Source of the DNA: Thermaurantimonas aggregans | Lineage (GTDB): Bacteria; Bacteroidota; Bacteroidia; Flavobacteriales; Schleiferiaceae | NCBI RefSeq assembly: GCF_003851885.1 | Contig: NZ_BHZE01000008.1 | Location: 1-64,000, forward strand | Direction of reading: 5' to 3' | Length of the DNA stretch: 64,000 bases | Part shown: positions 1 to 64,000 of the stretch, piece by piece | Layout of the letters: each line of letters opens with the position of its first letter | How positions within the stretch are numbered: the first letter of the stretch is position 1 | Notes under the pieces: model-generated | Database searches by the model: none | Told to the model about the DNA's origin: nothing | Seen by the model: the letters and a program-made list of their open reading frames with translations, nothing else | Translations under genes and position numbers: made by a program

Positions 1-142
1 TGCAAAAGCATCATTGGCCCTAAAAAAGTTGCTTTTGACTTTAAAAAATCACTTCAAAAATCAATTTTTTGAAATATCACTACCAAAAACCTGCTTTAAG
101 TCTAATTCATTTTTTGTAACATTAAATGCCATTTAAAAACTG

Positions 143-180
143 ATAAAAAAAAGCTGCCCTCTTTTAGGACAGCTTCTTTT
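143..180 (-). terminator. Intrinsic terminator after serA
   Basis: A ten-base-pair stem (151-160 with 166-175, one C/A mismatch) with a five-base loop is followed, on the minus strand, by a run of about eight T. It lies just past the serA stop codon, so it ends the serC-serA transcript. Bases 1-142 hold no supportable gene: a 23-codon minus-strand frame from base 130 closes quickly and all three frames then have stops. Confidence 0.8.
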
Positions 181-199
181 ATTTTTGATATTCAATTCT

Positions 200-1156
200 T
201 TACTTCTTAAAATGTGAAATAATGATTTGCGCCATCTCCTCGCCGATGCGTTCCTGGGCTTCGACGGTAGATGCTCCAATGTGGGGTGTAAGCGATACAG
301 CGGGATGCATCAGCACGCGCATGGCCGGTGTAGGTTCGTTTTTAAATACGTCAAGCCCGGCATAGGCGAGCTTACCGCTGTCTAAGGCTTCGAGCAGCGC
401 TTCCTCATCCACTATCCCACCGCGTGCAGCATTTACGATGGCAGCTTTGTCTTTCATTTTGGCTATTTGCTCGCGTCCTATAATGGGTTTATCAGCCGCC
501 GGCACGTGAAGGCTGACGAAGTCGCTCTGAGCCAACAAACTGTCCATATCCACGATAGGCACTTTGATTGTAACTGACTGTCCGTCGCAGAAGTCCAACT
601 TTATATCAACTGACTCAGTGTAATATGGATCTGAGGCAATCACTTTCATACCTACCCCAAGTGCAAGGCGTGCAAGTGACTGCCCAATGCGGCCAATTCC
701 GATAATGCCCAATGTCTTACCGCGCAATTCACGGCCGTCGGAGTACTTCTTTTTCAACTCGTTAAAGCGGGTTTCTCCTTCGAGGGGCATCAGGCGGTTG
801 CTGTCGTGTAGAAAGCGCACCATGCCATACAGATGCGCCATCACCAGTTCAGCCACTGAGTCGCTCGATGAGGCCGGCGTATTCACCACGGCAATGCCTT
901 TGCTACGGGCATATTCCACATCGATATTGTCCATGCCCACGCCACCGCGGCCGATGAGCTTTAAACCAGGGCAGGCATCGATCAGGTCTTTGCGCACCTT
1001 GGTGGCTGAGCGCACTAGCAAGATTTCGATCTTATTTTCATTGATAAATTTTGGCAATGCCTCTTGGGCCACTTTATTGGTGATTACTTCAAAGCCGGCT
1101 GCTTCGAGCATGCGTATGCCGGCGGGATTCAATCCATCGTTTGCTAATATCTTCAT
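200..1156 (-). CDS. serA: D-3-phosphoglycerate dehydrogenase (short form)
   Basis: Oxidises 3-phosphoglycerate to 3-phosphohydroxypyruvate with NAD, the first step of serine synthesis in the cytoplasm. The 318 residues show the 2-hydroxyacid dehydrogenase family pattern: the Rossmann glycine motif GIIGIGRIG in the middle, the catalytic-Arg motif NAARGGIVDEEAL, and the catalytic His in PHIGAST near the C-terminus. It ends after the catalytic domain, so the regulatory ACT domain of longer SerA types is absent and serine feedback through ACT is not expected. It starts two bases after serC, on the same transcript. The serC neighbour makes SerA a safer call than other hydroxyacid dehydrogenases. 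Confidence 0.93.
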   Translation of the reverse strand: MKILANDGLNPAGIRMLEAAGFEVITNKVAQEALPKFINENKIEILLVRSATKVRKDLIDACPGLKLIGRGGVGMDNIDVEYARSKGIAVVNTPASSSDSVAELVMAHLYGMVRFLHDSNRLMPLEGETRFNELKKKYSDGRELRGKTLGIIGIGRIGQSLARLALGVGMKVIASDPYYTESVDIKLDFCDGQSVTIKVPIVDMDSLLAQSDFVSLHVPAADKPIIGREQIAKMKDKAAIVNAARGGIVDEEALLEALDSGKLAYAGLDVFKNEPTPAMRVLMHPAVSLTPHIGASTVEAQERIGEEMAQIIISHFKK

Positions 1157-1158
1157 AC

Positions 1159-2232
1159 TTATCCTTTTACGCGTTCAAATTCTTTCATTACATCTACGAG
1201 CACTTGTACACTCTCCAGCGGCAGTGCGTTGTACATGCTCGCGCGATAGCCGCCTACGCTGCGATGGCCTCTGATGCCTGAGATACCAGCCTCCTTCCAC
1301 ATCTTGTCAAATTCGGGCTCCAGCTTTGGGTCGTGCAGTAAGAAGCAGGCATTCATCCAGCTGCGGTCTTCCTTAGCCACTGTGCCGTAAAAGAGCGGAT
1401 TACGGTCGATCTCGCCGTACATCAGTTCAGCTTTTTTGCGGTTGAGTTCTTCAATCCAGGCCAAGCCGCCGTTGTTGATCAACCACTCCAAGGTGAGCAT
1501 GCTCACATACACGGCAAACACCGGCGGGGTGTTGTACATGCTGTCTTTGCTGATGTGGGTGCGATAGTCCATCATGGCCGGTATGGCACGACCGGTTTTA
1601 CCGAGGATTTCATCTTTAACCACCACCAGGGTTGTACCCGCAGGCCCCATGTTCTTCTGCGCTCCGGCATAAATGAGCGAAAACTTTGAAAAATCAATCC
1701 GTCGGCTGAAAATGTCAGACGACATATCGCACACCATCGGCACCGGGGAGTCGGGAAATTCCTTCATTTGGGTACCGTAGATAGTGTTGTTTGAGGTGCA
1801 GTGGAAGTAATCGGCATCTTCAGGTATGGTGTAGTCTTTGGGAATAAAGGTGTAGTTCTGTGCTTTTGAGCTGGCGATTACATCCACCTGACCAAAGAGT
1901 TTTGCTTCTTTGATGGCATTCGATGCCCAGGTGCCGGTATCGGTGTAAGCTGCCTTGCCGCCCTCGCGCAGCAGATTCTGCGCCACCATTACAAATTGCA
2001 GACTGGCTCCGCCTTGCAAAAAGAGAACAGAATACCCATCGGGCAGCTGCATCAGCTCTTTTACCAGCTGGCGCGCACGCTCCATTACGGCTTCAAAATT
2101 TTTACTTCGGTGTGAAATTTCGATGAGAGAGAGGTTGAGATTGTCAAAATTCAAAATTGCCTCCGATGCTTTCTGCAGCACCTCCTGGGGTAAAATGCTC
2201 GGACCGGCAGAGAAGTTGTGTACCTTAGCCAT
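1159..2232 (-). CDS. serC: Phosphoserine aminotransferase
   Basis: Converts 3-phosphohydroxypyruvate and glutamate to phosphoserine and 2-oxoglutarate; the family can also act in pyridoxal phosphate synthesis. At 357 residues it has the usual SerC length. The N-terminal NFSAGPSILP motif is typical, and Lys193 in YAGAQKNMGPAG is the expected PLP Schiff-base lysine. HRSVGGYRASMYNALP near the C-terminus is the substrate-binding segment. It is the first gene of a two-gene operon with serA (gap of two bases), so two consecutive steps of serine synthesis are co-transcribed. A phosphoserine phosphatase is not in the window. Confidence 0.95.
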   Translation of the reverse strand: MAKVHNFSAGPSILPQEVLQKASEAILNFDNLNLSLIEISHRSKNFEAVMERARQLVKELMQLPDGYSVLFLQGGASLQFVMVAQNLLREGGKAAYTDTGTWASNAIKEAKLFGQVDVIASSKAQNYTFIPKDYTIPEDADYFHCTSNNTIYGTQMKEFPDSPVPMVCDMSSDIFSRRIDFSKFSLIYAGAQKNMGPAGTTLVVVKDEILGKTGRAIPAMMDYRTHISKDSMYNTPPVFAVYVSMLTLEWLINNGGLAWIEELNRKKAELMYGEIDRNPLFYGTVAKEDRSWMNACFLLHDPKLEPEFDKMWKEAGISGIRGHRSVGGYRASMYNALPLESVQVLVDVMKEFERVKG

Positions 2233-2685
2233 GTTACGTGTGTTTGAATGGGCTGTAAAAGTACTTTAATCTGTCAAACCTGTATTTTGAAATCATTAAT
2301 CTTTTTCTCTTCAGCTGAAAAGTTTTATAACGATAGTACTTTTAACAGCCAATCATAAAAAATTTTCTTTTACATAAAAATTGTTATCAAAAACAACATG
2401 AAAGTGTGAATTTCGGTAGTATTTACAGATATAAAATTCAATACACATTTGCATTATAGACAAATACATGAGTACATTCGTGTTGTTTATAGATCGAATA
2501 AACTTTCGGATAAAAGATTATTTAAGTAGTGAATGATTCTATAAAAAAATTAAATATTAAACATGTTTTCGTGCATTTTTTCGGCAAACTAATTTGAGAT
2601 TTTTTATTCTTTATGTCAAAGTAATTCGTAAAATTGTTTTACTTTTTGTGAAGACTATAAAACATTTGAAATCAGAAAAGTTAAA
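2233..2685. other. AT-rich intergenic region upstream of serC
   Basis: About 450 bases between the serC start and the end of the damaged membrane-protein gene, both on the minus strand. All frames are closed by frequent stops. It must hold the serC promoter, but I see no convincing -33/-7 pair and no clear terminator for the upstream gene. Confidence 0.5.
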
Positions 2686-4230
2686 TCAGATTTTTTGATA
2701 TAGGTTTATATACAAATCATCCACTACATATATAAGTTTGAAACCGGAATCGATCTGGTCTTTTAATTCATTCCAGTCAGGATCATTTAGCCTGTTTGCA
2801 TCACCATAAATCATCACATAATCGATTTGTCATTTATTTTCAGAATCTGGATTATGTTTCCATTCTATACCAGTAATAAAATTCCATTGATGTAAAAATA
2901 AATTTGGCAGGTTTGCATAATTTAAAAGAACCGGAAACCAATTAACTGTTGACTCGTAATTTTCCAATAAAATTAATGGTTTTGTGCATCCAATATAATT
3001 AGAAAAATGAATTTCCATCCAGTGATCCGAAAAGTTGATTGGGAGTACAATACTATTTTCTTCAATATGCTCTGATATGGCGTATAATGTCCTGGCATGC
3101 TTATCAAGCATCCATAAATCTTTATTGTAATGCTTTAGTTGAAGTAATATATGGGTAAACATTGCTATAACTATCAACACGGGATGAATCCAAGTCAATT
3201 TGACGCGCGACACAATCCATAAAAGCAAAAAAATAAAAAGTATCAAGGCGTATCGGTCTGACATCATACCAGCACTTGCTCCATTGGGTGTGAAAATATA
3301 CAAAATAAACGTAATAAACAATGGAATAAGAAATACATCAGATAATTGTATACAAAATGTTTTTTTTACAATATTTTTTTCCAAATCAAATAAGATCATT
3401 ACTATCAAAATGTAAAATATGATTTTAGTAAAAGTTTTTTCAAAATTATAATCAAATACTATTAAAGGTCTTGCATCAAAAATCCATTGAAGCAGTACAG
3501 CAACGGGATATCTCTCATCCGATGGATAAAATTGAACTGTGCTGTAAAACAAAAAAAACATAATCAATGTAGGAAGCGATAACAGAAGTAAAAGATCTAA
3601 CTCTCTAAGTAATAAATGGTATAATGCCTTCAAGGATTGTTTTTTTCGATACGCTTGCAGAGTAAAATAAAAAGTAATCAATCCGCATGTAAGTCCTAAA
3701 AACGCATACATTAATACGTTTGTAAAATACATAAGTGTCAATAAAAAAAATATAAGCCATGATCCTGATTTAGCACCAGATGAATATCGTCGTATTCACA
3801 GTCCTTTTGTGAAAAAAAAGATTATAAAAGATATAGAAAAATTGTAAAATCCTAAATGGAACAAAAATGAGTACATAAAAGGAAATATCATGATGCTTAA
3901 TGCCACACTCTTTGTATTGATCTGCTTGATTAAAAATCGAAATGATAAGGCCATTCCAATAACATAAAGACTAATTAATATTTTTTCTGCTAACCAAGCC
4001 GGCATAATAAAGTGTAAAACTGCCAAAAATGCATGACTTGTCCAGTTTGGAATCCAAAATTTGTTAATCATATAAAATTCACTGAGACTTTCGTTTTCTC
4101 TGAGCAAGTGAGCAATAATGTTGGCATTATACAAATGGGCAGGACCATCCATAGATGGAAAGAATTTTATTGTAAAGAGTAGTACGATATTAAAAACTAA
4201 TATCAAGTAAAAAAATCGTACTTTGTACAA
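2686..4230 (-). pseudogene. Multi-pass membrane protein interrupted by two in-frame TGA codons
   Basis: Read in one frame, 4230-2686 gives about 514 codons with TGA at 3798-3796 and 2832-2830. All three pieces read as one protein. The first (about 144 residues) has transmembrane helices and the motif SMDGPAHLYNA. The second (from just after the first TGA) continues with helices such as GSWLIFFLL. The third is a soluble tail (QIDYVMIYGDANRL onward) ending at TGA 2688-2686. The layout resembles the GT-C/EpsG-like family of polytopic glycosyltransferases in Bacteroidota, but I cannot name the substrate. There is no ATG: the frame opens at a TTG at 4230, and the nearest ATG (4279) is in another frame, so the 5' end may also be damaged. 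TGG codes for Trp within the gene and TGA is a normal stop nearby, so nonsense mutation is likelier than recoding. Confidence 0.7.
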
Positions 4231-4538
4231 TATTGAACAAACCGAATTGAATCTTTTTTATGTATTTTATCTGAATCATCAGAGTGTGATTTTATATAAA
4301 ATAATTTTATGATATTCAATTTAAGAAAAATGAAAAAAATACATATATAAAACTGACCTTTATCAAATAGAAAATATAATTAATGTCATATTATCTATAT
4401 TAACAAAAAGATTTGTTTTACAATCATTGCGAGATTGAAACAATTACTCATTTACATACAGAAGAAATTGTATAAAATCACCTATGTTTCAACTAAAAAA
4501 TTAAGGCTATATATTTGCAATAAATGTATTGATATGCA
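4231..4538. other. AT-rich intergenic region
   Basis: Very AT-rich spacer between two minus-strand genes, with no open frame worth calling. A plus-strand TATATTTGC box near 4508-4520 looks like a -7 promoter element but faces the 3' end of the next gene, so no role is assigned. Confidence 0.4.
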
Positions 4539-5129
4539 TTACTTTTTCCTTTTCCACGACACATCATACAACAAACCAATATTCACAAAATTAGAGCGAT
4601 TGTAGTCGCTTGAATATTCCTCCATAGGTTGATAGACAAAATGAGCACCTACATACCAATTTTTATGCACCGGAACATACAAACCTGCCCATAGGTTGAA
4701 ATAAATTTTTGGGATGGGGTCACAGTAACGATAAAGAATACAAGTGCGATTGTCTTCGTTGATCAATCTATCGTTAAGGACAGGCGATACGGTAAATCCC
4801 TGCACAAAGTGCATACTTGAGAATTTCGCCCTGAGACCAAATCCTACCGGATTTACCAACAAAATATTTCTCAAAGCCGAATTATTGTAGTCAATGAATT
4901 GCCGCATGCCAAAACCTATGGTAGCGAAAGGAATGGCATTGCCTCGTTGAGTCAATTCAAGATTGTACGCCATGAACAGATTTGTGTTGTTCAGGCGGTC
5001 GTTGAGGCTGGTTTGGAGATTGGCCCCGGCTGCAAAGTGCAAAAATCCCTTAACTGTAGCCAGCCCTTGTCCATGCGCTAAGCACCCAAATAAGAAGAAC
5101 ACGGCTTGTAGTAATCTTTTAGAAATCAT
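4539..5129 (-). CDS. Exported protein, probable small outer-membrane beta-barrel
   Basis: I do not recognise the family. The 196-residue product begins with a signal peptide (RLLQAVFFLFGCLAHGQG) and continues with alternating polar and aromatic strands such as PKIYFNLWAGLYVP and WYVGAHFVYQ, which suggests a barrel of about eight strands. It ends in a basic KRKK tail, unusual for a barrel that normally closes with an aromatic residue. Its start overlaps the end of the upstream gene by 11 bases, so the two are translationally coupled and probably work together. Intact, unlike three neighbours. Confidence 0.6.
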   Translation of the reverse strand: MISKRLLQAVFFLFGCLAHGQGLATVKGFLHFAAGANLQTSLNDRLNNTNLFMAYNLELTQRGNAIPFATIGFGMRQFIDYNNSALRNILLVNPVGFGLRAKFSSMHFVQGFTVSPVLNDRLINEDNRTCILYRYCDPIPKIYFNLWAGLYVPVHKNWYVGAHFVYQPMEEYSSDYNRSNFVNIGLLYDVSWKRKK

Positions 5130-5787
5130 AGACCAGCGAAGTTTTGAGATGGATATTTATCAATAAATTTTTGTTGTACGTTTCAAATTCAGAACTAATC
5201 ATACTTCCTGCAGCAAATAGCCCGAAATTGATTGAGAAACCTTCTGACTTTTGATATTTTGACAAAGCATATGTACTTAAAAATCCCAATGAAATCTCAT
5301 GCATAGAATCTCTATATGTAAAAGTATTAACTTCAATATCTATAACATTATTTCGAATGGAAGAAAACTTATGAAATCTGTAAAATCCACCTGTATATAA
5401 TCTGAATCGGTTGATTCGCTTATTAATTGGAGTAAAAAGTCCTACAGCGCCAGACCAGGCATAATAAGTCACATCTACATTAATGCGTTGTATTTCATTA
5501 GAAATCACCTGATTAAAATAACCGGTATTATTAGCAACAAACCTATGGATGTTAGCCACCCATTTTACTTTAGATGAGATATGACGTTGGTACTCTATTC
5601 CATATCTAAATAGAAATTGGATTAATTCAAAATCATTGTTGTAGAGGTCGGTGTTACCAAGGCTGGGGGCTGTGTATAGACCAAGGTCACTGGTTATTCC
5701 AAAATGATTTTTAGCTTTTTGAGAATAAATACAATTAATATAAATCATAAAAATAATAAAAAAAATTTTGAATGTAATATTTTTCAT
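5119..5787 (-). CDS. Exported beta-barrel-like protein
   Basis: Unrecognised 222-residue protein with a signal peptide (MKNITFKIFFIIFMIYINCIYSQ) and strand-like repeats such as FRLYTGGFYRFHKF. It ends in VYDF; a C-terminal Phe is the usual outer-membrane barrel signal. The ATG sits inside an ATGA overlap with the true end of the upstream glucanase frame (TGA 5786-5784), and its own end overlaps the next gene by 11 bases. This fixes the start and shows a coupled minus-strand operon with the glucanase, which may mean it serves glucan binding or surface display; that is inference. Confidence 0.6.
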   Translation of the reverse strand: MKNITFKIFFIIFMIYINCIYSQKAKNHFGITSDLGLYTAPSLGNTDLYNNDFELIQFLFRYGIEYQRHISSKVKWVANIHRFVANNTGYFNQVISNEIQRINVDVTYYAWSGAVGLFTPINKRINRFRLYTGGFYRFHKFSSIRNNVIDIEVNTFTYRDSMHEISLGFLSTYALSKYQKSEGFSINFGLFAAGSMISSEFETYNKNLLINIHLKTSLVYDF

Positions 5788-7280
5788 CGAACAGTAAGTT
5801 TAAAAACATTTGAACCTGTTTTACTAAAAATTTTTAAAAGGTAAAAACCAACTGGAAGTTCATTATAAACAGTAATAAAATAAGTATTTAAATTAATTTT
5901 CTCTATCATAATTGGAATACATTTATTAGTTTATGACCATAATTCAATTTTTTCGACTTCCTCATAATCATTTAATTCTATATAGAGACTAGAATTAAAA
6001 GGATTCGGATAAATATACAAATTTTTCTCTGACAATACGGATGTTATATCATTATTATTTGGCAAATTAATTGAAAATTCACTTTGGTCTGAAAACTGAT
6101 AAAATGATTCACATTCTGTGATTGAGAATTCCATAAAATTACCGTAGTAAATTTCTATATTTTCCATTTCAATATGATGATTAGATTTAACAATTTTTCC
6201 ATATTTGTCATTACATATCTTAGTGGGATAACTAAACTTTAGCTCAACATTGCTACCATACAATAAAGAAGTGTTTTCACTTAAAAACTCTTCCCCGTTA
6301 ATTGGTTTATCACATTCTACAAATTTAAAAATTTTTACGTAATCTACTTGTAATGTTGGTGCAGAATTTTTATTGAAAGGAAAATTTTGAATATCATATG
6401 GCGTGTTACTGTTTAATATAAAATCATAACCATCTTGAGAATGTCCTGGAAATGAATTAATGACATAAAAGTTAGACATCAAAGGTTGACAGGCAGGTAA
6501 ACTTTGTCCATTTATTAACATTAATCTTGGGTAGTAGGCAATTTCATTATTATTAAAATACCAATAAATTCCATTTTTTAGCCAAATTGTAGAAATTTCA
6601 TTAAATGTAAGAGATAAATCGCTATTAACATTTTTTTCCCATGATGAGCTACATTTTGTTCCCTGACAATTATTAAGATGTTTACTGTGAACTGATAAGG
6701 TCACAATTTTATTCTGTTTTAAGTTTTTACCAAAATAATTTTGTTTGGGAATTACTTCAAAAATATCAACTTCATTATCACATGAAGAAAAATACCATGC
6801 AGCTGGAAAAGTTGCGTTCTCCATTGATGGAATTTTAAATCTAATTTTAATGTATGTTAAGGGATTAAATTTTAATGAAGAGTGTATAGCTTCACTTGTA
6901 TATTCAAAAAATCTAGTTGTTAAACAATCATCATAATTACCATTTTGATCAAACCCTCCAATACAATAATTTCCAGGGGACCATATAGTCTTTATATTAA
7001 GATATCCATTTTCAACTTTTATATTATAATCTTGATGAATAGATGAAGCAAGATGATTCATTACTCTTCCCCATGGATAGCCCTTTTTCCATATTTGAGG
7101 CGATAATTCTTTTTGAAAATTTTCATCCAGAAATAAAACTAAGCCACTTTGCGGACATTGTGGTGCACCGGTACCCATAATACCTTGCACTATTTTACAA
7201 TTTTGTGAATTTCCATATATAAAATTTAAAATAAAATGAAGAAGAAATAAATATTTATATGGAAAAATAAATTGTTTCAT
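5784..7280 (-). pseudogene. GH16 family beta-glucanase with T9SS sorting domain cut by an in-frame TAA
   Basis: A signal peptide is followed by a GH16 jelly-roll domain. The catalytic motif NEVDIFEV carries the nucleophile and acid/base glutamates (ExDxxE pattern), and VDYVKIFK closes the domain as in laminarinases. The C-terminus enters a type IX sorting domain (YIYPNPFNSSLYIEL) and stops at TAA 5933-5931. Reading on in the same frame restores the rest of the domain (for example NELPVGFYLFKIFSKTG and FKLTVR) and ends at TGA 5786-5784, which overlaps the next start as ATGA. The intact length would be 498 residues. As it stands, the enzyme core is complete but the secretion signal is truncated, so it should reach the periplasm yet fail type IX export. 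Its ATG overlaps the end of the upstream gene as ATGA. Confidence 0.75.
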
Positions 7281-8348
7281 TTATTTAATATTTTTAATTT
7301 TTTATTAAGCTCGATAACTCTTAATGTTAACTCTTCAATCTGCCGCAGCAGTAAGGCGTTCATTTAAGCCAGGTCAATGCCTTTTTCTCGTACTTCAGCC
7401 TCTGATGGGATGCCCGGCAGGTGTTTGTGAGTCTTTACGTAATTTTCCAGTTCTTCGATTGGCATCAGCCGGTAATCAGGCTCAAATACATCATCGGCCC
7501 AGCCATTTTGAGCAGCTATATCCACGCGGATGCGTTCCGTCCGAATGCTGCCCTGTACGTAGAGCCGATAGTCTTCGAAGAAAGCACCGTTCAACGAGGG
7601 GCCCAGATAAAGATAGCCATTGTTGGTAAGTCGGAATACTTCGCCCATATAAGTCTTTACACTGAGTGCAAAATCCTCATTTCTCCAGGAATCATTTTTA
7701 AATGCGCAGGCCGTAGGTTTTGCCTGATGTATTGGCAGGTACGTTCCACGTTTTGATGTGCAGAGTAGTCTGTGGGTCCGTGGTGTTGAGTCCAAGAGGA
7801 CCTCCGTTTCCAAAAAAGAGAGCACCCGGCTGATTGTCCTGAGGCTTATGCCAGTTCAGTCCGTGGTGAGACAGACTGATGAAATTTGTGGCAGATAATC
7901 CGATTCGCAGACTGTCATTTATATGCTGCATACGATAGCTGCTACCCGTTACGGCACCGCTTCCATCAATTTTAAAAACATCCTGAGGAAATTGATGGAT
8001 TGATCCTAATAGATGAAACTTTCTTACCCGAAAGACATCTTGAGCTACTATTGGCTCACCAAGCGGGCCCTCACCGGAATTAGTCCAGATATCGAGGCCC
8101 TTAAATGATTGAGGATTGGAGGTATTACCACGGGCATCTATGGTGAACTTCCAGTCACTTTGAGGAGTAACTCCAATGGCTAAATTTGAGTTTGGCGACT
8201 GGATGATGGAGGTAGTTGGTGAATAGAAGGCTCCGGCTGGATGTTGAGCATTCAAGGAAAAGCAACAAACTGATGAAAGAAGACCAACTAAGAAATTTTT
8301 AATCTCCTCCCCCCCCGTAGGAAGCAATTTTTTCGAGAAATAACTCAT
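7276..8348 (-). pseudogene. Fibre / S74-like surface protein gene with frameshift and nonsense codon
   Basis: The N-terminal frame (8348-7698) has a signal peptide (FLVGLLSSVCCFSLNAQ) and a repetitive fibre-like body ending TSGKTYGLRI. It meets TAA one base before the sequence resumes in the next frame (KNDSWRNEDFALSVKTYMGE). Removing one T near 7699 would join them as LRIKNDSW. The second frame carries the phage-tail/Bacteroidota surface-protein end, with YVKTHKHLPGIPSEAEV and GIDLA. It then hits TAA at 7366-7364 and continues in frame with MNALLLRQIEELTLRVIELN, where related proteins usually read AEMNxLLL, so GAA to TAA is likely. The restored frame ends at TGA overlapping the next gene's ATG. 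An eight-G tract lies near the start. At least two lesions mean it is probably not functional. Confidence 0.7.
8318..8325 (-). repeat. Poly-G tract (G8 on the coding strand) at the start of the fibre-like gene
   Basis: A run of eight C on the plus strand near 8318-8325 gives G8 within the first 15 codons. The first ATG (8355-8353, reading MKKHELFLEK) is out of frame with the main body at this length but would be in frame with seven or ten G. The ATG at 8348 is in frame with eight. Homopolymer G tracts near surface-gene starts can slip. Confidence 0.4.
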
Positions 8349-8740
8349 GTTTTTTCATGTTGAATAAATTTAATATTACAAAAATAATTATAATAATTTA
8401 TTATCAAAATTAAAATTTAAACTTTACCATAATTTAATTTTTGACATTTTATTTATTCTATACCGTTGATAATTAGAGTGTAGAGATTTTTTGCATAAGC
8501 ATTAACATCAGATTGATACATCAAATTTTTCTATAAAAGAAATCTGCAAAAAATGGGAATGGGAATTCAAGTCGCATTTTCGTCTGATCAGAAGCTTCTA
8601 ATGAGCATGTATTTACATTTTTTTCTCAAGTGCAAGATTTCATGGTGGGGGAATACACTAAATGTAAAGTACTTTAAACCTTATATGTCAAATTAGATAC
8701 AATTATGTCCTAAAGTGTTTGCCAACATGTGTCCATTATT

Positions 8741-8778
8741 ACACTGTAAAAATTCCCCTACACTGTAAAAATTCCCCT
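8741..8778. repeat. Perfect tandem duplication of 19 bases
   Basis: The unit acactgtaaaaattcccct occurs at 8741-8759 and again at 8760-8778 with no spacer. It lies just upstream of the proline dehydrogenase -7 box. It could be a regulator site pair or a replication slip. Confidence 0.8.
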
Positions 8779-8789
8779 CACCGGCTCTC

Positions 8790-8797
8790 TATATTTG
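8790..8797 (+). promoter_or_regulatory. Putative -7 promoter element for proline dehydrogenase
   Basis: TATATTTG matches the TAnnTTTG box of Bacteroidota promoters and lies 26 bases before the ATG. No clear TTG -33 element is seen at the usual 17-23 base spacing. Confidence 0.45.
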
Positions 8798-8822
8798 CCC
8801 ACCGGAAACGACTGAAGCCCCT

Positions 8823-10004
8823 ATGAAACCATACGAGGATCCAAATCTCTTTGAAAATACCCAAAAAGCCTTCGAATACCGCACCGATGCAGAGCTGAGG
8901 CGGGCCCGCTGGCTCTTTAAGCTCATTGAAAATCCTAAAACCGTGGCATGGGGGAAAAAGATGCTCGCCATAGCCGACAAGGTAAAATTGCCCTATCAAT
9001 GGGCTGTAAAAGCTACAGTGTTTCGGCAGTTTTGCGGTGGTGAAACCATGCAGGAGTGCATCGCTACTATTGATCGACTTTATAAATATGGTGTAAAATC
9101 GATTCTCGACTATTCCGTAGAAGGCAAGGAGTCGGAAGACGACTTCGAACACACCTGTCTGAAAATCATTGAGATTATCCGCTTTTCCAAAGACAAACCC
9201 GCTATACCCTTTGCCGTATTTAAGATGACCGGCATGGGACGCTTCGACCTGCTGGAGCGCGTCAGCTCAGGCCACCCTCTCACTGCCTCAGAGCAGCGCG
9301 AGTGGGATCGCGTTAAAGCCCGCGTACACTCCATCTGCAGCGAAGCTGCAGCCTGCGATGTACCTGTGATGATCGATGCCGAAGAGAGCTGGATTCAGCC
9401 CGCCATTGACGCTCTGGCTGAGGAAATGATGTGGGAATTTAACATCCATAAACCCCTGGTGTACACTACCCTGCAGATGTATCGGCACGACCGCTTTGCC
9501 TACCTGAAAGACTTACTCCTTCGCGCCAGAGAGCGGCAGCGCTACATAGGAGTGAAAATTGTGCGCGGTGCCTATATGGAAAAGGAACGCGAACGCGCCC
9601 GACAGCTCGGCTATCCCGACCCCATTCAGCCCGACAAGGCCGCCTCTGACCGCGACTACGACTACGCTCTGCGCCTGGTGGTGGACAATCTCAACACATT
9701 TGGCCTGGTAGCCGGAACGCACAACGAAGAGTCGTGCCGCACCCTGATGCGTGCCATGGATGACTACCGCGTGCCCAATGACGACCCGCGCATCTACTTC
9801 TCTCAACTCTACGGCATGAGCGACCACCTGAGCTTTAACCTCTCTGCCCTCGGCTACAACGTAGTGAAGTACGTACCCTTCGGACCCGTGCGCGACGTAC
9901 TGCCTTATCTCATTCGCCGTGCCGAAGAAAACACCTCTGTCGCCGGCCAGACTGGTCGCGAACTCTCCCTCATCCAAAAAGAACTCAAACGCCGGAATGC
10001 ATGA
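8823..10004 (+). CDS. Proline dehydrogenase
   Basis: FAD enzyme that oxidises proline to pyrroline-5-carboxylate and feeds electrons to quinone. The 393-residue single-domain form resembles the eukaryote-like PRODH type of Bacteroidota rather than the large bifunctional PutA. Landmarks in order are MIDAEESWIQ (barrel strand), KIVRGAYMEKER (central FAD/substrate motif), and YVPFGPVRDVLPYLIRRAEEN at the C-terminal side, whose paired Arg bind the proline carboxylate. Its stop overlaps the next ATG as ATGA, so it is coupled to a glycosyltransferase, an odd partner. No pyrroline-5-carboxylate dehydrogenase is in the window. Confidence 0.9.
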   Translation: MKPYEDPNLFENTQKAFEYRTDAELRRARWLFKLIENPKTVAWGKKMLAIADKVKLPYQWAVKATVFRQFCGGETMQECIATIDRLYKYGVKSILDYSVEGKESEDDFEHTCLKIIEIIRFSKDKPAIPFAVFKMTGMGRFDLLERVSSGHPLTASEQREWDRVKARVHSICSEAAACDVPVMIDAEESWIQPAIDALAEEMMWEFNIHKPLVYTTLQMYRHDRFAYLKDLLLRARERQRYIGVKIVRGAYMEKERERARQLGYPDPIQPDKAASDRDYDYALRLVVDNLNTFGLVAGTHNEESCRTLMRAMDDYRVPNDDPRIYFSQLYGMSDHLSFNLSALGYNVVKYVPFGPVRDVLPYLIRRAEENTSVAGQTGRELSLIQKELKRRNA

Positions 10005-10741
10005 TCAACGGTAAAAAAATCGTAGTCGTACTGCCTGCCTACAATGCAGCCAAAACCCTCGAAATGACCTATCGTGAGATACCCTTTGACCTGGTGGACG
10101 AAGTCGTACTCGTGGATGACTGCTCACACGACGAAACCATACGTGTAGGCCGCGAATTGGGCATACGACACATCATACGCCACGATGTGAATCTTGGCTA
10201 CGGAGGCAACCAAAAAACCTGCTACCGCAAGGCCCTCGAGCTCGGCGCTGATATCGTAGTGATGCTCCACCCCGACTATCAATACACCCCCAAGCTCATC
10301 CCCTCGATGTGCTACCTCATCGCACATGACCTCTACGACTGTGTACTCGGCTCGCGCATCCTCAGCAAAGGCGCTCTGGCTGGTGGCATGCCCTGGTACA
10401 AGTATGTGGCCAATCGCATCCTTACTTTCATCCAAAACGTACTTGTTAACCACAAACTCTCAGAATACCACACCGGCTACCGCGCCTTCAGCCGCCAGGT
10501 TCTCACCTCCGTCAACCTCGATTACAATTCAAACAATTTCGTGTTCGACAATCAGATGCTCTCCCAGATTATCTACAAGGGCTTTCGAATCGGTGAAGTG
10601 AGCTGTCCAACTAAGTATTTCGACGACGCCTCCTCTATCAATCTGAAAAACAGTGCCATTTACGGACTCGGCGTTTTAGCTGTATCCTTCAAGCACTTCT
10701 TCTGTAAACTGGGAATTATCCAATCCCGGATGTACGAATAA
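10001..10741 (+). CDS. Glycosyltransferase family 2
   Basis: A 246-residue GT-A enzyme related to polyprenyl-phosphate mannosyl/glucosyl transferases. It starts with the nucleotide-binding strand KIVVVLPAYNAAKTLE, followed by VLVDDCSHDET, the NLGYGGNQKTCYRKAL segment, and MLHPDYQYTP in the position of the metal-binding DxD. GSRIL and EYHTGYRAFSR are also family features. No transmembrane tail is evident. It overlaps the proline dehydrogenase stop by four bases. The acceptor is unknown; a role in lipid-linked or surface sugar synthesis is inference. Confidence 0.85.
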   Translation: MINGKKIVVVLPAYNAAKTLEMTYREIPFDLVDEVVLVDDCSHDETIRVGRELGIRHIIRHDVNLGYGGNQKTCYRKALELGADIVVMLHPDYQYTPKLIPSMCYLIAHDLYDCVLGSRILSKGALAGGMPWYKYVANRILTFIQNVLVNHKLSEYHTGYRAFSRQVLTSVNLDYNSNNFVFDNQMLSQIIYKGFRIGEVSCPTKYFDDASSINLKNSAIYGLGVLAVSFKHFFCKLGIIQSRMYE

Positions 10742-10877
10742 TCTTTTTGTTTTATGAATTATCGGAATAAGGAAGTTACAGCTGAGTTATTCCGTGCCAT
10801 TTATTCGCTGCTATCCTTTACACGCTGATATTAAACGATTTAATTGATTTTTTAAAATATCGTTACATTTTTTTTCC

Positions 10878-10893
10878 AGTGACCTTCATCACA
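10878..10893. promoter_or_regulatory. CRP/FNR-type palindrome upstream of cydA
   Basis: agtgaccttcatcaca has perfect GTGA and TCAC half-sites six bases apart, one mismatch from TGTGA-N6-TCACA. It lies 48 bases before the cydA ATG. The same half-site layout is upstream of the sulfide:quinone oxidoreductase gene, which suggests a shared CRP/FNR-family regulator. No TAnnTTTG box at ideal spacing was found here. Confidence 0.4.
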
Positions 10894-10940
10894 ATTTAAA
10901 CTTTTGATTCAAGAGAATTTTAAAGAAAAATTTAGGGATT

Positions 10941-12287
10941 ATGGACACGGAAATTCTTGCGAGGATTCAATTTGCTTTCACAGTTGCATTCCACTACATC
11001 TATCCACCTTTGAGCATTGGTCTCGGTCTATTACTGGTCATTTTCGAAGGTCTTTACTTGAAAACCGGCGATAAACACTACGAAATTCTTACCCGCTTTT
11101 GGCTGAAGATATTCGCCATCACCTTTGCCATTGGCGTAGCTACAGGCATCATCATGGAGTTTGAATTTGGCACCAATTGGTCGGTGTATTCGCGGTATGT
11201 GGGCGATATTTTCGGCAGTGCTCTGGCTGCTGAGGGGTTGTTTGCCTTTGCGCTAGAAAGTACTTTTCTAGGAATATTACTCTTCGGATGGCACAGGGTT
11301 TCGCCTCGCGTACATTTTATATCGACCATCGGTGTATTTCTAGGGTCGATGTTTTCTGCCATTTGGATTGTAGTGGCCAACAGCTGGCAGCAGACTCCAG
11401 CCGGTTACCACATTGTGGGCGAAGGTCTGGAAGCAAGAACGGAGATCACCGATTTTTGGGCGATGGTGTTCAATCCGTCGAGTGTCGATCGAATCATTCA
11501 CGTATGGCAAGGAGCCTTTCTCGCAGGAGCTTTTATGGTACTTAGTGTACATGCCTATTATCTGCTTCAAGGTCGATATGTGAAAATATCTAAAAAAGCT
11601 TTTCGCATTTCACTTGTCGTAGCTACCCTATTTTCATTCACTCAACTATTGTCAGGCCACAGTTCAGCTGAAGGGGTTACAGTAAATCAACCAGCTAAAT
11701 TAGCTGCCATGGAAGGGCATTTTGAGGCTGAGGCTCCAGCCGATTTGTATCTTTTTGGCTGGGTGGACAAAGAGAAGCAAAAGACTTATGGCCTGGCAAT
11801 ACCTGGCGGCTTGTCGTTTCTGATTCATCAAGATTTTAAAAAGCCGGTTAATGGTCTTAATGCCTTCCCTGAAGATCAGCGCCCACCTCAGGTAAATGCA
11901 GTTTTCCAATTTTATCACATTATGATTGGCATCGGAATGCTGCTGATCGCTCTTACGGCTTTTGGCTCGTGGATGCTTTGGAAAGGTAGAATTTTCGAGA
12001 TGCGTTGGCTCTTGTGGATATTTACAATTGCAGTGATTCTGCCTCAAATTGCCAATCAGGCAGGCTGGTTTGCTGCTGAAATGGGGCGCCAGCCTTGGGT
12101 AGTGTACGGACTACTGCGCACCTCCGAGGCCTTCTCAAAGGAAGTGGAGGCAAATCAAATCTTGTTTTCGATTATTCTATTCTTCGTAGTGTATGCCATT
12201 TTGTTTGCGCTCTTTTTGTATTTTCTGAACAAAAAGATTCAGAAAGGACCTGAAAAAGAGGCTGAAAATGTATTTAAGCTGGTTTAA
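10941..12287 (+). CDS. cydA: Cytochrome bd ubiquinol oxidase subunit I
   Basis: Quinol-oxidising, haem-bearing subunit of the cytoplasmic-membrane oxygen reductase with high oxygen affinity. The 448 residues have about nine helices. His in RIQFAFTVAFHYIYPP near residue 18 and His in the RIIHVWQGAFLAGAF region are the expected b595 and b558 ligands, and GRQPWVVYG is the bd-oxidase signature. The Q-loop is short, so this is the short-Q-loop class. cydB follows after 12 bases. Low-oxygen control through the upstream palindrome is plausible. Confidence 0.95.
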   Translation: MDTEILARIQFAFTVAFHYIYPPLSIGLGLLLVIFEGLYLKTGDKHYEILTRFWLKIFAITFAIGVATGIIMEFEFGTNWSVYSRYVGDIFGSALAAEGLFAFALESTFLGILLFGWHRVSPRVHFISTIGVFLGSMFSAIWIVVANSWQQTPAGYHIVGEGLEARTEITDFWAMVFNPSSVDRIIHVWQGAFLAGAFMVLSVHAYYLLQGRYVKISKKAFRISLVVATLFSFTQLLSGHSSAEGVTVNQPAKLAAMEGHFEAEAPADLYLFGWVDKEKQKTYGLAIPGGLSFLIHQDFKKPVNGLNAFPEDQRPPQVNAVFQFYHIMIGIGMLLIALTAFGSWMLWKGRIFEMRWLLWIFTIAVILPQIANQAGWFAAEMGRQPWVVYGLLRTSEAFSKEVEANQILFSIILFFVVYAILFALFLYFLNKKIQKGPEKEAENVFKLV

Positions 12288-12299
12288 AACACAAGTTTT

Positions 12300-13337
12300 A
12301 TGGAGACTTTTTTGGGCATTGATTATCCTACATGGTGGTTTCTGGTAATCGGTTTACTCTTTTCAGGATATGCAATTCTCGAAGGCTTTGATTATGGAGC
12401 CGGTGCATGGCATTTGGTTTTCAAAGACGACTTAGAACGACGTATAGCCATCAATGCCATTGGCCCGCTTTGGGATGCCAATCAGGTATGGCTCATCATA
12501 GGTGCAGGGGCGCTCTTTGCGGGTTTTCCGGTGATGTACTCTATACTGCTGTCGGCCATGTACACGCCTTTTATGTTACTGCTATTCATGCTGGTATTGC
12601 GGACGGCTTGTATCAAATTCCGAAGTGCAGAGCCAGCCCGATGGTGGCGGCAGATGTGGGACGTACTGTATGCGGTATCAAATATTTCCATTTCCTTTTT
12701 GCTCGGTGTAGTGCTTGGCAACGTGTTGCAAGGTCTGCCCATCGGCGAAGACTTCTCCTTTGAAAACCGCGGATTTTTTCAGTTTTTAAATCCTTACTCC
12801 ATCCTTACCGGTATCACTACGCTGGCACTTTTTATGAAACAAGGTGCTCTGTTTCTGCTCCTGAAATCAGAAGGAAATATGTATGAAAAAACTTCTAAAC
12901 TCGTATGGAGCAGCATTATTTTCTTCGTGGTCAGTTTTTCGATCACCTCGCTCTATACGCTGATTTTTATTGAAGGTATTGTGGAAAAATTTCGCGAAAA
13001 TCCGGTGTTTTTTGTACTTCCGATTTTATCGTTGCTTTCGATCGCTAATATTCCCCGATTAGTGCACAAAAAGAAATACTTTTATGCTTTTGTGTTTTCA
13101 TCGCTTACAATGGCATTTCTGCTGATGCTGGTTGCCTTCTCGCTGTATCCGGTACTACTGATATCTACCAAAGACAGCCTGTACAACATAACCATTTATA
13201 ACGCGGCTTCATCCATCAAATCGCTGAAAATTATGCTTACTTTCGTAGTAATTGGCACACCGCTCATTGCCTTGTATTTTGGCTTTTTGTACAGTACCTT
13301 TAGAGGTAAAGTAAAGCTGGACGATACGAGTTATTGA
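12300..13337 (+). CDS. cydB: Cytochrome bd ubiquinol oxidase subunit II
   Basis: The 345-residue partner of CydA, needed for assembly and proton uptake. It begins DYPTWWFLVIGLLFSGYAILEGFDYGAG, which matches the family's conserved first helix, and NAIGPLWDANQVWLI matches its second conserved block. It is strongly hydrophobic with about eight helices. It sits 12 bases after cydA with a terminator right behind it. The small CydX-type subunit is not seen. Confidence 0.95.
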   Translation: METFLGIDYPTWWFLVIGLLFSGYAILEGFDYGAGAWHLVFKDDLERRIAINAIGPLWDANQVWLIIGAGALFAGFPVMYSILLSAMYTPFMLLLFMLVLRTACIKFRSAEPARWWRQMWDVLYAVSNISISFLLGVVLGNVLQGLPIGEDFSFENRGFFQFLNPYSILTGITTLALFMKQGALFLLLKSEGNMYEKTSKLVWSSIIFFVVSFSITSLYTLIFIEGIVEKFRENPVFFVLPILSLLSIANIPRLVHKKKYFYAFVFSSLTMAFLLMLVAFSLYPVLLISTKDSLYNITIYNAASSIKSLKIMLTFVVIGTPLIALYFGFLYSTFRGKVKLDDTSY

Positions 13338-13358
13338 TTTTTTTGAAATTAACATAAC

Positions 13359-13400
13359 AAAATAGCCCAAAACAATAGAAGTCTTGGGCTATTTTCTTCT
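13359..13400. terminator. Bidirectional intrinsic terminator between cydB and folD
   Basis: Ten-base arms aatagcccaa (13361-13370) and ttgggctatt (13384-13393) form a perfect stem with a 13-base loop. A short T run follows on each strand, so it can end cydAB from the left and folD from the right. Confidence 0.85.
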
Positions 13401-13443
13401 AAGATTAAACTCTATTGATTTTTTACAAAAACTTGCACTCTAC

Positions 13444-14319
13444 TTAAGATTTTCCACGAGCGGCTTTAAGTGTATTTTTTAAAAGCGAAACAATTGTCAT
13501 AGGACCTACACCTCCTGGCACGGGAGTGATGAAAGCGGCCTTCTGACTTACACCGTTGAAGTCTACATCCCCCACAATGCGATAGCCAGATTTTTTGGTT
13601 TTATCGACGATTCGCGTAATTCCGACGTCCACAACCACTACGCCGTCCTTCACCATATCAGCTGTTACAAAGTTTGGCCGTCCAACAGCTGCGATGAGTA
13701 TATCGGCAGAGCGGATGATGTCGGTAAGGTTACGTGTATGGCTGTGGCAGAGGGTCACGGTACTGTTTCCTGGGTAAGTATTGCGAGCCATAAGCATGGC
13801 AATAGGCTGACCCACAATGTGGCTACGGCCCAGCACAACACAGTGCTTGCCACCGGTTTCAATGTTGTAGCGATCGAGCAGCTCAATGATGCCTGCGGGA
13901 GTAGCCGGTACAAAACCAGACATTCCCAATGCCATTCTACCTACATTCTCAGGATGAAAGCCATCAACGTCTTTATCGGGGCGGATTGCCAGTATTATTT
14001 TCTTTTCGTCAATCTGGACCGGAAGCGGAAGTTGAACGATAAATCCATCGATTTCGGGATCTTCGTTAAGCTTCTTTACTTCAGCAAGCAGTTCTCCTTC
14101 AGAAATGGTGTCAGAAAGTTTCACTAAAGTAGATTTAAAGCCCACCTCTTCGCAGGCTTTAATCTTGGCATTTACGTAAGTGACTGACGCACCGTTGTTG
14201 CCCACGAGCACAGCAGCAAGGTGTGGGCGTTTACCACCGTTTTTTACAATGTGCTCAACCTCTTCAGCAATTTCATTTCGAAGGTCCTGAGAAGTCTTTA
14301 TACCATCGAGCAAAATCAT
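13444..14319 (-). CDS. folD: Bifunctional methylenetetrahydrofolate dehydrogenase/cyclohydrolase
   Basis: Interconverts 5,10-methylene-, methenyl- and 10-formyl-tetrahydrofolate for purine and formyl-Met synthesis. At 291 residues it is full length. Conserved pieces include YVNAKIKACEEVGF with the catalytic Lys, QLPLP, PATPAGIIELL, the NADP-binding GRSHIVGQPIAMLM, and the closing TPVPGGVGPMTIVSLLKNT. It starts 11 bases after ffh on the same strand, so the two form an operon. Confidence 0.96.
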   Translation of the reverse strand: MILLDGIKTSQDLRNEIAEEVEHIVKNGGKRPHLAAVLVGNNGASVTYVNAKIKACEEVGFKSTLVKLSDTISEGELLAEVKKLNEDPEIDGFIVQLPLPVQIDEKKIILAIRPDKDVDGFHPENVGRMALGMSGFVPATPAGIIELLDRYNIETGGKHCVVLGRSHIVGQPIAMLMARNTYPGNSTVTLCHSHTRNLTDIIRSADILIAAVGRPNFVTADMVKDGVVVVDVGITRIVDKTKKSGYRIVGDVDFNGVSQKAAFITPVPGGVGPMTIVSLLKNTLKAARGKS

Positions 14320-14330
14320 GTAATACCAAA

Positions 14331-15662
14331 TTAAGATCGCATACCTCGCATCATTCCGGCCAGACCTCTCGGACCACCTGACTGCATCATGCGCATTATT
14401 TTTTTCATATCTTCAAATTGTTTGATCAGCCGGTTTACTTCTGTTATGTCGCGGCCACTTCCTAAAGCGATGCGCTTTTTGCGCGAGCCATTGAGTATTT
14501 CCGGATTTCTGCGCTCCTGAGGGGTCATCGAGAGTATAATGGCTTCTACATGCTTAAAGGCATTTTCGTCGATATCAAAGTCCTTAATCATTTTGTTGAC
14601 GCCGGGCAACATTCCCATAAGGTCTTTTACGTTGCCCATCTTTTTGATTTGCTGAATTTGATTGTAGAAGTCTTCGAAGTCAAATTTGTTAGTAGCAATT
14701 TTTTTATTGAGTTTGCGGGCTTCCTCTTCGTTGTATTGCTCCTGGGCACGTTCCACGAGCGATACCACATCGCCCATGCCAAGAATGCGGTCAGCCATGC
14801 GATCGGGGTGGAATACATCTAGTGCATCCACTTTTTCGCCAGTACCTACGAACTTGATGGGCTTATTGACCGTAGCCCGTATCGACAGTGCTGCACCACC
14901 ACGCGTGTCACCGTCGAGCTTAGTGAGTACCACTCCGTCGTAGTCCAAAACATCGTTAAAGGCCTTAGCTGTATTCACTGCATCTTGACCCGTCATGGCA
15001 TCTACCACGAAGAGGGTTTCCGAAGGCTTGACAGTCTTATGGATTTCTGCGATTTCGCGCATCATCTGTTCGTCGATCGAGAGGCGACCGGCCGTGTCGA
15101 TGATTACAACGTTATGTCCCAGTCTTTTGGCCTCTTCAATGCCTTTTTGGGCAATTTCAACCGGATTCATATTCTCCGGAATCGAAAATACCGGAACATT
15201 GATTTGCTGGCCCAATACCTTGAGTTGATCGATGGCCGCAGGACGATAGACGTCAGCAGCTACGAGCATCGGGTTGCGTCCTTTTTTTCGCTTGATGTAG
15301 CTCGCGAGTTTTGCTGAGAAAGTCGTTTTACCTGAACCCTGAAGGCCTGCAATAAGTATTACTGCGGGTGCTCCTTGCAGATTGATGTCTGAAGCCTGGC
15401 CTCCCATTAGGGCAGCCATTTCATCGCGAACAATCTTAACCAGCAACTGACCTGGCTGCAGGGAAGTAAGCACTTTCTGGCCGAGTGCTTTTTCTTTGAC
15501 TGTATTGGTGAATTCCTTGGCGATTTTAAAGTTGACGTCGGCGTCGAGCAGAGCTCTGCGCACTTCTTTGAGGGTGTCGGCTACGTTTACTTCAGTAATG
15601 CGACCGTGCCCTTTGAGTATATGAAAGGCTTTTTCGAGCTTATCGGTTAAATTTTCAAACAT
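14331..15662 (-). CDS. ffh: Signal recognition particle protein
   Basis: GTPase that binds signal peptides and SRP RNA and delivers ribosomes to FtsY at the membrane. The 443 residues hold the N domain, the GTPase G domain (P-loop GLQGSGKTTFSAKLA, VIIDTAGRL, TKLDGDTRGG) and a Met-rich M domain (MGMLPGVNKMIKDF and MMRGMRS at the end). It lies upstream of folD. I looked for an SRP RNA gene nearby and saw none with the conserved GGAAGCAGC loop. Confidence 0.97.
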   Translation of the reverse strand: MFENLTDKLEKAFHILKGHGRITEVNVADTLKEVRRALLDADVNFKIAKEFTNTVKEKALGQKVLTSLQPGQLLVKIVRDEMAALMGGQASDINLQGAPAVILIAGLQGSGKTTFSAKLASYIKRKKGRNPMLVAADVYRPAAIDQLKVLGQQINVPVFSIPENMNPVEIAQKGIEEAKRLGHNVVIIDTAGRLSIDEQMMREIAEIHKTVKPSETLFVVDAMTGQDAVNTAKAFNDVLDYDGVVLTKLDGDTRGGAALSIRATVNKPIKFVGTGEKVDALDVFHPDRMADRILGMGDVVSLVERAQEQYNEEEARKLNKKIATNKFDFEDFYNQIQQIKKMGNVKDLMGMLPGVNKMIKDFDIDENAFKHVEAIILSMTPQERRNPEILNGSRKKRIALGSGRDITEVNRLIKQFEDMKKIMRMMQSGGPRGLAGMMRGMRS

Positions 15663-15926
15663 TTTTTTCCTTTAGGTTTTCGGTGTGCAAAGGTACTGCT
15701 TAGCAGCTATGATCGGGCATAAATGCGGTGAAAAGAGGGAATTGTTAAGAGGTTAAAAATCTGTTTCGGTGTTGCTGGTCTTTGATCTTTAACTTAAAAA
15801 ATTACTCACCTCCTGGCCTTTTTTTTCTCTATTGCCTTCGGCGATCAAGTGGGGTAGATTTTTTCCGCGGAACTTTCAGAAATCAAGAAAAAATTGTATT
15901 GGTTTAAGTTTTTGTTAAAGTAAAAA
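15663..15926. other. Upstream region of ffh
   Basis: Spacer before the ffh start with no coding frame. It must contain the ffh promoter (minus strand). It ends at the GC-rich structured element that follows aroA. Confidence 0.4.
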
Positions 15927-15943
15927 AGCGGCTGGAGGCCGCT
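15922..15943 (-). terminator. Hairpin terminator ending the structured element after aroA
   Basis: Read on the minus strand, agcggc-ctcca-gccgct is a perfect six-pair hairpin followed by a run of six T. It lies at the distal end of the GC-rich element, about 215 bases past the aroA stop, and so probably sets the end of the aroA transcript. Confidence 0.7.
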
Positions 15944-16130
15944 GCCGCGTGAGGGATAGTGGCGGATATGAGCTGTAGCAGGTGTGGCACTGCGGCACAC
16001 AGCGCGAGGCTGGCTGACCCAGAGGGCAGACAACACAGCGCGATGTGCCGCCCACACCTGCAAGGCGAGTATGAGCCACTAGCCCGACCCAGGCGAAGGT
16101 GCCTTCCGGCCCCTTGCCTGGGGCACGCCC
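15927..16130 (-). repeat. GC-rich structured intergenic element, copy 1
   Basis: A GC-rich block bounded by A/T tracts lies just downstream of aroA. It can fold strongly: 15978-15987 pairs perfectly with 16052-16061 (ten pairs), 15992-15998 with 16045-16051 (seven pairs), and 15957-15963 with 16075-16081 (seven pairs), giving one long nested stem. A terminator-like hairpin closes one end. A 41-base core (15933-15973) recurs at 22005-22045 on the opposite strand with 39 identities. Open frames through it are by-products of the composition. It may be a structured 3' UTR RNA or a dispersed repeat family; no known Rfam class was recognised. Confidence 0.65.
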
Positions 16131-16156
16131 AAATAAAAAAGAAAAAAGAATGAAAA

Positions 16157-17425
16157 TTACTCTTTTGCAGAGTTGAGGTATTCGATGGAAAAACCGACTT
16201 TTTTCAAATCTTGCCAAAAGGTGGGATAGCTTTTGGACACAACAGAAGGATTTTGAATAACTATGGGACTAAGGAGGGCTAATGGGGCAAATGCCATTGC
16301 CATGCGGTGGTCACCATAGGTATGAATCAGCTGATTTTGTTTGAGGTGTAATGACGAACGAATGGTTAATGAATGGGTATGGCTCTCAACCCTGGCTCCA
16401 CAACGGGTAAGTTCGTTATGGAGGGCTAGCAGGCGGTCGGTTTCCTTGAGGGGCAGGGTGTCGAGGCCAGTGAGTGTACCACTTTGACCGATAGCTGCCA
16501 GAGCTACTGCCAGGGTTTGTGCTATGTCAGGTGTATCTCTAAGATCGAGCTGGAGTGATTGGTTTTGAGATTGTGTTTTTTTGAAGATACGAATGCCTGA
16601 GCCGAGGAATACGGTTTCTACGCCAAGCGCATCAAAATAGCCTCGCACGACTGAGTCGCCCTGCATGCTTGGAATTCTTAAGCCAGGCAGATAGATTTCG
16701 GCACGTTGGCTGAGCAAAGCCATTAAGTACCAATACGAAGCAGCTGACCAGTCTGGTTCTACCCGTACGACTGACTTTTTTGGACTCGATGGATACAAAT
16801 GAATCTCGGGCAGCCGAACGTCGACCTTAAGGCCTACTTGCCAAAGGGTGGAGGCAGTGAGATAAATGTATGGAACCGATACTGGATAGCCCTGGATGTG
16901 AATTTTCAATCCCAGAGGTAAACTACAGCCAATGAGCATGAGCGCGGTGATAAACTGGCTGCTCGTAGAACCGTCGACGGTGACTAGTCCGCCGGTGAGC
17001 TGCGTACCTTTAATTTCGAGCGGTGGGAAGCCTTCCTTGCCGACGTACTGAATGTCGGCACCCAATTGGCGAAGTGCATCGACGAGCGGGCCAATAGGGC
17101 GCTCGAACATGCGATCAGAACCCGTTAATAGTACATGAGCCCCAGGAGTTGCAGCGTAATAAGCTGTTAAAAATCTGTAGGCTGTGCCGGCCATGCGACA
17201 ATGGACTGAACCCAGTGACTGTTTACTTGTGAGGATTTGCTGGAGCAGCTGCGTGTCGTCGGCTGTAGATAAACCTTTGATTTTCAATGTATCTGGATAG
17301 ATGGCTGACAGGATAAGCAAGCGATTAGACTCGCTCTTAGAACCGGGCAGTTCTATGCGGCCGCAGAGCTGACCTGTGGAGTGCCAAAGTCGAAGATATG
17401 AGCTGTTTTCGGGCGAAAGGTCCAT
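16157..17425 (-). CDS. aroA: 5-enolpyruvylshikimate-3-phosphate synthase
   Basis: Sixth step of the shikimate pathway: transfers enolpyruvyl from PEP to shikimate 3-phosphate. Landmarks are LPGSKSESNRLLIL at the N-terminus, GTAYRFLTAYYA in the position of the PEP-binding loop, LKETDRLLALHNEL, and YGDHRMAMAFAPLAL. The start at 17425 (MDLSPENSS) gives 422 residues, the usual length; the ATG at 17458 would only add 11 unconserved residues. It is divergent from the oxoacid dehydrogenase gene, with about 70 bases between starts. The GC-rich element follows its stop. Confidence 0.94.
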   Translation of the reverse strand: MDLSPENSSYLRLWHSTGQLCGRIELPGSKSESNRLLILSAIYPDTLKIKGLSTADDTQLLQQILTSKQSLGSVHCRMAGTAYRFLTAYYAATPGAHVLLTGSDRMFERPIGPLVDALRQLGADIQYVGKEGFPPLEIKGTQLTGGLVTVDGSTSSQFITALMLIGCSLPLGLKIHIQGYPVSVPYIYLTASTLWQVGLKVDVRLPEIHLYPSSPKKSVVRVEPDWSAASYWYLMALLSQRAEIYLPGLRIPSMQGDSVVRGYFDALGVETVFLGSGIRIFKKTQSQNQSLQLDLRDTPDIAQTLAVALAAIGQSGTLTGLDTLPLKETDRLLALHNELTRCGARVESHTHSLTIRSSLHLKQNQLIHTYGDHRMAMAFAPLALLSPIVIQNPSVVSKSYPTFWQDLKKVGFSIEYLNSAKE

Positions 17426-17463
17426 TGTGGGGCAAATATCCCAATTCTTTGGCGGCAACAGGC

Positions 17464-17471
17464 TATTTTTG
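17464..17471 (+). promoter_or_regulatory. Putative -7 box for the oxoacid dehydrogenase gene
   Basis: TATTTTTG fits TAnnTTTG and lies 25 bases before the chosen ATG at 17497. A TTTG at 17448-17451 is closer than the usual spacing. The box lies downstream of the alternative upstream ATG, which supports the later start. Confidence 0.4.
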
Positions 17472-17496
17472 CCAAAATTCTACATTGAAATCTGGT

Positions 17497-19899
17497 ATGA
17501 ATCACATCACTGGCGAAGCACTTCAGACAGACTTTGAACTAAACAAAACAGAGGTGCTTAACGATTATGCCCTGGCAATAGAATCGCGCGAGGCAAGCCT
17601 CATCGGCCGCCGAGAAGTACTCACCGGCAAGGCCAAATTTGGCATTTTCGGCGACGGAAAAGAAGTAGCCCAGATTGCCTGGGCAAAGGCTTTTAAGCCG
17701 GGAGATTTTCGCTCGGGATATTACCGCGATCAGACGTTTATGATGGCTATCGGAGCCCTAACTACCCAGGAATTTTTCGCCAGTTTATATGCTGATACTG
17801 ATTTAAACAATGAGCCTGCCTCCGGTGGCAGACAGATGAACGGGCACTTCGCCACCCGAAGTCTCGATGAAAACGGCCAGTGGAAAGAGCTGGTAAAAAT
17901 GAAGAATTCGTCGGCCGACATATCGCCTACAGCTTCGCAAATGCCTCGCCTGGTGGGCCTAGCTCAGGCGAGCAAGGTGTATCGCCATATGGGCGAATGG
18001 GGTGAAAAAAACAAATTTTCGAACAACGGAAACGAAATTGCCTGGGGCACAATAGGTAACGCCTCTACAAGCGAAGGGCTTTTTTTCGAAGCTATCAACG
18101 CGGCTGGGGTATTGCAAATACCCATGGTCGTGAGCGTGTGGGACGATGACTACGGCATCTCTGTACACAGCGAATACCAAACGACTAAAGAAAGCATCAG
18201 TGAAATTCTCTCTGGCTTCCAGCGAGGTGAAAAGCCGGGTTATGAAATCTTTGTGGTAAAAGGATGGGACTACCCTGCCCTGATCGATACCTACAAAAAG
18301 GCTGAACACATCGCCCGTACCGAACATGTGCCTGTGCTGATTCACGTAGTGGAAATGACTCAGCCACAGGGGCATTCCACTTCAGGATCGCATGAGCGCT
18401 ACAAGAGCAAGGAACGCCTGGAGTGGGAGCGCGAGTACGACTGCATTCGACAGATGCGCCTCTGGATAGAGCGAAATGGCATAGCTACTCCAGAAGAGCT
18501 CGACGAAATCGAAAAAAACGCTAAAAAAGCCGCCCGCGATGCCAAAAATCGCGCTTGGCAAAACTATCTGACGCCCATCGTAAATGAACGTGCTCACGCC
18601 ATTGGACTACTACAACAATTGGCTGCAGTGTCGGCTGCAGGAGCCGAAATTACCTCGATGAGCGAACAACTCGGCAAGCTCACCGAGCCCCTGCGTCGTG
18701 ACATACTTTCGACTGTGCGCAAGGCACTTCGCCTTACCATTCGCGAAAATTCTCCAGCACGCCAAGCGCTTGAAAGCTGGATAAAAACTTACACCGACAC
18801 GTACCAACGTCGCTACAGCAGCCACCTCTACAGCGAGAGCCCTCTTTCAGCTCTGAACGTAAAGGAAGTAAAGCCGGTGTATTCAGACCAATCGCCCGAA
18901 GTGGACGCGCGTGTGGTACTGCGCGAAAACTTTGACCAATTGCTGGCCAATCGTCCGGAAGTGCTCATCTTCGGCGAAGACAGTGGAAAAATAGGCGATG
19001 TAAACCAAGGCCTTGAAGGACTGCAGGCCAAGCATGGCGAAATGCGTGTAGCCGATACTGGAATTCGCGAGGCAACCATTTTAGGTCAAGGAATTGGATT
19101 GGCCATGCGCGGCTTGCGACCAATAGCCGAGATTCAATACCTCGATTATCTACTCTATGCACTACAAATCATGAGCGATGATCTCGCTACCGTACAGTAC
19201 CGTACGGTAGGTGGGCAGAAGGCTCCCGTAATTGTTCGTACAAGAGGTCACAGGCTTGAGGGCATCTGGCACTCAGGCTCACCCATGGGAGCCATCGTTC
19301 ATTCGATGCGCGGCATTTACATCCTGGTACCACGAAACATGACCAAAGCAGCCGGATTCTACAACACGATGCTCGACAGCGATGATACTGCCCTGATAAT
19401 TGAGTGCCTGAACGGCTATCGCCTCAAAGAGCGCATCCCTGACAACCTTTCTGACATCCGCACCCCAATCGGCGTGGTAGAAACCATACGCGAAGGAAAA
19501 GACGTAACAGTGGTAACCTACGGCTCAAACTGCCGCATAGCGATGGAAGCAGCCGAAGAGCTTACCCGCATTGGCATCGATATAGAAATAATTGACGTAC
19601 AATCGCTCATACCCTTCGATCGAAACCACGACATCGTAAAAAGCCTCCAAAAGACCAACCGAATCATCTTCTTCGACGAAGATGTACCCGGTGGTGCCTC
19701 AGCCTACATGATGCAACAGGTTCTTGAAGTACAAGGCGGCTATCGCTGGCTCGATTCCGCACCTCGCACTCTTACCTCCAAAGATCATAGACCAGCCTAC
19801 GGATCTGACGGAGACTACTTCAGCAAACCATCAGCCGACGACCTCTGCGACCTAGTTATTGAATTGGTGAAAGAAGCTGAACCTTATCGATTTGCATAG
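17497..19899 (+). CDS. 2-oxoacid dehydrogenase E1, fused alpha and beta subunits (branched-chain type)
   Basis: Thiamine-diphosphate E1 that decarboxylates 2-oxoacids and acetylates the lipoyl E2. About residues 1-380 are the E1-alpha half (NGHFATRSL, TIGNASTSEGLFFEAIN, VVSVWDDDYGISVHSEY). A linker is followed by the E1-beta half from about 470 (VLIFGEDSGKIGDVNQGL, RVADTGIREATILGQGIG, TYGSNCRIAMEAAEEL, DEDVPGGASAYM). The 800-residue fusion is common in Bacteroidota and is usually annotated as the 2-oxoisovalerate type; pyruvate or 2-oxoglutarate use cannot be excluded. The frame opens at 17398, but that ATG would overlap aroA; 17497 (MNHITGEALQ) is chosen. No E2 or E3 gene is adjacent. Confidence 0.88.
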   Translation: MNHITGEALQTDFELNKTEVLNDYALAIESREASLIGRREVLTGKAKFGIFGDGKEVAQIAWAKAFKPGDFRSGYYRDQTFMMAIGALTTQEFFASLYADTDLNNEPASGGRQMNGHFATRSLDENGQWKELVKMKNSSADISPTASQMPRLVGLAQASKVYRHMGEWGEKNKFSNNGNEIAWGTIGNASTSEGLFFEAINAAGVLQIPMVVSVWDDDYGISVHSEYQTTKESISEILSGFQRGEKPGYEIFVVKGWDYPALIDTYKKAEHIARTEHVPVLIHVVEMTQPQGHSTSGSHERYKSKERLEWEREYDCIRQMRLWIERNGIATPEELDEIEKNAKKAARDAKNRAWQNYLTPIVNERAHAIGLLQQLAAVSAAGAEITSMSEQLGKLTEPLRRDILSTVRKALRLTIRENSPARQALESWIKTYTDTYQRRYSSHLYSESPLSALNVKEVKPVYSDQSPEVDARVVLRENFDQLLANRPEVLIFGEDSGKIGDVNQGLEGLQAKHGEMRVADTGIREATILGQGIGLAMRGLRPIAEIQYLDYLLYALQIMSDDLATVQYRTVGGQKAPVIVRTRGHRLEGIWHSGSPMGAIVHSMRGIYILVPRNMTKAAGFYNTMLDSDDTALIIECLNGYRLKERIPDNLSDIRTPIGVVETIREGKDVTVVTYGSNCRIAMEAAEELTRIGIDIEIIDVQSLIPFDRNHDIVKSLQKTNRIIFFDEDVPGGASAYMMQQVLEVQGGYRWLDSAPRTLTSKDHRPAYGSDGDYFSKPSADDLCDLVIELVKEAEPYRFA

Positions 19900-19961
19900 T
19901 TCATTATTTTCACGGCATGGTTATTAACCTATGGGAATCTGTTTCTTTGTTAAAAAAGCCT

Positions 19962-21236
19962 ATGGTGCTTAATATCAAGCGATTACTTCTTACGGCCGCT
20001 GTAAAGCTGTTGCTAAGCCAAAGCGTTGCGGCTCAAGAAATTGTATATGAAAACAAAACGTACACCCCAAACGTCAAAACCATATTGCTTCATCCCGTAG
20101 GAAATGAAACGGGCTTCCCCGCAATCAGGCTCAATTCGGGCGATCGACTCATCTTGCGCTTCGACGATATGGACGAAGGAGTTAAAAACTACCAATATAC
20201 CTTTGTACACTGCAATGCCGATTGGACTCCTTCCAGGCTTTCAAAAAATGAGTACCTCAATGGCATGACCGACAATTTCATACAGAATTACGAATTCTCC
20301 TTTAACACCTTTTACCCTTACACCCATTTCTATCTTACATTCCCCAACCAAAACGTTCAATTTAAGATATCAGGCAATTACCTACTGATTGTGTATGAAA
20401 ACAGCATAAATAAACCCGTTTTAACACGCAGATTCATTGTATATGAAGAGGTTACAAACGTCGGAATGGAAGTTCGCCGTCCCACGGACGTTCGCTATAA
20501 CAACACACATCAGGAGGTGGACATCTACCTCAACCACGCCGGCTACATAATTCCTGATCCCTACGTAGATTTAAATCTCACCATACTCCAAAACCAACGC
20601 TGGGACAATGCCCTGACCACCCTTAAACCTCTTTTTGTGCAGCAAGGCCGTATCATTTACAATTATGACAACGGCGAAAACCTCTTTCAGGCCGGCAATG
20701 AGTTTCGAGTTTTCGACATGAAAAATCTACAAGTACTCGGCATCGGAATGATGAAAACCGAACTCGACCAAAACAACTGGAATGTCTATCTCTTCCGCGA
20801 ATCTCCCCGCCGAGCCGACCGCTACGTCTTCTGGCAAGACATCAATGGACAGTATGTCATTCGTCGTCAAAACTCCAGCAACCCACATACCGAGAGCGAT
20901 TACGCATGGGTCGATTTTCAATTGATAGTTCCCACACCCTTTGCCGAAGGTGACATCTTTGTTTGGGGCCAGCTTTCTGATTGGCAACTCCTGCCTGAAT
21001 ACCGCATGAACTACGACTACGAAAAACGCGCCTATACTGCTAAAATCCTACTAAAACAAGGCTATTACAATTACTTGTACGCCCTCCAGACCGACAATGG
21101 TCAGGCTGATCTTATGCCTATCGAAGGCAGCTATTGGGAAACCGAAAACGAATACACCGCCATTTTTTATCACCGCGAGATAGGTATCCGATACGACCGC
21201 GTTATCGGATTTGCCCGACTCTCTTCACGACGCTAA
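19962..21236 (+). CDS. Type IX secretion system plug protein (DUF5103)
   Basis: Matches the DUF5103 family, whose member in Flavobacterium plugs the SprA translocon when it is idle. The 424 residues start with a signal peptide (RLLLTAAVKLLLSQSVAAQE). The N-terminal domain carries FVHCNADWTPSRLSKNEYL and the second domain VDFQLIVPTPFAEGDIFVWGQLSDW, both familiar from this family. It acts on the periplasmic side of the outer membrane. The ATG at 19962 places the signal peptide at the N-terminus; an in-frame ATG at 19917 would add 15 residues. It fits the two T9SS cargo genes in the window. Confidence 0.85.
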   Translation: MVLNIKRLLLTAAVKLLLSQSVAAQEIVYENKTYTPNVKTILLHPVGNETGFPAIRLNSGDRLILRFDDMDEGVKNYQYTFVHCNADWTPSRLSKNEYLNGMTDNFIQNYEFSFNTFYPYTHFYLTFPNQNVQFKISGNYLLIVYENSINKPVLTRRFIVYEEVTNVGMEVRRPTDVRYNNTHQEVDIYLNHAGYIIPDPYVDLNLTILQNQRWDNALTTLKPLFVQQGRIIYNYDNGENLFQAGNEFRVFDMKNLQVLGIGMMKTELDQNNWNVYLFRESPRRADRYVFWQDINGQYVIRRQNSSNPHTESDYAWVDFQLIVPTPFAEGDIFVWGQLSDWQLLPEYRMNYDYEKRAYTAKILLKQGYYNYLYALQTDNGQADLMPIEGSYWETENEYTAIFYHREIGIRYDRVIGFARLSSRR

Positions 21237-21251
21237 TACTTACACTTCACG

Positions 21252-21878
21252 ATGGCAAAATTGCTGCGCATACATCCCGACAATCCTCAACCTCGCCTCA
21301 TCTCCGAGGTTGTCCAAGCCCTACAGGAGGGAGCCGTCATTATATATCCTACCGACACCGTGTACTCATTTGGCTGCGACCTGCGCAAGCAAAAAGCCAT
21401 CGAACACATTGCTCGCCTCAAGAGCATAAAGCCCGAAAAAGCCGATTTTTCCATCATCTTCGACGATCTGAGCCGCCTCTCAGAATTTACCCGTTCTGTC
21501 GATAATCCCACCTACAAGCTCCTTCGCCGGGCATTGCCGGGTCCTTATACCTTCATCCTTGATGCCTCAAACGCCATCCCTCGCTACTTTAAGCACAACA
21601 AAAAAACCGTCGGTATCCGCATTCCCGATCACACCATACCTCGTACCCTTGTGCGCGAACTCGACTTTCCCATTATAGCCAGCAGCGTACACGACGAGGA
21701 AGACGACATCCAGGAATACTTCACCGACCCTGAACTCATTTACGAACGCTACAAAAACGAAGTAGATTACGTCATCGATGGCGGCATTGGTCAGCTCTAT
21801 GCCTCTACTGTGATCGACCTAACCGGAGGCCAGCCAGAGGTATTACGCGAAGGCATTGGCCCCCTCGACATCCTTTGA
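21252..21878 (+). CDS. Sua5/YciO/YrdC family protein (threonylcarbamoyl-AMP synthase type)
   Basis: A 208-residue YrdC-fold protein. This family makes threonylcarbamoyl-AMP from Thr, bicarbonate and ATP for the t6A base of tRNAs reading ANN codons. The KxR...SxN-type signature region is present as IIYPTDTVYSFGCDL, followed by LLRRALPGPYTFIL, TVGIRIPDH and PIIASSVHDEEDD. Length and sequence look closest to YciO, whose activity is less clear than that of YrdC. It follows the plug gene by 15 bases. The GC-rich element copy 2 lies right after its stop. Confidence 0.85.
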   Translation: MAKLLRIHPDNPQPRLISEVVQALQEGAVIIYPTDTVYSFGCDLRKQKAIEHIARLKSIKPEKADFSIIFDDLSRLSEFTRSVDNPTYKLLRRALPGPYTFILDASNAIPRYFKHNKKTVGIRIPDHTIPRTLVRELDFPIIASSVHDEEDDIQEYFTDPELIYERYKNEVDYVIDGGIGQLYASTVIDLTGGQPEVLREGIGPLDIL

Positions 21879-21898
21879 CATTACTCCTTTTTTCAAAC

Positions 21899-22056
21899 AG
21901 TTTTTTATCTAGGTGTGCTCTTCTTCAAGGCTCAGTTTGCACTTTCGCCGAGGTCAGGTTTATCCAACCAAATCAGCTCTTGCTGATATCGTCTGTGACT
22001 TTCCGCTCATATTCGCTACTATCCCTCACGCGGCAGCGGCCTCCATCCACTATTTA
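21899..22056 (+). repeat. GC-rich structured intergenic element, copy 2
   Basis: Shares the 41-base core with copy 1 (22005-22045, plus-strand sense, 39 of 41 identical, differing only in two purine changes). The rest is diverged and less GC-rich but contains a perfect hairpin atcagc-tctt-gctgat at 21972-21987. As in copy 1, the core is read in the sense of the gene immediately upstream. It lies between the YciO-type gene and tRNA-Ser. Confidence 0.6.
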
Positions 22057-22172
22057 AAACTTTAACTTTAACTACAACTAAAACTTTTTCTGCACCAATC
22101 TGTGAGTTCTGCCGGAGTTTTTCACACTTTTTACGCTGTTAAACAATCAAAAACAAAAGTTTTACACAAATA

Positions 22173-22203
22173 TTGGTACAAACCGAACAGACGCGTACAT
22201 TTG
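22173..22203 (+). promoter_or_regulatory. Promoter of tRNA-Ser
   Basis: TTG at 22173-22175 and TACATTTG at 22196-22203 are 20 bases apart, which fits the Bacteroidota TTG / TAnnTTTG layout. The tRNA starts 34 bases after the -7 box. Confidence 0.65.
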
Positions 22204-22236
22204 CAGCTCGTTTTTGACAGCGTTCTTTATACGATT

Positions 22237-22323
22237 GGTGAGGTGGGTGAGAGGCTTAAACCAACAGTTTGCTAAACTGTCGTACCCGATAGGGTACCGG
22301 GGGTTCGAATCCCCCCCTCACCG
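22237..22323 (+). tRNA. tRNA-Ser (anticodon GCU)
   Basis: An 87-base class II tRNA. The acceptor stem GGTGAGG pairs with CCTCACC at 22316-22322, with discriminator G at 22323 as expected for serine. The anticodon arm acagt-ttgctaa-actgt places GCT at 22271-22273. A long variable arm (gtaccc...gggtac) follows, and the T arm is ggggg-ttcgaat-ccccc. No CCA is encoded, so the CCA-adding enzyme gene just downstream on the opposite strand would have to complete it. Confidence 0.95.
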
Positions 22324-22338
22324 CTTTGGTTTTCTTTC

Positions 22339-23763
22339 TTAAATTTTGGAAATTTCCTGTTTTTGAATTTCTGAGTATTTCTCTTTCAAAAAGCGTTCAG
22401 CAGCTTCTTTATCGTTCGGTATCAATCCATCTAAAATCGCGTCTTTTAGGCTGTCTTTGAGAATTCCCACAATTTTAGAAGGCTTAAGGCCAAACATTTG
22501 CATGATGTCGTCGCCCGAAAGAGGTGGCTGCCAGTTGCGCAAGCGATCTTTTTCTTCGATTTCAAAAAATTTCTGTCGAAGCTGTGCGTAGTTGTCGAGG
22601 AACTTTTGTTTTTTGATCGGATTCTTGGTGGTTATATCCGACTCACATAAGATCATCAAGTCGTCGATGTCTTCCCCAGCCTCAAAAAGCAGTCGTCTTA
22701 TGGCCGAGTCGGTAGTATTATCCAAAGTAAGTGCGGCAGGTCTTGAGCTCAGTGCCACGAGCTTTTGAACATACGAAAGCGGTTGTCCGAGTGGCCACTT
22801 CATTCGCTCAAAGATTTTTTTGACCATTCGGCTACCCACCAATTCATGTCCATGAAAGGTCCACCCTAGCTCCGGATCGAGCTTTTTTGTCACTGGTTTT
22901 CCTATATCGTGTAGTAAGGCAGCATAGCGAAGCCATAGATTGGTGGAGCGCTTTGCCACGTTGTCCACCACCTCAAGCGTGTGGTAGAAGTTTTCTTTGT
23001 GATTATGGCCATCTACCTCATCTACCCCGTGCAGCGCATGTACCTCAGGCAAGATGAGTTTCATCAATCCGGTTTCAAACATCAGTGCCAAACCCACAGA
23101 TGGCCTGGGAGCTAGCATGATTTTGTGAAGCTCATCGCTTATGCGCTCGCGCGACACAATTTTGATTCGGTGTGCCTGTGTCTGTATGCCTTCAAATGTC
23201 TTGGGATCTATCTTAAACTGCAATTGAGCCGCAAAGCGCACTGCACGCATCATGCGCAGCGGATCATCAGAAAAAGTCAACTCCGGATCTAAAGGCGTTT
23301 TAATAATGCCAAGGCTCAAATGAGCAATCCCTCCAAACGGATCTACCAATTGCCCTCTGTTTTCACCATTTAGCGCTATTGCAAGGGCATTAATGGTAAA
23401 ATCACGGCGATTCTGATCATCTTGCAACGTTCCTTCCTCCACAATCGGCTTACGCGAATCTCGGCTGTACGATTCTTTTCGAGCTCCTACAAATTCGACT
23501 TGAAGGTTTCGGAAGGGAACCATCGCCGTTCCAAAATTTTTAAAAACCACCAAATCGTCAGAGCGGCCAATAGCTGTCGCAAAACGCTCAGCCAAAGCTA
23601 TTCCGCTCCCCACACACACTATGTCAATGTCAGATGGCAGTGGCCTTTTGAGTAAAAAATCTCTCACATATCCACCTATTACATATGCAGGTACTCGCAA
23701 TTCGTCTGCGCATTTAGCCACAATGTCAAATACTTCAAGCTCTATGGCATCGCTTAAATCCAT
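22339..23763 (-). CDS. cca: CCA-adding tRNA nucleotidyltransferase with HD domain
   Basis: Adds or repairs the 3' CCA of tRNAs with CTP and ATP, without a template. The 474 residues start with the class II nucleotidyltransferase head (YVIGGYVRDFLLKRPLPSDIDIV with the metal-binding DxD), then RRDFTINALAIAL and the RMMRAVRFAAQL motif. An HD domain follows (RYAALLHDIGKP, FHGHELVGS). It is convergent with the tRNA-Ser gene, which lacks an encoded CCA. The HD domain may give phosphatase or phosphodiesterase repair activity, as in other HD-bearing family members. Confidence 0.93.
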   Translation of the reverse strand: MDLSDAIELEVFDIVAKCADELRVPAYVIGGYVRDFLLKRPLPSDIDIVCVGSGIALAERFATAIGRSDDLVVFKNFGTAMVPFRNLQVEFVGARKESYSRDSRKPIVEEGTLQDDQNRRDFTINALAIALNGENRGQLVDPFGGIAHLSLGIIKTPLDPELTFSDDPLRMMRAVRFAAQLQFKIDPKTFEGIQTQAHRIKIVSRERISDELHKIMLAPRPSVGLALMFETGLMKLILPEVHALHGVDEVDGHNHKENFYHTLEVVDNVAKRSTNLWLRYAALLHDIGKPVTKKLDPELGWTFHGHELVGSRMVKKIFERMKWPLGQPLSYVQKLVALSSRPAALTLDNTTDSAIRRLLFEAGEDIDDLMILCESDITTKNPIKKQKFLDNYAQLRQKFFEIEEKDRLRNWQPPLSGDDIMQMFGLKPSKIVGILKDSLKDAILDGLIPNDKEAAERFLKEKYSEIQKQEISKI

Positions 23764-23897
23764 CTGTAATATTTAACCTCGCAAAAATACAGCCCCTCTA
23801 CCAAGTAGCTTCTTCCACTACTCTGCTCCGATTTCATGCAAATGAAGTATCGCTGAAATTATTTGTTGCACTGACATTTGATAAAAATCAAATCAAT

Positions 23898-24569
23898 ATG
23901 CGAATCTTCTTCGCTGCAGTTCTCAGCGTCATCGCCTACCATGCTGTAAATGCTCAGTCAGCAAATCTGCCAAAGTTTGAAACAGGAAGTCGCAAAAAGT
24001 GCTTTGTGTATAATCCTTCCGCTGGCGATTCACTGATTTACGAGGTTCAGACTGATGCTGGCGAAACATATCTATTTAAAATCTTTTTAAAACAGTATGA
24101 CCCCTTTGATGAAAATTCCGATCAATACTGTACTGTAATGGATTGGATATCTACATCTTCCAAAGGTGGTAAGGGAAGCATTTACGTCTCATGCAATGCA
24201 CTGAGCGATGCCGATAAATATGTTAACTTCTTTTTCCCAGGCATCACAATGTTGAAATCTAATATGTCTGCCATATTTCTCTCCCGAAAGTCATACCACG
24301 AGCGATCAGAACAAACTATTTACATTGATCAAAAACCCGTTACACTTTTCGAATTATTTGGAAATCCCGCCATGGATGTAACAGTGAGAAACAAAAAAAA
24401 GAAATACACGCTAGAGGCTTACAAACTCGTTGACAACGAAAGTTTTAATTACATTGATCCTTCGTATGCTTCGCATCATGAGATATGGGTGCAAGCTAAC
24501 TCGCGCAGCCCACTAATTGTGTACATGAAGCTGCCCCAATTTACCCTTACCTTAAAAGAAATCAAGTGA
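23898..24569 (+). CDS. Exported protein of unknown function
   Basis: Unrecognised 223-residue protein. It has a signal peptide (RIFFAAVLSVIAYHAVNAQ) and then a soluble, beta-rich body (for example DSLIYEVQTDAGETYLFKIFLKQYD) that vaguely recalls periplasmic DUF3108-type folds; I do not claim that family. Its TGA overlaps the GTG start of the next gene, so translation is coupled. First of three small envelope genes in a row. Confidence 0.65.
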   Translation: MRIFFAAVLSVIAYHAVNAQSANLPKFETGSRKKCFVYNPSAGDSLIYEVQTDAGETYLFKIFLKQYDPFDENSDQYCTVMDWISTSSKGGKGSIYVSCNALSDADKYVNFFFPGITMLKSNMSAIFLSRKSYHERSEQTIYIDQKPVTLFELFGNPAMDVTVRNKKKKYTLEAYKLVDNESFNYIDPSYASHHEIWVQANSRSPLIVYMKLPQFTLTLKEIK

Positions 24570-25165
24570 AAAAGCTGTCTTTAATCATTGCAACTATTTG
24601 GCTAACAACCTCTTGCAACAAATATCGAGAAAGTCAATATCAATGTGGCATTCTTCAACTTACACTTCCGGAGGGCTGGTCATTTGATTTTGTAAACAAT
24701 GATTTTACCACTTTATCTATGGTTGATAGCTCCTGGAGCTTCTCTCCCAAATCATGGTCAGGAAACCGTGCTACAGGACAGGATGCCGGAGCAGAACTCT
24801 TCGTACTGATCGGAGATCTCAATACCAACAGCGCCCTGAAAAATTTAACTCAGACTTCTGAAACTTTTGAACGCGATCTTTTAGAACTGTTTTTCGACGA
24901 ATATTCCAATCAATACGATGAAAATTTACTGGAACACCTGAGTGAACCTAAAGAAGTAAAATATTCCTCAGGAACATGGTATGTTTTTTCTAAAAAACAA
25001 CAAAATACTTTTGAGGAAAAACCAAATGATTACTTGCTACAGTTATACATAAAGACTTTTGATGAAAAAGTGTATATGATTTTCATAAAAGATTTTGAAA
25101 AAAACTTCGAAATCAATCGAGAAAAATATTTCGATAAAATTTTAAATGCAATTAAGTTCGTTTAG
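24566..25165 (+). CDS. Putative lipoprotein of unknown function
   Basis: 199 residues beginning with a lipoprotein signal (LIIATIWLTTSCNK), where Cys17 would be lipidated. The start is GTG, inside a GTGA overlap with the previous gene. The body has no motif I recognise; it contains LPEGWSFDF, as in proteins related to PsbP/DUF-type stress factors, but that is too weak for a call. The next gene begins one base after its stop. Confidence 0.6.
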   Translation: MKKLSLIIATIWLTTSCNKYRESQYQCGILQLTLPEGWSFDFVNNDFTTLSMVDSSWSFSPKSWSGNRATGQDAGAELFVLIGDLNTNSALKNLTQTSETFERDLLELFFDEYSNQYDENLLEHLSEPKEVKYSSGTWYVFSKKQQNTFEEKPNDYLLQLYIKTFDEKVYMIFIKDFEKNFEINREKYFDKILNAIKFV

Positions 25166-25166
25166 T

Positions 25167-25898
25167 ATGAAAGATATCTTGTTATTTTTTCTACTACTTA
25201 ATGTCAACCTATATGCTCAATTAAGTGTGAATGCAGTAGGTAGTTATGTCTTTGGTACCGCTACATCTCGTTCTTTCGGTAGGTTTGCAGATATGATAAA
25301 TGAAAATCCAGATGTAACAGATAAGTTGGGAAATTTTTGGTTTGCGCATGGCTTTGAAGTAGGGATAGAAATTCCTAATTTAGGCACAGTTTTACCCTTT
25401 AATTTTCACTACAGAAGACTTACATCTCATACAAGCTACTCCACTAATTCTGATGGAAAAGTCAATTTTGATTTAACGCTGAATCAATATTTAATTCCAA
25501 TGATATTTGGAGGTGGTTTGGGTAGCAATTCTTCTATATTTTTACATGTGCCAATGGGATACAGCGCTTCTAGAATTGTACATACCGTTCAAAACACTCC
25601 TTCATTCAGAAGAGAATACTCTGGAGGTTATCCCGTTATGGGGATCGGGTTTTCGTTTTATACAGGAATACAACGACGCCTTGGTTTTTATTTTAAAATG
25701 TTCTGGATGGGACACATGATCCCCATCAAGGAGCTAAAAACAGAATTATTTGACGATTCTTTCTACGATGATCCGGATGCTGAACTTGATGACTATTACC
25801 TCAACTATATCTATAAAGGCAGAAACGAACACGTGCGTGCCGATTTTCGAGGTCTTACAATTAATCTCGGATTGGTGTATAGCCTATATCGTGATTAG
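25167..25898 (+). CDS. Probable outer-membrane beta-barrel protein
   Basis: Unrecognised 243-residue protein with a signal peptide (KDILLFFLLLNVNLYAQ) and barrel-like strands (LPFNFHYRRLTSH, IGFSFYTGIQRRLGFYFKMFWMG). An acidic insert (DDPDAELDDYY) probably forms an outer loop. The ATG at 25167 is one base after the upstream stop and puts the signal peptide first; an in-frame ATG at 25146 would overlap the neighbour. With the two genes before it, it may form a small envelope complex; that is inference. Confidence 0.6.
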   Translation: MKDILLFFLLLNVNLYAQLSVNAVGSYVFGTATSRSFGRFADMINENPDVTDKLGNFWFAHGFEVGIEIPNLGTVLPFNFHYRRLTSHTSYSTNSDGKVNFDLTLNQYLIPMIFGGGLGSNSSIFLHVPMGYSASRIVHTVQNTPSFRREYSGGYPVMGIGFSFYTGIQRRLGFYFKMFWMGHMIPIKELKTELFDDSFYDDPDAELDDYYLNYIYKGRNEHVRADFRGLTINLGLVYSLYRD

Positions 25899-25908
25899 GT
25901 AAACATAC

Positions 25909-26340
25909 TTACGCCATTGAGGCGTTGCATTTGCTGCAAAGGCCATACACCAGGCAAACCATCTGCTCATTCTTAAAACCGGGCGGAAGCACTATCTTAG
26001 GCAAATCAATATCAGATAAACAAACCATTGAGTTGCAAACTCTACAGCTAAAATGAGGGTGCAGTTTATGACTTTGACCTTCTGCGGTCTTGAGCATGTA
26101 CTTCACCGCCCCGGTAGCATCACGTAATTTTTCCACTAATCCAGCCTCCTCCAGATCAATCAATGCTCTGTACAGGGTAACCCTATGGCCCGTAAAATCT
26201 TCTGACTGAGATAAGTCGGAATAAGATATTCCGCTTTCATTGTCCATAATCTTCTGCAGCAGCACCTTGCGCCATTTGGTTACCTTCAAATTAGCCTTTC
26301 TAAGCAAGTCTTCAGCTGAAAGATTTTCTAAATGCATCAT
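25909..26340 (-). CDS. Fur-family metal-responsive repressor (Zur-like)
   Basis: 143-residue winged-helix regulator. The DNA-binding part is LLRKANLKVTKWRKVLLQKIM...GHRVTLYRALIDLEEAGLV, the Fur-family helix-turn-helix. The C-terminal half has HPHFSCRVCNSMVCL and a second CxxC (GLCSKCNA), giving the structural zinc site. It is divergent from a His-rich lipoprotein gene, and a palindrome lies between them, which suggests zinc or another divalent metal as effector. Zur is favoured over Fur or PerR by the neighbour only. Confidence 0.8.
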   Translation of the reverse strand: MMHLENLSAEDLLRKANLKVTKWRKVLLQKIMDNESGISYSDLSQSEDFTGHRVTLYRALIDLEEAGLVEKLRDATGAVKYMLKTAEGQSHKLHPHFSCRVCNSMVCLSDIDLPKIVLPPGFKNEQMVCLVYGLCSKCNASMA

Positions 26341-26363
26341 TGTTACATTTAAAGAAACGCATT

Positions 26364-26371
26364 TATATTTG
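26364..26371 (+). promoter_or_regulatory. Promoter of the His-rich lipoprotein gene
   Basis: TTG at 26340-26342 and TATATTTG at 26364-26371 are 21 bases apart, a good Bacteroidota promoter. The -7 box overlaps the palindrome at 26370-26384, so repressor binding would block RNA polymerase. Confidence 0.6.
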
Positions 26372-26384
26372 CATCACTGTTGCA
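26370..26384. promoter_or_regulatory. Candidate Fur/Zur operator
   Basis: tgcatcactgttgca is a 15-base palindrome with six of seven pairs matching (ideal form TGCAACA-N-TGTTGCA). It lies between the divergent Fur-family gene and the His-rich lipoprotein gene and overlaps the -7 box of the latter. This is the expected place for a metal-responsive operator. Confidence 0.55.
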
Positions 26385-26405
26385 TATAACTTTTAAAACA
26401 AAAGT

Positions 26406-26813
26406 ATGATGAAGTCAAAAGTATTCAAATTTGCCTTACTGGCTGTCATAGTTTCAATTGCTGCTTGTGAAAAAGACGATCACGAGCACGACAAAAACGA
26501 CAACATCCCGCCAACCATATCGATTATAAGACCGAATGAGTCGGCTTTCAGAGTTGGTGATACCGTCTTTATACAAATCAATGTTTTAGACAATGTTGAA
26601 TTGCATGAAGTCGATGTATTTATTAACGATAAAGTAACAGGAGCTGAAAAATATAAGCTTCATCGACACAGCCACTCAAGAGAGGTAAACATCAATTCTT
26701 GGTGGATAGCTGAAGCAGGTGAAGGCCATGCTGACTATGTTCTAATAGTAACTGCTGAAGATGCTGCGGGCAATAAGGCCGAACGAACCCATGAATTTCA
26801 CGTCGATTTATAA
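26406..26813 (+). CDS. His-rich lipoprotein, DUF4625-like
   Basis: 135-residue lipoprotein (signal ending SIAACEKDD) with an early metal-binding-like stretch DDHEHDKNDN and later KLHRHSHSRE. The rest is an Ig-like fold (PPTISIIRPNESAFRVGDTV, VTAEDAAGNKAERTHEFHV) resembling DUF4625 proteins. The His/Asp clusters, the divergent Fur-family gene and the operator over its promoter point to metal binding or scavenging at the envelope when the metal is scarce. That role is inferred. Confidence 0.65.
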   Translation: MMKSKVFKFALLAVIVSIAACEKDDHEHDKNDNIPPTISIIRPNESAFRVGDTVFIQINVLDNVELHEVDVFINDKVTGAEKYKLHRHSHSREVNINSWWIAEAGEGHADYVLIVTAEDAAGNKAERTHEFHVDL

Positions 26814-26842
26814 AAAAAGCTGCCGGACTGGCAGCTTTTTTT
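26812..26842. terminator. Bidirectional terminator between the lipoprotein gene and galE
   Basis: gctgcc (26819-26824) and ggcagc (26830-26835) form a perfect stem with a five-base loop, flanked by seven A on the left and seven T on the right. It can end both convergent transcripts; the galE stop codon overlaps its edge. Confidence 0.9.
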
Positions 26843-27863
26843 ATTGATGCATGAGCGATTGCTCAAACTTCCAGGCTGAGCGAAGCATATCGACCAAAGA
26901 ATATTTTGCCTTCCAGCCGAGCTTTTCATTAGCCAGACGCGTATCAGCATACACTGCTTCTACATCACCCGGCCTTCGATCTACAATTCGATAAGGTATG
27001 GCAATGCCAGTAGCTTCTTCAAAGGCCTTTACCATCTGCAATACCGAGTACCCTTCACCCGTTCCTAAATTGTAAACCTCAAACGACTTTTCCATCTTGC
27101 CCTGTAGCATGCGATTGAGCGCATAGATATGTGCATCGGCAATATCTACTACGTGTATGTAATCGCGAATGCAAGTGCCATCAGGCGTATTGTAGTCTCC
27201 CCCGAAGATTTTCAATTCTGGGCGTTTACCTATGGCTGTCTCTGTGATGTAGGGAACAAGGTGGTGTGGCGGCCCGTCTTGAAACTCGCCAATTATGCCG
27301 CTCTCGTGAGCACCTATGGGATTAAAATATCTTAGCGAAATCACATCCACAGCTCCGGTAGCAGCCGTATCGCGAAGAATTTCTTCTGACATTTTCTTCG
27401 TATTTCCATAGGGCGATTCCGCTGGTTTTACCGGAGCATCTTCGCTTACAGGCAATTTATCGGGATTTCCGTACACTGTGCATGAAGAACTGAACACCAC
27501 ATTCCGAATCTTGTAGGCGGCCATACATTCCAGTAAATTGATCGTACTTACCAAATTGTTGTAGTAGTATTTTAAAGGTTTTTCAACCGATTCATTTACT
27601 AGTAAAAAGGCCGCAAAGTGAATAGCCCCTTCCAAATCTGGATATTTTGTAAAAAGGGCATTCATCTCGTCCTTATTACACATCTCAACCTTTTCAAATA
27701 CCACCGGCCGGCCGACAATCTTCTCGATGCGATCCTTCACCTCAATGGGCGACTCGCTGAGATTGTCAATAATTATTGGCTCAAATCCATGCTCTATAAG
27801 CTGCACTGCCGTATGCGAACCGATATAGCCTAATCCGCCGGTTACAAGAATTTTTTTAGACAT
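26841..27863 (-). CDS. galE: UDP-glucose 4-epimerase
   Basis: NAD-dependent short-chain dehydrogenase fold enzyme interconverting UDP-glucose and UDP-galactose. The 340 residues show GGLGYIGSHTAVQLIEHG at the N-terminus, the catalytic SSSCTVYG serine and YGNTKKMSEE (YxxxK), and DYIHVVDIADAH. Full length. It supplies UDP-galactose for cell-surface sugars. It is divergent from the RRE/ATP-grasp cluster, with about 150 bases before the candidate peptide ORF. Confidence 0.94.
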   Translation of the reverse strand: MSKKILVTGGLGYIGSHTAVQLIEHGFEPIIIDNLSESPIEVKDRIEKIVGRPVVFEKVEMCNKDEMNALFTKYPDLEGAIHFAAFLLVNESVEKPLKYYYNNLVSTINLLECMAAYKIRNVVFSSSCTVYGNPDKLPVSEDAPVKPAESPYGNTKKMSEEILRDTAATGAVDVISLRYFNPIGAHESGIIGEFQDGPPHHLVPYITETAIGKRPELKIFGGDYNTPDGTCIRDYIHVVDIADAHIYALNRMLQGKMEKSFEVYNLGTGEGYSVLQMVKAFEEATGIAIPYRIVDRRPGDVEAVYADTRLANEKLGWKAKYSLVDMLRSAWKFEQSLMHQ

Positions 27864-28011
27864 ATTTATTCAAAATTTTCAGCCAAAATACACGTTACAC
27901 AAAATACAAGGCTATGACAATGCTCAGACATGCCTCTTTTTAATTCGATTTACCAAAGCAATTTCCGTAAAAATAAATATCACCTCAATCATTGAGCTAA
28001 AAGAAGATTCA

Positions 28012-28122
28012 ATGTCGATGACTCAAAAAAGTGGACAGAATAAATCTATTAAAATTCCATGTAGTGAGATTTCTGACAATAATCATAATAACACTTATGT
28101 TGCTACACATACTTTTACTTAA
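28012..28122 (+). CDS. Candidate 36-residue peptide upstream of the PqqD-like gene
   Basis: A short ORF (starts MSMTQKSGQNKSIKIP, ends NNTYVATHTFT) lies 29 bases before the PqqD-like gene on the same strand. It is too short to be significant by itself in AT-rich DNA. It is listed because PqqD-like domains usually bind a leader peptide, and the precursor gene often comes first in such clusters. The C-terminal half is rich in Asn, Thr and His and contains one Cys in the middle. There is no strong ribosome-binding or promoter signal. It could equally be leader DNA. Confidence 0.3.
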   Translation: MSMTQKSGQNKSIKIPCSEISDNNHNNTYVATHTFT

Positions 28123-28151
28123 AAATTCTGGAACCTTAAAATCCAAATAAA

Positions 28152-28400
28152 ATGATACAGATTCGAAAGAATATTGCTATTAGCGATACAGGATTTTTAT
28201 TCGACCCATTTACAGGTGAATCTTATTCTCTTAATTCTACAGGATTAGAAATTTTACTCATGCTCAAAAACGGATATTCGCTTGAAGAAATCTCTCAAAA
28301 AATAACAGAGAAGTACGATATCGATTCAGAAACTTTTGAAAGATATTTTCAAGATTTTATTTCAACACTTCGCCTGTATCATTTGACAGAAAACGAGTGA
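28152..28400 (+). CDS. PqqD-like protein (RiPP recognition element fold)
   Basis: 82 residues matching the PqqD pattern: an N-terminal beta hairpin (GFLFDPFTGESYSLNSTGLEIL) followed by helices (YSLEEISQKITEKYDIDSETF). Standalone PqqD-type proteins bind leader peptides and present them to modifying enzymes; related ones occur with ATP-grasp and HPr-kinase-like clusters. It is the first clear gene of the cluster; its stop is one base before the ATP-grasp start. The partner peptide is not proven; the 36-residue ORF upstream is one candidate. Confidence 0.75.
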   Translation: MIQIRKNIAISDTGFLFDPFTGESYSLNSTGLEILLMLKNGYSLEEISQKITEKYDIDSETFERYFQDFISTLRLYHLTENE

Positions 28401-28401
28401 A

Positions 28402-29442
28402 ATGAGAAAATTAACTATTGGTCTATCTGGTTTAAACAACATCGATAGCCCAGGGCCTGGTATTCCTGTATTGAGAGGGTTAAGAGAATCTAAGTTATTT
28501 GAAGCCAGAATAGTAGGCATAGCGTACGAAAATCTGGAACCAGGCGCTTACATGCACGATTTAGTAGATAAAACATATAAAGTTCCCTACCCTTCTGATG
28601 GAGTTGAACCCCTGCTCGACAGAATAAAATACATTCAAGAAAGAGAGAAAATCGATGTATTTATTCCAAACTTCGATTCGGAGCTTTTCACCTTCATGAA
28701 ATCCGAAAAAATCTTAAGAGATTTGGGAATAAAAACATTTTTACCTACATTACAACAATTTGAAGAAAGACATAAATCAAATTTACCAGAATTCGGAAAA
28801 AAATATAACGTAAATGTACCCTACAGCGAACCTATTACTTCAATACAAGAATTTTTAAAAATTAAAAATAAATTTGAGTTTCCAGTCGTAGTTAAAGGAA
28901 AATTTTACGACGCCTACATAGCCTATGATTTTGACCAGGTTGCAATGTATTTTAATAAAATAGCAGCTAAATGGGGATTGCCAATTGTTATTCAGGAATT
29001 TATAAAAGGAACAGAGGTAAACGTAGTAGCCTTAGGCGACGGACAGGGAACAACGATAGGTGCTGTACCCATGCGAAAAACCTACATCACCGACAAGGGA
29101 AAGGCTTGGGGTGGAATTACCCTCGACGATCCGGCCATGATGGAACTCACGCACAAAATCATTTCTCAAACGAAATGGAGGGGTGGGATGGAGCTAGAGC
29201 TCATCCGTACTGCCGACAACAAGCTCTATATGATCGAAATAAATCCCAGATTACCAGCATGGGTGTATCTGGCTGTTGCTGCAGGCCAAAATTTACCAGA
29301 AGCTCTTGTTCTTATGGCCCTTGGCGAAAAAGTCAAACCCTTTACCTCATACCAGGTTGGAAAAATGTTTATTCGGTATTCCTTCGATCTGATTACCGAT
29401 TTAAGTGAATTTGAAAAATTAGCCACTACCGGCGAACTCTAA
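28402..29442 (+). CDS. ATP-grasp ligase
   Basis: 346 residues of the carbamoyl-phosphate-synthase-like ATP-grasp type: an N-terminal pre-ATP domain (IGLSGLNNIDSPGPGIPVL), the lysine strand FPVVVKGKFYDAY, the central IVIQEFIKGTEVNVVALGD, and the Mg-binding EINPRLPAW near residue 280. Such enzymes couple a carboxylate to an amine through an acyl phosphate. It sits between the PqqD-like and decarboxylase-like genes, so peptide or amino-acid ligation is likely; the substrate is unknown. The first 600 bases are very AT-rich and the last 400 clearly GC-richer, a mosaic. Confidence 0.85.
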   Translation: MRKLTIGLSGLNNIDSPGPGIPVLRGLRESKLFEARIVGIAYENLEPGAYMHDLVDKTYKVPYPSDGVEPLLDRIKYIQEREKIDVFIPNFDSELFTFMKSEKILRDLGIKTFLPTLQQFEERHKSNLPEFGKKYNVNVPYSEPITSIQEFLKIKNKFEFPVVVKGKFYDAYIAYDFDQVAMYFNKIAAKWGLPIVIQEFIKGTEVNVVALGDGQGTTIGAVPMRKTYITDKGKAWGGITLDDPAMMELTHKIISQTKWRGGMELELIRTADNKLYMIEINPRLPAWVYLAVAAGQNLPEALVLMALGEKVKPFTSYQVGKMFIRYSFDLITDLSEFEKLATTGEL

Positions 29443-29453
29443 AACCCAAACAA

Positions 29454-30830
29454 ATGGAAAAACAAGCCTTTGAAAGACCAATAATTCAAAAACTCAATGC
29501 AGGCTTACCGAGCAAATACGGCCTTGCCAGAAAATTAGAACCCATAAGCCACATCGATGGAGTGGCAATTAGCAGTATCATCAAGCAATATGGATCTCCT
29601 GTTTTTATCTTTTCAGAAAATACCATTCGCCGTACCTATAAAGACGCGTATCGAGCGTTCAGCTCGCGCTATCCTAAAGTACAATTCGCCTGGTCATATA
29701 AGACAAACTATCTGAATGCCATATGTCAAATCTTTCATCAAGAAGGCGCCTGGGCAGAAGTAGTTTCAGGGTTTGAGTACGACAAGGCAATCGCAAATGG
29801 AATTCCCAGCGAACTCATCATCTTCAATGGACCTGACAAAAGCCTTGAAGACCTTCGTAAAGCGATAATAAACGGTTCACTCATTCACATAGATCATTTC
29901 GATGAGCTCTATGATATCATTAAGCTCTCAAAAGAAATGAGCGAAAAGCCTCGAGTAGCGATTCGCGTGAATATGGATGTAGGCATCTATCCCAAATGGG
30001 ACAGATTCGGCTTTAACTACGAAAATGGGGAAGCGTGGGATGCTCTCAACCGTATAATGGCATCAAAAAAACTTGAGCTCGTTGGCCTTCACACACATAT
30101 CGGAACATACATCATGTCAACCGAGGCCTATAAAATAGCCGCCTCTAAACTCGCAAAACTTGCTGTAGATCTTGAGAAAAAATATGGATTAGCCATTCAA
30201 TACATCGATATCGGAGGTGGTTTTGCCTCAAAAAATACTTTGAGAGGCTCCTACTATCCGGGCACAGATACCGCTCCATCGTTTGACGACTTCGCTGAGG
30301 CTATTACCTCAGCGCTTTTGAGCTCTGACATCAAACCTCAAAATTTGCCCTTGCTCATTTTGGAAACAGGCAGAGCACTCATTGACGAAGCAGGGTATTT
30401 AGCTGGAACAGTACTGGCCAACAAGAGATTATCTGACGGCAGACGGGCCACCATTATTGATGCAGGCGTGAATGTGCTCTTTACCGCTTTTTGGTATGAG
30501 CATGACATCCGTCCGGTAGAACCAATTTCTGAACAATCTGAAGACACTACTATTTATGGACCCTTGTGTATGAATATTGACGTGGTACGCTATAATGTGA
30601 TGTTTCCATTGCTCAAAAAAGGAGATCATTATGTAATAAGACGCGTTGGCGCATACAACAATACTCAATGGCTCCAGTTTATCAACATGCGTCCTAATAT
30701 TGTATTAATCGATAAATCTGGAAACTTACATTTAATTCGAAAAAAAGAAACACTGGATACTATTAATTCAATGGAAGTAATACCAGAGCATCTCAAAGAG
30801 AATTATTACCATAATATGGCCACTAAATGA
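29454..30830 (+). CDS. PLP-dependent decarboxylase of the DapDC/ornithine decarboxylase (alanine-racemase) fold
   Basis: 458 residues. The active-site pieces appear intact: Lys83 in AWSYKTNYLN (PLP Schiff base), HTHIGTY near 213, the glycine loop YIDIGGGF near 254, ETGRALIDEAG near 304, and GPLCMNID near 372 with the Cys from the partner subunit. It therefore probably decarboxylates or otherwise acts on a D- or L-diamino acid or a peptide-linked residue. It is not an obvious LysA: the N-terminal extension and the setting (PqqD-like and ATP-grasp upstream, membrane/peptidase fusion downstream) differ. Its stop overlaps the next ATG as ATGA. Confidence 0.8.
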   Translation: MEKQAFERPIIQKLNAGLPSKYGLARKLEPISHIDGVAISSIIKQYGSPVFIFSENTIRRTYKDAYRAFSSRYPKVQFAWSYKTNYLNAICQIFHQEGAWAEVVSGFEYDKAIANGIPSELIIFNGPDKSLEDLRKAIINGSLIHIDHFDELYDIIKLSKEMSEKPRVAIRVNMDVGIYPKWDRFGFNYENGEAWDALNRIMASKKLELVGLHTHIGTYIMSTEAYKIAASKLAKLAVDLEKKYGLAIQYIDIGGGFASKNTLRGSYYPGTDTAPSFDDFAEAITSALLSSDIKPQNLPLLILETGRALIDEAGYLAGTVLANKRLSDGRRATIIDAGVNVLFTAFWYEHDIRPVEPISEQSEDTTIYGPLCMNIDVVRYNVMFPLLKKGDHYVIRRVGAYNNTQWLQFINMRPNIVLIDKSGNLHLIRKKETLDTINSMEVIPEHLKENYYHNMATK

Positions 30831-33007
30831 AACTCATTAAGTGGTTTAGTGCTGCCGTACTAAATAGTTATGCTCAGTTGTTTTTTTCAAACAATAAGTG
30901 GTTTGGACTGATATTGCTGAGCATAACTTTTTTAGATTTTTATGTAGGTATTTTAGGTTTATTTTGTGTACTCACTACACTTGTTTTAGCCTATGTCCTT
31001 GGGATAAATCAATATAGCATAAGTCAAGGATTTTATGGCTTTAATTCACTTCTAGTTGGAATAGGTTTAGCCATCTATTTTAAACCAAGTATATCACTAG
31101 TTATTCTCATTTCCGCTGCTGGGATACTTACTCTATTTATTTCCTTATCATACGAAGGATTTTTAGCTAAGTATGGATTGCCATTTCTCAGCTTACCTTT
31201 TATAACAGTTTTTTGGCTTTTGCGATTATCAACAAGGCAGTTTCAGTCATTAGGTTTTAGCGATAGAGGAATATATGTTTTAAACGAATTGTATTCATTA
31301 GGAGGTAACAAATTAGTAAAAATATATGAATGGATAAACGCTTTTGATATACCCAGTGCGATAAAAGCATATTTATTATCTTTAGGAGCAATATTTTTTC
31401 AACAAAATGTTTTAGCAGGTTTTTTAGCATGCATTGGCCTTTTTCTTTACTCAAGAATTGCCTTTAGCCTTAGCATTATAGGGTTTTTAATTGCATATTT
31501 TTTCTATACGATTTTAGGCATACATTTCAATGAAGTATATTTCAGCTACATTGGTTTTAATTACATACTTACATCTATTGCATTAGGAGGCTTTTTTATC
31601 ATTCCTAATGCAAGTTCCTATATCGCTCAAATCTTTATAATTCCAATTGTCGTTGTAGTAAGTATATCTCTGCAAGAAATTTTCAATTTATTTAATTTAC
31701 CAGTGCATTCACTGCCATTTAATTTAGTTGTACTCACGGTGCTTTATGGACTGAAATTTCGTGAAGACAATAGAATAGGATTAAGTACAATCTTTTGGCA
31801 GCAAAACTCTCCTGAAAAAAACCTGTATTTTTTTAATAACTACACTGAGCGTTTTGGAAACGAATCGAGTTTTCCGATCTACCTCCCTTTTTATGGTGAA
31901 TGGGTCGTAACTCAAGGGCACAATGGAGAGTACACCCACAAAGAGGATTGGAAATATGCCTGGGATTTTGAAATTATAGATGAGGATGGAAGAACTTACA
32001 AAAACAATGGACTTTTTGTAACAGACTACTATTGCTACGAAAAAAATATTTTAGCACCAGCCGATGGAATAATAGAGGATATAATTGATGATATTGAAGA
32101 TAATCCTATAGGAATCAGAAATTTAGAAAATAACTGGGGAAATACAATAATAATTAAACACACCGAATTTCTTTATACTCAAATGAGCCACCTAAAAAAA
32201 GGAAGTATTACATGTTCAAAAGGACAATCTGTAAAAAGGGGTGATATTTTAGGAAAAGTAGGCAACTCCGGAAATTCACCTTATCCCCATCTTCACTTTC
32301 AAATTCAGTCAGCACCTTATGTAGGTTCTAAAACGATCAACTATCCACTGTCTTACGTTTATTTAAAAAATCAAAAAAAAGGAAAATTATTTCAAGTTAT
32401 TATACCTGAAAAAGGAGATAAAATATCGTACTTAACTCCAAATTTAATTTTAAAAAAATCATTTCATTTTATTGTAGGTGAACAATTGACTTTTAAGGAT
32501 GAATCCGGAAGAGATGTCTTATGGACTGTAAAGAGAGACTATTACACTCTCGTAAAATACATAGAATGTGAAAAAAGCAATTCGAAAGCATATTTTCGTT
32601 TAGATGATAATATGTTGCAATTTACGCATTTCGAAGGAGATAAAAAATCAATGCTGTATTACTTTTATTTAGCTTCATATAAGGTCAGTTTTGGTTTCAC
32701 GAATAGATTAGAATTAAGCGATAAAATTCCAGTCAATATGGTTTTTAAGCCATATTCACTTTTAATACACGACTTTTTTGCACCTTTTATTCCTTTTTTA
32801 CATTGCATTTACCATCTTTCATACCCAGATGTAAATACAGGATTAATAAGTAAGCCGATTAAATTAAAAAGCTCTATTGTCAAAACATTTTTTGGAAAAA
32901 AAGTTGATTCCATTGAATTTGAATTAGAAGAAGATCAAAGTGGAATTAAATATTTAAAAGTACATAATAAAAGATCTAAAAACGAAAAATGGGTAGTAAA
33001 AAGTTAA
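30827..33007 (+). CDS. Urea-transporter-like membrane domain fused to an M23 metallopeptidase domain
   Basis: 726 residues. About 1-310 form a polytopic domain that resembles urea transporters (SYAQLFFSNNKWFGLIL and GFYGFNSLLVGIGLAIYF are family hallmarks). About 365-500 form an M23 (LytM-like) peptidase: His in YTHKEDWKYAWDF, APADGIIEDI, then HLHFQ near 486, so zinc ligands look present. A further 220 residues are unrecognised. Urea or a similar small amide and peptidoglycan-type bonds are family substrates; which side of the membrane the peptidase faces is unknown. It overlaps the previous stop (ATGA) and the next gene start by 19 bases. Confidence 0.75.
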   Translation: MKLIKWFSAAVLNSYAQLFFSNNKWFGLILLSITFLDFYVGILGLFCVLTTLVLAYVLGINQYSISQGFYGFNSLLVGIGLAIYFKPSISLVILISAAGILTLFISLSYEGFLAKYGLPFLSLPFITVFWLLRLSTRQFQSLGFSDRGIYVLNELYSLGGNKLVKIYEWINAFDIPSAIKAYLLSLGAIFFQQNVLAGFLACIGLFLYSRIAFSLSIIGFLIAYFFYTILGIHFNEVYFSYIGFNYILTSIALGGFFIIPNASSYIAQIFIIPIVVVVSISLQEIFNLFNLPVHSLPFNLVVLTVLYGLKFREDNRIGLSTIFWQQNSPEKNLYFFNNYTERFGNESSFPIYLPFYGEWVVTQGHNGEYTHKEDWKYAWDFEIIDEDGRTYKNNGLFVTDYYCYEKNILAPADGIIEDIIDDIEDNPIGIRNLENNWGNTIIIKHTEFLYTQMSHLKKGSITCSKGQSVKRGDILGKVGNSGNSPYPHLHFQIQSAPYVGSKTINYPLSYVYLKNQKKGKLFQVIIPEKGDKISYLTPNLILKKSFHFIVGEQLTFKDESGRDVLWTVKRDYYTLVKYIECEKSNSKAYFRLDDNMLQFTHFEGDKKSMLYYFYLASYKVSFGFTNRLELSDKIPVNMVFKPYSLLIHDFFAPFIPFLHCIYHLSYPDVNTGLISKPIKLKSSIVKTFFGKKVDSIEFELEEDQSGIKYLKVHNKRSKNEKWVVKS

Positions 33008-34341
33008 TTTTTATTTTTATTCTGACGTTTTTTTTTAAGTATGGTCAATCACAAATAACCTTTAACATTAAAGAGATTGATAGAGTTACATATGAACTTT
33101 ATACTCAAAAAAATTGGAATTCTCTTATTGATATTGGAAAGGAATCTCTGAGAAAAAATATTTCCTTTTACTACTTACATGTACGGATGGGTATAGCATA
33201 CTTCAATAAAAATAATTTTCACAAAGCTATTTATCACTTCGATCAGGCTTTGAAAATATCAGATGAAGAAGAATATGTAAAAGAATATCTGTATTGGTCT
33301 TACCTATACTCAGGTAGATCTTCTGAAGCTGAATGGTTTTCAAAAAAATTGTCGAAAACATTTAAAGAAAACTATGAATTAAATGATGAAATAGCTATTA
33401 AAAACATTGATATTGCATACAATTTTACTCAAGGAAACTCAATTGAAAAAATCACTCATTCCATCAATAAAATTCAAAATAACCTAAATGGTTATTTATT
33501 TAGTCCTTTACAAATTGAGTCTTTTTACATTGGTTTATTGACTAAATTGACCTCTCGACTACGTATCTATCAGGCATATACTAATTTAAATTCAAACCAA
33601 TTTCTTTATTTTCAAGCATCTAATCAAAACTACTCAAACGCAAATTTTAATACCAGGCTAAATCAATACTACATAAATACCAACATTTTAGTATCTAAAT
33701 CTGTGTCCTTAACTGGGGGAATTCACTTTGTTCATTCAAGTGCGAAGTATACTACTCAGCTTACTGTAGATTCTAATGAAATACCTCTTTTACTGGAAGT
33801 TCCAACACATTCAAACGTCTTAGACATTATTGGTTTTATTTCATTTTACAAAAAATTTACTTACTTTACTTTTGGAACTTCTTACTACAAAGCTGGATTG
33901 AATAACGCCAAACAAGAACAAATTGATTTTAAATTACATATTTTTCCTTTCGGAAATTTAAATTTATACATAGTAAGCAATTTTTCAGTTCAGCAACAAG
34001 ATTATGGCTTATCAACAATAAGGAAAAATTTGATTATTGACGAAAATATAGGTTTTAAAATTTCAAATAACTTTTGGGCAGAGATTTATGGATCTGTAGG
34101 CGATATGAGTAATTTTATAGTAAAGGAAGGAATGGTAATTTACAACCGGTCTGATGTAATAAATAATAGATTAGGAGCTAAACTTATTTTTGTACCTAAT
34201 CCAAAGTGGTCGCTCACCATTGATTACACACGTTTGTCATGTACAAGCAACTTTATCGAATATCCCCAACAGAGAGAGACCAACGATAAATTTACTTATT
34301 TACATCATTCGATCACTGGAATTTTATCAATAAAACTATAA
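32989..34341 (+). CDS. TPR plus outer-membrane beta-barrel protein
   Basis: 450 residues with a signal peptide (KKLIFIFILTFFFKYGQSQ). The first 150 residues are TPR-like (MGIAYFNKNNFHKAIYHFDQALKI), and the rest is barrel-like strands (SVSLTGGIHFVHSSAKY, FTYFTFGTSYYKAGL), ending ILSIKL. This layout recalls YaiO-type and T9SS-associated TPR/porin proteins and suggests an outer-membrane exit or receptor. Start overlaps the upstream gene by 19 bases, so it belongs to the cluster. Confidence 0.7.
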   Translation: MGSKKLIFIFILTFFFKYGQSQITFNIKEIDRVTYELYTQKNWNSLIDIGKESLRKNISFYYLHVRMGIAYFNKNNFHKAIYHFDQALKISDEEEYVKEYLYWSYLYSGRSSEAEWFSKKLSKTFKENYELNDEIAIKNIDIAYNFTQGNSIEKITHSINKIQNNLNGYLFSPLQIESFYIGLLTKLTSRLRIYQAYTNLNSNQFLYFQASNQNYSNANFNTRLNQYYINTNILVSKSVSLTGGIHFVHSSAKYTTQLTVDSNEIPLLLEVPTHSNVLDIIGFISFYKKFTYFTFGTSYYKAGLNNAKQEQIDFKLHIFPFGNLNLYIVSNFSVQQQDYGLSTIRKNLIIDENIGFKISNNFWAEIYGSVGDMSNFIVKEGMVIYNRSDVINNRLGAKLIFVPNPKWSLTIDYTRLSCTSNFIEYPQQRETNDKFTYLHHSITGILSIKL

Positions 34342-34351
34342 TATTTTAACT

Positions 34352-34975
34352 ATGAAAAAAGTAAATTTCCCTCTTCCTTTTACAACTGTAATCCTATTTT
34401 TTTCAATCATTTTTCCTTTAAATGGACAGGATCAAGTTATAAATGTTTTTAAAAAGAGCTATGAATACGAAAATAATGGTAATTATAAAGCGGCTATTGA
34501 ACAATTAAATTCAGTATATGAAACAGAAAGTTATGAAATAAATCTCCGATTAGGTTGGCTGTATTATCAAAACGGAAATTTTAAAGAATCCATTGACTAC
34601 TACCAAAAAGCAATAAACCTCAAACCTTATGCGATTGAGCCGAAATTAGGGGTAGTTCTTCCCTACTCTTCGATGGGAAAATGGGAGGCAGTATTAGAAA
34701 TTTATCAAAAAATTTTAGATATTGATCCAAATAATTCACTTGTGAATTATCGGGTCGGTTTACTTTACTATAATAAAGGCAATTTTAATCAAGCAGAACG
34801 TTACATCGAAAAGGTTGTAAATCTATATCCATTTGATTACGATAGCTTGTTATTATTAGGTTGGATTAAATTAAAACTTCAAAAAAACAGAGAAGCAAAA
34901 GTTTTATTCCAAAAAGCACTTATGAATAGGCCTGGAGATGAATCGGCTTTAGAGGGCTTAAAGTACATTAAATGA
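34352..34975 (+). CDS. Exported tetratricopeptide-repeat protein
   Basis: 207 residues: a signal peptide (LPFTTVILFFSIIFPLNGQ) followed by about five TPR units with the usual pattern (LGWLYYQNGNFKESIDYYQKAINLKP and YRVGLLYYNKGNFNQAERYI). It probably acts in the periplasm as a scaffold for the TPR-barrel protein before it, ten bases upstream. Last gene of the cluster; no strong hairpin terminator is seen in the 99 bases after it. Confidence 0.8.
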   Translation: MKKVNFPLPFTTVILFFSIIFPLNGQDQVINVFKKSYEYENNGNYKAAIEQLNSVYETESYEINLRLGWLYYQNGNFKESIDYYQKAINLKPYAIEPKLGVVLPYSSMGKWEAVLEIYQKILDIDPNNSLVNYRVGLLYYNKGNFNQAERYIEKVVNLYPFDYDSLLLLGWIKLKLQKNREAKVLFQKALMNRPGDESALEGLKYIK

Positions 34976-35074
34976 GACTATTTTTAGTGTAAAAAAGCAA
35001 AAAAATAATTACTTTAAATCGCTTTTTATGTATTTTTATTTCAACGTTAAATCAGCTTAAAACGGCATACTCTT

Positions 35075-36760
35075 TTAAAAATTTACTATAGCTTCTTTTA
35101 ATTGTCTTGTAAAAGGATGAACAGGATTTTCAGGCATTTTATCCGTCCATTCTTCTACGATTTCACCATTGTACATCACACATATCCGATTGCAGAAATA
35201 TTCAGCAATGATGAGATTATGAGTTATGAATAAGTAGCTTACGTTTAGTGCATCTTTTAAGTCATTTAATAGATTGAGAACCTGCGCTTGTACGGATACA
35301 TCGAGGGCAGACACACTCTCATCGAGAACTACAAGTGAAGGGCGTAAAATAAGAGCACGCGCGATAGCTATCCTCTGGCGCTGTCCACCTGAAAAGAGGT
35401 GTGGATATTCATTAAATCGCTCCACTGAAATACCTACCATATCAAGAATTTCTTGTGCCTTTTCTTTGGCTTCTACTGCTGATATGCCTTTCGCTAATAG
35501 GGGATCCATCACTTGCTTACCAATGGTGAGCATGGGATTTAGGCTGGAAAAAGGGTCTTGAAAAACAAGTTGGACAACATCAGCTCTGCGACCGGCCTGG
35601 TGAAATTGCACCTTACCTGCATCTACTTTTTCAATACCACATAAAATTCTTGCTAATGTTGTTTTTCCGCAACCTGATGGTCCGACAATACCCACCGTCT
35701 CTCCGGAAGTGATGGTGAGGTTTACATTTCGCAAGATGGGTGATTTCTTGTTACCTATTTGATATGACTTAGAGAGGTTTGAAATGGTAATGATGTTTTT
35801 ATTTTTTTTCAAAAGTTCACTTTCCTTCAAAGTCTGCTTTTTAGAAACTTTTACAAGATCACTGTGAGACAGTAAAAAGTCTTCGACAGTAGGCAGTCGC
35901 TTTGGTTTGTATCCAGGCTTAGGCCTTGAAAGTAAAAGTGCCTGAGTATATGGATGAGTGGGTGATGTAAAAAGCTGGTCTTTAGGTTGAATTTCAATCA
36001 TTTTGCCCTGCCGCATCACCAAAATTTGATCGCAAAGCTGACCAACCAGGTCTATATCATGACTTACAAAAATTAGGGAGGTACCCTCTTCATCACACAG
36101 TCGGCGAAGAAGGCGGATAATTTCTGCTTGTACGAGCAGGTCAAGAGCTGTGGTAGGTTCATCAGCTACGAGCAAATGTGGATTTTTAATCATCGCCATA
36201 GCAATTACCACTCGTTGACGCTGCCCTCCGCTGAGCTGATGCGGGTACTTGTAGTACGTGGCTTCAGGGTAGGAGATTTGAACTTTCTGCAGCCACTCGA
36301 GAGCTCGTTGTTGTTTTTCGTTTTTAGAAATTGGCAAGATTTCTAAAGCCTCGGCTATTTGATCACCTATTTGCATAGAGGGATTTAGAGCACTCATAGG
36401 TTCCTGGAAGACATAACCGATGTTCTTTGCTCGTTCAGATGAGGTCATTTTGTCCAGCTCCACCCATTTACCTGAAACTTCTTGAAAAACAAATGCATCG
36501 AATGAAATAGACAGTGAAGGTGGCAATAGACCCGAAATAGCTTTACAGATCAAAGACTTTCCTGAGCCGCTCTCTCCTACTATACCGAGTTTTTCGCCTC
36601 TTTTTAGGTATAAATCAACACCTTGCACTAAAACTGTGTCAGTTCTATTTGATCTGATTGTCAAATTTTTTATCTTAAGCAAGGGATGTACTTTTTTAAA
36701 AAAGTTTAAAGAATTATCAGGGTAAAAATCAGATAAAATTTGTTTATAAAAAAAGGTCAC
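35075..36760 (-). CDS. Peptide/nickel-type ABC transporter, fused double ATPase (DppD-DppF / YejF type)
   Basis: 561 residues with two full ABC cassettes: Walker A GESGSGKSLICK and GPSGCGKTTLAR, signatures LSGGQRQRV and FSGGQRQRI, Walker B LLVADEPTTALD and VVLDESVSALD. Each is followed by the oligopeptide-binding C-terminal segment (THPYTQALLLSRP). It energises uptake of peptides or glutathione-like compounds with permeases that are not in the window. The frame opens with GTG at 36760; TTG at 36682 (LLKIKNLTI) is an alternative start that removes an unusual 26-residue head. Confidence 0.88.
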   Translation of the reverse strand: MTFFYKQILSDFYPDNSLNFFKKVHPLLKIKNLTIRSNRTDTVLVQGVDLYLKRGEKLGIVGESGSGKSLICKAISGLLPPSLSISFDAFVFQEVSGKWVELDKMTSSERAKNIGYVFQEPMSALNPSMQIGDQIAEALEILPISKNEKQQRALEWLQKVQISYPEATYYKYPHQLSGGQRQRVVIAMAMIKNPHLLVADEPTTALDLLVQAEIIRLLRRLCDEEGTSLIFVSHDIDLVGQLCDQILVMRQGKMIEIQPKDQLFTSPTHPYTQALLLSRPKPGYKPKRLPTVEDFLLSHSDLVKVSKKQTLKESELLKKNKNIITISNLSKSYQIGNKKSPILRNVNLTITSGETVGIVGPSGCGKTTLARILCGIEKVDAGKVQFHQAGRRADVVQLVFQDPFSSLNPMLTIGKQVMDPLLAKGISAVEAKEKAQEILDMVGISVERFNEYPHLFSGGQRQRIAIARALILRPSLVVLDESVSALDVSVQAQVLNLLNDLKDALNVSYLFITHNLIIAEYFCNRICVMYNGEIVEEWTDKMPENPVHPFTRQLKEAIVNF

Positions 36761-36789
36761 GTATTTTGTCTTACATCATATTCTAAAGG

Positions 36790-37470
36790 ATGAAAAAATC
36801 AAAATACATCTTGTACGGGGCAATCGCTGTAGCACTTATTACCGTGTATATTTTTGGTGGATATATAATGCAAGAGCCAGAGCGGTTGCCTGTTTACAAC
36901 CCTATTGACATCAATCCAGAGCTGGTAGATAGCGGTTTACAACGAGTAGGGAGGAATTTTCACACGGGTCCGTTTAAGGTAATCAATCATTTGGGCGATA
37001 CGGTAACAGAGGAAACAGTGAAAAACCGCATTCGAGTTGTGAATTTCTTCTTTACTACGTGCCCCTCTATCTGTATCGATATGACGAGAGAGCTACGCAA
37101 AGTACAAGAGGCCTTCAGGGGCGATCAACGTATAGTCATTCTATCGCACACTGTAATGCCAGAAGTCGACAGCTTACCTGTTTTGCGAGAATATGCGCGC
37201 ATGAATGAAATTGATTCATCGATTTGGTGGCTTGTGCGAGCTGATCAAGATGAAATTCAGCGCTTAGCGCGCAAGGTGTATTTTGTTGTAAAAAGTAGAG
37301 AGCACCGCGGGGACGATGACGATCACAGCTTTATACATACCGAAAATGTGGTTTTAGTTGACACAAAAGGTCGCCTTCGCGGGTTTTACGACGGCACCGA
37401 TCCTGAAGATATGCAGCGACTCATTCGGCATATTCACATTCTATTTAAAGACGATACTCCAAAATATTAA
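36790..37470 (+). CDS. SCO1/SenC-family copper chaperone
   Basis: 226 residues with one N-terminal anchor helix (YILYGAIAVALITVYIFGG) and a thioredoxin-like domain outside the membrane. The copper site is intact: FTTCPSICIDM (CxxxC) and the later His in HSFIHTENVVLVD. The family loads copper into the CuA site of cytochrome oxidase or works as a thiol reductase. No cytochrome c oxidase gene is adjacent. An acidic/His loop EHRGDDDDH precedes the His ligand. Confidence 0.9.
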   Translation: MKKSKYILYGAIAVALITVYIFGGYIMQEPERLPVYNPIDINPELVDSGLQRVGRNFHTGPFKVINHLGDTVTEETVKNRIRVVNFFFTTCPSICIDMTRELRKVQEAFRGDQRIVILSHTVMPEVDSLPVLREYARMNEIDSSIWWLVRADQDEIQRLARKVYFVVKSREHRGDDDDHSFIHTENVVLVDTKGRLRGFYDGTDPEDMQRLIRHIHILFKDDTPKY

Positions 37471-37495
37471 AAACACATATCGTTTAAATAGCAAA

Positions 37496-37530
37496 AAAGG
37501 CAGAGGGTCACCTAAGTGCCTTCTGCCGAT
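37496..37530 (+). terminator. Imperfect hairpin after the SCO1 gene
   Basis: ggcaga and tctgcc pair across an imperfect stem that continues inward (cac/gtg). The following sequence has only a weak T stretch (ttccttttg), so termination here is uncertain. Confidence 0.4.
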
Positions 37531-37560
37531 TTCCTTTTGAGTTTAATATGTGAATAACAT

Positions 37561-38553
37561 TCAGTATTTGCGAATGTATTCTTTGAAGTCTCGATGCTCC
37601 TGTTTGTAAAGCTCTTCTTTTGGCAGAGACTTAAAGTATTCGTATGTGATTTTTAGGCCTTCTGCCCTACCCACTTTTGGCTCCCAACCGAGTATTTGCT
37701 TGGCCTTTGTAATATCAGGTCTTCGCTGCATAGGATCGTCTTTTGGCAGGGGTTTGAAAACAATCTTTTGATTGGTGCCGGTCAATTTTATGATTTCCTG
37801 AGCAAATTCAAGAATGGTAATTTCATCGGGATTACCAATATTAACTGGATAGGGATAGTCGCTAAGCAGCAAGCGATAGATGCCCTCAATGAGATCATCT
37901 ACATAACAAAATGATCTTGTTTGACTACCATCGCCGAATACGGTAAGGTCTTCACCTCTTAGAGCTTGACCAATAAAGGCTGGTAAAACTCGACCATCAT
38001 TTAAGCGCATACGAGGACCGTAAGTATTAAAAATGCGCACAATGCGCGTTTCAAGGCCGTGGTAGGTATGGTAGGCCATAGTCATTGCTTCTTGGAATCG
38101 CTTTGCCTCATCGTACACACCGCGAGGACCAATTGGATTTACGTTACCCCAGTACTCTTCCGTTTGAGGGTGCACTGTTGGATCACCATAAATCTCCGAA
38201 GTGCTGGCTATCAAAATTCTTGCGCGCTTTACCAAAGCCAATCCCAAACAATTGTGTACGCCAAGCGAACCAACTTTCAATGTTTGGATAGGGATCTTGA
38301 GATAATCTATAGGGCTGGCGGGAGAGGCAAAGTGAAGGATGTAATCCAGATGCCCAGGTACGTGAATGAATTTGGAAACATCGTGATGGTAAAACTCAAA
38401 TTCCTTGTATTTGAAAAGGTGTTCGATGTTTCTCAGATCTCCGGTTATGAGGTTATCCATACCAACCACATCATAACCTTCTTTGATAAACCGATCACAC
38501 AAATGCGAACCTAAAAAGCCCGCTGCACCGGTGATCAATACGCGCTTGTTCAT
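37561..38553 (-). CDS. UDP-glucuronic acid decarboxylase
   Basis: Makes UDP-xylose from UDP-glucuronate. The 330-residue extended SDR shows [17 protein letters not shown] at the N-terminus, [34 protein letters not shown] (YxxxK) and [19 protein letters not shown], all hallmarks of the UXS family. It serves cell-surface polysaccharide synthesis. It is preceded by the large surface protein gene on the same strand, but a strong terminator separates the two. Confidence 0.92.
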
Positions 38554-38610
38554 GGTAATTTTTCGGGTAAAAGTAGTGGTTAGTTTACAATTTTTTTAAT
38601 TCTAAAAAAT

Positions 38611-38642
38611 AAAAAAACCCGCCAGGTGGCGGGCTTTTTTTT
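38611..38642. terminator. Strong intrinsic terminator after the large surface protein gene
   Basis: cccgcc (38618-38623) and ggcggg (38628-38633) form a stem with loop aggt, flanked by seven A and eight T. It ends the 1615-residue protein gene on the minus strand, between it and the UDP-glucuronate decarboxylase start. Confidence 0.9.
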
Positions 38643-38646
38643 GGGA

Positions 38647-41600
38647 TTATTTCTGTGAAGTAACTATGAGCTTTCTCACATATTCAGCTCCATCGACATT
38701 AGCTCTTACGATGTAGGTGCCATCTCTTAATGAGTTCAAATTGAGAGGCACATCTGCTCTACCTGCGTAATAGTAGTCGCCGAAGCTCATTATCATCTGA
38801 CCAGCAAGATTGAAAACACTTACTGAAACATTACCCGACTTCGGCAGATAAATGGGCAGGTGTGCCAACTTATTAGCTGGATTAGGATAGAGCTCGCCAA
38901 CTACAGGCACGTCGAGCACTTTTTCCTCAATTCCAATAAAGAATTCAGGTTTTTTATTGGATACTTTCAAGCAGAAGTCATCTATTGCCCAGCCAGGTGC
39001 AGTTACATTCTGATCACTGCCAAAGCGGAATCTGAAGATGGCTTTACCGGAGAATTGGAATCTAAAAGTTGCCTTTGCTTCAATCCAGCCGTTTGAATTA
39101 CCCGTAAATCCAGGTTTGATAAGCTCTAAGCCTGTAATGTAGGGCTGATTGTACCAAGAGGATTGAGGTTTGAAATCACCTACTACCTTCCAGGTATTTC
39201 CACCGTCTTGAGAAACCTCAACAGTACCTCCGTCGTGAAACTTCTCTGTCACGAAATAGTGCATGAAGCTCATTTCATATGCCAGAGTTGAATCTACAAT
39301 AAACACTGGTGTGAAAAGTGCAGAGCTATCGCGGTTTCGATAGTTTTGTGACAAACTGGTTATCCATGCTTTTGTGCCAGAGTGGGCACCTACGATGGGT
39401 GGATTGTTGGGTGTTCCAAATTCCCATATAGTAGTACCATTTCCGTAGGTGAAGGCATTGTATGTAGCCCAGGAAGGTTCATTTGGACCTTCGAAGTTGT
39501 TACAGAATGAAGAATCGGGAGCTTGGGCTATGTTGAGTTCTTGCAGTACTACAATGGTTTTGCAGAACTCATCGTCAGAGGTTAGGTTGTCTTGTTTTCC
39601 GTTAGGCAGTCTTGTCTCTGCACAAATGTTATGAGGTCCAGAGGTTGGATTTACCCAGGGCGATTGGTAGGTGTAATCGAAGGTTTGATTTACTTCAAGA
39701 CCATTTCCCGGGAAAATTACCTTTTCCCAAGGGCCAACTGTTGTTCCAATTTTCACACGTACTTCACAACTATCGAGTCTCTTAGCACCTGTGTTTTGAA
39801 TGGTTACAACGAATTGGTTGTTAATTCCCGGAACGATCAGAGGAGTAATTGTATTCACGTTGATAGGTGCAGCACTATTTTGCGGTGGTACGTAAATCTG
39901 GAAATTATCAATTGCCCAACCAGAACCTGTACCAGCTGCATTAGAGCGGAAGCGGAAGCGAAGGTTCAACGGCGCTATATTAAAGTTAAACATGTTGAGC
40001 GGGAAGGCACTGTTCATCCATCCTCCCGAGTTACCTGTAAAAGCAGGTTTGTTTCCGAAGAGTGCTGAGCTCGACGTACCAAAGTTTGGTGAAGTACAGT
40101 ACCAGTTAACACCTAGATTTTGATTACATCCGCCAGAGGGAAGCTCACCGAGAACCTGCCAGCCCTGGGGTGTTTCATATTCTACAACTCCACCGTCGTC
40201 GTCGCTAAATTGGAAATTTTGAGCAAATCGAATTTCCGGGAAGCGTATTGTATCAAACCCAGTAAAAGATGGGAATCTCAAAATTTCTTCTGCATTATTT
40301 CGATATGGACGATTCGTTGAAGTCACCCAAGCGTTAGGAGCCGACTGTGCACTAGTGATGGCTGTTTTAGAAGGAGTACCCAACTCCCACTGGCGAAGCC
40401 CCCCTTGAGAGAAGATACCGTTTGATGACCAGTTGCAGTCGTCGAAATTTGTAAAGTAAGGCACTGAAATGCTTCCGAATCCGGTTACATCCTTACAGTA
40501 TTCATTATTAAAAGTATTCACATCACCCGTTAAGTTGGTCGAAGCACAGATTTTGAACCTACCAGTTGGCCAAACCGGTGAGGTAGTAGGTGTAAACTGT
40601 ACCGTCTGATTTGGTGCTAAGTTACCTGTCCATGTCGCATTGTAAGTAACGGGTGTACCCGCTCCTGTACCACAGTAAGGAGTAATGGTGTATGTTACAG
40701 GTATAGAAGTGAGTGTCTGCGTACCAAAATTTCGGATCGTAAATGTTGGCAACTGACCTGTACCTGATGGCACACCTAAACCTGGTGGTTGAATGTTTTC
40801 AATACCAGCATCGTTAGCTATTTTGTTGTAAACATTGAGATTATCAATAGCCACAAGAGTAGCTGAACCACTGTTTTTACGGTGTGCTTGTATTTGAATT
40901 CGAGCAAATTTGTTTGCAAAAGCTTGTAAGCTAAATTCTCTGTAAATCCAGTTGGAAACGTGATTAGTATGTGAATTAGCTCCTGTGTTTACAATTCTAC
41001 CTCCAGCTGGTGTAATCCAGTTATTTCCACCGTCTTCGAGGAAACGGACAACCAATGAATCAACATCAGGGGCAAACATGTAGTAGTAAAAAGATACTAC
41101 CGGATTGCTTATTCCGGTGAAATTCAAACACAGCGACTGAAGAGTGGCGGGGGAATTGAACTGCCAGTTTCCGCGGGCAAATAAATAGTTGCCATAATTT
41201 GAAAAGTCAGAAATCGGACCGGTACCTTCAATAGGATGGGGTAAACCTGTACCTACACCCCAAGCATATTGGCTAAACGATGTTCCAGTTGGATTTGGAA
41301 TTCTCTCCCATACGGTCGTAGCTAAGGCACCGTAGTTGCCTGGTACTTGGAAGTTTCCGGGAGTATTTCCAGTGCCGTCAAAAGTCAAAGACAATGGGAA
41401 GGTGCTGTGGTTAGACGGGTGTAATATCTGGATGTCAAGAGTATCATTGGTTTTATCTACATCACCAGGTACGTTGGTCCACACTTTTATATTATATGTA
41501 GTATTTGGTGTGGAAAGGTTAGCCTTTGGTGCCAATGTGTAAACGATTTGTTGAGCTGTAATAAGATTTTGTTTAATCGTATCCCAAACAATAGGACCAT

Positions 41601-43494
41601 TGTTGATTTGGAAAGCGATGGGAATTTGCTTTAGTGTATCACAACCGAGAGATTGTACTCTCACTTGAATATCTTCATTAGCTGTGTACCCACAGAAACC
41701 ATTGACTGGCTTTAGAATTTCCATCAAACGCGCATCATCCGTAGTAGGATTGTAAATACGTAAATTGTCAATAGCAATATCCGATAATATACCCGGACCG
41801 CGAGTGGCAACAAAACGAAATTTCACAAACTTACCTGTGTAGGGTTTAATGTTAACTACAGCTCGAGTATATGGAGCTGATTTAGAGGCATGTTGTTGCC
41901 CTGTTACAGTAAATATTCCGTTTATCCAGTTAGATGTAGATCCTGAACTAGTGTCTATATCCACTCGTAAAGAGCCTATATTTTGACCAAACATGTGATA
42001 ATAGAATTCCAGTGCTGTACATGAGTCCATAGGCAACTGGATACAAGGAGTTTCGAGAATGGTTTGTTGACCGGTTGTTCCTCTTTCACCCCAAGCATAA
42101 ACATACCTCGAGCCATTTTGTGAACCTGATGGACCTGTACCTGGGTTTGGTGTGGCTTGATTGCCACCCATTATGGCCCATGCATAGTTGTTGGGCAATT
42201 GGTTGTTCGGCGGATTGACCGACCAATTTTGCCCAACTGCCGTCGGGAAGGTACCTCGATACGTGGTACCCGTACCTCCCACAGTACCAGGTACCCAATC
42301 GGCACTTTCAAAACTTTCAATCCAGGGGTTGGTGGCCGATGGATAAATGATATTTGGATTCACCGGGTTGCCTGGTTGCCAACCAGGAATGCACTTACCC
42401 GGAGGAGGTGGCATGATCCAGAAAGTGTAAAAGCCTACTGGAGCATTTGAGGGCATCCGAACCTCGTTCTTACAAGTGTCCTTACCTATTATATAGTAGT
42501 CAACTGTATCGCCGACATTCAAATTATAAATGGTATCTCTGAAAATACGATTAGTAACGGGCTGACCTGTTTGTGGTACCATAAATTTCAAAGTCCATGG
42601 ACCTTTATTAATTCTGTAAAACAGTAAAGCTGAGTCAGCCCTTACGTTGTCTTGAATGCGAATTCCAATGGGATAGTTTCCAGGAGCAAATTGCCCAGCT
42701 AAAGGATGATTGTTGTAAGGCGGAGATACACCGAGAGAAAATGTTGCTGTTGGATTATATAATTCGCAGGAAGAAACTTCAACTTTTATATCATCAATAA
42801 ACCAACCTGCTTTAAGTGCCCGGTTGGGATTACCATCGTTTCCGAATGGAAAAGCACAAACAAAGCGCAACTTAACTTGCGGAAATCCCGTAGTACCACA
42901 GGCAAGAGCTGAGATATCAAAAACTTCTTCAACCCACCAGTTATTGGTCGGAAAAGTATTGCCTGAAGGACCGTCCCAAATATTCGTGCTATTGTTAATA
43001 TTGATTCCGTTGTATGAGAGATCATTGAAGTAGCCCAAGGATCTGTACGACAAGCTCTGACCCAGGTAAATTACATTACCTGGAACAGGTGGCGATGCAT
43101 TTGGATCGTTAGGGACGAAGGTGGTCCATGTAGCCCCATTGTTTGTGGAAATTTGAATAAGTGCCCTATCAACGAAGAGAATTTTTGCTATGTGTTTGAA
43201 TGTCAATCGAGCAAAAGTATTTCCAACAGTAGAAAAAGCATTGGTTTCAAAAAATATAGTATCTTGTGAACCGGCAACAGGCTTGGCCGTGTAAGAATTT
43301 GGACTTGAAACCTGTAGTTGGTTGTTTGTATTGAAAAGAAATAAAGGTCCAGCTGTACCTGTACCTGCTCCTTTATATGTAGTGCCTTTTATAGTTGCAC
43401 TATCAAAGTTCTCAAAATAAACGGTATTGATGACAGGCTGGGAATGAACGGATAACGTCAGAAGAAATATGCTACTTAGTATGTGTTTTTTCAT
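38647..43494 (-). CDS. Large multidomain surface protein secreted by type IX system
   Basis: 1615 residues: a signal peptide (KKHILSSIFLLTLSVHSQ), then at least five similar jelly-roll/MAM-like modules whose ends read GWFIDDIKVEV (about 229), IAIDNLRIY (567), VAIDNLNVY (879), GWAIDNFQIY (1191) and GWAIDDFCLKV (1500). Between them are CARDB-like spacers (for example NFGTQTLTSIPVTYTITP). The C-terminus is a type A T9SS sorting domain (GELYPNPANKLAHLPIYL to YVRKLIVTSQK). No enzyme motif is seen; an adhesin or glycan-binding role is likely. The start at 43494 puts the signal peptide first; the ATG at 43533 adds 13 residues without support. Confidence 0.85.
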   Translation of the reverse strand: MKKHILSSIFLLTLSVHSQPVINTVYFENFDSATIKGTTYKGAGTGTAGPLFLFNTNNQLQVSSPNSYTAKPVAGSQDTIFFETNAFSTVGNTFARLTFKHIAKILFVDRALIQISTNNGATWTTFVPNDPNASPPVPGNVIYLGQSLSYRSLGYFNDLSYNGININNSTNIWDGPSGNTFPTNNWWVEEVFDISALACGTTGFPQVKLRFVCAFPFGNDGNPNRALKAGWFIDDIKVEVSSCELYNPTATFSLGVSPPYNNHPLAGQFAPGNYPIGIRIQDNVRADSALLFYRINKGPWTLKFMVPQTGQPVTNRIFRDTIYNLNVGDTVDYYIIGKDTCKNEVRMPSNAPVGFYTFWIMPPPPGKCIPGWQPGNPVNPNIIYPSATNPWIESFESADWVPGTVGGTGTTYRGTFPTAVGQNWSVNPPNNQLPNNYAWAIMGGNQATPNPGTGPSGSQNGSRYVYAWGERGTTGQQTILETPCIQLPMDSCTALEFYYHMFGQNIGSLRVDIDTSSGSTSNWINGIFTVTGQQHASKSAPYTRAVVNIKPYTGKFVKFRFVATRGPGILSDIAIDNLRIYNPTTDDARLMEILKPVNGFCGYTANEDIQVRVQSLGCDTLKQIPIAFQINNGPIVWDTIKQNLITAQQIVYTLAPKANLSTPNTTYNIKVWTNVPGDVDKTNDTLDIQILHPSNHSTFPLSLTFDGTGNTPGNFQVPGNYGALATTVWERIPNPTGTSFSQYAWGVGTGLPHPIEGTGPISDFSNYGNYLFARGNWQFNSPATLQSLCLNFTGISNPVVSFYYYMFAPDVDSLVVRFLEDGGNNWITPAGGRIVNTGANSHTNHVSNWIYREFSLQAFANKFARIQIQAHRKNSGSATLVAIDNLNVYNKIANDAGIENIQPPGLGVPSGTGQLPTFTIRNFGTQTLTSIPVTYTITPYCGTGAGTPVTYNATWTGNLAPNQTVQFTPTTSPVWPTGRFKICASTNLTGDVNTFNNEYCKDVTGFGSISVPYFTNFDDCNWSSNGIFSQGGLRQWELGTPSKTAITSAQSAPNAWVTSTNRPYRNNAEEILRFPSFTGFDTIRFPEIRFAQNFQFSDDDGGVVEYETPQGWQVLGELPSGGCNQNLGVNWYCTSPNFGTSSSALFGNKPAFTGNSGGWMNSAFPLNMFNFNIAPLNLRFRFRSNAAGTGSGWAIDNFQIYVPPQNSAAPINVNTITPLIVPGINNQFVVTIQNTGAKRLDSCEVRVKIGTTVGPWEKVIFPGNGLEVNQTFDYTYQSPWVNPTSGPHNICAETRLPNGKQDNLTSDDEFCKTIVVLQELNIAQAPDSSFCNNFEGPNEPSWATYNAFTYGNGTTIWEFGTPNNPPIVGAHSGTKAWITSLSQNYRNRDSSALFTPVFIVDSTLAYEMSFMHYFVTEKFHDGGTVEVSQDGGNTWKVVGDFKPQSSWYNQPYITGLELIKPGFTGNSNGWIEAKATFRFQFSGKAIFRFRFGSDQNVTAPGWAIDDFCLKVSNKKPEFFIGIEEKVLDVPVVGELYPNPANKLAHLPIYLPKSGNVSVSVFNLAGQMIMSFGDYYYAGRADVPLNLNSLRDGTYIVRANVDGAEYVRKLIVTSQK

Positions 43495-44309
43495 TTGCAG
43501 TGTTATACTTTTCCGAGAAACAAATATACACATTTACAAGAAAGTTAAAATATTTTGAAAGTGTGCACGAAAAAACAAAACCAAAACAACATTTAAAGTA
43601 GGGTTCTAACTGTTTAAAGAGTTTTTAAACAAAAGATTCACCAAGATCCCCTCTACTTCAGCGCGTATCATTACCTGTACCCATTTATTCTAGTCGTGTT
43701 TGACCATATCAATAAATCTTTAGAAGACAGAATAACCTAAAGATTCCTAATTCAGGAATAGAAGAATAACCAATAGATCGTAAGTCAGTAGAGTCAATTT
43801 TAAGTCTAGGATAGAATTAGAGAAAATCGCCTCGGATGTTTTTTTAAAACACCTTATCTTCTAAAAAATCCACTATTTGATATTTTATCCGAATAACACT
43901 TCCTGTCAAAGAAAATCTTTAAACATTGAATACGACAGTAGTTTAGCCTTTGAAGGATTATAGAAAGCCTTTTACTCTGAAAATTTTATTATTTGGAAAA
44001 AAAGACTGTAAAGCCACAAATTTTTAATAATTTGAATGAAAAAATTTTTAAGTATCGAAAATTATAGTAAAAAACATTCAAAAAGTATAAGATTTTTCTT
44101 AATAAAAACAACTTTTAGAAAATACTAATCGATGCCAGCCTATCGATAGCAAGAATCTATTACCTGAAAATGAGCAAGTCATTTATAAAAATATTTCTAC
44201 AAAATAAAAATATTTAGTAAATTGATTTTTAAAAGTTTAAATTTAATTTATCCCATTAATATTTAAAATATAATTTTATTAAACTGATTTTTTACAAACG
44301 CAACTTTTA

Positions 44310-44325
44310 TGTGATTAATATCACA
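44310..44325. promoter_or_regulatory. Perfect CRP/FNR-type palindrome upstream of sulfide:quinone oxidoreductase
   Basis: tgtgattaatatcaca is a perfect 16-base palindrome fitting TGTGA-N6-TCACA. Its centre lies about 42 bases upstream of the start point expected from the -7 box at 44346-44353, the classic class II activator position. No good -33 element is present, which fits activator dependence. Confidence 0.7.
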
Positions 44326-44345
44326 AATCATTAAGACTTAAAACA

Positions 44346-44353
44346 TATTTTTG
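44346..44353 (+). promoter_or_regulatory. -7 box of the sulfide:quinone oxidoreductase gene
   Basis: TATTTTTG fits TAnnTTTG and lies 16 bases before the ATG, implying a very short leader. Confidence 0.5.
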
Positions 44354-44369
44354 ACAAAAATTAACTAAA

Positions 44370-45623
44370 ATGAGCACACATTATCAGATTCTTGTTGTAG
44401 GAGGCGGAAATGCTGGAATTTCGGCAGCAGCCCAGTTATTGAGAAAGAGATCTGGCTTGAAGATAGGAATTATCGAGCCATCTGACAAACATTACTACCA
44501 GCCGGCATGGACTTTGGTAGGCGGTGGTGCCTACAATATGAAGGATACCATCAGAGACCAAAAAGATTGCATGCCTAAAGGGGCCACTTGGATCAAAGAT
44601 GCAGCAGATTCGTTTGACCCCAACAACAACTTAGTAAAGTGCACCTCTGGTGCTGAGTATACTTACGATGTACTGATACTCGCTCCTGGTATTCAGCTCG
44701 ACTGGCACAAGATTAAAGGTGCGAAAGAGGCCTTGGGTAAAAATGGTGTAACCACCAACTACATGCCTCAGTATGCACCCTACACATGGGAAACCATCAA
44801 AAATTTCAAAGGAGGTAATGCTATTTTTACTAATCCAAACACTCCAATTAAGTGTGGTGGAGCTCCTCAAAAAATTATGTACCTTGCCTCTGATCACTTT
44901 AGAAAGAAGGGAATTCTCTCCAAAACCAACGTTCACTTCTATTCAGGAGGCGGTGTAATCTTCGGGGTAGAGAAATACGCTAAAACCCTTTTGGAAGTTG
45001 TAAAGCGCTATAACATTAACTTACATTTTAAACACAACTTAGTGGAGATCAAGGGAGATGAAAAGATAGCCATCTTCCAGGGCGTAGATGCCGAAGGCAA
45101 AACCATCACTGTTGAACAGCCTTTTGACATGATTCACGTAACTCCACCCCAGAGTGCACCCGATTTCATTAAGCGCAGCCCATTTGCCATTCCCGATACA
45201 GCTTGGCCAGCTGATACACCTTGTATACCTGGTCAATTTTCTAAAGATTTCCTTGGTTGGGTAGATGTGGACAAGTACACCTTACAGCACAACAAATATC
45301 CCAATGTATTCAGCTGTGGAGATGCCGCTAATACGCCAAATGCCAAGACCGGTGCAGCTATTCGCAAGCAAGTGCCAGTGATGGTTGAGAACATACTTGC
45401 TTTTATGGACAAAAAGAAAGCCGAAAGCAAATACAATGGCTACGGTTCTTGTCCGCTTGTAACAGGCTATGGCAAACTCGTATTAGCTGAATTCAATTAC
45501 GAAAACCAACCCATTGAGACCTTCCCATTTGATCAGTCAAAAGAGCGATGGAGCATGTGGATGCTCAAAAAACACATATTGCCATGGCTCTACTGGAATA
45601 AGATTTTAAAGGGTACTGCATAA
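44370..45623 (+). CDS. sqr: Sulfide:quinone oxidoreductase
   Basis: FAD enzyme at the cytoplasmic membrane that oxidises sulfide and reduces quinone. The 417 residues start with the FAD motif ILVVGGGNAGISAAAQLL and show HYYQPAWTLVGGG, IKCGGAPQK with the first redox Cys, and YGSCPLVTGYGK with the second. The C-terminal WLYWNKILKGTA is the amphipathic membrane segment. This pattern is closest to the type II (mitochondrial SQOR-like) class. It feeds the same quinone pool used by cytochrome bd, and both genes carry a similar palindrome upstream. Confidence 0.9.
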   Translation: MSTHYQILVVGGGNAGISAAAQLLRKRSGLKIGIIEPSDKHYYQPAWTLVGGGAYNMKDTIRDQKDCMPKGATWIKDAADSFDPNNNLVKCTSGAEYTYDVLILAPGIQLDWHKIKGAKEALGKNGVTTNYMPQYAPYTWETIKNFKGGNAIFTNPNTPIKCGGAPQKIMYLASDHFRKKGILSKTNVHFYSGGGVIFGVEKYAKTLLEVVKRYNINLHFKHNLVEIKGDEKIAIFQGVDAEGKTITVEQPFDMIHVTPPQSAPDFIKRSPFAIPDTAWPADTPCIPGQFSKDFLGWVDVDKYTLQHNKYPNVFSCGDAANTPNAKTGAAIRKQVPVMVENILAFMDKKKAESKYNGYGSCPLVTGYGKLVLAEFNYENQPIETFPFDQSKERWSMWMLKKHILPWLYWNKILKGTA

Positions 45624-45647
45624 TTCAGTAATTAATAATTCTTTCGG

Positions 45648-45690
45648 ACCCGAATCGCGGCATCGAAAGCGCTCGATTCGGGTTTTTCTT
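45648..45690 (+). terminator. Intrinsic terminator after sulfide:quinone oxidoreductase
   Basis: acccgaatcg (45648-45657) pairs perfectly with cgattcgggt (45674-45683); a T-rich tract follows. The 16-base loop region can form a further small hairpin. Confidence 0.9.
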
Positions 45691-45793
45691 TTTTTGTTCC
45701 ACACGGAAATAAAGACAAAAGATGTTAGTTAATTTGTTGGTAAAAACGGGGGCATATTCCCATAATTCACATACTCTTTTGCCCTGTAAAACT

Positions 45794-45801
45794 TATATTT
45801 G
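45794..45801 (+). promoter_or_regulatory. Putative -7 box of gyrB
   Basis: TATATTTG fits TAnnTTTG, 42 bases before the gyrB ATG. No TTG is found at the usual spacing. Confidence 0.5.
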
Positions 45802-45837
45802 CGAGTATTGCTTAATCTAAAAAAGAAATTCAGATAA

Positions 45838-47784
<1,947 letters not shown>

Positions 47785-47808
47785 AATGTATTTTACTTTG
47801 ATTGTTGA

Positions 47809-47835
47809 ACCCGGACTTTCGTCCGGGTTTTTTTG
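47809..47835 (+). terminator. Intrinsic terminator after gyrB
   Basis: acccggac and gtccgggt form a perfect eight-pair stem with a four-base loop (tttc) and seven T. Confidence 0.92.
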
Positions 47836-47899
47836 TGATAAAAATTATAATTTCACACCATTGGGTTCATCTACTTTTACTTTCTAAAATTCCCATAAA

Positions 47900-48355
47900 A
47901 TGCATCACAAAGTAGAACTTTTCTGGAGAGGTGAAGAGACTTTTGATATTCATTTGCCTGATGGCAACACTCTTCTCGTTCAAACAGAATCTTTAGATAC
48001 CTTTTCTTCAAAAGGATTACGCCCCAAACCCCTCATGCTCGCGTCTCTGGCCGGTTGTACAGCCATTGATGTGGTGATGCTCATGAAAAAAATGAGGCTT
48101 GAGGTCGACGCTTTCAAAATTTGTGTCATAGGAGAGCTCACTACAGAACACCCAAAATTCTACAGAAAAGTAGAAGTTCAATACCACTTTATTGGAGCAA
48201 ATTTGGATGTAGAAAAACTCACTCGATGTGTGAAACTTTCAGAAGAAAAGTATTGCGGTGTGATGCATATGTTTAGACAATTTGCTCAGCTCGAAATTGA
48301 TATCCATATGCACACTAAGGAAGTACAATCAGATAACCCGTCTAAACTCCTTTGA
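47900..48355 (+). CDS. OsmC-family peroxide-reductase-like protein
   Basis: 151 residues of the OsmC/Ohr fold. The two catalytic cysteines are present: one in LASLAGCTAIDVVMLMKK and one in EEKYCGVMHMF. Family members reduce organic hydroperoxides with lipoylated proteins or thiols. This subgroup (short, with GCTAIDV) is common in Bacteroidota and its substrate is not settled. Single gene between gyrB and a bidirectional terminator. Confidence 0.85.
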   Translation: MHHKVELFWRGEETFDIHLPDGNTLLVQTESLDTFSSKGLRPKPLMLASLAGCTAIDVVMLMKKMRLEVDAFKICVIGELTTEHPKFYRKVEVQYHFIGANLDVEKLTRCVKLSEEKYCGVMHMFRQFAQLEIDIHMHTKEVQSDNPSKLL

Positions 48356-48380
48356 TTTTTTAATCAGAAGCAATGAAAAT

Positions 48381-48413
48381 AAAAAAAACCGCATCCATGG
48401 ACGCGGTTTTTTT
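48381..48413. terminator. Bidirectional terminator between the OsmC gene and sucD
   Basis: accgc and gcggt arms enclose a mostly self-complementary middle (atccatggac), flanked by eight A and seven T. It serves both convergent genes. Confidence 0.88.
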
Positions 48414-48430
48414 ATTTTTTAGTCTCTATA

Positions 48431-49306
48431 TTACAATCCTTTTAGTACTTCGGCCATACGCTTGCCGATTTCGGCTGGTGAGTCAACTACGTGAATACCA
48501 CATTCGCGCATGATGGCCTTTTTAGCCTGGGCAGTATCGTCTTTGCCTCCTACGATAGCCCCGGCATGTCCCATGGTACGGCCTTTAGGTGCTGTTTCGC
48601 CGGCTATGAAGCCTACAACAGGCTTAGTGCCGTTTTCTTTTATCCACTCAGCTGCGAGTGCTTCGTAATTGCCACCGATTTCGCCGATCATTACTATGCC
48701 TTCAGTTTCTGGGTCGGCCATCAGCATTTTAACAGCTTCGCGGGTAGGTGTTCCGATTATTGGATCACCGCCAATACCTATAGCTGTGGTAATTCCCAAT
48801 CCGGCCTTTACAATTTGATCAGCAGCTTCGTAAGTAAGAGTTCCTGATTTTGAAACAATACCGATTGTGCCTTTTTTAAACACAAAGCCCGGCATGATTC
48901 CCACTTTGGCCTCCTCTGCAGTGATAACGCCCGGACAATTCGGTCCGATCAACACGCAATCACGGCTTTTGATGTAATTCTTAGCTACTACCATATCCTT
49001 TACCGGAATGCCTTCAGTAATGGCTACTATCACTTTGATGCCAGCTTCAGCGGCCTCCATAATGGAATCGGCGGCAAAAGCGGGTGGCACAAAAATGATG
49101 GACACATCGGCTCCGGTTTCTCTTACTGCCTGCTCTACGGTGTTGAATACGGGGCGATCGAGGTGCTTTGTACCGCCTTTTCCCGGAGTGACACCACCAA
49201 CTACTTGAGTGCCGTATTCAATCATTTGAGAGGCGTGAAAAGTACCTTCTTTACCGGTAAAACCTTGAACGATTACTCGCGAATGTTTATTGACCAATAC
49301 ACTCAT
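48431..49306 (-). CDS. sucD: Succinyl-CoA synthetase alpha subunit
   Basis: TCA-cycle enzyme subunit that binds CoA and carries the phosphohistidine. The 291 residues start at 49306 (MSVLVNKHSRVIVQGFTGKEG), matching other SucD; an upstream ATG at 49339 adds 11 residues without conservation. GPNCPGVITAEEAKVGIMPG, SKSGTLTYEAADQI, GEIGGNYEALAAEW and the active His in GHAGAIVGG are all present. The beta subunit gene sucC is not adjacent, as is common in Bacteroidota. Confidence 0.95.
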   Translation of the reverse strand: MSVLVNKHSRVIVQGFTGKEGTFHASQMIEYGTQVVGGVTPGKGGTKHLDRPVFNTVEQAVRETGADVSIIFVPPAFAADSIMEAAEAGIKVIVAITEGIPVKDMVVAKNYIKSRDCVLIGPNCPGVITAEEAKVGIMPGFVFKKGTIGIVSKSGTLTYEAADQIVKAGLGITTAIGIGGDPIIGTPTREAVKMLMADPETEGIVMIGEIGGNYEALAAEWIKENGTKPVVGFIAGETAPKGRTMGHAGAIVGGKDDTAQAKKAIMRECGIHVVDSPAEIGKRMAEVLKGL

Positions 49307-49506
49307 TTCGACAGAATAGGAATGATTAAGTGGCAACAAATGTAGAAATGAAATAAGGTGGATTAAGATTCCGTATTTGTAAATTGTAAGAAAACAATTC
49401 CTTAAATACCCTAAAGATTGATTATCAATGTTTTAAAAAAATCAATTAACTTTCCTTTTGATTTTTTTGCTAAATTTATATATTTATGCAAAAAAAATAT
49501 ATATAA

Positions 49507-49935
49507 ATGGTGTCAAAAATACAATCACCCTGTCCGAGATGCCAGTCAACTCAAGTGGTAAAAGCTGGAGTAGTATCTGAAAGACAGCGATATAAATGCA
49601 AATCGTGTGGGTATTACTACACAGTGGCTAAAATGGGTAAAACAATCGATGACTATTACATCATCAAAGGATTGCAACTCTATCTGGAAGGATTGAGCTA
49701 TCGAGAAATCGAGCGCTTACTTGGGGTTAGTCATGTTACAGTTATGAATTGGGTCAAAAAGTATGGGGTAAAAAAGCTTGAAGACATACGTTATCACCCT
49801 TCATATAAAATTTTAAGTCACGCAGAGCTTAAAGATTTTATTGCAGAGAAGGAGAGCATTAAAGGGCATGGCTTAATCATTACAGAAGTTGGGGATAAGT
49901 TTATGGTAATAAAATGGGATCGCTTCAGAGATTGA
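49507..49935 (+). CDS. Orphan IS1 InsA-like zinc-ribbon/HTH protein, possibly a domesticated regulator
   Basis: 142 residues. The N-terminal zinc ribbon (CPRCQSTQVVKAG...YKCKSCGYYYTV) and the helix-turn-helix (GLSYREIERLLGVSHVTVMNWVKKYG) match the DNA-binding half of IS1-family transposases. There is no InsB/DDE catalytic frame after it and I see no terminal inverted repeats. The C-terminal 40 residues form a small domain (HGLIITEVGDKFMVIKWDRF). It lies 100 bases upstream of the porin/symporter/acs operon on the same strand, so a local regulatory role is possible. A transposase fragment is the alternative. Confidence 0.65.
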   Translation: MVSKIQSPCPRCQSTQVVKAGVVSERQRYKCKSCGYYYTVAKMGKTIDDYYIIKGLQLYLEGLSYREIERLLGVSHVTVMNWVKKYGVKKLEDIRYHPSYKILSHAELKDFIAEKESIKGHGLIITEVGDKFMVIKWDRFRD

Positions 49936-50034
49936 TGTATATTATTTACATTTTATATATGTTAAATGTAGTTTAAGAATTCGCCAGGGGTACTTTAGCC
50001 ATAGAAAACACAAAACCCCTAACACCCAAAACAC

Positions 50035-51549
50035 ATGAAAGCACACAAACCCCTCAAAATCATCTTTTTTAGCATGATTCTGAGCCAAGCGGCCTACGGC
50101 CAGGGCTCAGAAGAGTACGGATCGGGACTCAAAATCAACATCGATCAAAGCGGTTCGAAGTATGTGCGCTTTATCATTTGGAATCAGATCTGGACCCGTG
50201 CTATGGAACTGAATCCGGGCTCAATGGTGAATGGCCAACCTACTACATGGCATTACGACCTGGGTATTCGTAGGGCTCGTATGCTTGCTTATGCTCAAAT
50301 AAATCACCGCTTTCTCATTTTGACGCACTTCGGCATCAACAACCAAACTTTTATAAACGGTGGTGCTCCGATGGGAGGTATGACTGGTAACGGTGGTACA
50401 TATACCAGCGGCAAAAAACCGGGTATCTTCTTCCACGATGTATGGAATGAATATGCTGTAATACCCACTGAAAATCCTACAACCAAAAAAGCCAACAAAA
50501 ACTCCTTGTACATAGGAACAGGATTGCATTACTGGCACGGGGTATCGCGTATGACCAGCGCCAGTACTTTAAACTTCATGGCCGTAGATGCTCCGATCTT
50601 CAATTGGTTTACCATTGAATTTGCTGATCAATTTGCTCGCTATTTCGGTGCCTATGCTAAGGGCAAAGTGTTTGATCGCCTTGATTACCGCATTCATATA
50701 TCTAAACCCTTTGCTACTACATTAGAACTGCCGCGCGCGACTAACGGTACACCTATTCTCGATAGAGCTGTAGAAAACAACTCTGGATCAAACAGCTGGA
50801 TTAAGTCAGGCTATTTGATGTGGCAATTTCTTGATAAAGAATCAAACGTATTGCCCTTCACTGTGGGTACATATGTTGGAACGAAAAAAGTTTTTAATGT
50901 AGGTGCCGGCTTTCAAACAATGCCCAATGCTACGAAACACTACATACTAAGAGGCGAAGACACCGTAGAGCAGAGCAATACAGCTAACGTAGCAGGTGTA
51001 GATGTATTTCTTGACATGCCTTTTGGGGGTGCCTCCAATCAGGCCATCACGCTCTATTCGGTGCTGTACAATCACAACTGGGGACCCAATTATTACCGAA
51101 CTGTGGGTATAATGAATGAAGCCTCTGTTTTAAAAGATCCAAACTACACCGGGCCCGTGAGCATCAATGGATTTGGCAACACCCGTCCACTTGTAGGAAC
51201 GGGTCAGATTTGGTATACCCAAGTTGGATACTTGCTGCCAAAAAACATTTTGTCAAAAAAGCAAAAGCATTCATTTGATTCCAATGGGCAACCTATCTTA
51301 AACCACTACCCAAATACTAAAGCCAGTGTGGATAGACTTCAACTGTTTGGAGCTTACACTTTACACAACTTGCAGCGCATTGGCAATCCAGTACATTCTA
51401 TTGACCTTGGCCTAAACTATTTCATTGCTGGTCATCATGCGAAAATCACGTTGCAATATTCTGCAAGACCCCACATTCCTGATGGTAACGGCAATCGTCA
51501 AGAGGGCTTTAAAAGCGAATTCATCCTTCAAACTCAAGTTTTTCTGTAA
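50035..51549 (+). CDS. Outer-membrane porin
   Basis: 504 residues with a signal peptide (PLKIIFFSMILSQAAYGQG) and a porin-like barrel: YVRFIIWNQIWTRAMELNPG, RRARMLAYAQINHRFLILTHFG, AKITLQYSARPHIPDG and a final LQTQVFL. This type is typically found before DUF4212/symporter/acs sets in Bacteroidota, where it probably lets small organic acids in. The leader just before the ATG (acccaaaacac) is repeated before the next gene. The strand order and close spacing mark it as first structural gene of the operon. Confidence 0.8.
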   Translation: MKAHKPLKIIFFSMILSQAAYGQGSEEYGSGLKINIDQSGSKYVRFIIWNQIWTRAMELNPGSMVNGQPTTWHYDLGIRRARMLAYAQINHRFLILTHFGINNQTFINGGAPMGGMTGNGGTYTSGKKPGIFFHDVWNEYAVIPTENPTTKKANKNSLYIGTGLHYWHGVSRMTSASTLNFMAVDAPIFNWFTIEFADQFARYFGAYAKGKVFDRLDYRIHISKPFATTLELPRATNGTPILDRAVENNSGSNSWIKSGYLMWQFLDKESNVLPFTVGTYVGTKKVFNVGAGFQTMPNATKHYILRGEDTVEQSNTANVAGVDVFLDMPFGGASNQAITLYSVLYNHNWGPNYYRTVGIMNEASVLKDPNYTGPVSINGFGNTRPLVGTGQIWYTQVGYLLPKNILSKKQKHSFDSNGQPILNHYPNTKASVDRLQLFGAYTLHNLQRIGNPVHSIDLGLNYFIAGHHAKITLQYSARPHIPDGNGNRQEGFKSEFILQTQVFL

Positions 51550-51570
51550 CCCTTCAAAAACCCAAAACAC

Positions 51571-51831
51571 ATGAAAAAGAACGCAACACTCGAAAAGTAC
51601 TGGAAAGAGAACATCAGTTACCTTTCCATTCTGCTTGTCATTTGGTTTACAGTGTCATACCTGCTGAGCATCGTCTTCGCAGATGCACTTAATGCCGTGC
51701 GGATCGGTGGCTTTAAACTTGGATTCTGGTTTGCACAGCAAGGATCGATCTACACCTTTATTGTGCTCATCTTCTTGTATGTGCGCAAAATGAATGAACT
51801 AGACAAAAAGTACGAAGTAAACGAAGACTAA
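51571..51831 (+). CDS. DUF4212 small subunit of a sodium/solute symporter
   Basis: 86 residues with two transmembrane helices (YLSILLVIWFTVSYLLSIVF and IYTFIVLIFLYVRKMNELD) and the family's GGFKLGFWFAQQGS motif. DUF4212 proteins occur directly before VC2705-type symporters and are thought to be their small subunit. The next gene starts 18 bases later. Confidence 0.9.
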   Translation: MKKNATLEKYWKENISYLSILLVIWFTVSYLLSIVFADALNAVRIGGFKLGFWFAQQGSIYTFIVLIFLYVRKMNELDKKYEVNED

Positions 51832-51849
51832 CCCTAAAACATTAAAGCC

Positions 51850-53538
51850 ATGGATATTTTAACCTGGACCTACATCATCGTAGGAATCACTTTTGCCCTC
51901 TACATCGGTATAGCCATTTGGTCGAGGGCCGGATCTACCAAAGAATTTTACGTAGCCGGAGGCGGTGTTTCTCCCTTAGCCAATGGAATGGCTACCGCTG
52001 CTGACTGGATGAGTGCAGCCAGCTTCATCTCAATGGCCGGGATGATCAGCTTCATGGGATACGACGGCTCGGTGTATCTGATGGGCTGGACAGGAGGTTA
52101 CGTATTGTTGGCACTACTACTTGCTCCTTACTTACGCAAATTTGGAAAATTCACAGTACCCGACTTTGTGGGTGATCGTTACTACTCACAAACTGCACGC
52201 CTGGTGGCAGTGGTGGCAGCCATATTTATTTCCTTTACCTATGTGGCTGGCCAAATGCGAGGTGTCGGCATTGTATTTAGCCGATTTTTGGAGGTAGATA
52301 TCAATACCGGCGTAATCATAGGTATGGTGATTGTGCTCTTCTACGCTGTGCTCGGTGGTATGAAGGGCATCACGTACACACAGGTGGCACAGTACTGCGT
52401 TTTAATCTTCGCCTACATGGTGCCGGCAATATTTATAAGTCTTCAACTGACGGGCAACGTGCTTCCGCAGCTGGGATTCGGCAGCACGCTTTCAGACGGC
52501 ACCTATCTGCTCGACAAGCTCGATGGACTGCTCACCGAATTGGGATTTAATGCCTATACCGACGGCAGCAAACCCATGATCGATGTGCTTTTCATCACTG
52601 CTGCTCTCATGGTAGGTACTGCCGGTTTGCCGCACGTGATTGTGCGCTTTTTCACCGTGCCCAAAGTGCGCGATGCACGCAAGTCTGCCGGATATGCCTT
52701 GGTATTCATAGCTATTTTGTACACCACAGCTCCAGCCATTGGTGCTTTTGGCATGTATAATATGATCAACAACATCAACGATAAGCCAGTCGATCAGCTT
52801 CCAGCTTGGGTGGGCAACTGGGGAAAAACTGGCCTGATTAAATATGAAGATAAGAATGGCGATGGCAAAGTGCAGTATCGCAAAGACCCCTCGTCCAACG
52901 AGCTCACCATCGATAAGGACATTATGGTGCTAGCCAATCCTGAAATTGCCCGTCTACCAAACTGGGTAGTTGGTCTGGTAGCCGCTGGAGGTCTTGCTGC
53001 AGCCTTAAGTACTGCCGCCGGCTTGCTTCTGGTGATTTCTACTGCCTTTAGTCGCGACCTTCTCAAGAATGCCATCGCTCCAAAGATCAGCGAAAAGAAG
53101 GAGTTGCTCTCAGCTCGTATTGCTTCCGTCTTTGCTGTGGTAATTGCCGGATATTTTGGCATCAATCCTCCAGGTTTTGTGGCTCAGGTAGTAGCCTTTG
53201 CCTTTGGTCTTGCTGCGTCTTCCTTCTTCCCGGTCATCATAATGGGCATCTTCTCTAAGCGCATGAACAAAGAAGGAGCAATTGCAGGAATGATCTCGGG
53301 TTTGGTGTTTACGCTCTCTTACATCGTTTATTTTAAATTCATCAATCCTGAAGCAAATACACCTGACAACTGGTTGTTTGGCATCTCTCCCGAAGGTATA
53401 GGCACTCTCGGTATGGTAATGAACTTTTTGGTGGCTTTTGTGGTCAGCAAGTTTACACCTGCTCCACCGCTACACATTCAAGAGCTGGTAGAAGATATTC
53501 GAATTCCCAAAGGTGCTGGTGAAGCTCATGCTCACTAA
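51850..53538 (+). CDS. Sodium:solute symporter (VC2705 / ActP-like), probable acetate uptake
   Basis: 562 residues, about 13 helices, of the SSS family. FYVAGGGVSPLANGMATAADWMSAASFISMAG is split over the first two helices and is a hallmark, with KFTVPDFVGDRYYS and LPHVIVRFFTVP. A soluble loop carries DKNGDGKVQYRKD, an EF-hand-like metal-binding pattern. Its position after DUF4212 and in the same operon as acetyl-CoA synthetase suggests transport of acetate or another short carboxylate. Substrate is inferred from context only. Confidence 0.88.
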   Translation: MDILTWTYIIVGITFALYIGIAIWSRAGSTKEFYVAGGGVSPLANGMATAADWMSAASFISMAGMISFMGYDGSVYLMGWTGGYVLLALLLAPYLRKFGKFTVPDFVGDRYYSQTARLVAVVAAIFISFTYVAGQMRGVGIVFSRFLEVDINTGVIIGMVIVLFYAVLGGMKGITYTQVAQYCVLIFAYMVPAIFISLQLTGNVLPQLGFGSTLSDGTYLLDKLDGLLTELGFNAYTDGSKPMIDVLFITAALMVGTAGLPHVIVRFFTVPKVRDARKSAGYALVFIAILYTTAPAIGAFGMYNMINNINDKPVDQLPAWVGNWGKTGLIKYEDKNGDGKVQYRKDPSSNELTIDKDIMVLANPEIARLPNWVVGLVAAGGLAAALSTAAGLLLVISTAFSRDLLKNAIAPKISEKKELLSARIASVFAVVIAGYFGINPPGFVAQVVAFAFGLAASSFFPVIIMGIFSKRMNKEGAIAGMISGLVFTLSYIVYFKFINPEANTPDNWLFGISPEGIGTLGMVMNFLVAFVVSKFTPAPPLHIQELVEDIRIPKGAGEAHAH

Positions 53539-53593
53539 ATAATTCGGGAAGCACAAGCTTGTGCTTCCCATTTTTTCTAAATACCTTTTTAAT

Positions 53594-53785
53594 ATGGACC
53601 GTTCAGAACGTAATTTTTACTTAATCCTTTTAGCCATAGGCGGATTTCTGCTTTGGAATTACCCATTAGTAACTTCAGCGATGAATATCGAGGAAGTATG
53701 GAAGAAAATGTTGTACTTTTTCGGTAGTTGGGTTGTAATCGTTTTTCTGACAATAAAATTGACTAAATCAAAAACCTCGGAATAA
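53594..53785 (+). CDS. Small two-helix membrane protein
   Basis: 63 residues from the ATG at 53594 (MDRSERNFYLILLAIGGFLL), with two hydrophobic segments (FYLILLAIGGFLLWNYPLV and MLYFFGSWVVIVFLTIKL) and a basic tail. An in-frame ATG at 53561 is less likely. It lies between the symporter and the sensor kinase, ten bases before the latter. Function unknown; it might assist either neighbour. Confidence 0.65.
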   Translation: MDRSERNFYLILLAIGGFLLWNYPLVTSAMNIEEVWKKMLYFFGSWVVIVFLTIKLTKSKTSE

Positions 53786-53795
53786 TAGCGAGTCC

Positions 53796-56513
53796 ATGAA
53801 TACAGCTATTGTCATAGTCAGCATGGCCCTTTACTTAAGCTTGCTCTTTGGCATAGCTGCATTCATTGATCGTCGAAAGACACTTGCAGTCTTGCTCTCC
53901 TCCAGTCCATACATTTATTCGTTAAGCTTAGCCGTGTATTGCACCGGGTGGACATACTTCGGTTCCGTTGGCCGTGCTGCAAGTGGCAATTTAGATTTTT
54001 TGACCATTTACCTCGGCCCAACAATAATAGCTGTAACGATGCCTGTGGTGTACAAAAAGATGCTGAGAATAAGCAAATCACTAAAAATCAATACTGTATC
54101 TGATTTTATTACAACACGCTACGGCAAGGGAATAGCTACAGGAAATCTTGTGGCCCTCCTTACCGTACTCGGCATAGTGCCCTACATTGCTTTACAGATT
54201 CGGGCTATTTCTTTGGGCTACCAAGCCATAACGGCTTTTGATACCCCTACCCATACGAATCCATTGCCACTATTCCGCGATCCGGCCTTGTATCTAACCG
54301 CATTGCTCGGGCTGTTTACTGTCCTTTTCGCCACCCGTCGCATTGCTACATCAGAGAAGAATGCCGGTCTTGTTGTTACCATCGCATTTGAATCGCTTAT
54401 TAAGCTCTTAGCCTTCTTACTTGTAGGTCTGGTTGTGACGTTTTATGCCTTCGAACCGGGAATCGACGGTCAGCTTAGCGATATAGAACGCTATTTTTCG
54501 AAAGCAAATGCAGAGCTTTCAACCGAATATTTCAGCTGGTTTGCCATGATGGTGTTTTCAGCATTGGCTTTTTTGATGCTGCCGCGCCAGTTTGAAATGG
54601 GCATTGTGGAAAACGACAATGAGGGCCAGTTACATAAAGCCGCATGGCTTTTTCCTCTTTACCTTTTGCTCATCAATCTTTTTGTAGTGCCCATAGCTGC
54701 CGCGGGCAACAAATGGTTACCCGATCAAAATTCTGAACTGTACATATTGGCCCTGCCTTTAAAATTTGATATGCCCGGATTAGCTCTTTTTACGTTTATC
54801 GGCGGTTTTTCGGCAGCTACAGGTATGATCATCGTAAGTACGGTTGCTCTAAGCCGTATGCTGAGCAACAACATTTTAATTCCCGCCTTTATCCGTCATG
54901 AAAGGTTAAAGCAACTCTTTCCTGCCGAAAATCGTATACCCATCTATACCCGCCGTATCTCAATCATGGCCATCCTCGCTTTGGCCTTTTTGTACTATCG
55001 ATTTTTATCAGGTAAATACTCTCTGGTATCCATTGGACTAATCTCCTTTGCTGCAGTATCTCAGTTTGCAGTAAGTGCCATTGGAGGCATGTACTGGAAA
55101 CAAGCCAATAAGCGAGGTGCCATAGGTGGTTTAATTGCCGGCTTTTTTATATGGTTTTACATCCTTCTGTTGCCCTCCTTCGTTTCGCCAGAGGGTATTA
55201 AAGCATTTGAAGCTGCTTTGGCTTCAATGGGTTTAAGCTTTCTATCGCCTTTACAGTTTATGGGAATGTCTGATGTTTCCCCCATAGGCATTGCATTTTT
55301 CTGGAGTATGTTGCTGAATGTGGGTCTCTTCGTAGTGCTTTCTCTGCGATATAAACCCGATTTATCAGAGGTTAATCAAGCAGAAATTTTTACACAGATT
55401 TTTAAATACGGTTCTGCTGTAGAGCAGTCGGTTGTATGGAAAGGCTCTGTAAAGGTGCGCGACGTAAGGCAGCTGCTGGAGCGCTTTTTAGGCAAGCATC
55501 AAACGGATGCAATTATCCGTCAGTTTGTGTACAGATACAACGATATTTCTATGATCGATGATTCACCAGCCGATGCTCGACTTGTGAATTATGCGGAGAA
55601 ATCACTTGCAGCGGTAATCGGAAGCAGTTCAGCGCGACTGCTTATCAGCTCCATCGCAAGAGAAGAAAAAATTACCCTCGATGAAGTGGTAGAAATTTTA
55701 AAAGAATCACAAGAACTCATCAGACTGAATAAAGAACTAAGACGAGCCTCCGAACAACTGCAAAATGCCACTACCGAACTGCAAAAAGCCAATAAACGCC
55801 TGCGGGAACAAGACGAACGCAAAGACGAATTTCTATACACCGTTACGCACGAACTGCGCACACCCCTTACTGCTATAAAATCGCTGGTAGAAATATTATG
55901 CGATAATCAAGATTTGCCTGATGACGTAAGACAACAGTATCTGGTAACCATAAGTCGCGAAACAGACCGAATGAGCCGCCTCATCGCACAAGTATTAGAC
56001 CTCGAAAACTTTGAAAGCGGAAAACACAAGCTGGAAATCGATAAATTTAATATTAGTGAGGTAATTCAAGAATGTATACACAGTTTAGAAGAAATTTTCA
56101 ATCAGAAAAATATCGTTGTGCGCACTGATTTAGCACGTCTGCCCGAAATATGGGGCGACCGCGACCGAATCACTCAAGTAATCCTGAATTTGCTCAGCAA
56201 TGCTATCAAATACTGTTCACCTGAAAAAGGTGAGATTTTAATATCTGGTTATGTAATTGACAATCAGATTAAAATCAATATTTCAGACAACGGACCGGGC
56301 GTAAAGCCAGAGCTTCGCCAAGTTATTTTTGAAAAATTTTATCAAGCTCCAAACCAGACCATACGGAAGCCTAAAGGCTCAGGTCTAGGATTAGCCATCA
56401 GTAAAAAGATCATTCAGCTGCATCGCGGACGCATTTGGGTAGAAGATTCAGACCAACTTTCCGGTGCTCGGTTTTGCATTACTTTACCTATTCATTATCA
56501 GCATCATGACTAA
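53796..56513 (+). CDS. Sensor histidine kinase with sodium:solute symporter-like sensor domain
   Basis: 905 residues. About 1-500 form an SSS-like domain with about 13 helices (YCTGWTYFGSVGRAASG, KINTVSDFITTRYGKG), as in CbrA-type kinases. A short linker and coiled coil (ELRRASEQLQNATTELQKANKRL) lead to the kinase: H-box FLYTVTHELRTPLTAIKSL, N-box NLLSNAIKYCSPE, DNGPGV and GSGLGLAISKKII. It likely senses the solute or its flux and phosphorylates the regulator that follows; their genes overlap by eight bases. Confidence 0.9.
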   Translation: MNTAIVIVSMALYLSLLFGIAAFIDRRKTLAVLLSSSPYIYSLSLAVYCTGWTYFGSVGRAASGNLDFLTIYLGPTIIAVTMPVVYKKMLRISKSLKINTVSDFITTRYGKGIATGNLVALLTVLGIVPYIALQIRAISLGYQAITAFDTPTHTNPLPLFRDPALYLTALLGLFTVLFATRRIATSEKNAGLVVTIAFESLIKLLAFLLVGLVVTFYAFEPGIDGQLSDIERYFSKANAELSTEYFSWFAMMVFSALAFLMLPRQFEMGIVENDNEGQLHKAAWLFPLYLLLINLFVVPIAAAGNKWLPDQNSELYILALPLKFDMPGLALFTFIGGFSAATGMIIVSTVALSRMLSNNILIPAFIRHERLKQLFPAENRIPIYTRRISIMAILALAFLYYRFLSGKYSLVSIGLISFAAVSQFAVSAIGGMYWKQANKRGAIGGLIAGFFIWFYILLLPSFVSPEGIKAFEAALASMGLSFLSPLQFMGMSDVSPIGIAFFWSMLLNVGLFVVLSLRYKPDLSEVNQAEIFTQIFKYGSAVEQSVVWKGSVKVRDVRQLLERFLGKHQTDAIIRQFVYRYNDISMIDDSPADARLVNYAEKSLAAVIGSSSARLLISSIAREEKITLDEVVEILKESQELIRLNKELRRASEQLQNATTELQKANKRLREQDERKDEFLYTVTHELRTPLTAIKSLVEILCDNQDLPDDVRQQYLVTISRETDRMSRLIAQVLDLENFESGKHKLEIDKFNISEVIQECIHSLEEIFNQKNIVVRTDLARLPEIWGDRDRITQVILNLLSNAIKYCSPEKGEILISGYVIDNQIKINISDNGPGVKPELRQVIFEKFYQAPNQTIRKPKGSGLGLAISKKIIQLHRGRIWVEDSDQLSGARFCITLPIHYQHHD

Positions 56514-56928
56514 TTCTGACATTAAAATACTGATAGTTGACGACGAACCAGCCATCATAATGTCACTTGACTTTCTGATTCGAAAGGCTGGTTATCAACT
56601 CTTTATTGCACGCAACGGCCAAGAAGCCCTTGATATAGCTGCTTCTGAACATCCACATATCGCAGTTCTCGACATTATGATGCCCGATGTAGATGGTTTC
56701 GAGGTATGCCGTCGCATCAAAGCACAACCTGACACCTCTGATGTACGCATCATTTTCTTATCTGCTAAAAGCAAGCAAGAAGACGTTGAGCGCGGATTGG
56801 CAATGGGAGCTGATTTTTACATCACCAAGCCCTTCTCAAACAAACATTTAATGGAAAAAATCAAGCTACTCGCCGACGCCATTCAACATAAACAAACTGA
56901 AGATCAAGATACTAACAAAAAACTTTAA
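56506..56928 (+). CDS. Response regulator (receiver domain only)
   Basis: 140 residues of CheY type: acidic pocket ILIVDDEPAIIM, phospho-acceptor Asp in HIAVLDIMMPDVDGFE, Thr/Ser switch LSAKSKQ and Lys in FYITKPF. There is no DNA-binding output domain, so it must signal through a partner. The ATG at 56506 overlaps the kinase end by eight bases; an earlier ATG at 56464 lies well inside the kinase frame and is unlikely. Confidence 0.9.
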   Translation: MTNSDIKILIVDDEPAIIMSLDFLIRKAGYQLFIARNGQEALDIAASEHPHIAVLDIMMPDVDGFEVCRRIKAQPDTSDVRIIFLSAKSKQEDVERGLAMGADFYITKPFSNKHLMEKIKLLADAIQHKQTEDQDTNKKL

Positions 56929-56954
56929 GTATAACCCCAAAAACCCCCAACACC

Positions 56955-58874
56955 ATGATGAACTTTCGAATATCATCGCCCGAACAGTATGAAGTAACCT
57001 ACCGCCGTAGCGTAGAAGACCCTGAAGGCTTCTGGGATCAAATTGCAAAAGAATACCACTGGTTTGAACCCTGGCATAAAACCCTCGAATGGGAATTTTA
57101 CACGCCTTCGGTCAAGTGGTTTATTGGAGGCAAAACAAACATCACGTACAACTGCCTAGACCGCCATTTGAAAAAGCGCGGCAACAAACTCGCCCTTATT
57201 TGGGAACCGAATGACCCAAAGGAAAAATTTGTGCGTCTTACGTATCGCGAACTGTATGAACGTGTAAATCAATATGCCAATGTGCTAAAGCGCAACGGAA
57301 TAAAGAAAGGAGACCGCGTGGCAATTTACATGCCCATGATTCCTGAGCTGGCTATCGCTGTACTGGCTTGTGCGCGCATTGGTGCTGTGCATTCGGTTGT
57401 ATTTGCTGGCTTCTCAGCAGTTTCACTAGCCGATAGAATTAAAGATGCCGGAGCAGTGGCCGTTCTCACCAGCGACGGGCTTAACCGCGGTGCCAAGCAA
57501 ATACCAGTAAAACGTGTAGTGGACGAAGCAATCGCTATGGGATGCGACACCGTGAAACGTGTAATTGTAACCGAACGCCTTGGCTGGGCTGTAAATATGG
57601 TGGAAGGTCGCGATGTGTGGCTTCACGAAGAACTACAGCATGTTGGCAAAGAATGTCCTCCCGAACCTATGGATTCTGAAGACATGCTCTTTATCCTCTA
57701 CACCTCAGGCTCTACTGGCAAGCCCAAGGGTGTGGTTCACACAGTAGGCGGATACATGGTGTATGCAGGTTATACCTTTCTGAACGCCTTTCAGTACGAA
57801 GAGTCAGACGTTTTCTGGTGCACAGCTGATGTAGGTTGGATTACAGGGCACACATACCTCATCTATGGCCCACTGCTCAACGGTGCAACTACCTTAATGT
57901 TTGAAGGTGTACCCACCTACCCCGATGCAGGTCGCTTTTGGCAAGTCATTGACAAATACGGCGTTAACATCTTTTACACTGCCCCCACAGCTATTCGATC
58001 GCTGATGGCAGCAGGGCTCGATCACGTACTTTCCTACTCGCTCGACTCCTTGCGCGTGCTCGGCTCTGTAGGAGAACCCATCAACGAAGAAGCCTGGAAC
58101 TGGTACCATATTCACGTGGGCAAGGAGCGCTGCCCTGTAATTGATACCTGGTGGCAGACAGAAACCGGCGGCATCATGATATCGGCTCTTGCCGGCATTT
58201 CCAAACTCAAACCTGCCCATGCCGGACAACCCTTGCCCGGAATTCAGCCAGTGTTGCTCGATGCCGATGGACGCGAAATCGAAGGAAACGACGTAGAAGG
58301 TTACCTCTGCATCAAGCACCCATGGCCAAGTATGCTGCGTACTACCTTCGGAGACCACGAGCGCTGTCGTCAGACCTATTTCTCAGCTTTTAAAGGGTAT
58401 TACTTTACCGGCGATGGTGCCCGTCGCGATGAAAATGGCCTCTATCGCATCATCGGCCGTGTAGACGATGTGATTAATGTAAGCGGACACCGATTTGGTA
58501 CTGCTGAAATCGAAAATGCAATAAACCTATGCAAAAAAGTTGTAGAATCAGCTGTAGTAGGCTACCCACACGAAATCAAAGGCCAAGGCATCTACGCCTT
58601 TGTAGTTACAGCTGAGCCAGTAACAAATCCCGACCTGGTAGAAGCTGAAATCATCGAATCGGTAGTAGCGGCTATTGGCAAGATCGCCCGTCCAGACAAA
58701 ATTCAATTTGTATCAGGCTTGCCTAAAACGCGCTCAGGCAAGATTATGCGTCGCATCCTGCGCAAGGTGGCCGAGGGTGACATCAGCAATTTGGGCGATA
58801 CCACAACCCTACTCGATCCGGCAGTTGTCGACGAAATAATCGAAGGAGCAAAGACAGTGAAAGTAAGTCAATAA
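56955..58874 (+). CDS. acs: Acetyl-CoA synthetase (AMP-forming)
   Basis: Activates acetate with ATP and CoA to acetyl-CoA. The 639 residues hold the adenylation motifs YTSGSTGKPKGVVHT, DTWWQTETGG, and YFTGDGARRDENGLYRIIGRVDDVINVSGHRFG split over two lines, with the catalytic and acetylation-regulated Lys in LPKTRSGKIMRRILRK near residue 600. It is the last gene of the operon that starts at the porin, 26 bases after the response regulator, so uptake, sensing and activation of acetate are co-located. Start may be either of two adjacent ATGs. Confidence 0.95.
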   Translation: MMNFRISSPEQYEVTYRRSVEDPEGFWDQIAKEYHWFEPWHKTLEWEFYTPSVKWFIGGKTNITYNCLDRHLKKRGNKLALIWEPNDPKEKFVRLTYRELYERVNQYANVLKRNGIKKGDRVAIYMPMIPELAIAVLACARIGAVHSVVFAGFSAVSLADRIKDAGAVAVLTSDGLNRGAKQIPVKRVVDEAIAMGCDTVKRVIVTERLGWAVNMVEGRDVWLHEELQHVGKECPPEPMDSEDMLFILYTSGSTGKPKGVVHTVGGYMVYAGYTFLNAFQYEESDVFWCTADVGWITGHTYLIYGPLLNGATTLMFEGVPTYPDAGRFWQVIDKYGVNIFYTAPTAIRSLMAAGLDHVLSYSLDSLRVLGSVGEPINEEAWNWYHIHVGKERCPVIDTWWQTETGGIMISALAGISKLKPAHAGQPLPGIQPVLLDADGREIEGNDVEGYLCIKHPWPSMLRTTFGDHERCRQTYFSAFKGYYFTGDGARRDENGLYRIIGRVDDVINVSGHRFGTAEIENAINLCKKVVESAVVGYPHEIKGQGIYAFVVTAEPVTNPDLVEAEIIESVVAAIGKIARPDKIQFVSGLPKTRSGKIMRRILRKVAEGDISNLGDTTTLLDPAVVDEIIEGAKTVKVSQ

Positions 58875-58909
58875 ATCTTTATTACTGAATGAATATCAAA
58901 TAATTAAAA

Positions 58910-58945
58910 ATAAGGCCGTCGATAGTGGCGGCCTTTTCTCTTTTT
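58910..58945. terminator. Terminator between acs and dnaE
   Basis: aaggccg (58912-58918) and cggcctt (58929-58935) form a stem with a ten-base loop and a T-rich tail. The symmetry allows it to serve convergent dnaE as well. Confidence 0.8.
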
Positions 58946-59003
58946 AAACAGCGTTTAAATCTTCGAGCTGTCTGTTTAACTGTACTAGAGTTAAATTTTG
59001 ATT

Positions 59004-62000
59004 TCAATTGAGAAATACCTTCAAATCAGGTATTTGAGAGAGCTCGTACACGATAGCTCGATTGATTTTTACTTTCATCTTAGAAAGGGTATGAACACTA
59101 ATCCCCGAATTATCATCTTCGATAATAAAGCGCAAGGCCTTGTCTCCTGGATTTTTAGAAAGGGTTTTGTACACGCTCGCAATCACATCTTCTTCAAGAC
59201 TTTCAGGATTGACATAGATGTTCAATCGCTGAGCCTTAGCGCTCAGTTCAGTTACAGGTTCGATGTTGGTAATATCGATGTAAGGTTGCCCGACTTGACC
59301 GTCGTTTCGTTGAAAAGGTGGTTTTATAAGTGCAGTAACCAGCACTACCTGAGCGTTTTGTACAAAGTGGCCAAATTTATTGTATGCCTGACTGCGCAAT
59401 CTAAACGTATAGGTACCCTCGTAATCCATGAGTTCGAAACGACAGGTACGCTCGCCATTCCGGTCTTCGTCGAGAATGTAATTATTCACAATTCCAAGCA
59501 CTCGTATTTCCTGGTTTACAAAATTTTCGAGCTCTGCCAGCGCTGCAGTGGTAGTGTTGGCAAAACTTTGAAATTCAATTCTGTAATCGTCTAAGGGATG
59601 CCCTGAAAGATACAGACCATTGATTTCAGCTTCGCGTTGTAAGGCATAGTAAGTAGACCATGGCTCTGCCGAAGGTATTGCAGGCTTTTGTATGCTCTCG
59701 CTCATCAGGTCGCCAAAGAGCGACATCTGCGCCTGCGCCATGGCATTTTTAAAGGATTGGCCGTACTTGAGAAGCGTTTCGATGAAAGACTTGCCGTCTC
59801 CTCCCTCAAAGAAAGTTGCTCTATGACATTCCGAAAAATCGTCGAAAGCCCCACCTAATGCCAGCGATTCCATCACCTTCTTGTTAATGGTGCGCTGATC
59901 TACCCTTTCTACAAAGTCAAAAATGGACTTAAAAGGCCCGCCTTTTTGGCGCTCTTCGATGATGTTTTGCGCGGCACCTTCGCCCACACCTTTCATTCCG
60001 GCGAGTCCAAAGCGTATTTCGCCGTTGGCGTTCACTGAGAAGTTCATATCACTTTCGTTCACGCTCGGGCCGAGAATGGGAATTTTATGCCGGCGACAGT
60101 CTTCCATGTAAAAGCTTATGGTCTTAACGTCGTTTTGATAATGTGTAATGGTGGAAGCCATAAACTCTGCCGGATAGTGTGCCTTCAGATAGGCAGTTTG
60201 CACTGCGAGCACCGCATAACACGTAGCATGCGATTTGTTGAACGCGTAAGAGGCAAAAGCCTCCCAGTCAGTCCAGATTTTTTCCAATTTATCGATAGGA
60301 AAACCCTTGGCTGAGGCCTGGTCTATGAACTTAGGCTTCATCTTGTCGAGCACGGCTTTCTGCTTTTTACCCATTGCCTTGCGCAAGACGTCAGCCTCGC
60401 CCTTGGTGAAGCCAGCTAATTTTTGTGAAAGCAGCATCACCTGCTCTTGATACACGGTTACACCATAAGTCTCACGGAGATACTCCTCCATTTCTGGCAG
60501 ATCGTACTCGATAGGCTTTCGGCCATGCTTGCGGTCGATAAAGTCAGGGATGTATTCCATCGGGCCGGGCCTATAAAGCGCTACCATCGCGATTATATCT
60601 TCGAAGGTAGTAGGTCGTAACTGTCGTAAATACTTCTGCATACCTGGCGATTCCAGCTGGAATACCCCGATTGTATCACCCGTTTGGAAAATACGCTCAT
60701 ATGTAATTGGGTCGTCGAGAGGAATTTGATCGGGATCGATGTCGATGCCGAAGCGCTTTTTAATCATCCTACATGCGTCTTTAATGATGGTTAGGGTCTT
60801 CAGCCCAAGGAAGTCCATCTTAAGCAGGCCGGCAGATTCCACAATGTTGTTGTCAAACTGGGTACACCACATGTCTGAATCTTTGGCGCGAGCTACCGGC
60901 ACCAGATTTCGCACATCGGTAGGTGTAATGATGACTCCACAGGCATGAATACCTGTGTTTCGAAGAGCACCTTCGAGCTTCTCAGCCATGCGCAGCACTT
61001 TGCCTTCGAGCTTATCAGAGTTGTAGAGTTGTCGTATTTCCAAAGCGCCGGGCAGCTCGTTGCTTCGCAAGCGCTCTCGTAGGTCTTTTTCGTCGATTTT
61101 AAAGAGCTCACTCAAGGAAAGCGACGAAGGCACTTTTTTCGAAAGCGCATTGACCTCTGAGGGAGAAAGTCCCAGCACACGACCACAGTCGCGCACAGAG
61201 CTCTTGGCCGCCATTGTGCCATAAGTTATAATTTGGGCCACCTGATTGGCTCCATATTTATCCATTACGTATTTGATAACTTTTTCTCGGCCTTCGTCGT
61301 CGAAGTCCGTATCGATATCGGGCAAGCTCACGCGTTCCGGATTGAGAAAGCGCTCAAAAAGCAAGTTGTACTTAATGGGATCGACATTGGTAATGCCAAT
61401 GCAATACGCCACTGCCGAACCGGCTGCCGAACCTCTACCCGGCCCCACAATTACTCCCATCTCACGTGCTGCCCTACAAAAGTCACTCACGATCAAAAAG
61501 TATCCAGGATAGCCGGTCTTTTCAATAGTTTCGAGCTCAAAGTCGAGCCTCTCGCGTATTTCGTCGGTCAAAACTGGATAGCGCTTCTTAGCTCCTTGGT
61601 AGGTCAAGTAGCGCAAGTAGCGATTTTCCCCGCGCTTTCCACCGTCTTTTTCGTCTTCCGGATCTTTGAATTCATCCGGTATTTCAAATTTAGGTAAAAG
61701 CACCTCGCGCTTTAGGTCGTAATTCTCTACTTTTTCGGCGATCTCAGCCAGGTTGTAAAGTGCCTCAGGCAGGTCAGCGTACAGTTCTGCCATCTCATCG
61801 GGTGTACGGAAATAATAGGAATTTACCGTGTAGCCGAAGCGAAAACCCCTCCCCTTGCCAATCGGGTTTGACACCAGATTTCCATCGCGCACACAAATGA
61901 GGGCATCGAGCAGTTCAAACTCATCTGGGTTCAAGTAAAAATTGTTGTTAGTGGCTACCACTTTTACACCGTGCTCGCGTGCCAATTCGAGCATTATTTG

Positions 62001-63329
62001 GTTTACGTGTTGCTCCTCCTCCAATCCATGGCGATTCAGCTGTATGTAAAAATCATCGCCAAACTGTTCCTTCCACCAGAGCAAAGCCTCTTCAGCAGCT
62101 TTTTTTCCTTGGCTTAATATCAGTTGAGGTATTTCGCCTTGTAGTGTCCCTGACAAGGCAATCAGATGCTCTTTATATAGCGAGATGTGTTTCTTATCAA
62201 TTCGGGGATTGTAGTAAAAGCCTTCTGTGTTGGCTATCGACACCAACTTCGAAAGATTTGCATAGCCAGATTTGTTCTTAGCATAGAGCACAATACGCGG
62301 GTTTCGCTCGTGGTATGCTTTGGCAGTTATGTCGTTCACCAGTTCGAGCTCACAACCGATGATGCCTTTTATTTTCTGATCATCAGGCCTGCTGGTATTT
62401 ATCTCTTTAAGTTTTGACATAAACTGAAATGCTGCCATCATATTCCCCGTGTCGGCTATTCCTACTGCGGGCAAATTCATCTCAGCTGCCTTTTGAACCA
62501 GATCGCTCACCTCAATGGTCGATGAGAGAATGGAAAACCGGGACTTGTTGAAGAGGTGAAAAAACCCTCCCAATTTTCCAGCATCCACGGTGGCTATAGT
62601 TTCTGGCTCAACTACCACAGGTGCTGTTGATACCTCTGCACTTGCCTTTTTCAGGCTCTGGTGCGTCAAGCCCCAAAGTGCAAAGGGTTGAGGCTTGTAC
62701 TTTAAGAATTCATTTAAATACCCCTTTGGCTTATTCAGCTGAAGCTCAGAATAGTGTTTACGTCGAATTAGCTCGAAGAAGCAGCGAGCCGTAGCCTCTA
62801 CATCGGCTGTAGCGTTGTGTGCCTCTGCAAAGGTTTCACCAAACAAGTAGGTGTACAGCTCTGTAAGGTTCGGAAATTTAAACTTCCCCCCCTTGCCGCC
62901 GGGCAATTTAGTGAGTAGAGCCGTTGCTTCATCGCAAGTATCTAGGCGCTTTTTAGAGGTGAGCAGCTCGTAGTTAAACCCATATCGGTAGAGCTCAGAG
63001 GCAATTACGTTGATGTCAAACTGAAGGTTGTGACCGGCAATTACATCTGCTTTTGCCAAAACGTCTAAAAACTTTTGGTACACTTCTAGGGCTGGCTTAC
63101 CTACCCTTCGGGCTAATTCGGTAGAAATGCCGTGCACGCGCTCCGCATCGTAGGGCACCTCCCAGTCATCGGGATAGATAATTATGCCCTGGTGTTCCAG
63201 CAGATTGCCCCATTCGTCATGAAGCTGCCAAGCTATCTGCACTACACGCGGCCAATTGTCGAGCTGCGTAATTGGCGCGTCCCATCTTTTAGGAAATCCT
63301 GTGGTTTCGGTATCAAAAATGAGAAACAT
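59004..63329 (-). CDS. dnaE: DNA polymerase III alpha subunit with N-terminal DnaQ-type exonuclease
   Basis: 1441 residues. Residues 1-190 are a DEDDh exonuclease: FDTETTG (D6, E8), GHNLQFD (D105) and HNATADVEAT (H171, D176), all catalytic residues kept. From about 255 the C-family polymerase begins with a PHP domain whose metal ligands are degraded: the usual HLHTHS reads HLFNKS (258-263), and the usual DHGNM reads DTGNM. The polymerase centre is intact (GPGRGSAAGS, LPDIDTDFDDEGR), as are the fingers, the beta-binding region and an OB fold. The replicative polymerase thus appears to carry its own proofreader, with PHP activity lost. Confidence 0.94.
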   Translation of the reverse strand: MFLIFDTETTGFPKRWDAPITQLDNWPRVVQIAWQLHDEWGNLLEHQGIIIYPDDWEVPYDAERVHGISTELARRVGKPALEVYQKFLDVLAKADVIAGHNLQFDINVIASELYRYGFNYELLTSKKRLDTCDEATALLTKLPGGKGGKFKFPNLTELYTYLFGETFAEAHNATADVEATARCFFELIRRKHYSELQLNKPKGYLNEFLKYKPQPFALWGLTHQSLKKASAEVSTAPVVVEPETIATVDAGKLGGFFHLFNKSRFSILSSTIEVSDLVQKAAEMNLPAVGIADTGNMMAAFQFMSKLKEINTSRPDDQKIKGIIGCELELVNDITAKAYHERNPRIVLYAKNKSGYANLSKLVSIANTEGFYYNPRIDKKHISLYKEHLIALSGTLQGEIPQLILSQGKKAAEEALLWWKEQFGDDFYIQLNRHGLEEEQHVNQIMLELAREHGVKVVATNNNFYLNPDEFELLDALICVRDGNLVSNPIGKGRGFRFGYTVNSYYFRTPDEMAELYADLPEALYNLAEIAEKVENYDLKREVLLPKFEIPDEFKDPEDEKDGGKRGENRYLRYLTYQGAKKRYPVLTDEIRERLDFELETIEKTGYPGYFLIVSDFCRAAREMGVIVGPGRGSAAGSAVAYCIGITNVDPIKYNLLFERFLNPERVSLPDIDTDFDDEGREKVIKYVMDKYGANQVAQIITYGTMAAKSSVRDCGRVLGLSPSEVNALSKKVPSSLSLSELFKIDEKDLRERLRSNELPGALEIRQLYNSDKLEGKVLRMAEKLEGALRNTGIHACGVIITPTDVRNLVPVARAKDSDMWCTQFDNNIVESAGLLKMDFLGLKTLTIIKDACRMIKKRFGIDIDPDQIPLDDPITYERIFQTGDTIGVFQLESPGMQKYLRQLRPTTFEDIIAMVALYRPGPMEYIPDFIDRKHGRKPIEYDLPEMEEYLRETYGVTVYQEQVMLLSQKLAGFTKGEADVLRKAMGKKQKAVLDKMKPKFIDQASAKGFPIDKLEKIWTDWEAFASYAFNKSHATCYAVLAVQTAYLKAHYPAEFMASTITHYQNDVKTISFYMEDCRRHKIPILGPSVNESDMNFSVNANGEIRFGLAGMKGVGEGAAQNIIEERQKGGPFKSIFDFVERVDQRTINKKVMESLALGGAFDDFSECHRATFFEGGDGKSFIETLLKYGQSFKNAMAQAQMSLFGDLMSESIQKPAIPSAEPWSTYYALQREAEINGLYLSGHPLDDYRIEFQSFANTTTAALAELENFVNQEIRVLGIVNNYILDEDRNGERTCRFELMDYEGTYTFRLRSQAYNKFGHFVQNAQVVLVTALIKPPFQRNDGQVGQPYIDITNIEPVTELSAKAQRLNIYVNPESLEEDVIASVYKTLSKNPGDKALRFIIEDDNSGISVHTLSKMKVKINRAIVYELSQIPDLKVFLN

Positions 63330-63682
63330 CTGAAAGTCAGTATTTTTTATATATAAAATTGAAAATCAATTATATCGATTAATATAAGACTTTCCCGCGT
63401 GAAGCGAGGTAAAGATTTTTCAACACCTGTTAAATCTGTTTTTTCATGAAAACGAAGCCAATACTTGCGATGAACTTTCAGGCCACATTTCGCACAAAAA
63501 ACATTCAAATTCTTAGGATTATGAGCAACACAATATTTTAAAATTCATTCGAATACTTCAAGTGTATTAAAACATAAAAATCCTTTCTAACGCTTGAAGA
63601 GACTGTGCCTACCTTCCATTTTATGGCATTGTGTAATCTTTTATGAAAATGTAAATTACTTACGTTCAAAAGCCACCTTTTT
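63330..63682. other. AT-rich intergenic region upstream of dnaE
   Basis: About 350 bases between the dnaE start and the 3' end of the channel gene, both on the minus strand. A 32-codon plus-strand frame near 63447 is not supported. No clear hairpin terminator or promoter pair was recognised. Confidence 0.4.
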
Positions 63683-64000
63683 TTAACTTCTCGCTAAAGA
63701 TCGAAAATCCGTACCTGTGGGATTTTGAAACAGTTCCAAATCAAAATACCGCACAGCTGCGATCAAGTGGTCGAAAATATCAGCTTGTAGCGTTTCGTAC
63801 TCGAGCAGGGCGGTATGTGTAGTAAAGCAATAAATCTCCAGAGGCAGACCATTTTCAGTAGGCTGCATATGCCGAACCAGTATTGGCTCAGCCGTTGATA
63901 TATCGGGTTTACTTCGAATGTAGGCTAGGGCATACTGCCTGAATACACCGAGATTTGTCATTTGCCGGCCATTGATGGGGTGCGATGTATCGATGTTGTT
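63683..64000 (-). CDS. Mechanosensitive ion channel, YbdG/MscS type (C-terminal part)
   Basis: The last 105 residues of a gene that continues beyond the right edge; the frame is open to base 64000, so the ATG at 63961 is internal. NNIDTSHPINGRQMTNLG, VRHMQPTENGLPLEIYCFT and DIFDHLIAAVRYFDLELFQNP match the cytoplasmic C-terminal domain of YbdG-like miniconductance channels, which release solutes on osmotic downshock. Confidence 0.85.
   Translation of the reverse strand, partial: NNIDTSHPINGRQMTNLGVFRQYALAYIRSKPDISTAEPILVRHMQPTENGLPLEIYCFTTHTALLEYETLQADIFDHLIAAVRYFDLELFQNPTGTDFRSLARS

Follow-up and report, generated by a model that had tools for sequence, protein, structure and literature searches.

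A conserved six-gene operon with a urea transporter-fold/M23 peptidase fusion and its possible role in making and releasing an acylated diamine

Related systems and the conserved operon

Several described systems combine some of the functions encoded by the operon analysed here. The PqqD fold is a defining accessory fold of RiPP pathways, and PQQ biosynthesis has a cytosolic zinc protease. The PQQ, mycofactocin and pearlin pathways each pair a PqqD-type protein with a zinc protease and with ligase or modifying enzymes, as does the operon. Carboxylates are linked to side-chain or biogenic amines by PylC and MfnD, which belong to the same superfamily as its ATP-grasp enzyme. Ordinary urea transporters (UTs) are passive import channels, with urease driving the entry of urea through them, and their two termini lie on one side of the membrane, which in known UTs is the cytoplasmic side. 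The TPR-barrel exporters PgaA and BcsC unite periplasmic TPR with an outer-membrane barrel, and in peptidase-containing ABC transporters (PCATs) a cytosolic peptidase is fused to an export protein. In the PEARL pathways small molecules are built on the C-terminus of a peptide, according to two reports (PMC9303977, PMC11117183).

The window, by which we mean the whole 64,000-nucleotide stretch of Thermaurantimonas aggregans DNA that was analysed, contains the six genes listed in Table 1. A first-pass annotation had described them as a tightly packed plus-strand unit, and every ORF was recovered at the same coordinates and on the same strand, with spacings between successive genes of +1, +11, -4 (ATGA), -19 and +10 bases and no terminator-like site above chance level inside the unit. 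Profile searches upheld the family calls (PqqD, ATP-grasp, Orn/DAP/Arg decarboxylase, UT with Peptidase_M23, and TPR), and the call of an outer-membrane barrel was borne out by a structure model with a mean pLDDT of 87, whose Foldseek matches were barrels of the outer membrane. The start of the cluster at 28012 did not hold, since the 36-codon ORF at that position (28012-28122) shows no conservation and is probably not a gene. A gene for a large secreted protein (1628 aa, 38647-43533), with a C-terminal region resembling a type IX sorting domain, lies near the operon in the window, yet has no conserved association with it.

Table 1. Positions of the six genes in the window and of the C-terminal domain of the fusion protein.
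Feature	Position	Strand	Support
PqqD-like (RRE fold) protein, 82 aa	28152..28400	+	Pfam PqqD, E=7.7e-11, above gathering score
ATP-grasp ligase, PRK12767 (CPSase-like) type, 346 aa	28402..29442	+	Profile matches
Fold-III PLP decarboxylase, closest to N-citrylornithine decarboxylase FslC/FigC	29454..30830	+	Orn/DAP/Arg decarboxylase, both domains
UT-M23 fusion: UT-fold domain aa ~1-310, M23 aa ~350-500	30827..33007	+	UT 1.3e-62; Peptidase_M23 1.7e-15
C-terminal domain of UT-M23, beta-rich, poorly conserved	aa ~505-726 of the 30827..33007 product	+	
Secreted TPR/barrel protein: TPR aa 27-128, ~12-stranded outer-membrane beta-barrel aa ~168-450	32989..34341	+	Structure model
Periplasmic TPR protein with N-terminal signal sequence, 207 aa	34352..34975	+	Pfam TPR; homologue alignment

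A common gene order of PqqD, ATP-grasp, PLP decarboxylase, UT-M23, outer-membrane barrel and TPR was found across Bacteroidota, Ignavibacteria and Chlorobi. Scanning 84,980 species genomes for UT-M23 with exact peptide patterns taken from one protein returned 28 loci, which belong to these three groups as far as the record labels show; the profile searches covered one phylum only. The 28 scan loci and 33 loci from whole genomes displayed the same order with few further conserved neighbours. PqqD was present in 57 loci, which are all the loci where an unbroken contig covers the operon's upstream half, and because the order is kept in about 57 independent loci a chance neighbourhood is excluded. 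Among 396 sampled genomes the UT-M23 fusion occurred in 34, from ~16 families; an ATP-grasp orthologue (E<1e-140) was present in exactly these 34, and a TPR orthologue in 32 of them. Identical sets for ATP-grasp and UT-M23 would arise with a chance of ~1e-49 if the genes were independent, a figure made too extreme by the relatedness of the genomes. Pairwise homologue distances of the six proteins are correlated (r=0.88-0.97), as is expected under joint inheritance, and vertical descent alone would give the same. Stand-alone UTs of the same phylum (~300 aa) lie outside the cluster and without these neighbours. Co-occurrence across genomes had been suggested as a check on the proposal that the six genes form one unit; the conserved order and the identical 34-genome sets support that proposal, and the sequence comparisons show one functional unit scattered among Bacteroidota-type bacteria.

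Two main subtypes of the operon were distinguished. In the Bacteroidia type the TPR/barrel gene precedes the TPR gene, and in the Ignavibacteria type a TPR-less barrel gene, whose product is homologous to the TPR/barrel protein (hhalign 95.9%, E 5e-9), comes after the TPR gene. Many Ignavibacteria-type operons have a gene for a secreted FG-GAP-repeat protein directly upstream of PqqD (L074:5218-6057, with equivalents in L075, L077, L079, L081, L083, L085, L086 and L089; L067:5926-7911). Most of these proteins carry a type IX secretion C-terminal signal, and they may represent an extra secreted partner.

A small number of loci depart from the common plan. The two most divergent operons, L067 (genome G256) and L068 (G228), are without the TPR gene, and in L067 the UT-M23 protein is also without its C-terminal domain; neither element is thus essential to the core. 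At L059:7944-10198 (G005) UT and M23 are split over two overlapping frames, most likely through a one-base frameshift in the linker, and the TPR gene lies ~7.5 kb further on. Where UT-M23 lacks the upstream genes (L041, L043, L053, L055 and L056), the loci are contig ends or separated pieces: the genomes of L053 and L056 carry the ATP-grasp gene on a different contig, and no ATP-grasp gene was found in the MAGs of L041, L043 and L055. The separation of UT-M23, barrel and TPR from the ATP-grasp gene in L056 (G396) is an inversion or an assembly break. Contig C1 of G124 has the operon at both ends (998-4956 and 3732415-3736372) with identical ATP-grasp scores, and is probably circular, its two ends overlapping. 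An apparent fusion of the PLP and UT-M23 genes in L057 was rejected, as the join has no UT start and looks like a deletion or an assembly error.

The decarboxylase, the ligase and the precursor search

The active-site motifs of the PLP enzyme had been described as intact, and the alignment agrees: the catalytic residues K83, H213, G254-256, E304, R307, C372 and D376 are invariant across the family. The specificity loop reads GPLCMNID and the best PDB match is 7KH2, an N-citrylornithine decarboxylase, the specificity residues of which were taken from PMC7857480 and mapped via alignment to 7KH2. M355, T327, Y331 and Y383 are kept (as M373, T344, Y348 and Y401 respectively), whereas H357, R387 and T330 have changed to I375, Q405 and W347; M373, Y348, I375, Q405 and W347 vary little or not at all among the decarboxylases of the operon. 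The operon enzyme therefore shares with FslC/FigC of the rhizoferrin pathway fold III, the catalytic residues, a Met beside the catalytic Cys and, in the specificity helix, the Thr and the Tyr, but I375 and Q405 stand in place of the citrate-binding His and Arg, and the operon is without an NIS synthetase. Where related enzymes have an acid to bind a free amine on the side chain, FigC (M355) and the operon enzyme (M373) both have Met. This replacement, with that of the citrate-binding Arg and His by Gln and Ile, suggests that the substrate is a neutral N-acyl diamino acid whose side-chain amine is blocked, with neither a citryl group nor a free amine. Identity with FslC was rejected, as the NCBIfam score is 232 bits against a cut-off of 500 and the citrate-binding residues are replaced. 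LysA was likewise rejected (226 bits against a cut-off of 298; CMNID rather than CE(S)xD in the loop), and because the genome has another LysA elsewhere, which at 375 bits is over the same curated cut-off, the operon decarboxylase is not the enzyme of lysine synthesis.

K165, E279 and N281 of the ATP-grasp enzyme are invariant in the family alignment, as are many putative substrate-pocket residues. Its similarity to PylC and MfnD is weak (24.5 and 20.9 bits, far under the cut-offs). Plasmid homologues of the PLP and ATP-grasp proteins were set aside as functional clues, being merely distant general LysA and ATP-grasp proteins. A precursor peptide was sought at all loci among ORFs of 20-100 aa on both strands, over ~1 kb upstream and 0.8 kb downstream. 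No conserved candidate was found near the operon in this search, the recurring ORFs being only fragments of neighbouring genes, and in some loci the upstream space is merely ~100-180 bp. The operon has the RRE/PqqD domain of a RiPP cluster; because the precursor gene is missing near it, it does not count as a RiPP cluster strictly speaking. A graspetide cluster was rejected since the ATP-grasp enzyme is PRK12767-like and no precursor lies near the operon. The lack of a precursor gene nearby also sets the operon apart from the PQQ, mycofactocin and pearlin pathways, as does the absence of radical SAM and PEARL enzymes.

The channel–peptidase fusion and the envelope proteins

The structure model of UT-M23 (pLDDT 88.7) matched dvUT and UT-B in Foldseek (best match 3k3g, 1.1e-15), then LytM domains, and the UT domain matched PF03253, the signature of urea transporters, at 1.3e-62. 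The fusion resembles dvUT and UT-B in fold, in this signature and in an N/C-in charge pattern; it differs from them in the attached M23 domain and in the replacement of the E/Q of the C-terminal half and of the pore threonines, and it scores 134 against a cut-off of 275 for NCBIfam urea_trans_yut. Canonical UTs keep the pore Q and T of the first half (8/8 alignable) and the E/Q and T of the second (9/9), whereas in the fusions the E/Q position is A, S, L, M, F, Y or I (30/30) and the pore T is mostly S, A or V (n=30), so that the conserved ladder of Gln, Glu/Gln and Thr is not found. As these polar urea-pore residues are replaced, the pore is less polar and probably not selective for urea. The transporter-like reading in the first-pass annotation thus stands for the UT fold and PF03253, and its plain form needs correction for the pore.

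The membrane-crossing pattern was obtained from the helices of the model and the known inverted repeat, with the sides assigned by the positive-inside rule. Positive charge lies on the N/C-terminal side in 30/30 fusions (K+R 8.4 versus 2.2) and in 9/9 canonical UTs (11.7 versus 1.6), and the internal loops alone gave the same sign in 30/30 fusions. No further TM segment of typical hydrophobicity was found in the window protein between the UT domain and M23. The charge pattern supports a cytoplasmic location of both ends of UT-M23 in all 30 homologues and, with no further TM segment after the UT domain, leads to the prediction that M23 is cytosolic, away from the cell wall.

The zinc and catalytic residues of M23 (H371, D380, H455, H488 and H490) are invariant in 30/30 fusions. 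The domain thus has the zinc ligands and catalytic His of M23 peptidases, together with the LytM fold (as in DipM) and the His/Asp/HxH residues of LytM-type enzymes, from which it differs in being channel-fused and predicted cytosolic and in an H-to-D spacing of 9, not 4. To our knowledge M23 peptidases are otherwise extracytoplasmic wall enzymes, and this counts against the predicted placement. A role as cell-wall hydrolase is not supported, as the computational prediction is N/C-in for 30/30 homologues, and the suggestion in the first-pass annotation that the cluster might remodel the cell wall is disfavoured by the same positive-inside assignment of M23 to the cytoplasm. Haloarchaea, Thermus and Thermomicrobium have the nearest separate relatives, all of them membrane-anchored (L095:2518-3594, L096:2638-3597, L097:2686-3612 and L098:2653-3696), which suggests an M23 subfamily free of cell-wall ties; the LPFxGxW and A(x)DF motifs of the fusion recur in the proteins of all three groups. 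There are also archaeal M23 proteins that are secreted and used as weapons against bacteria (PMC12352652), and the archaeal homologues were rejected as proof of a cytosolic role, for which they are suggestive at most. We also note that in the relatives from all three groups a positively charged stretch follows the last TM segment, ahead of M23, and that in Thermomicrobium there is an overlap with the gene of an MFS transporter. For the C-terminal domain of UT-M23 no match was obtained in Pfam or among the best 50 Foldseek matches.

The TPR/barrel protein matched FadL/OmpG-type barrels in Foldseek, and the 207-aa TPR protein has a C-terminus alike in length and sequence across homologues. Compared with PgaA and BcsC, the barrel is far smaller and the operon is without a polysaccharide synthase.

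Competing readings and a proposed function

We tentatively propose, at somewhat less than an even chance, that the operon directs the cytoplasmic synthesis of a small amide-containing amine and its release via a dedicated UT/TPR/barrel conduit. PqqD would hold the acyl donor, a peptide or another compound, for the ATP-grasp enzyme. The latter would form an amide between a carboxylate and a diamino acid (ornithine or lysine, for example) at the side-chain amine, a step suggested by the kinship with PylC and MfnD and by the decarboxylation proposed to follow. The PLP enzyme, with its FigC-like pocket, would decarboxylate the N-acyl diamino acid to an acylated diamine. M23, placed by the charge rule at the cytoplasmic entrance to the UT-fold channel, would trim or release the product; the channel, its polar urea-binding residues replaced, would pass it to the periplasm, and the periplasmic TPR protein and TPR/barrel would carry it across the outer membrane. 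The sequences show the unit, the intact active sites, the altered pocket and pore, the charge pattern and the secreted nature of the barrel and TPR proteins; we infer the part played by PqqD, the order of the steps, the substrates, the direction of flow and the product. This model, in which an acylated diamine is made and released, is the most economical, and the family content fits the earlier suggestion that the parts are suited to make and export an amide- or amino-acid-derived product. Counting against it, no precursor or other substrate was identified, the UT and barrel are passive and import is possible, and the two divergent members do without the TPR gene and, in L067, the UT-M23 C-terminal domain. 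A new class of export machine, in which a repurposed UT-fold channel with a cytosolic M23 at its inner mouth releases an undescribed acylated diamine made by PqqD, ATP-grasp and decarboxylase, is a more doubtful proposition. PCATs resemble this layout by analogy only, there being no homology, an M23 rather than a C39 peptidase and a passive UT fold rather than an ABC ATPase.

The chief rival to synthesis and release is uptake with metabolic trapping, which is allowed because both pores are passive: the barrel, TPR and UT-fold channel would import a small amide or short amidated peptide, to be cleaved by M23 and trapped or used by the ATP-grasp and PLP enzymes. Import is what ordinary UTs do, a cytosolic peptidase at the inner mouth would suit the breakdown of an incoming compound, and the operon encodes no active exporter. 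An ATP-consuming ligase with a PqqD-type chaperone is, however, typical of synthesis and not catabolism, and neither a TonB-type receptor nor an ABC importer nor any additional gene for catabolism accompanies the operon, so that we regard uptake as unlikely. Another explanation is that a PQQ- or pearlin-like pathway works on a scaffold peptide whose gene is unlinked or too variable, the ATP-grasp enzyme extending the C-terminus and M23 releasing the residue. The PqqD fold, the parallel of a cytosolic zinc protease in PQQ biosynthesis and the PEARL pathways would all agree with this, but there is no conserved small ORF within the distances searched, the upstream space is very short in some loci, and RiPP enzymes, radical SAM and PEARL among them, are missing from the operon; this too seems improbable to us.

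Attachment of an amine to peptidoglycan or to some component of the outer membrane, while M23 acts on the wall, would draw on the usual role of M23 as a wall hydrolase, on the envelope location of the TPR and barrel proteins and on the fact that some bacteria attach diamines to peptidoglycan. Against this envelope modification stand the cytosolic prediction for M23 (30/30) and the membrane-anchored M23 proteins with the same motifs in haloarchaea, which are without peptidoglycan, other archaeal M23 proteins being secreted weapons (PMC12352652), and we consider it quite improbable. Ordinary urea uptake beside polyamine metabolism, the genes being chance neighbours, is what the Pfam names would imply; given the perfect co-occurrence, the kept gene order, the loss of the UT pore residues and the position of same-phylum stand-alone UTs outside the cluster, there is very little to recommend it.

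Nothing relevant to the six-gene combination was found in the open literature that was searched, in keeping with the earlier remark that no assigned function was known for it. No PADLOC match to anti-phage defence was obtained at E<=0.001, and none of the known systems considered passed the membership tests applied for a characterised pathway. Each part falls within a known superfamily, and the novelty lies in the system as assembled, which fits no known pathway considered. If synthesis and release is correct, many environmental Bacteroidota, Ignavibacteria and Chlorobi would make a previously undescribed metabolite. The UT fold, which we know so far only for urea-like solutes, would gain a new substrate and possibly a role in export, and an M23 peptidase would be at work in the cytoplasm. 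Cultured hosts such as Cyclobacterium and Algoriphagus make each step directly testable.
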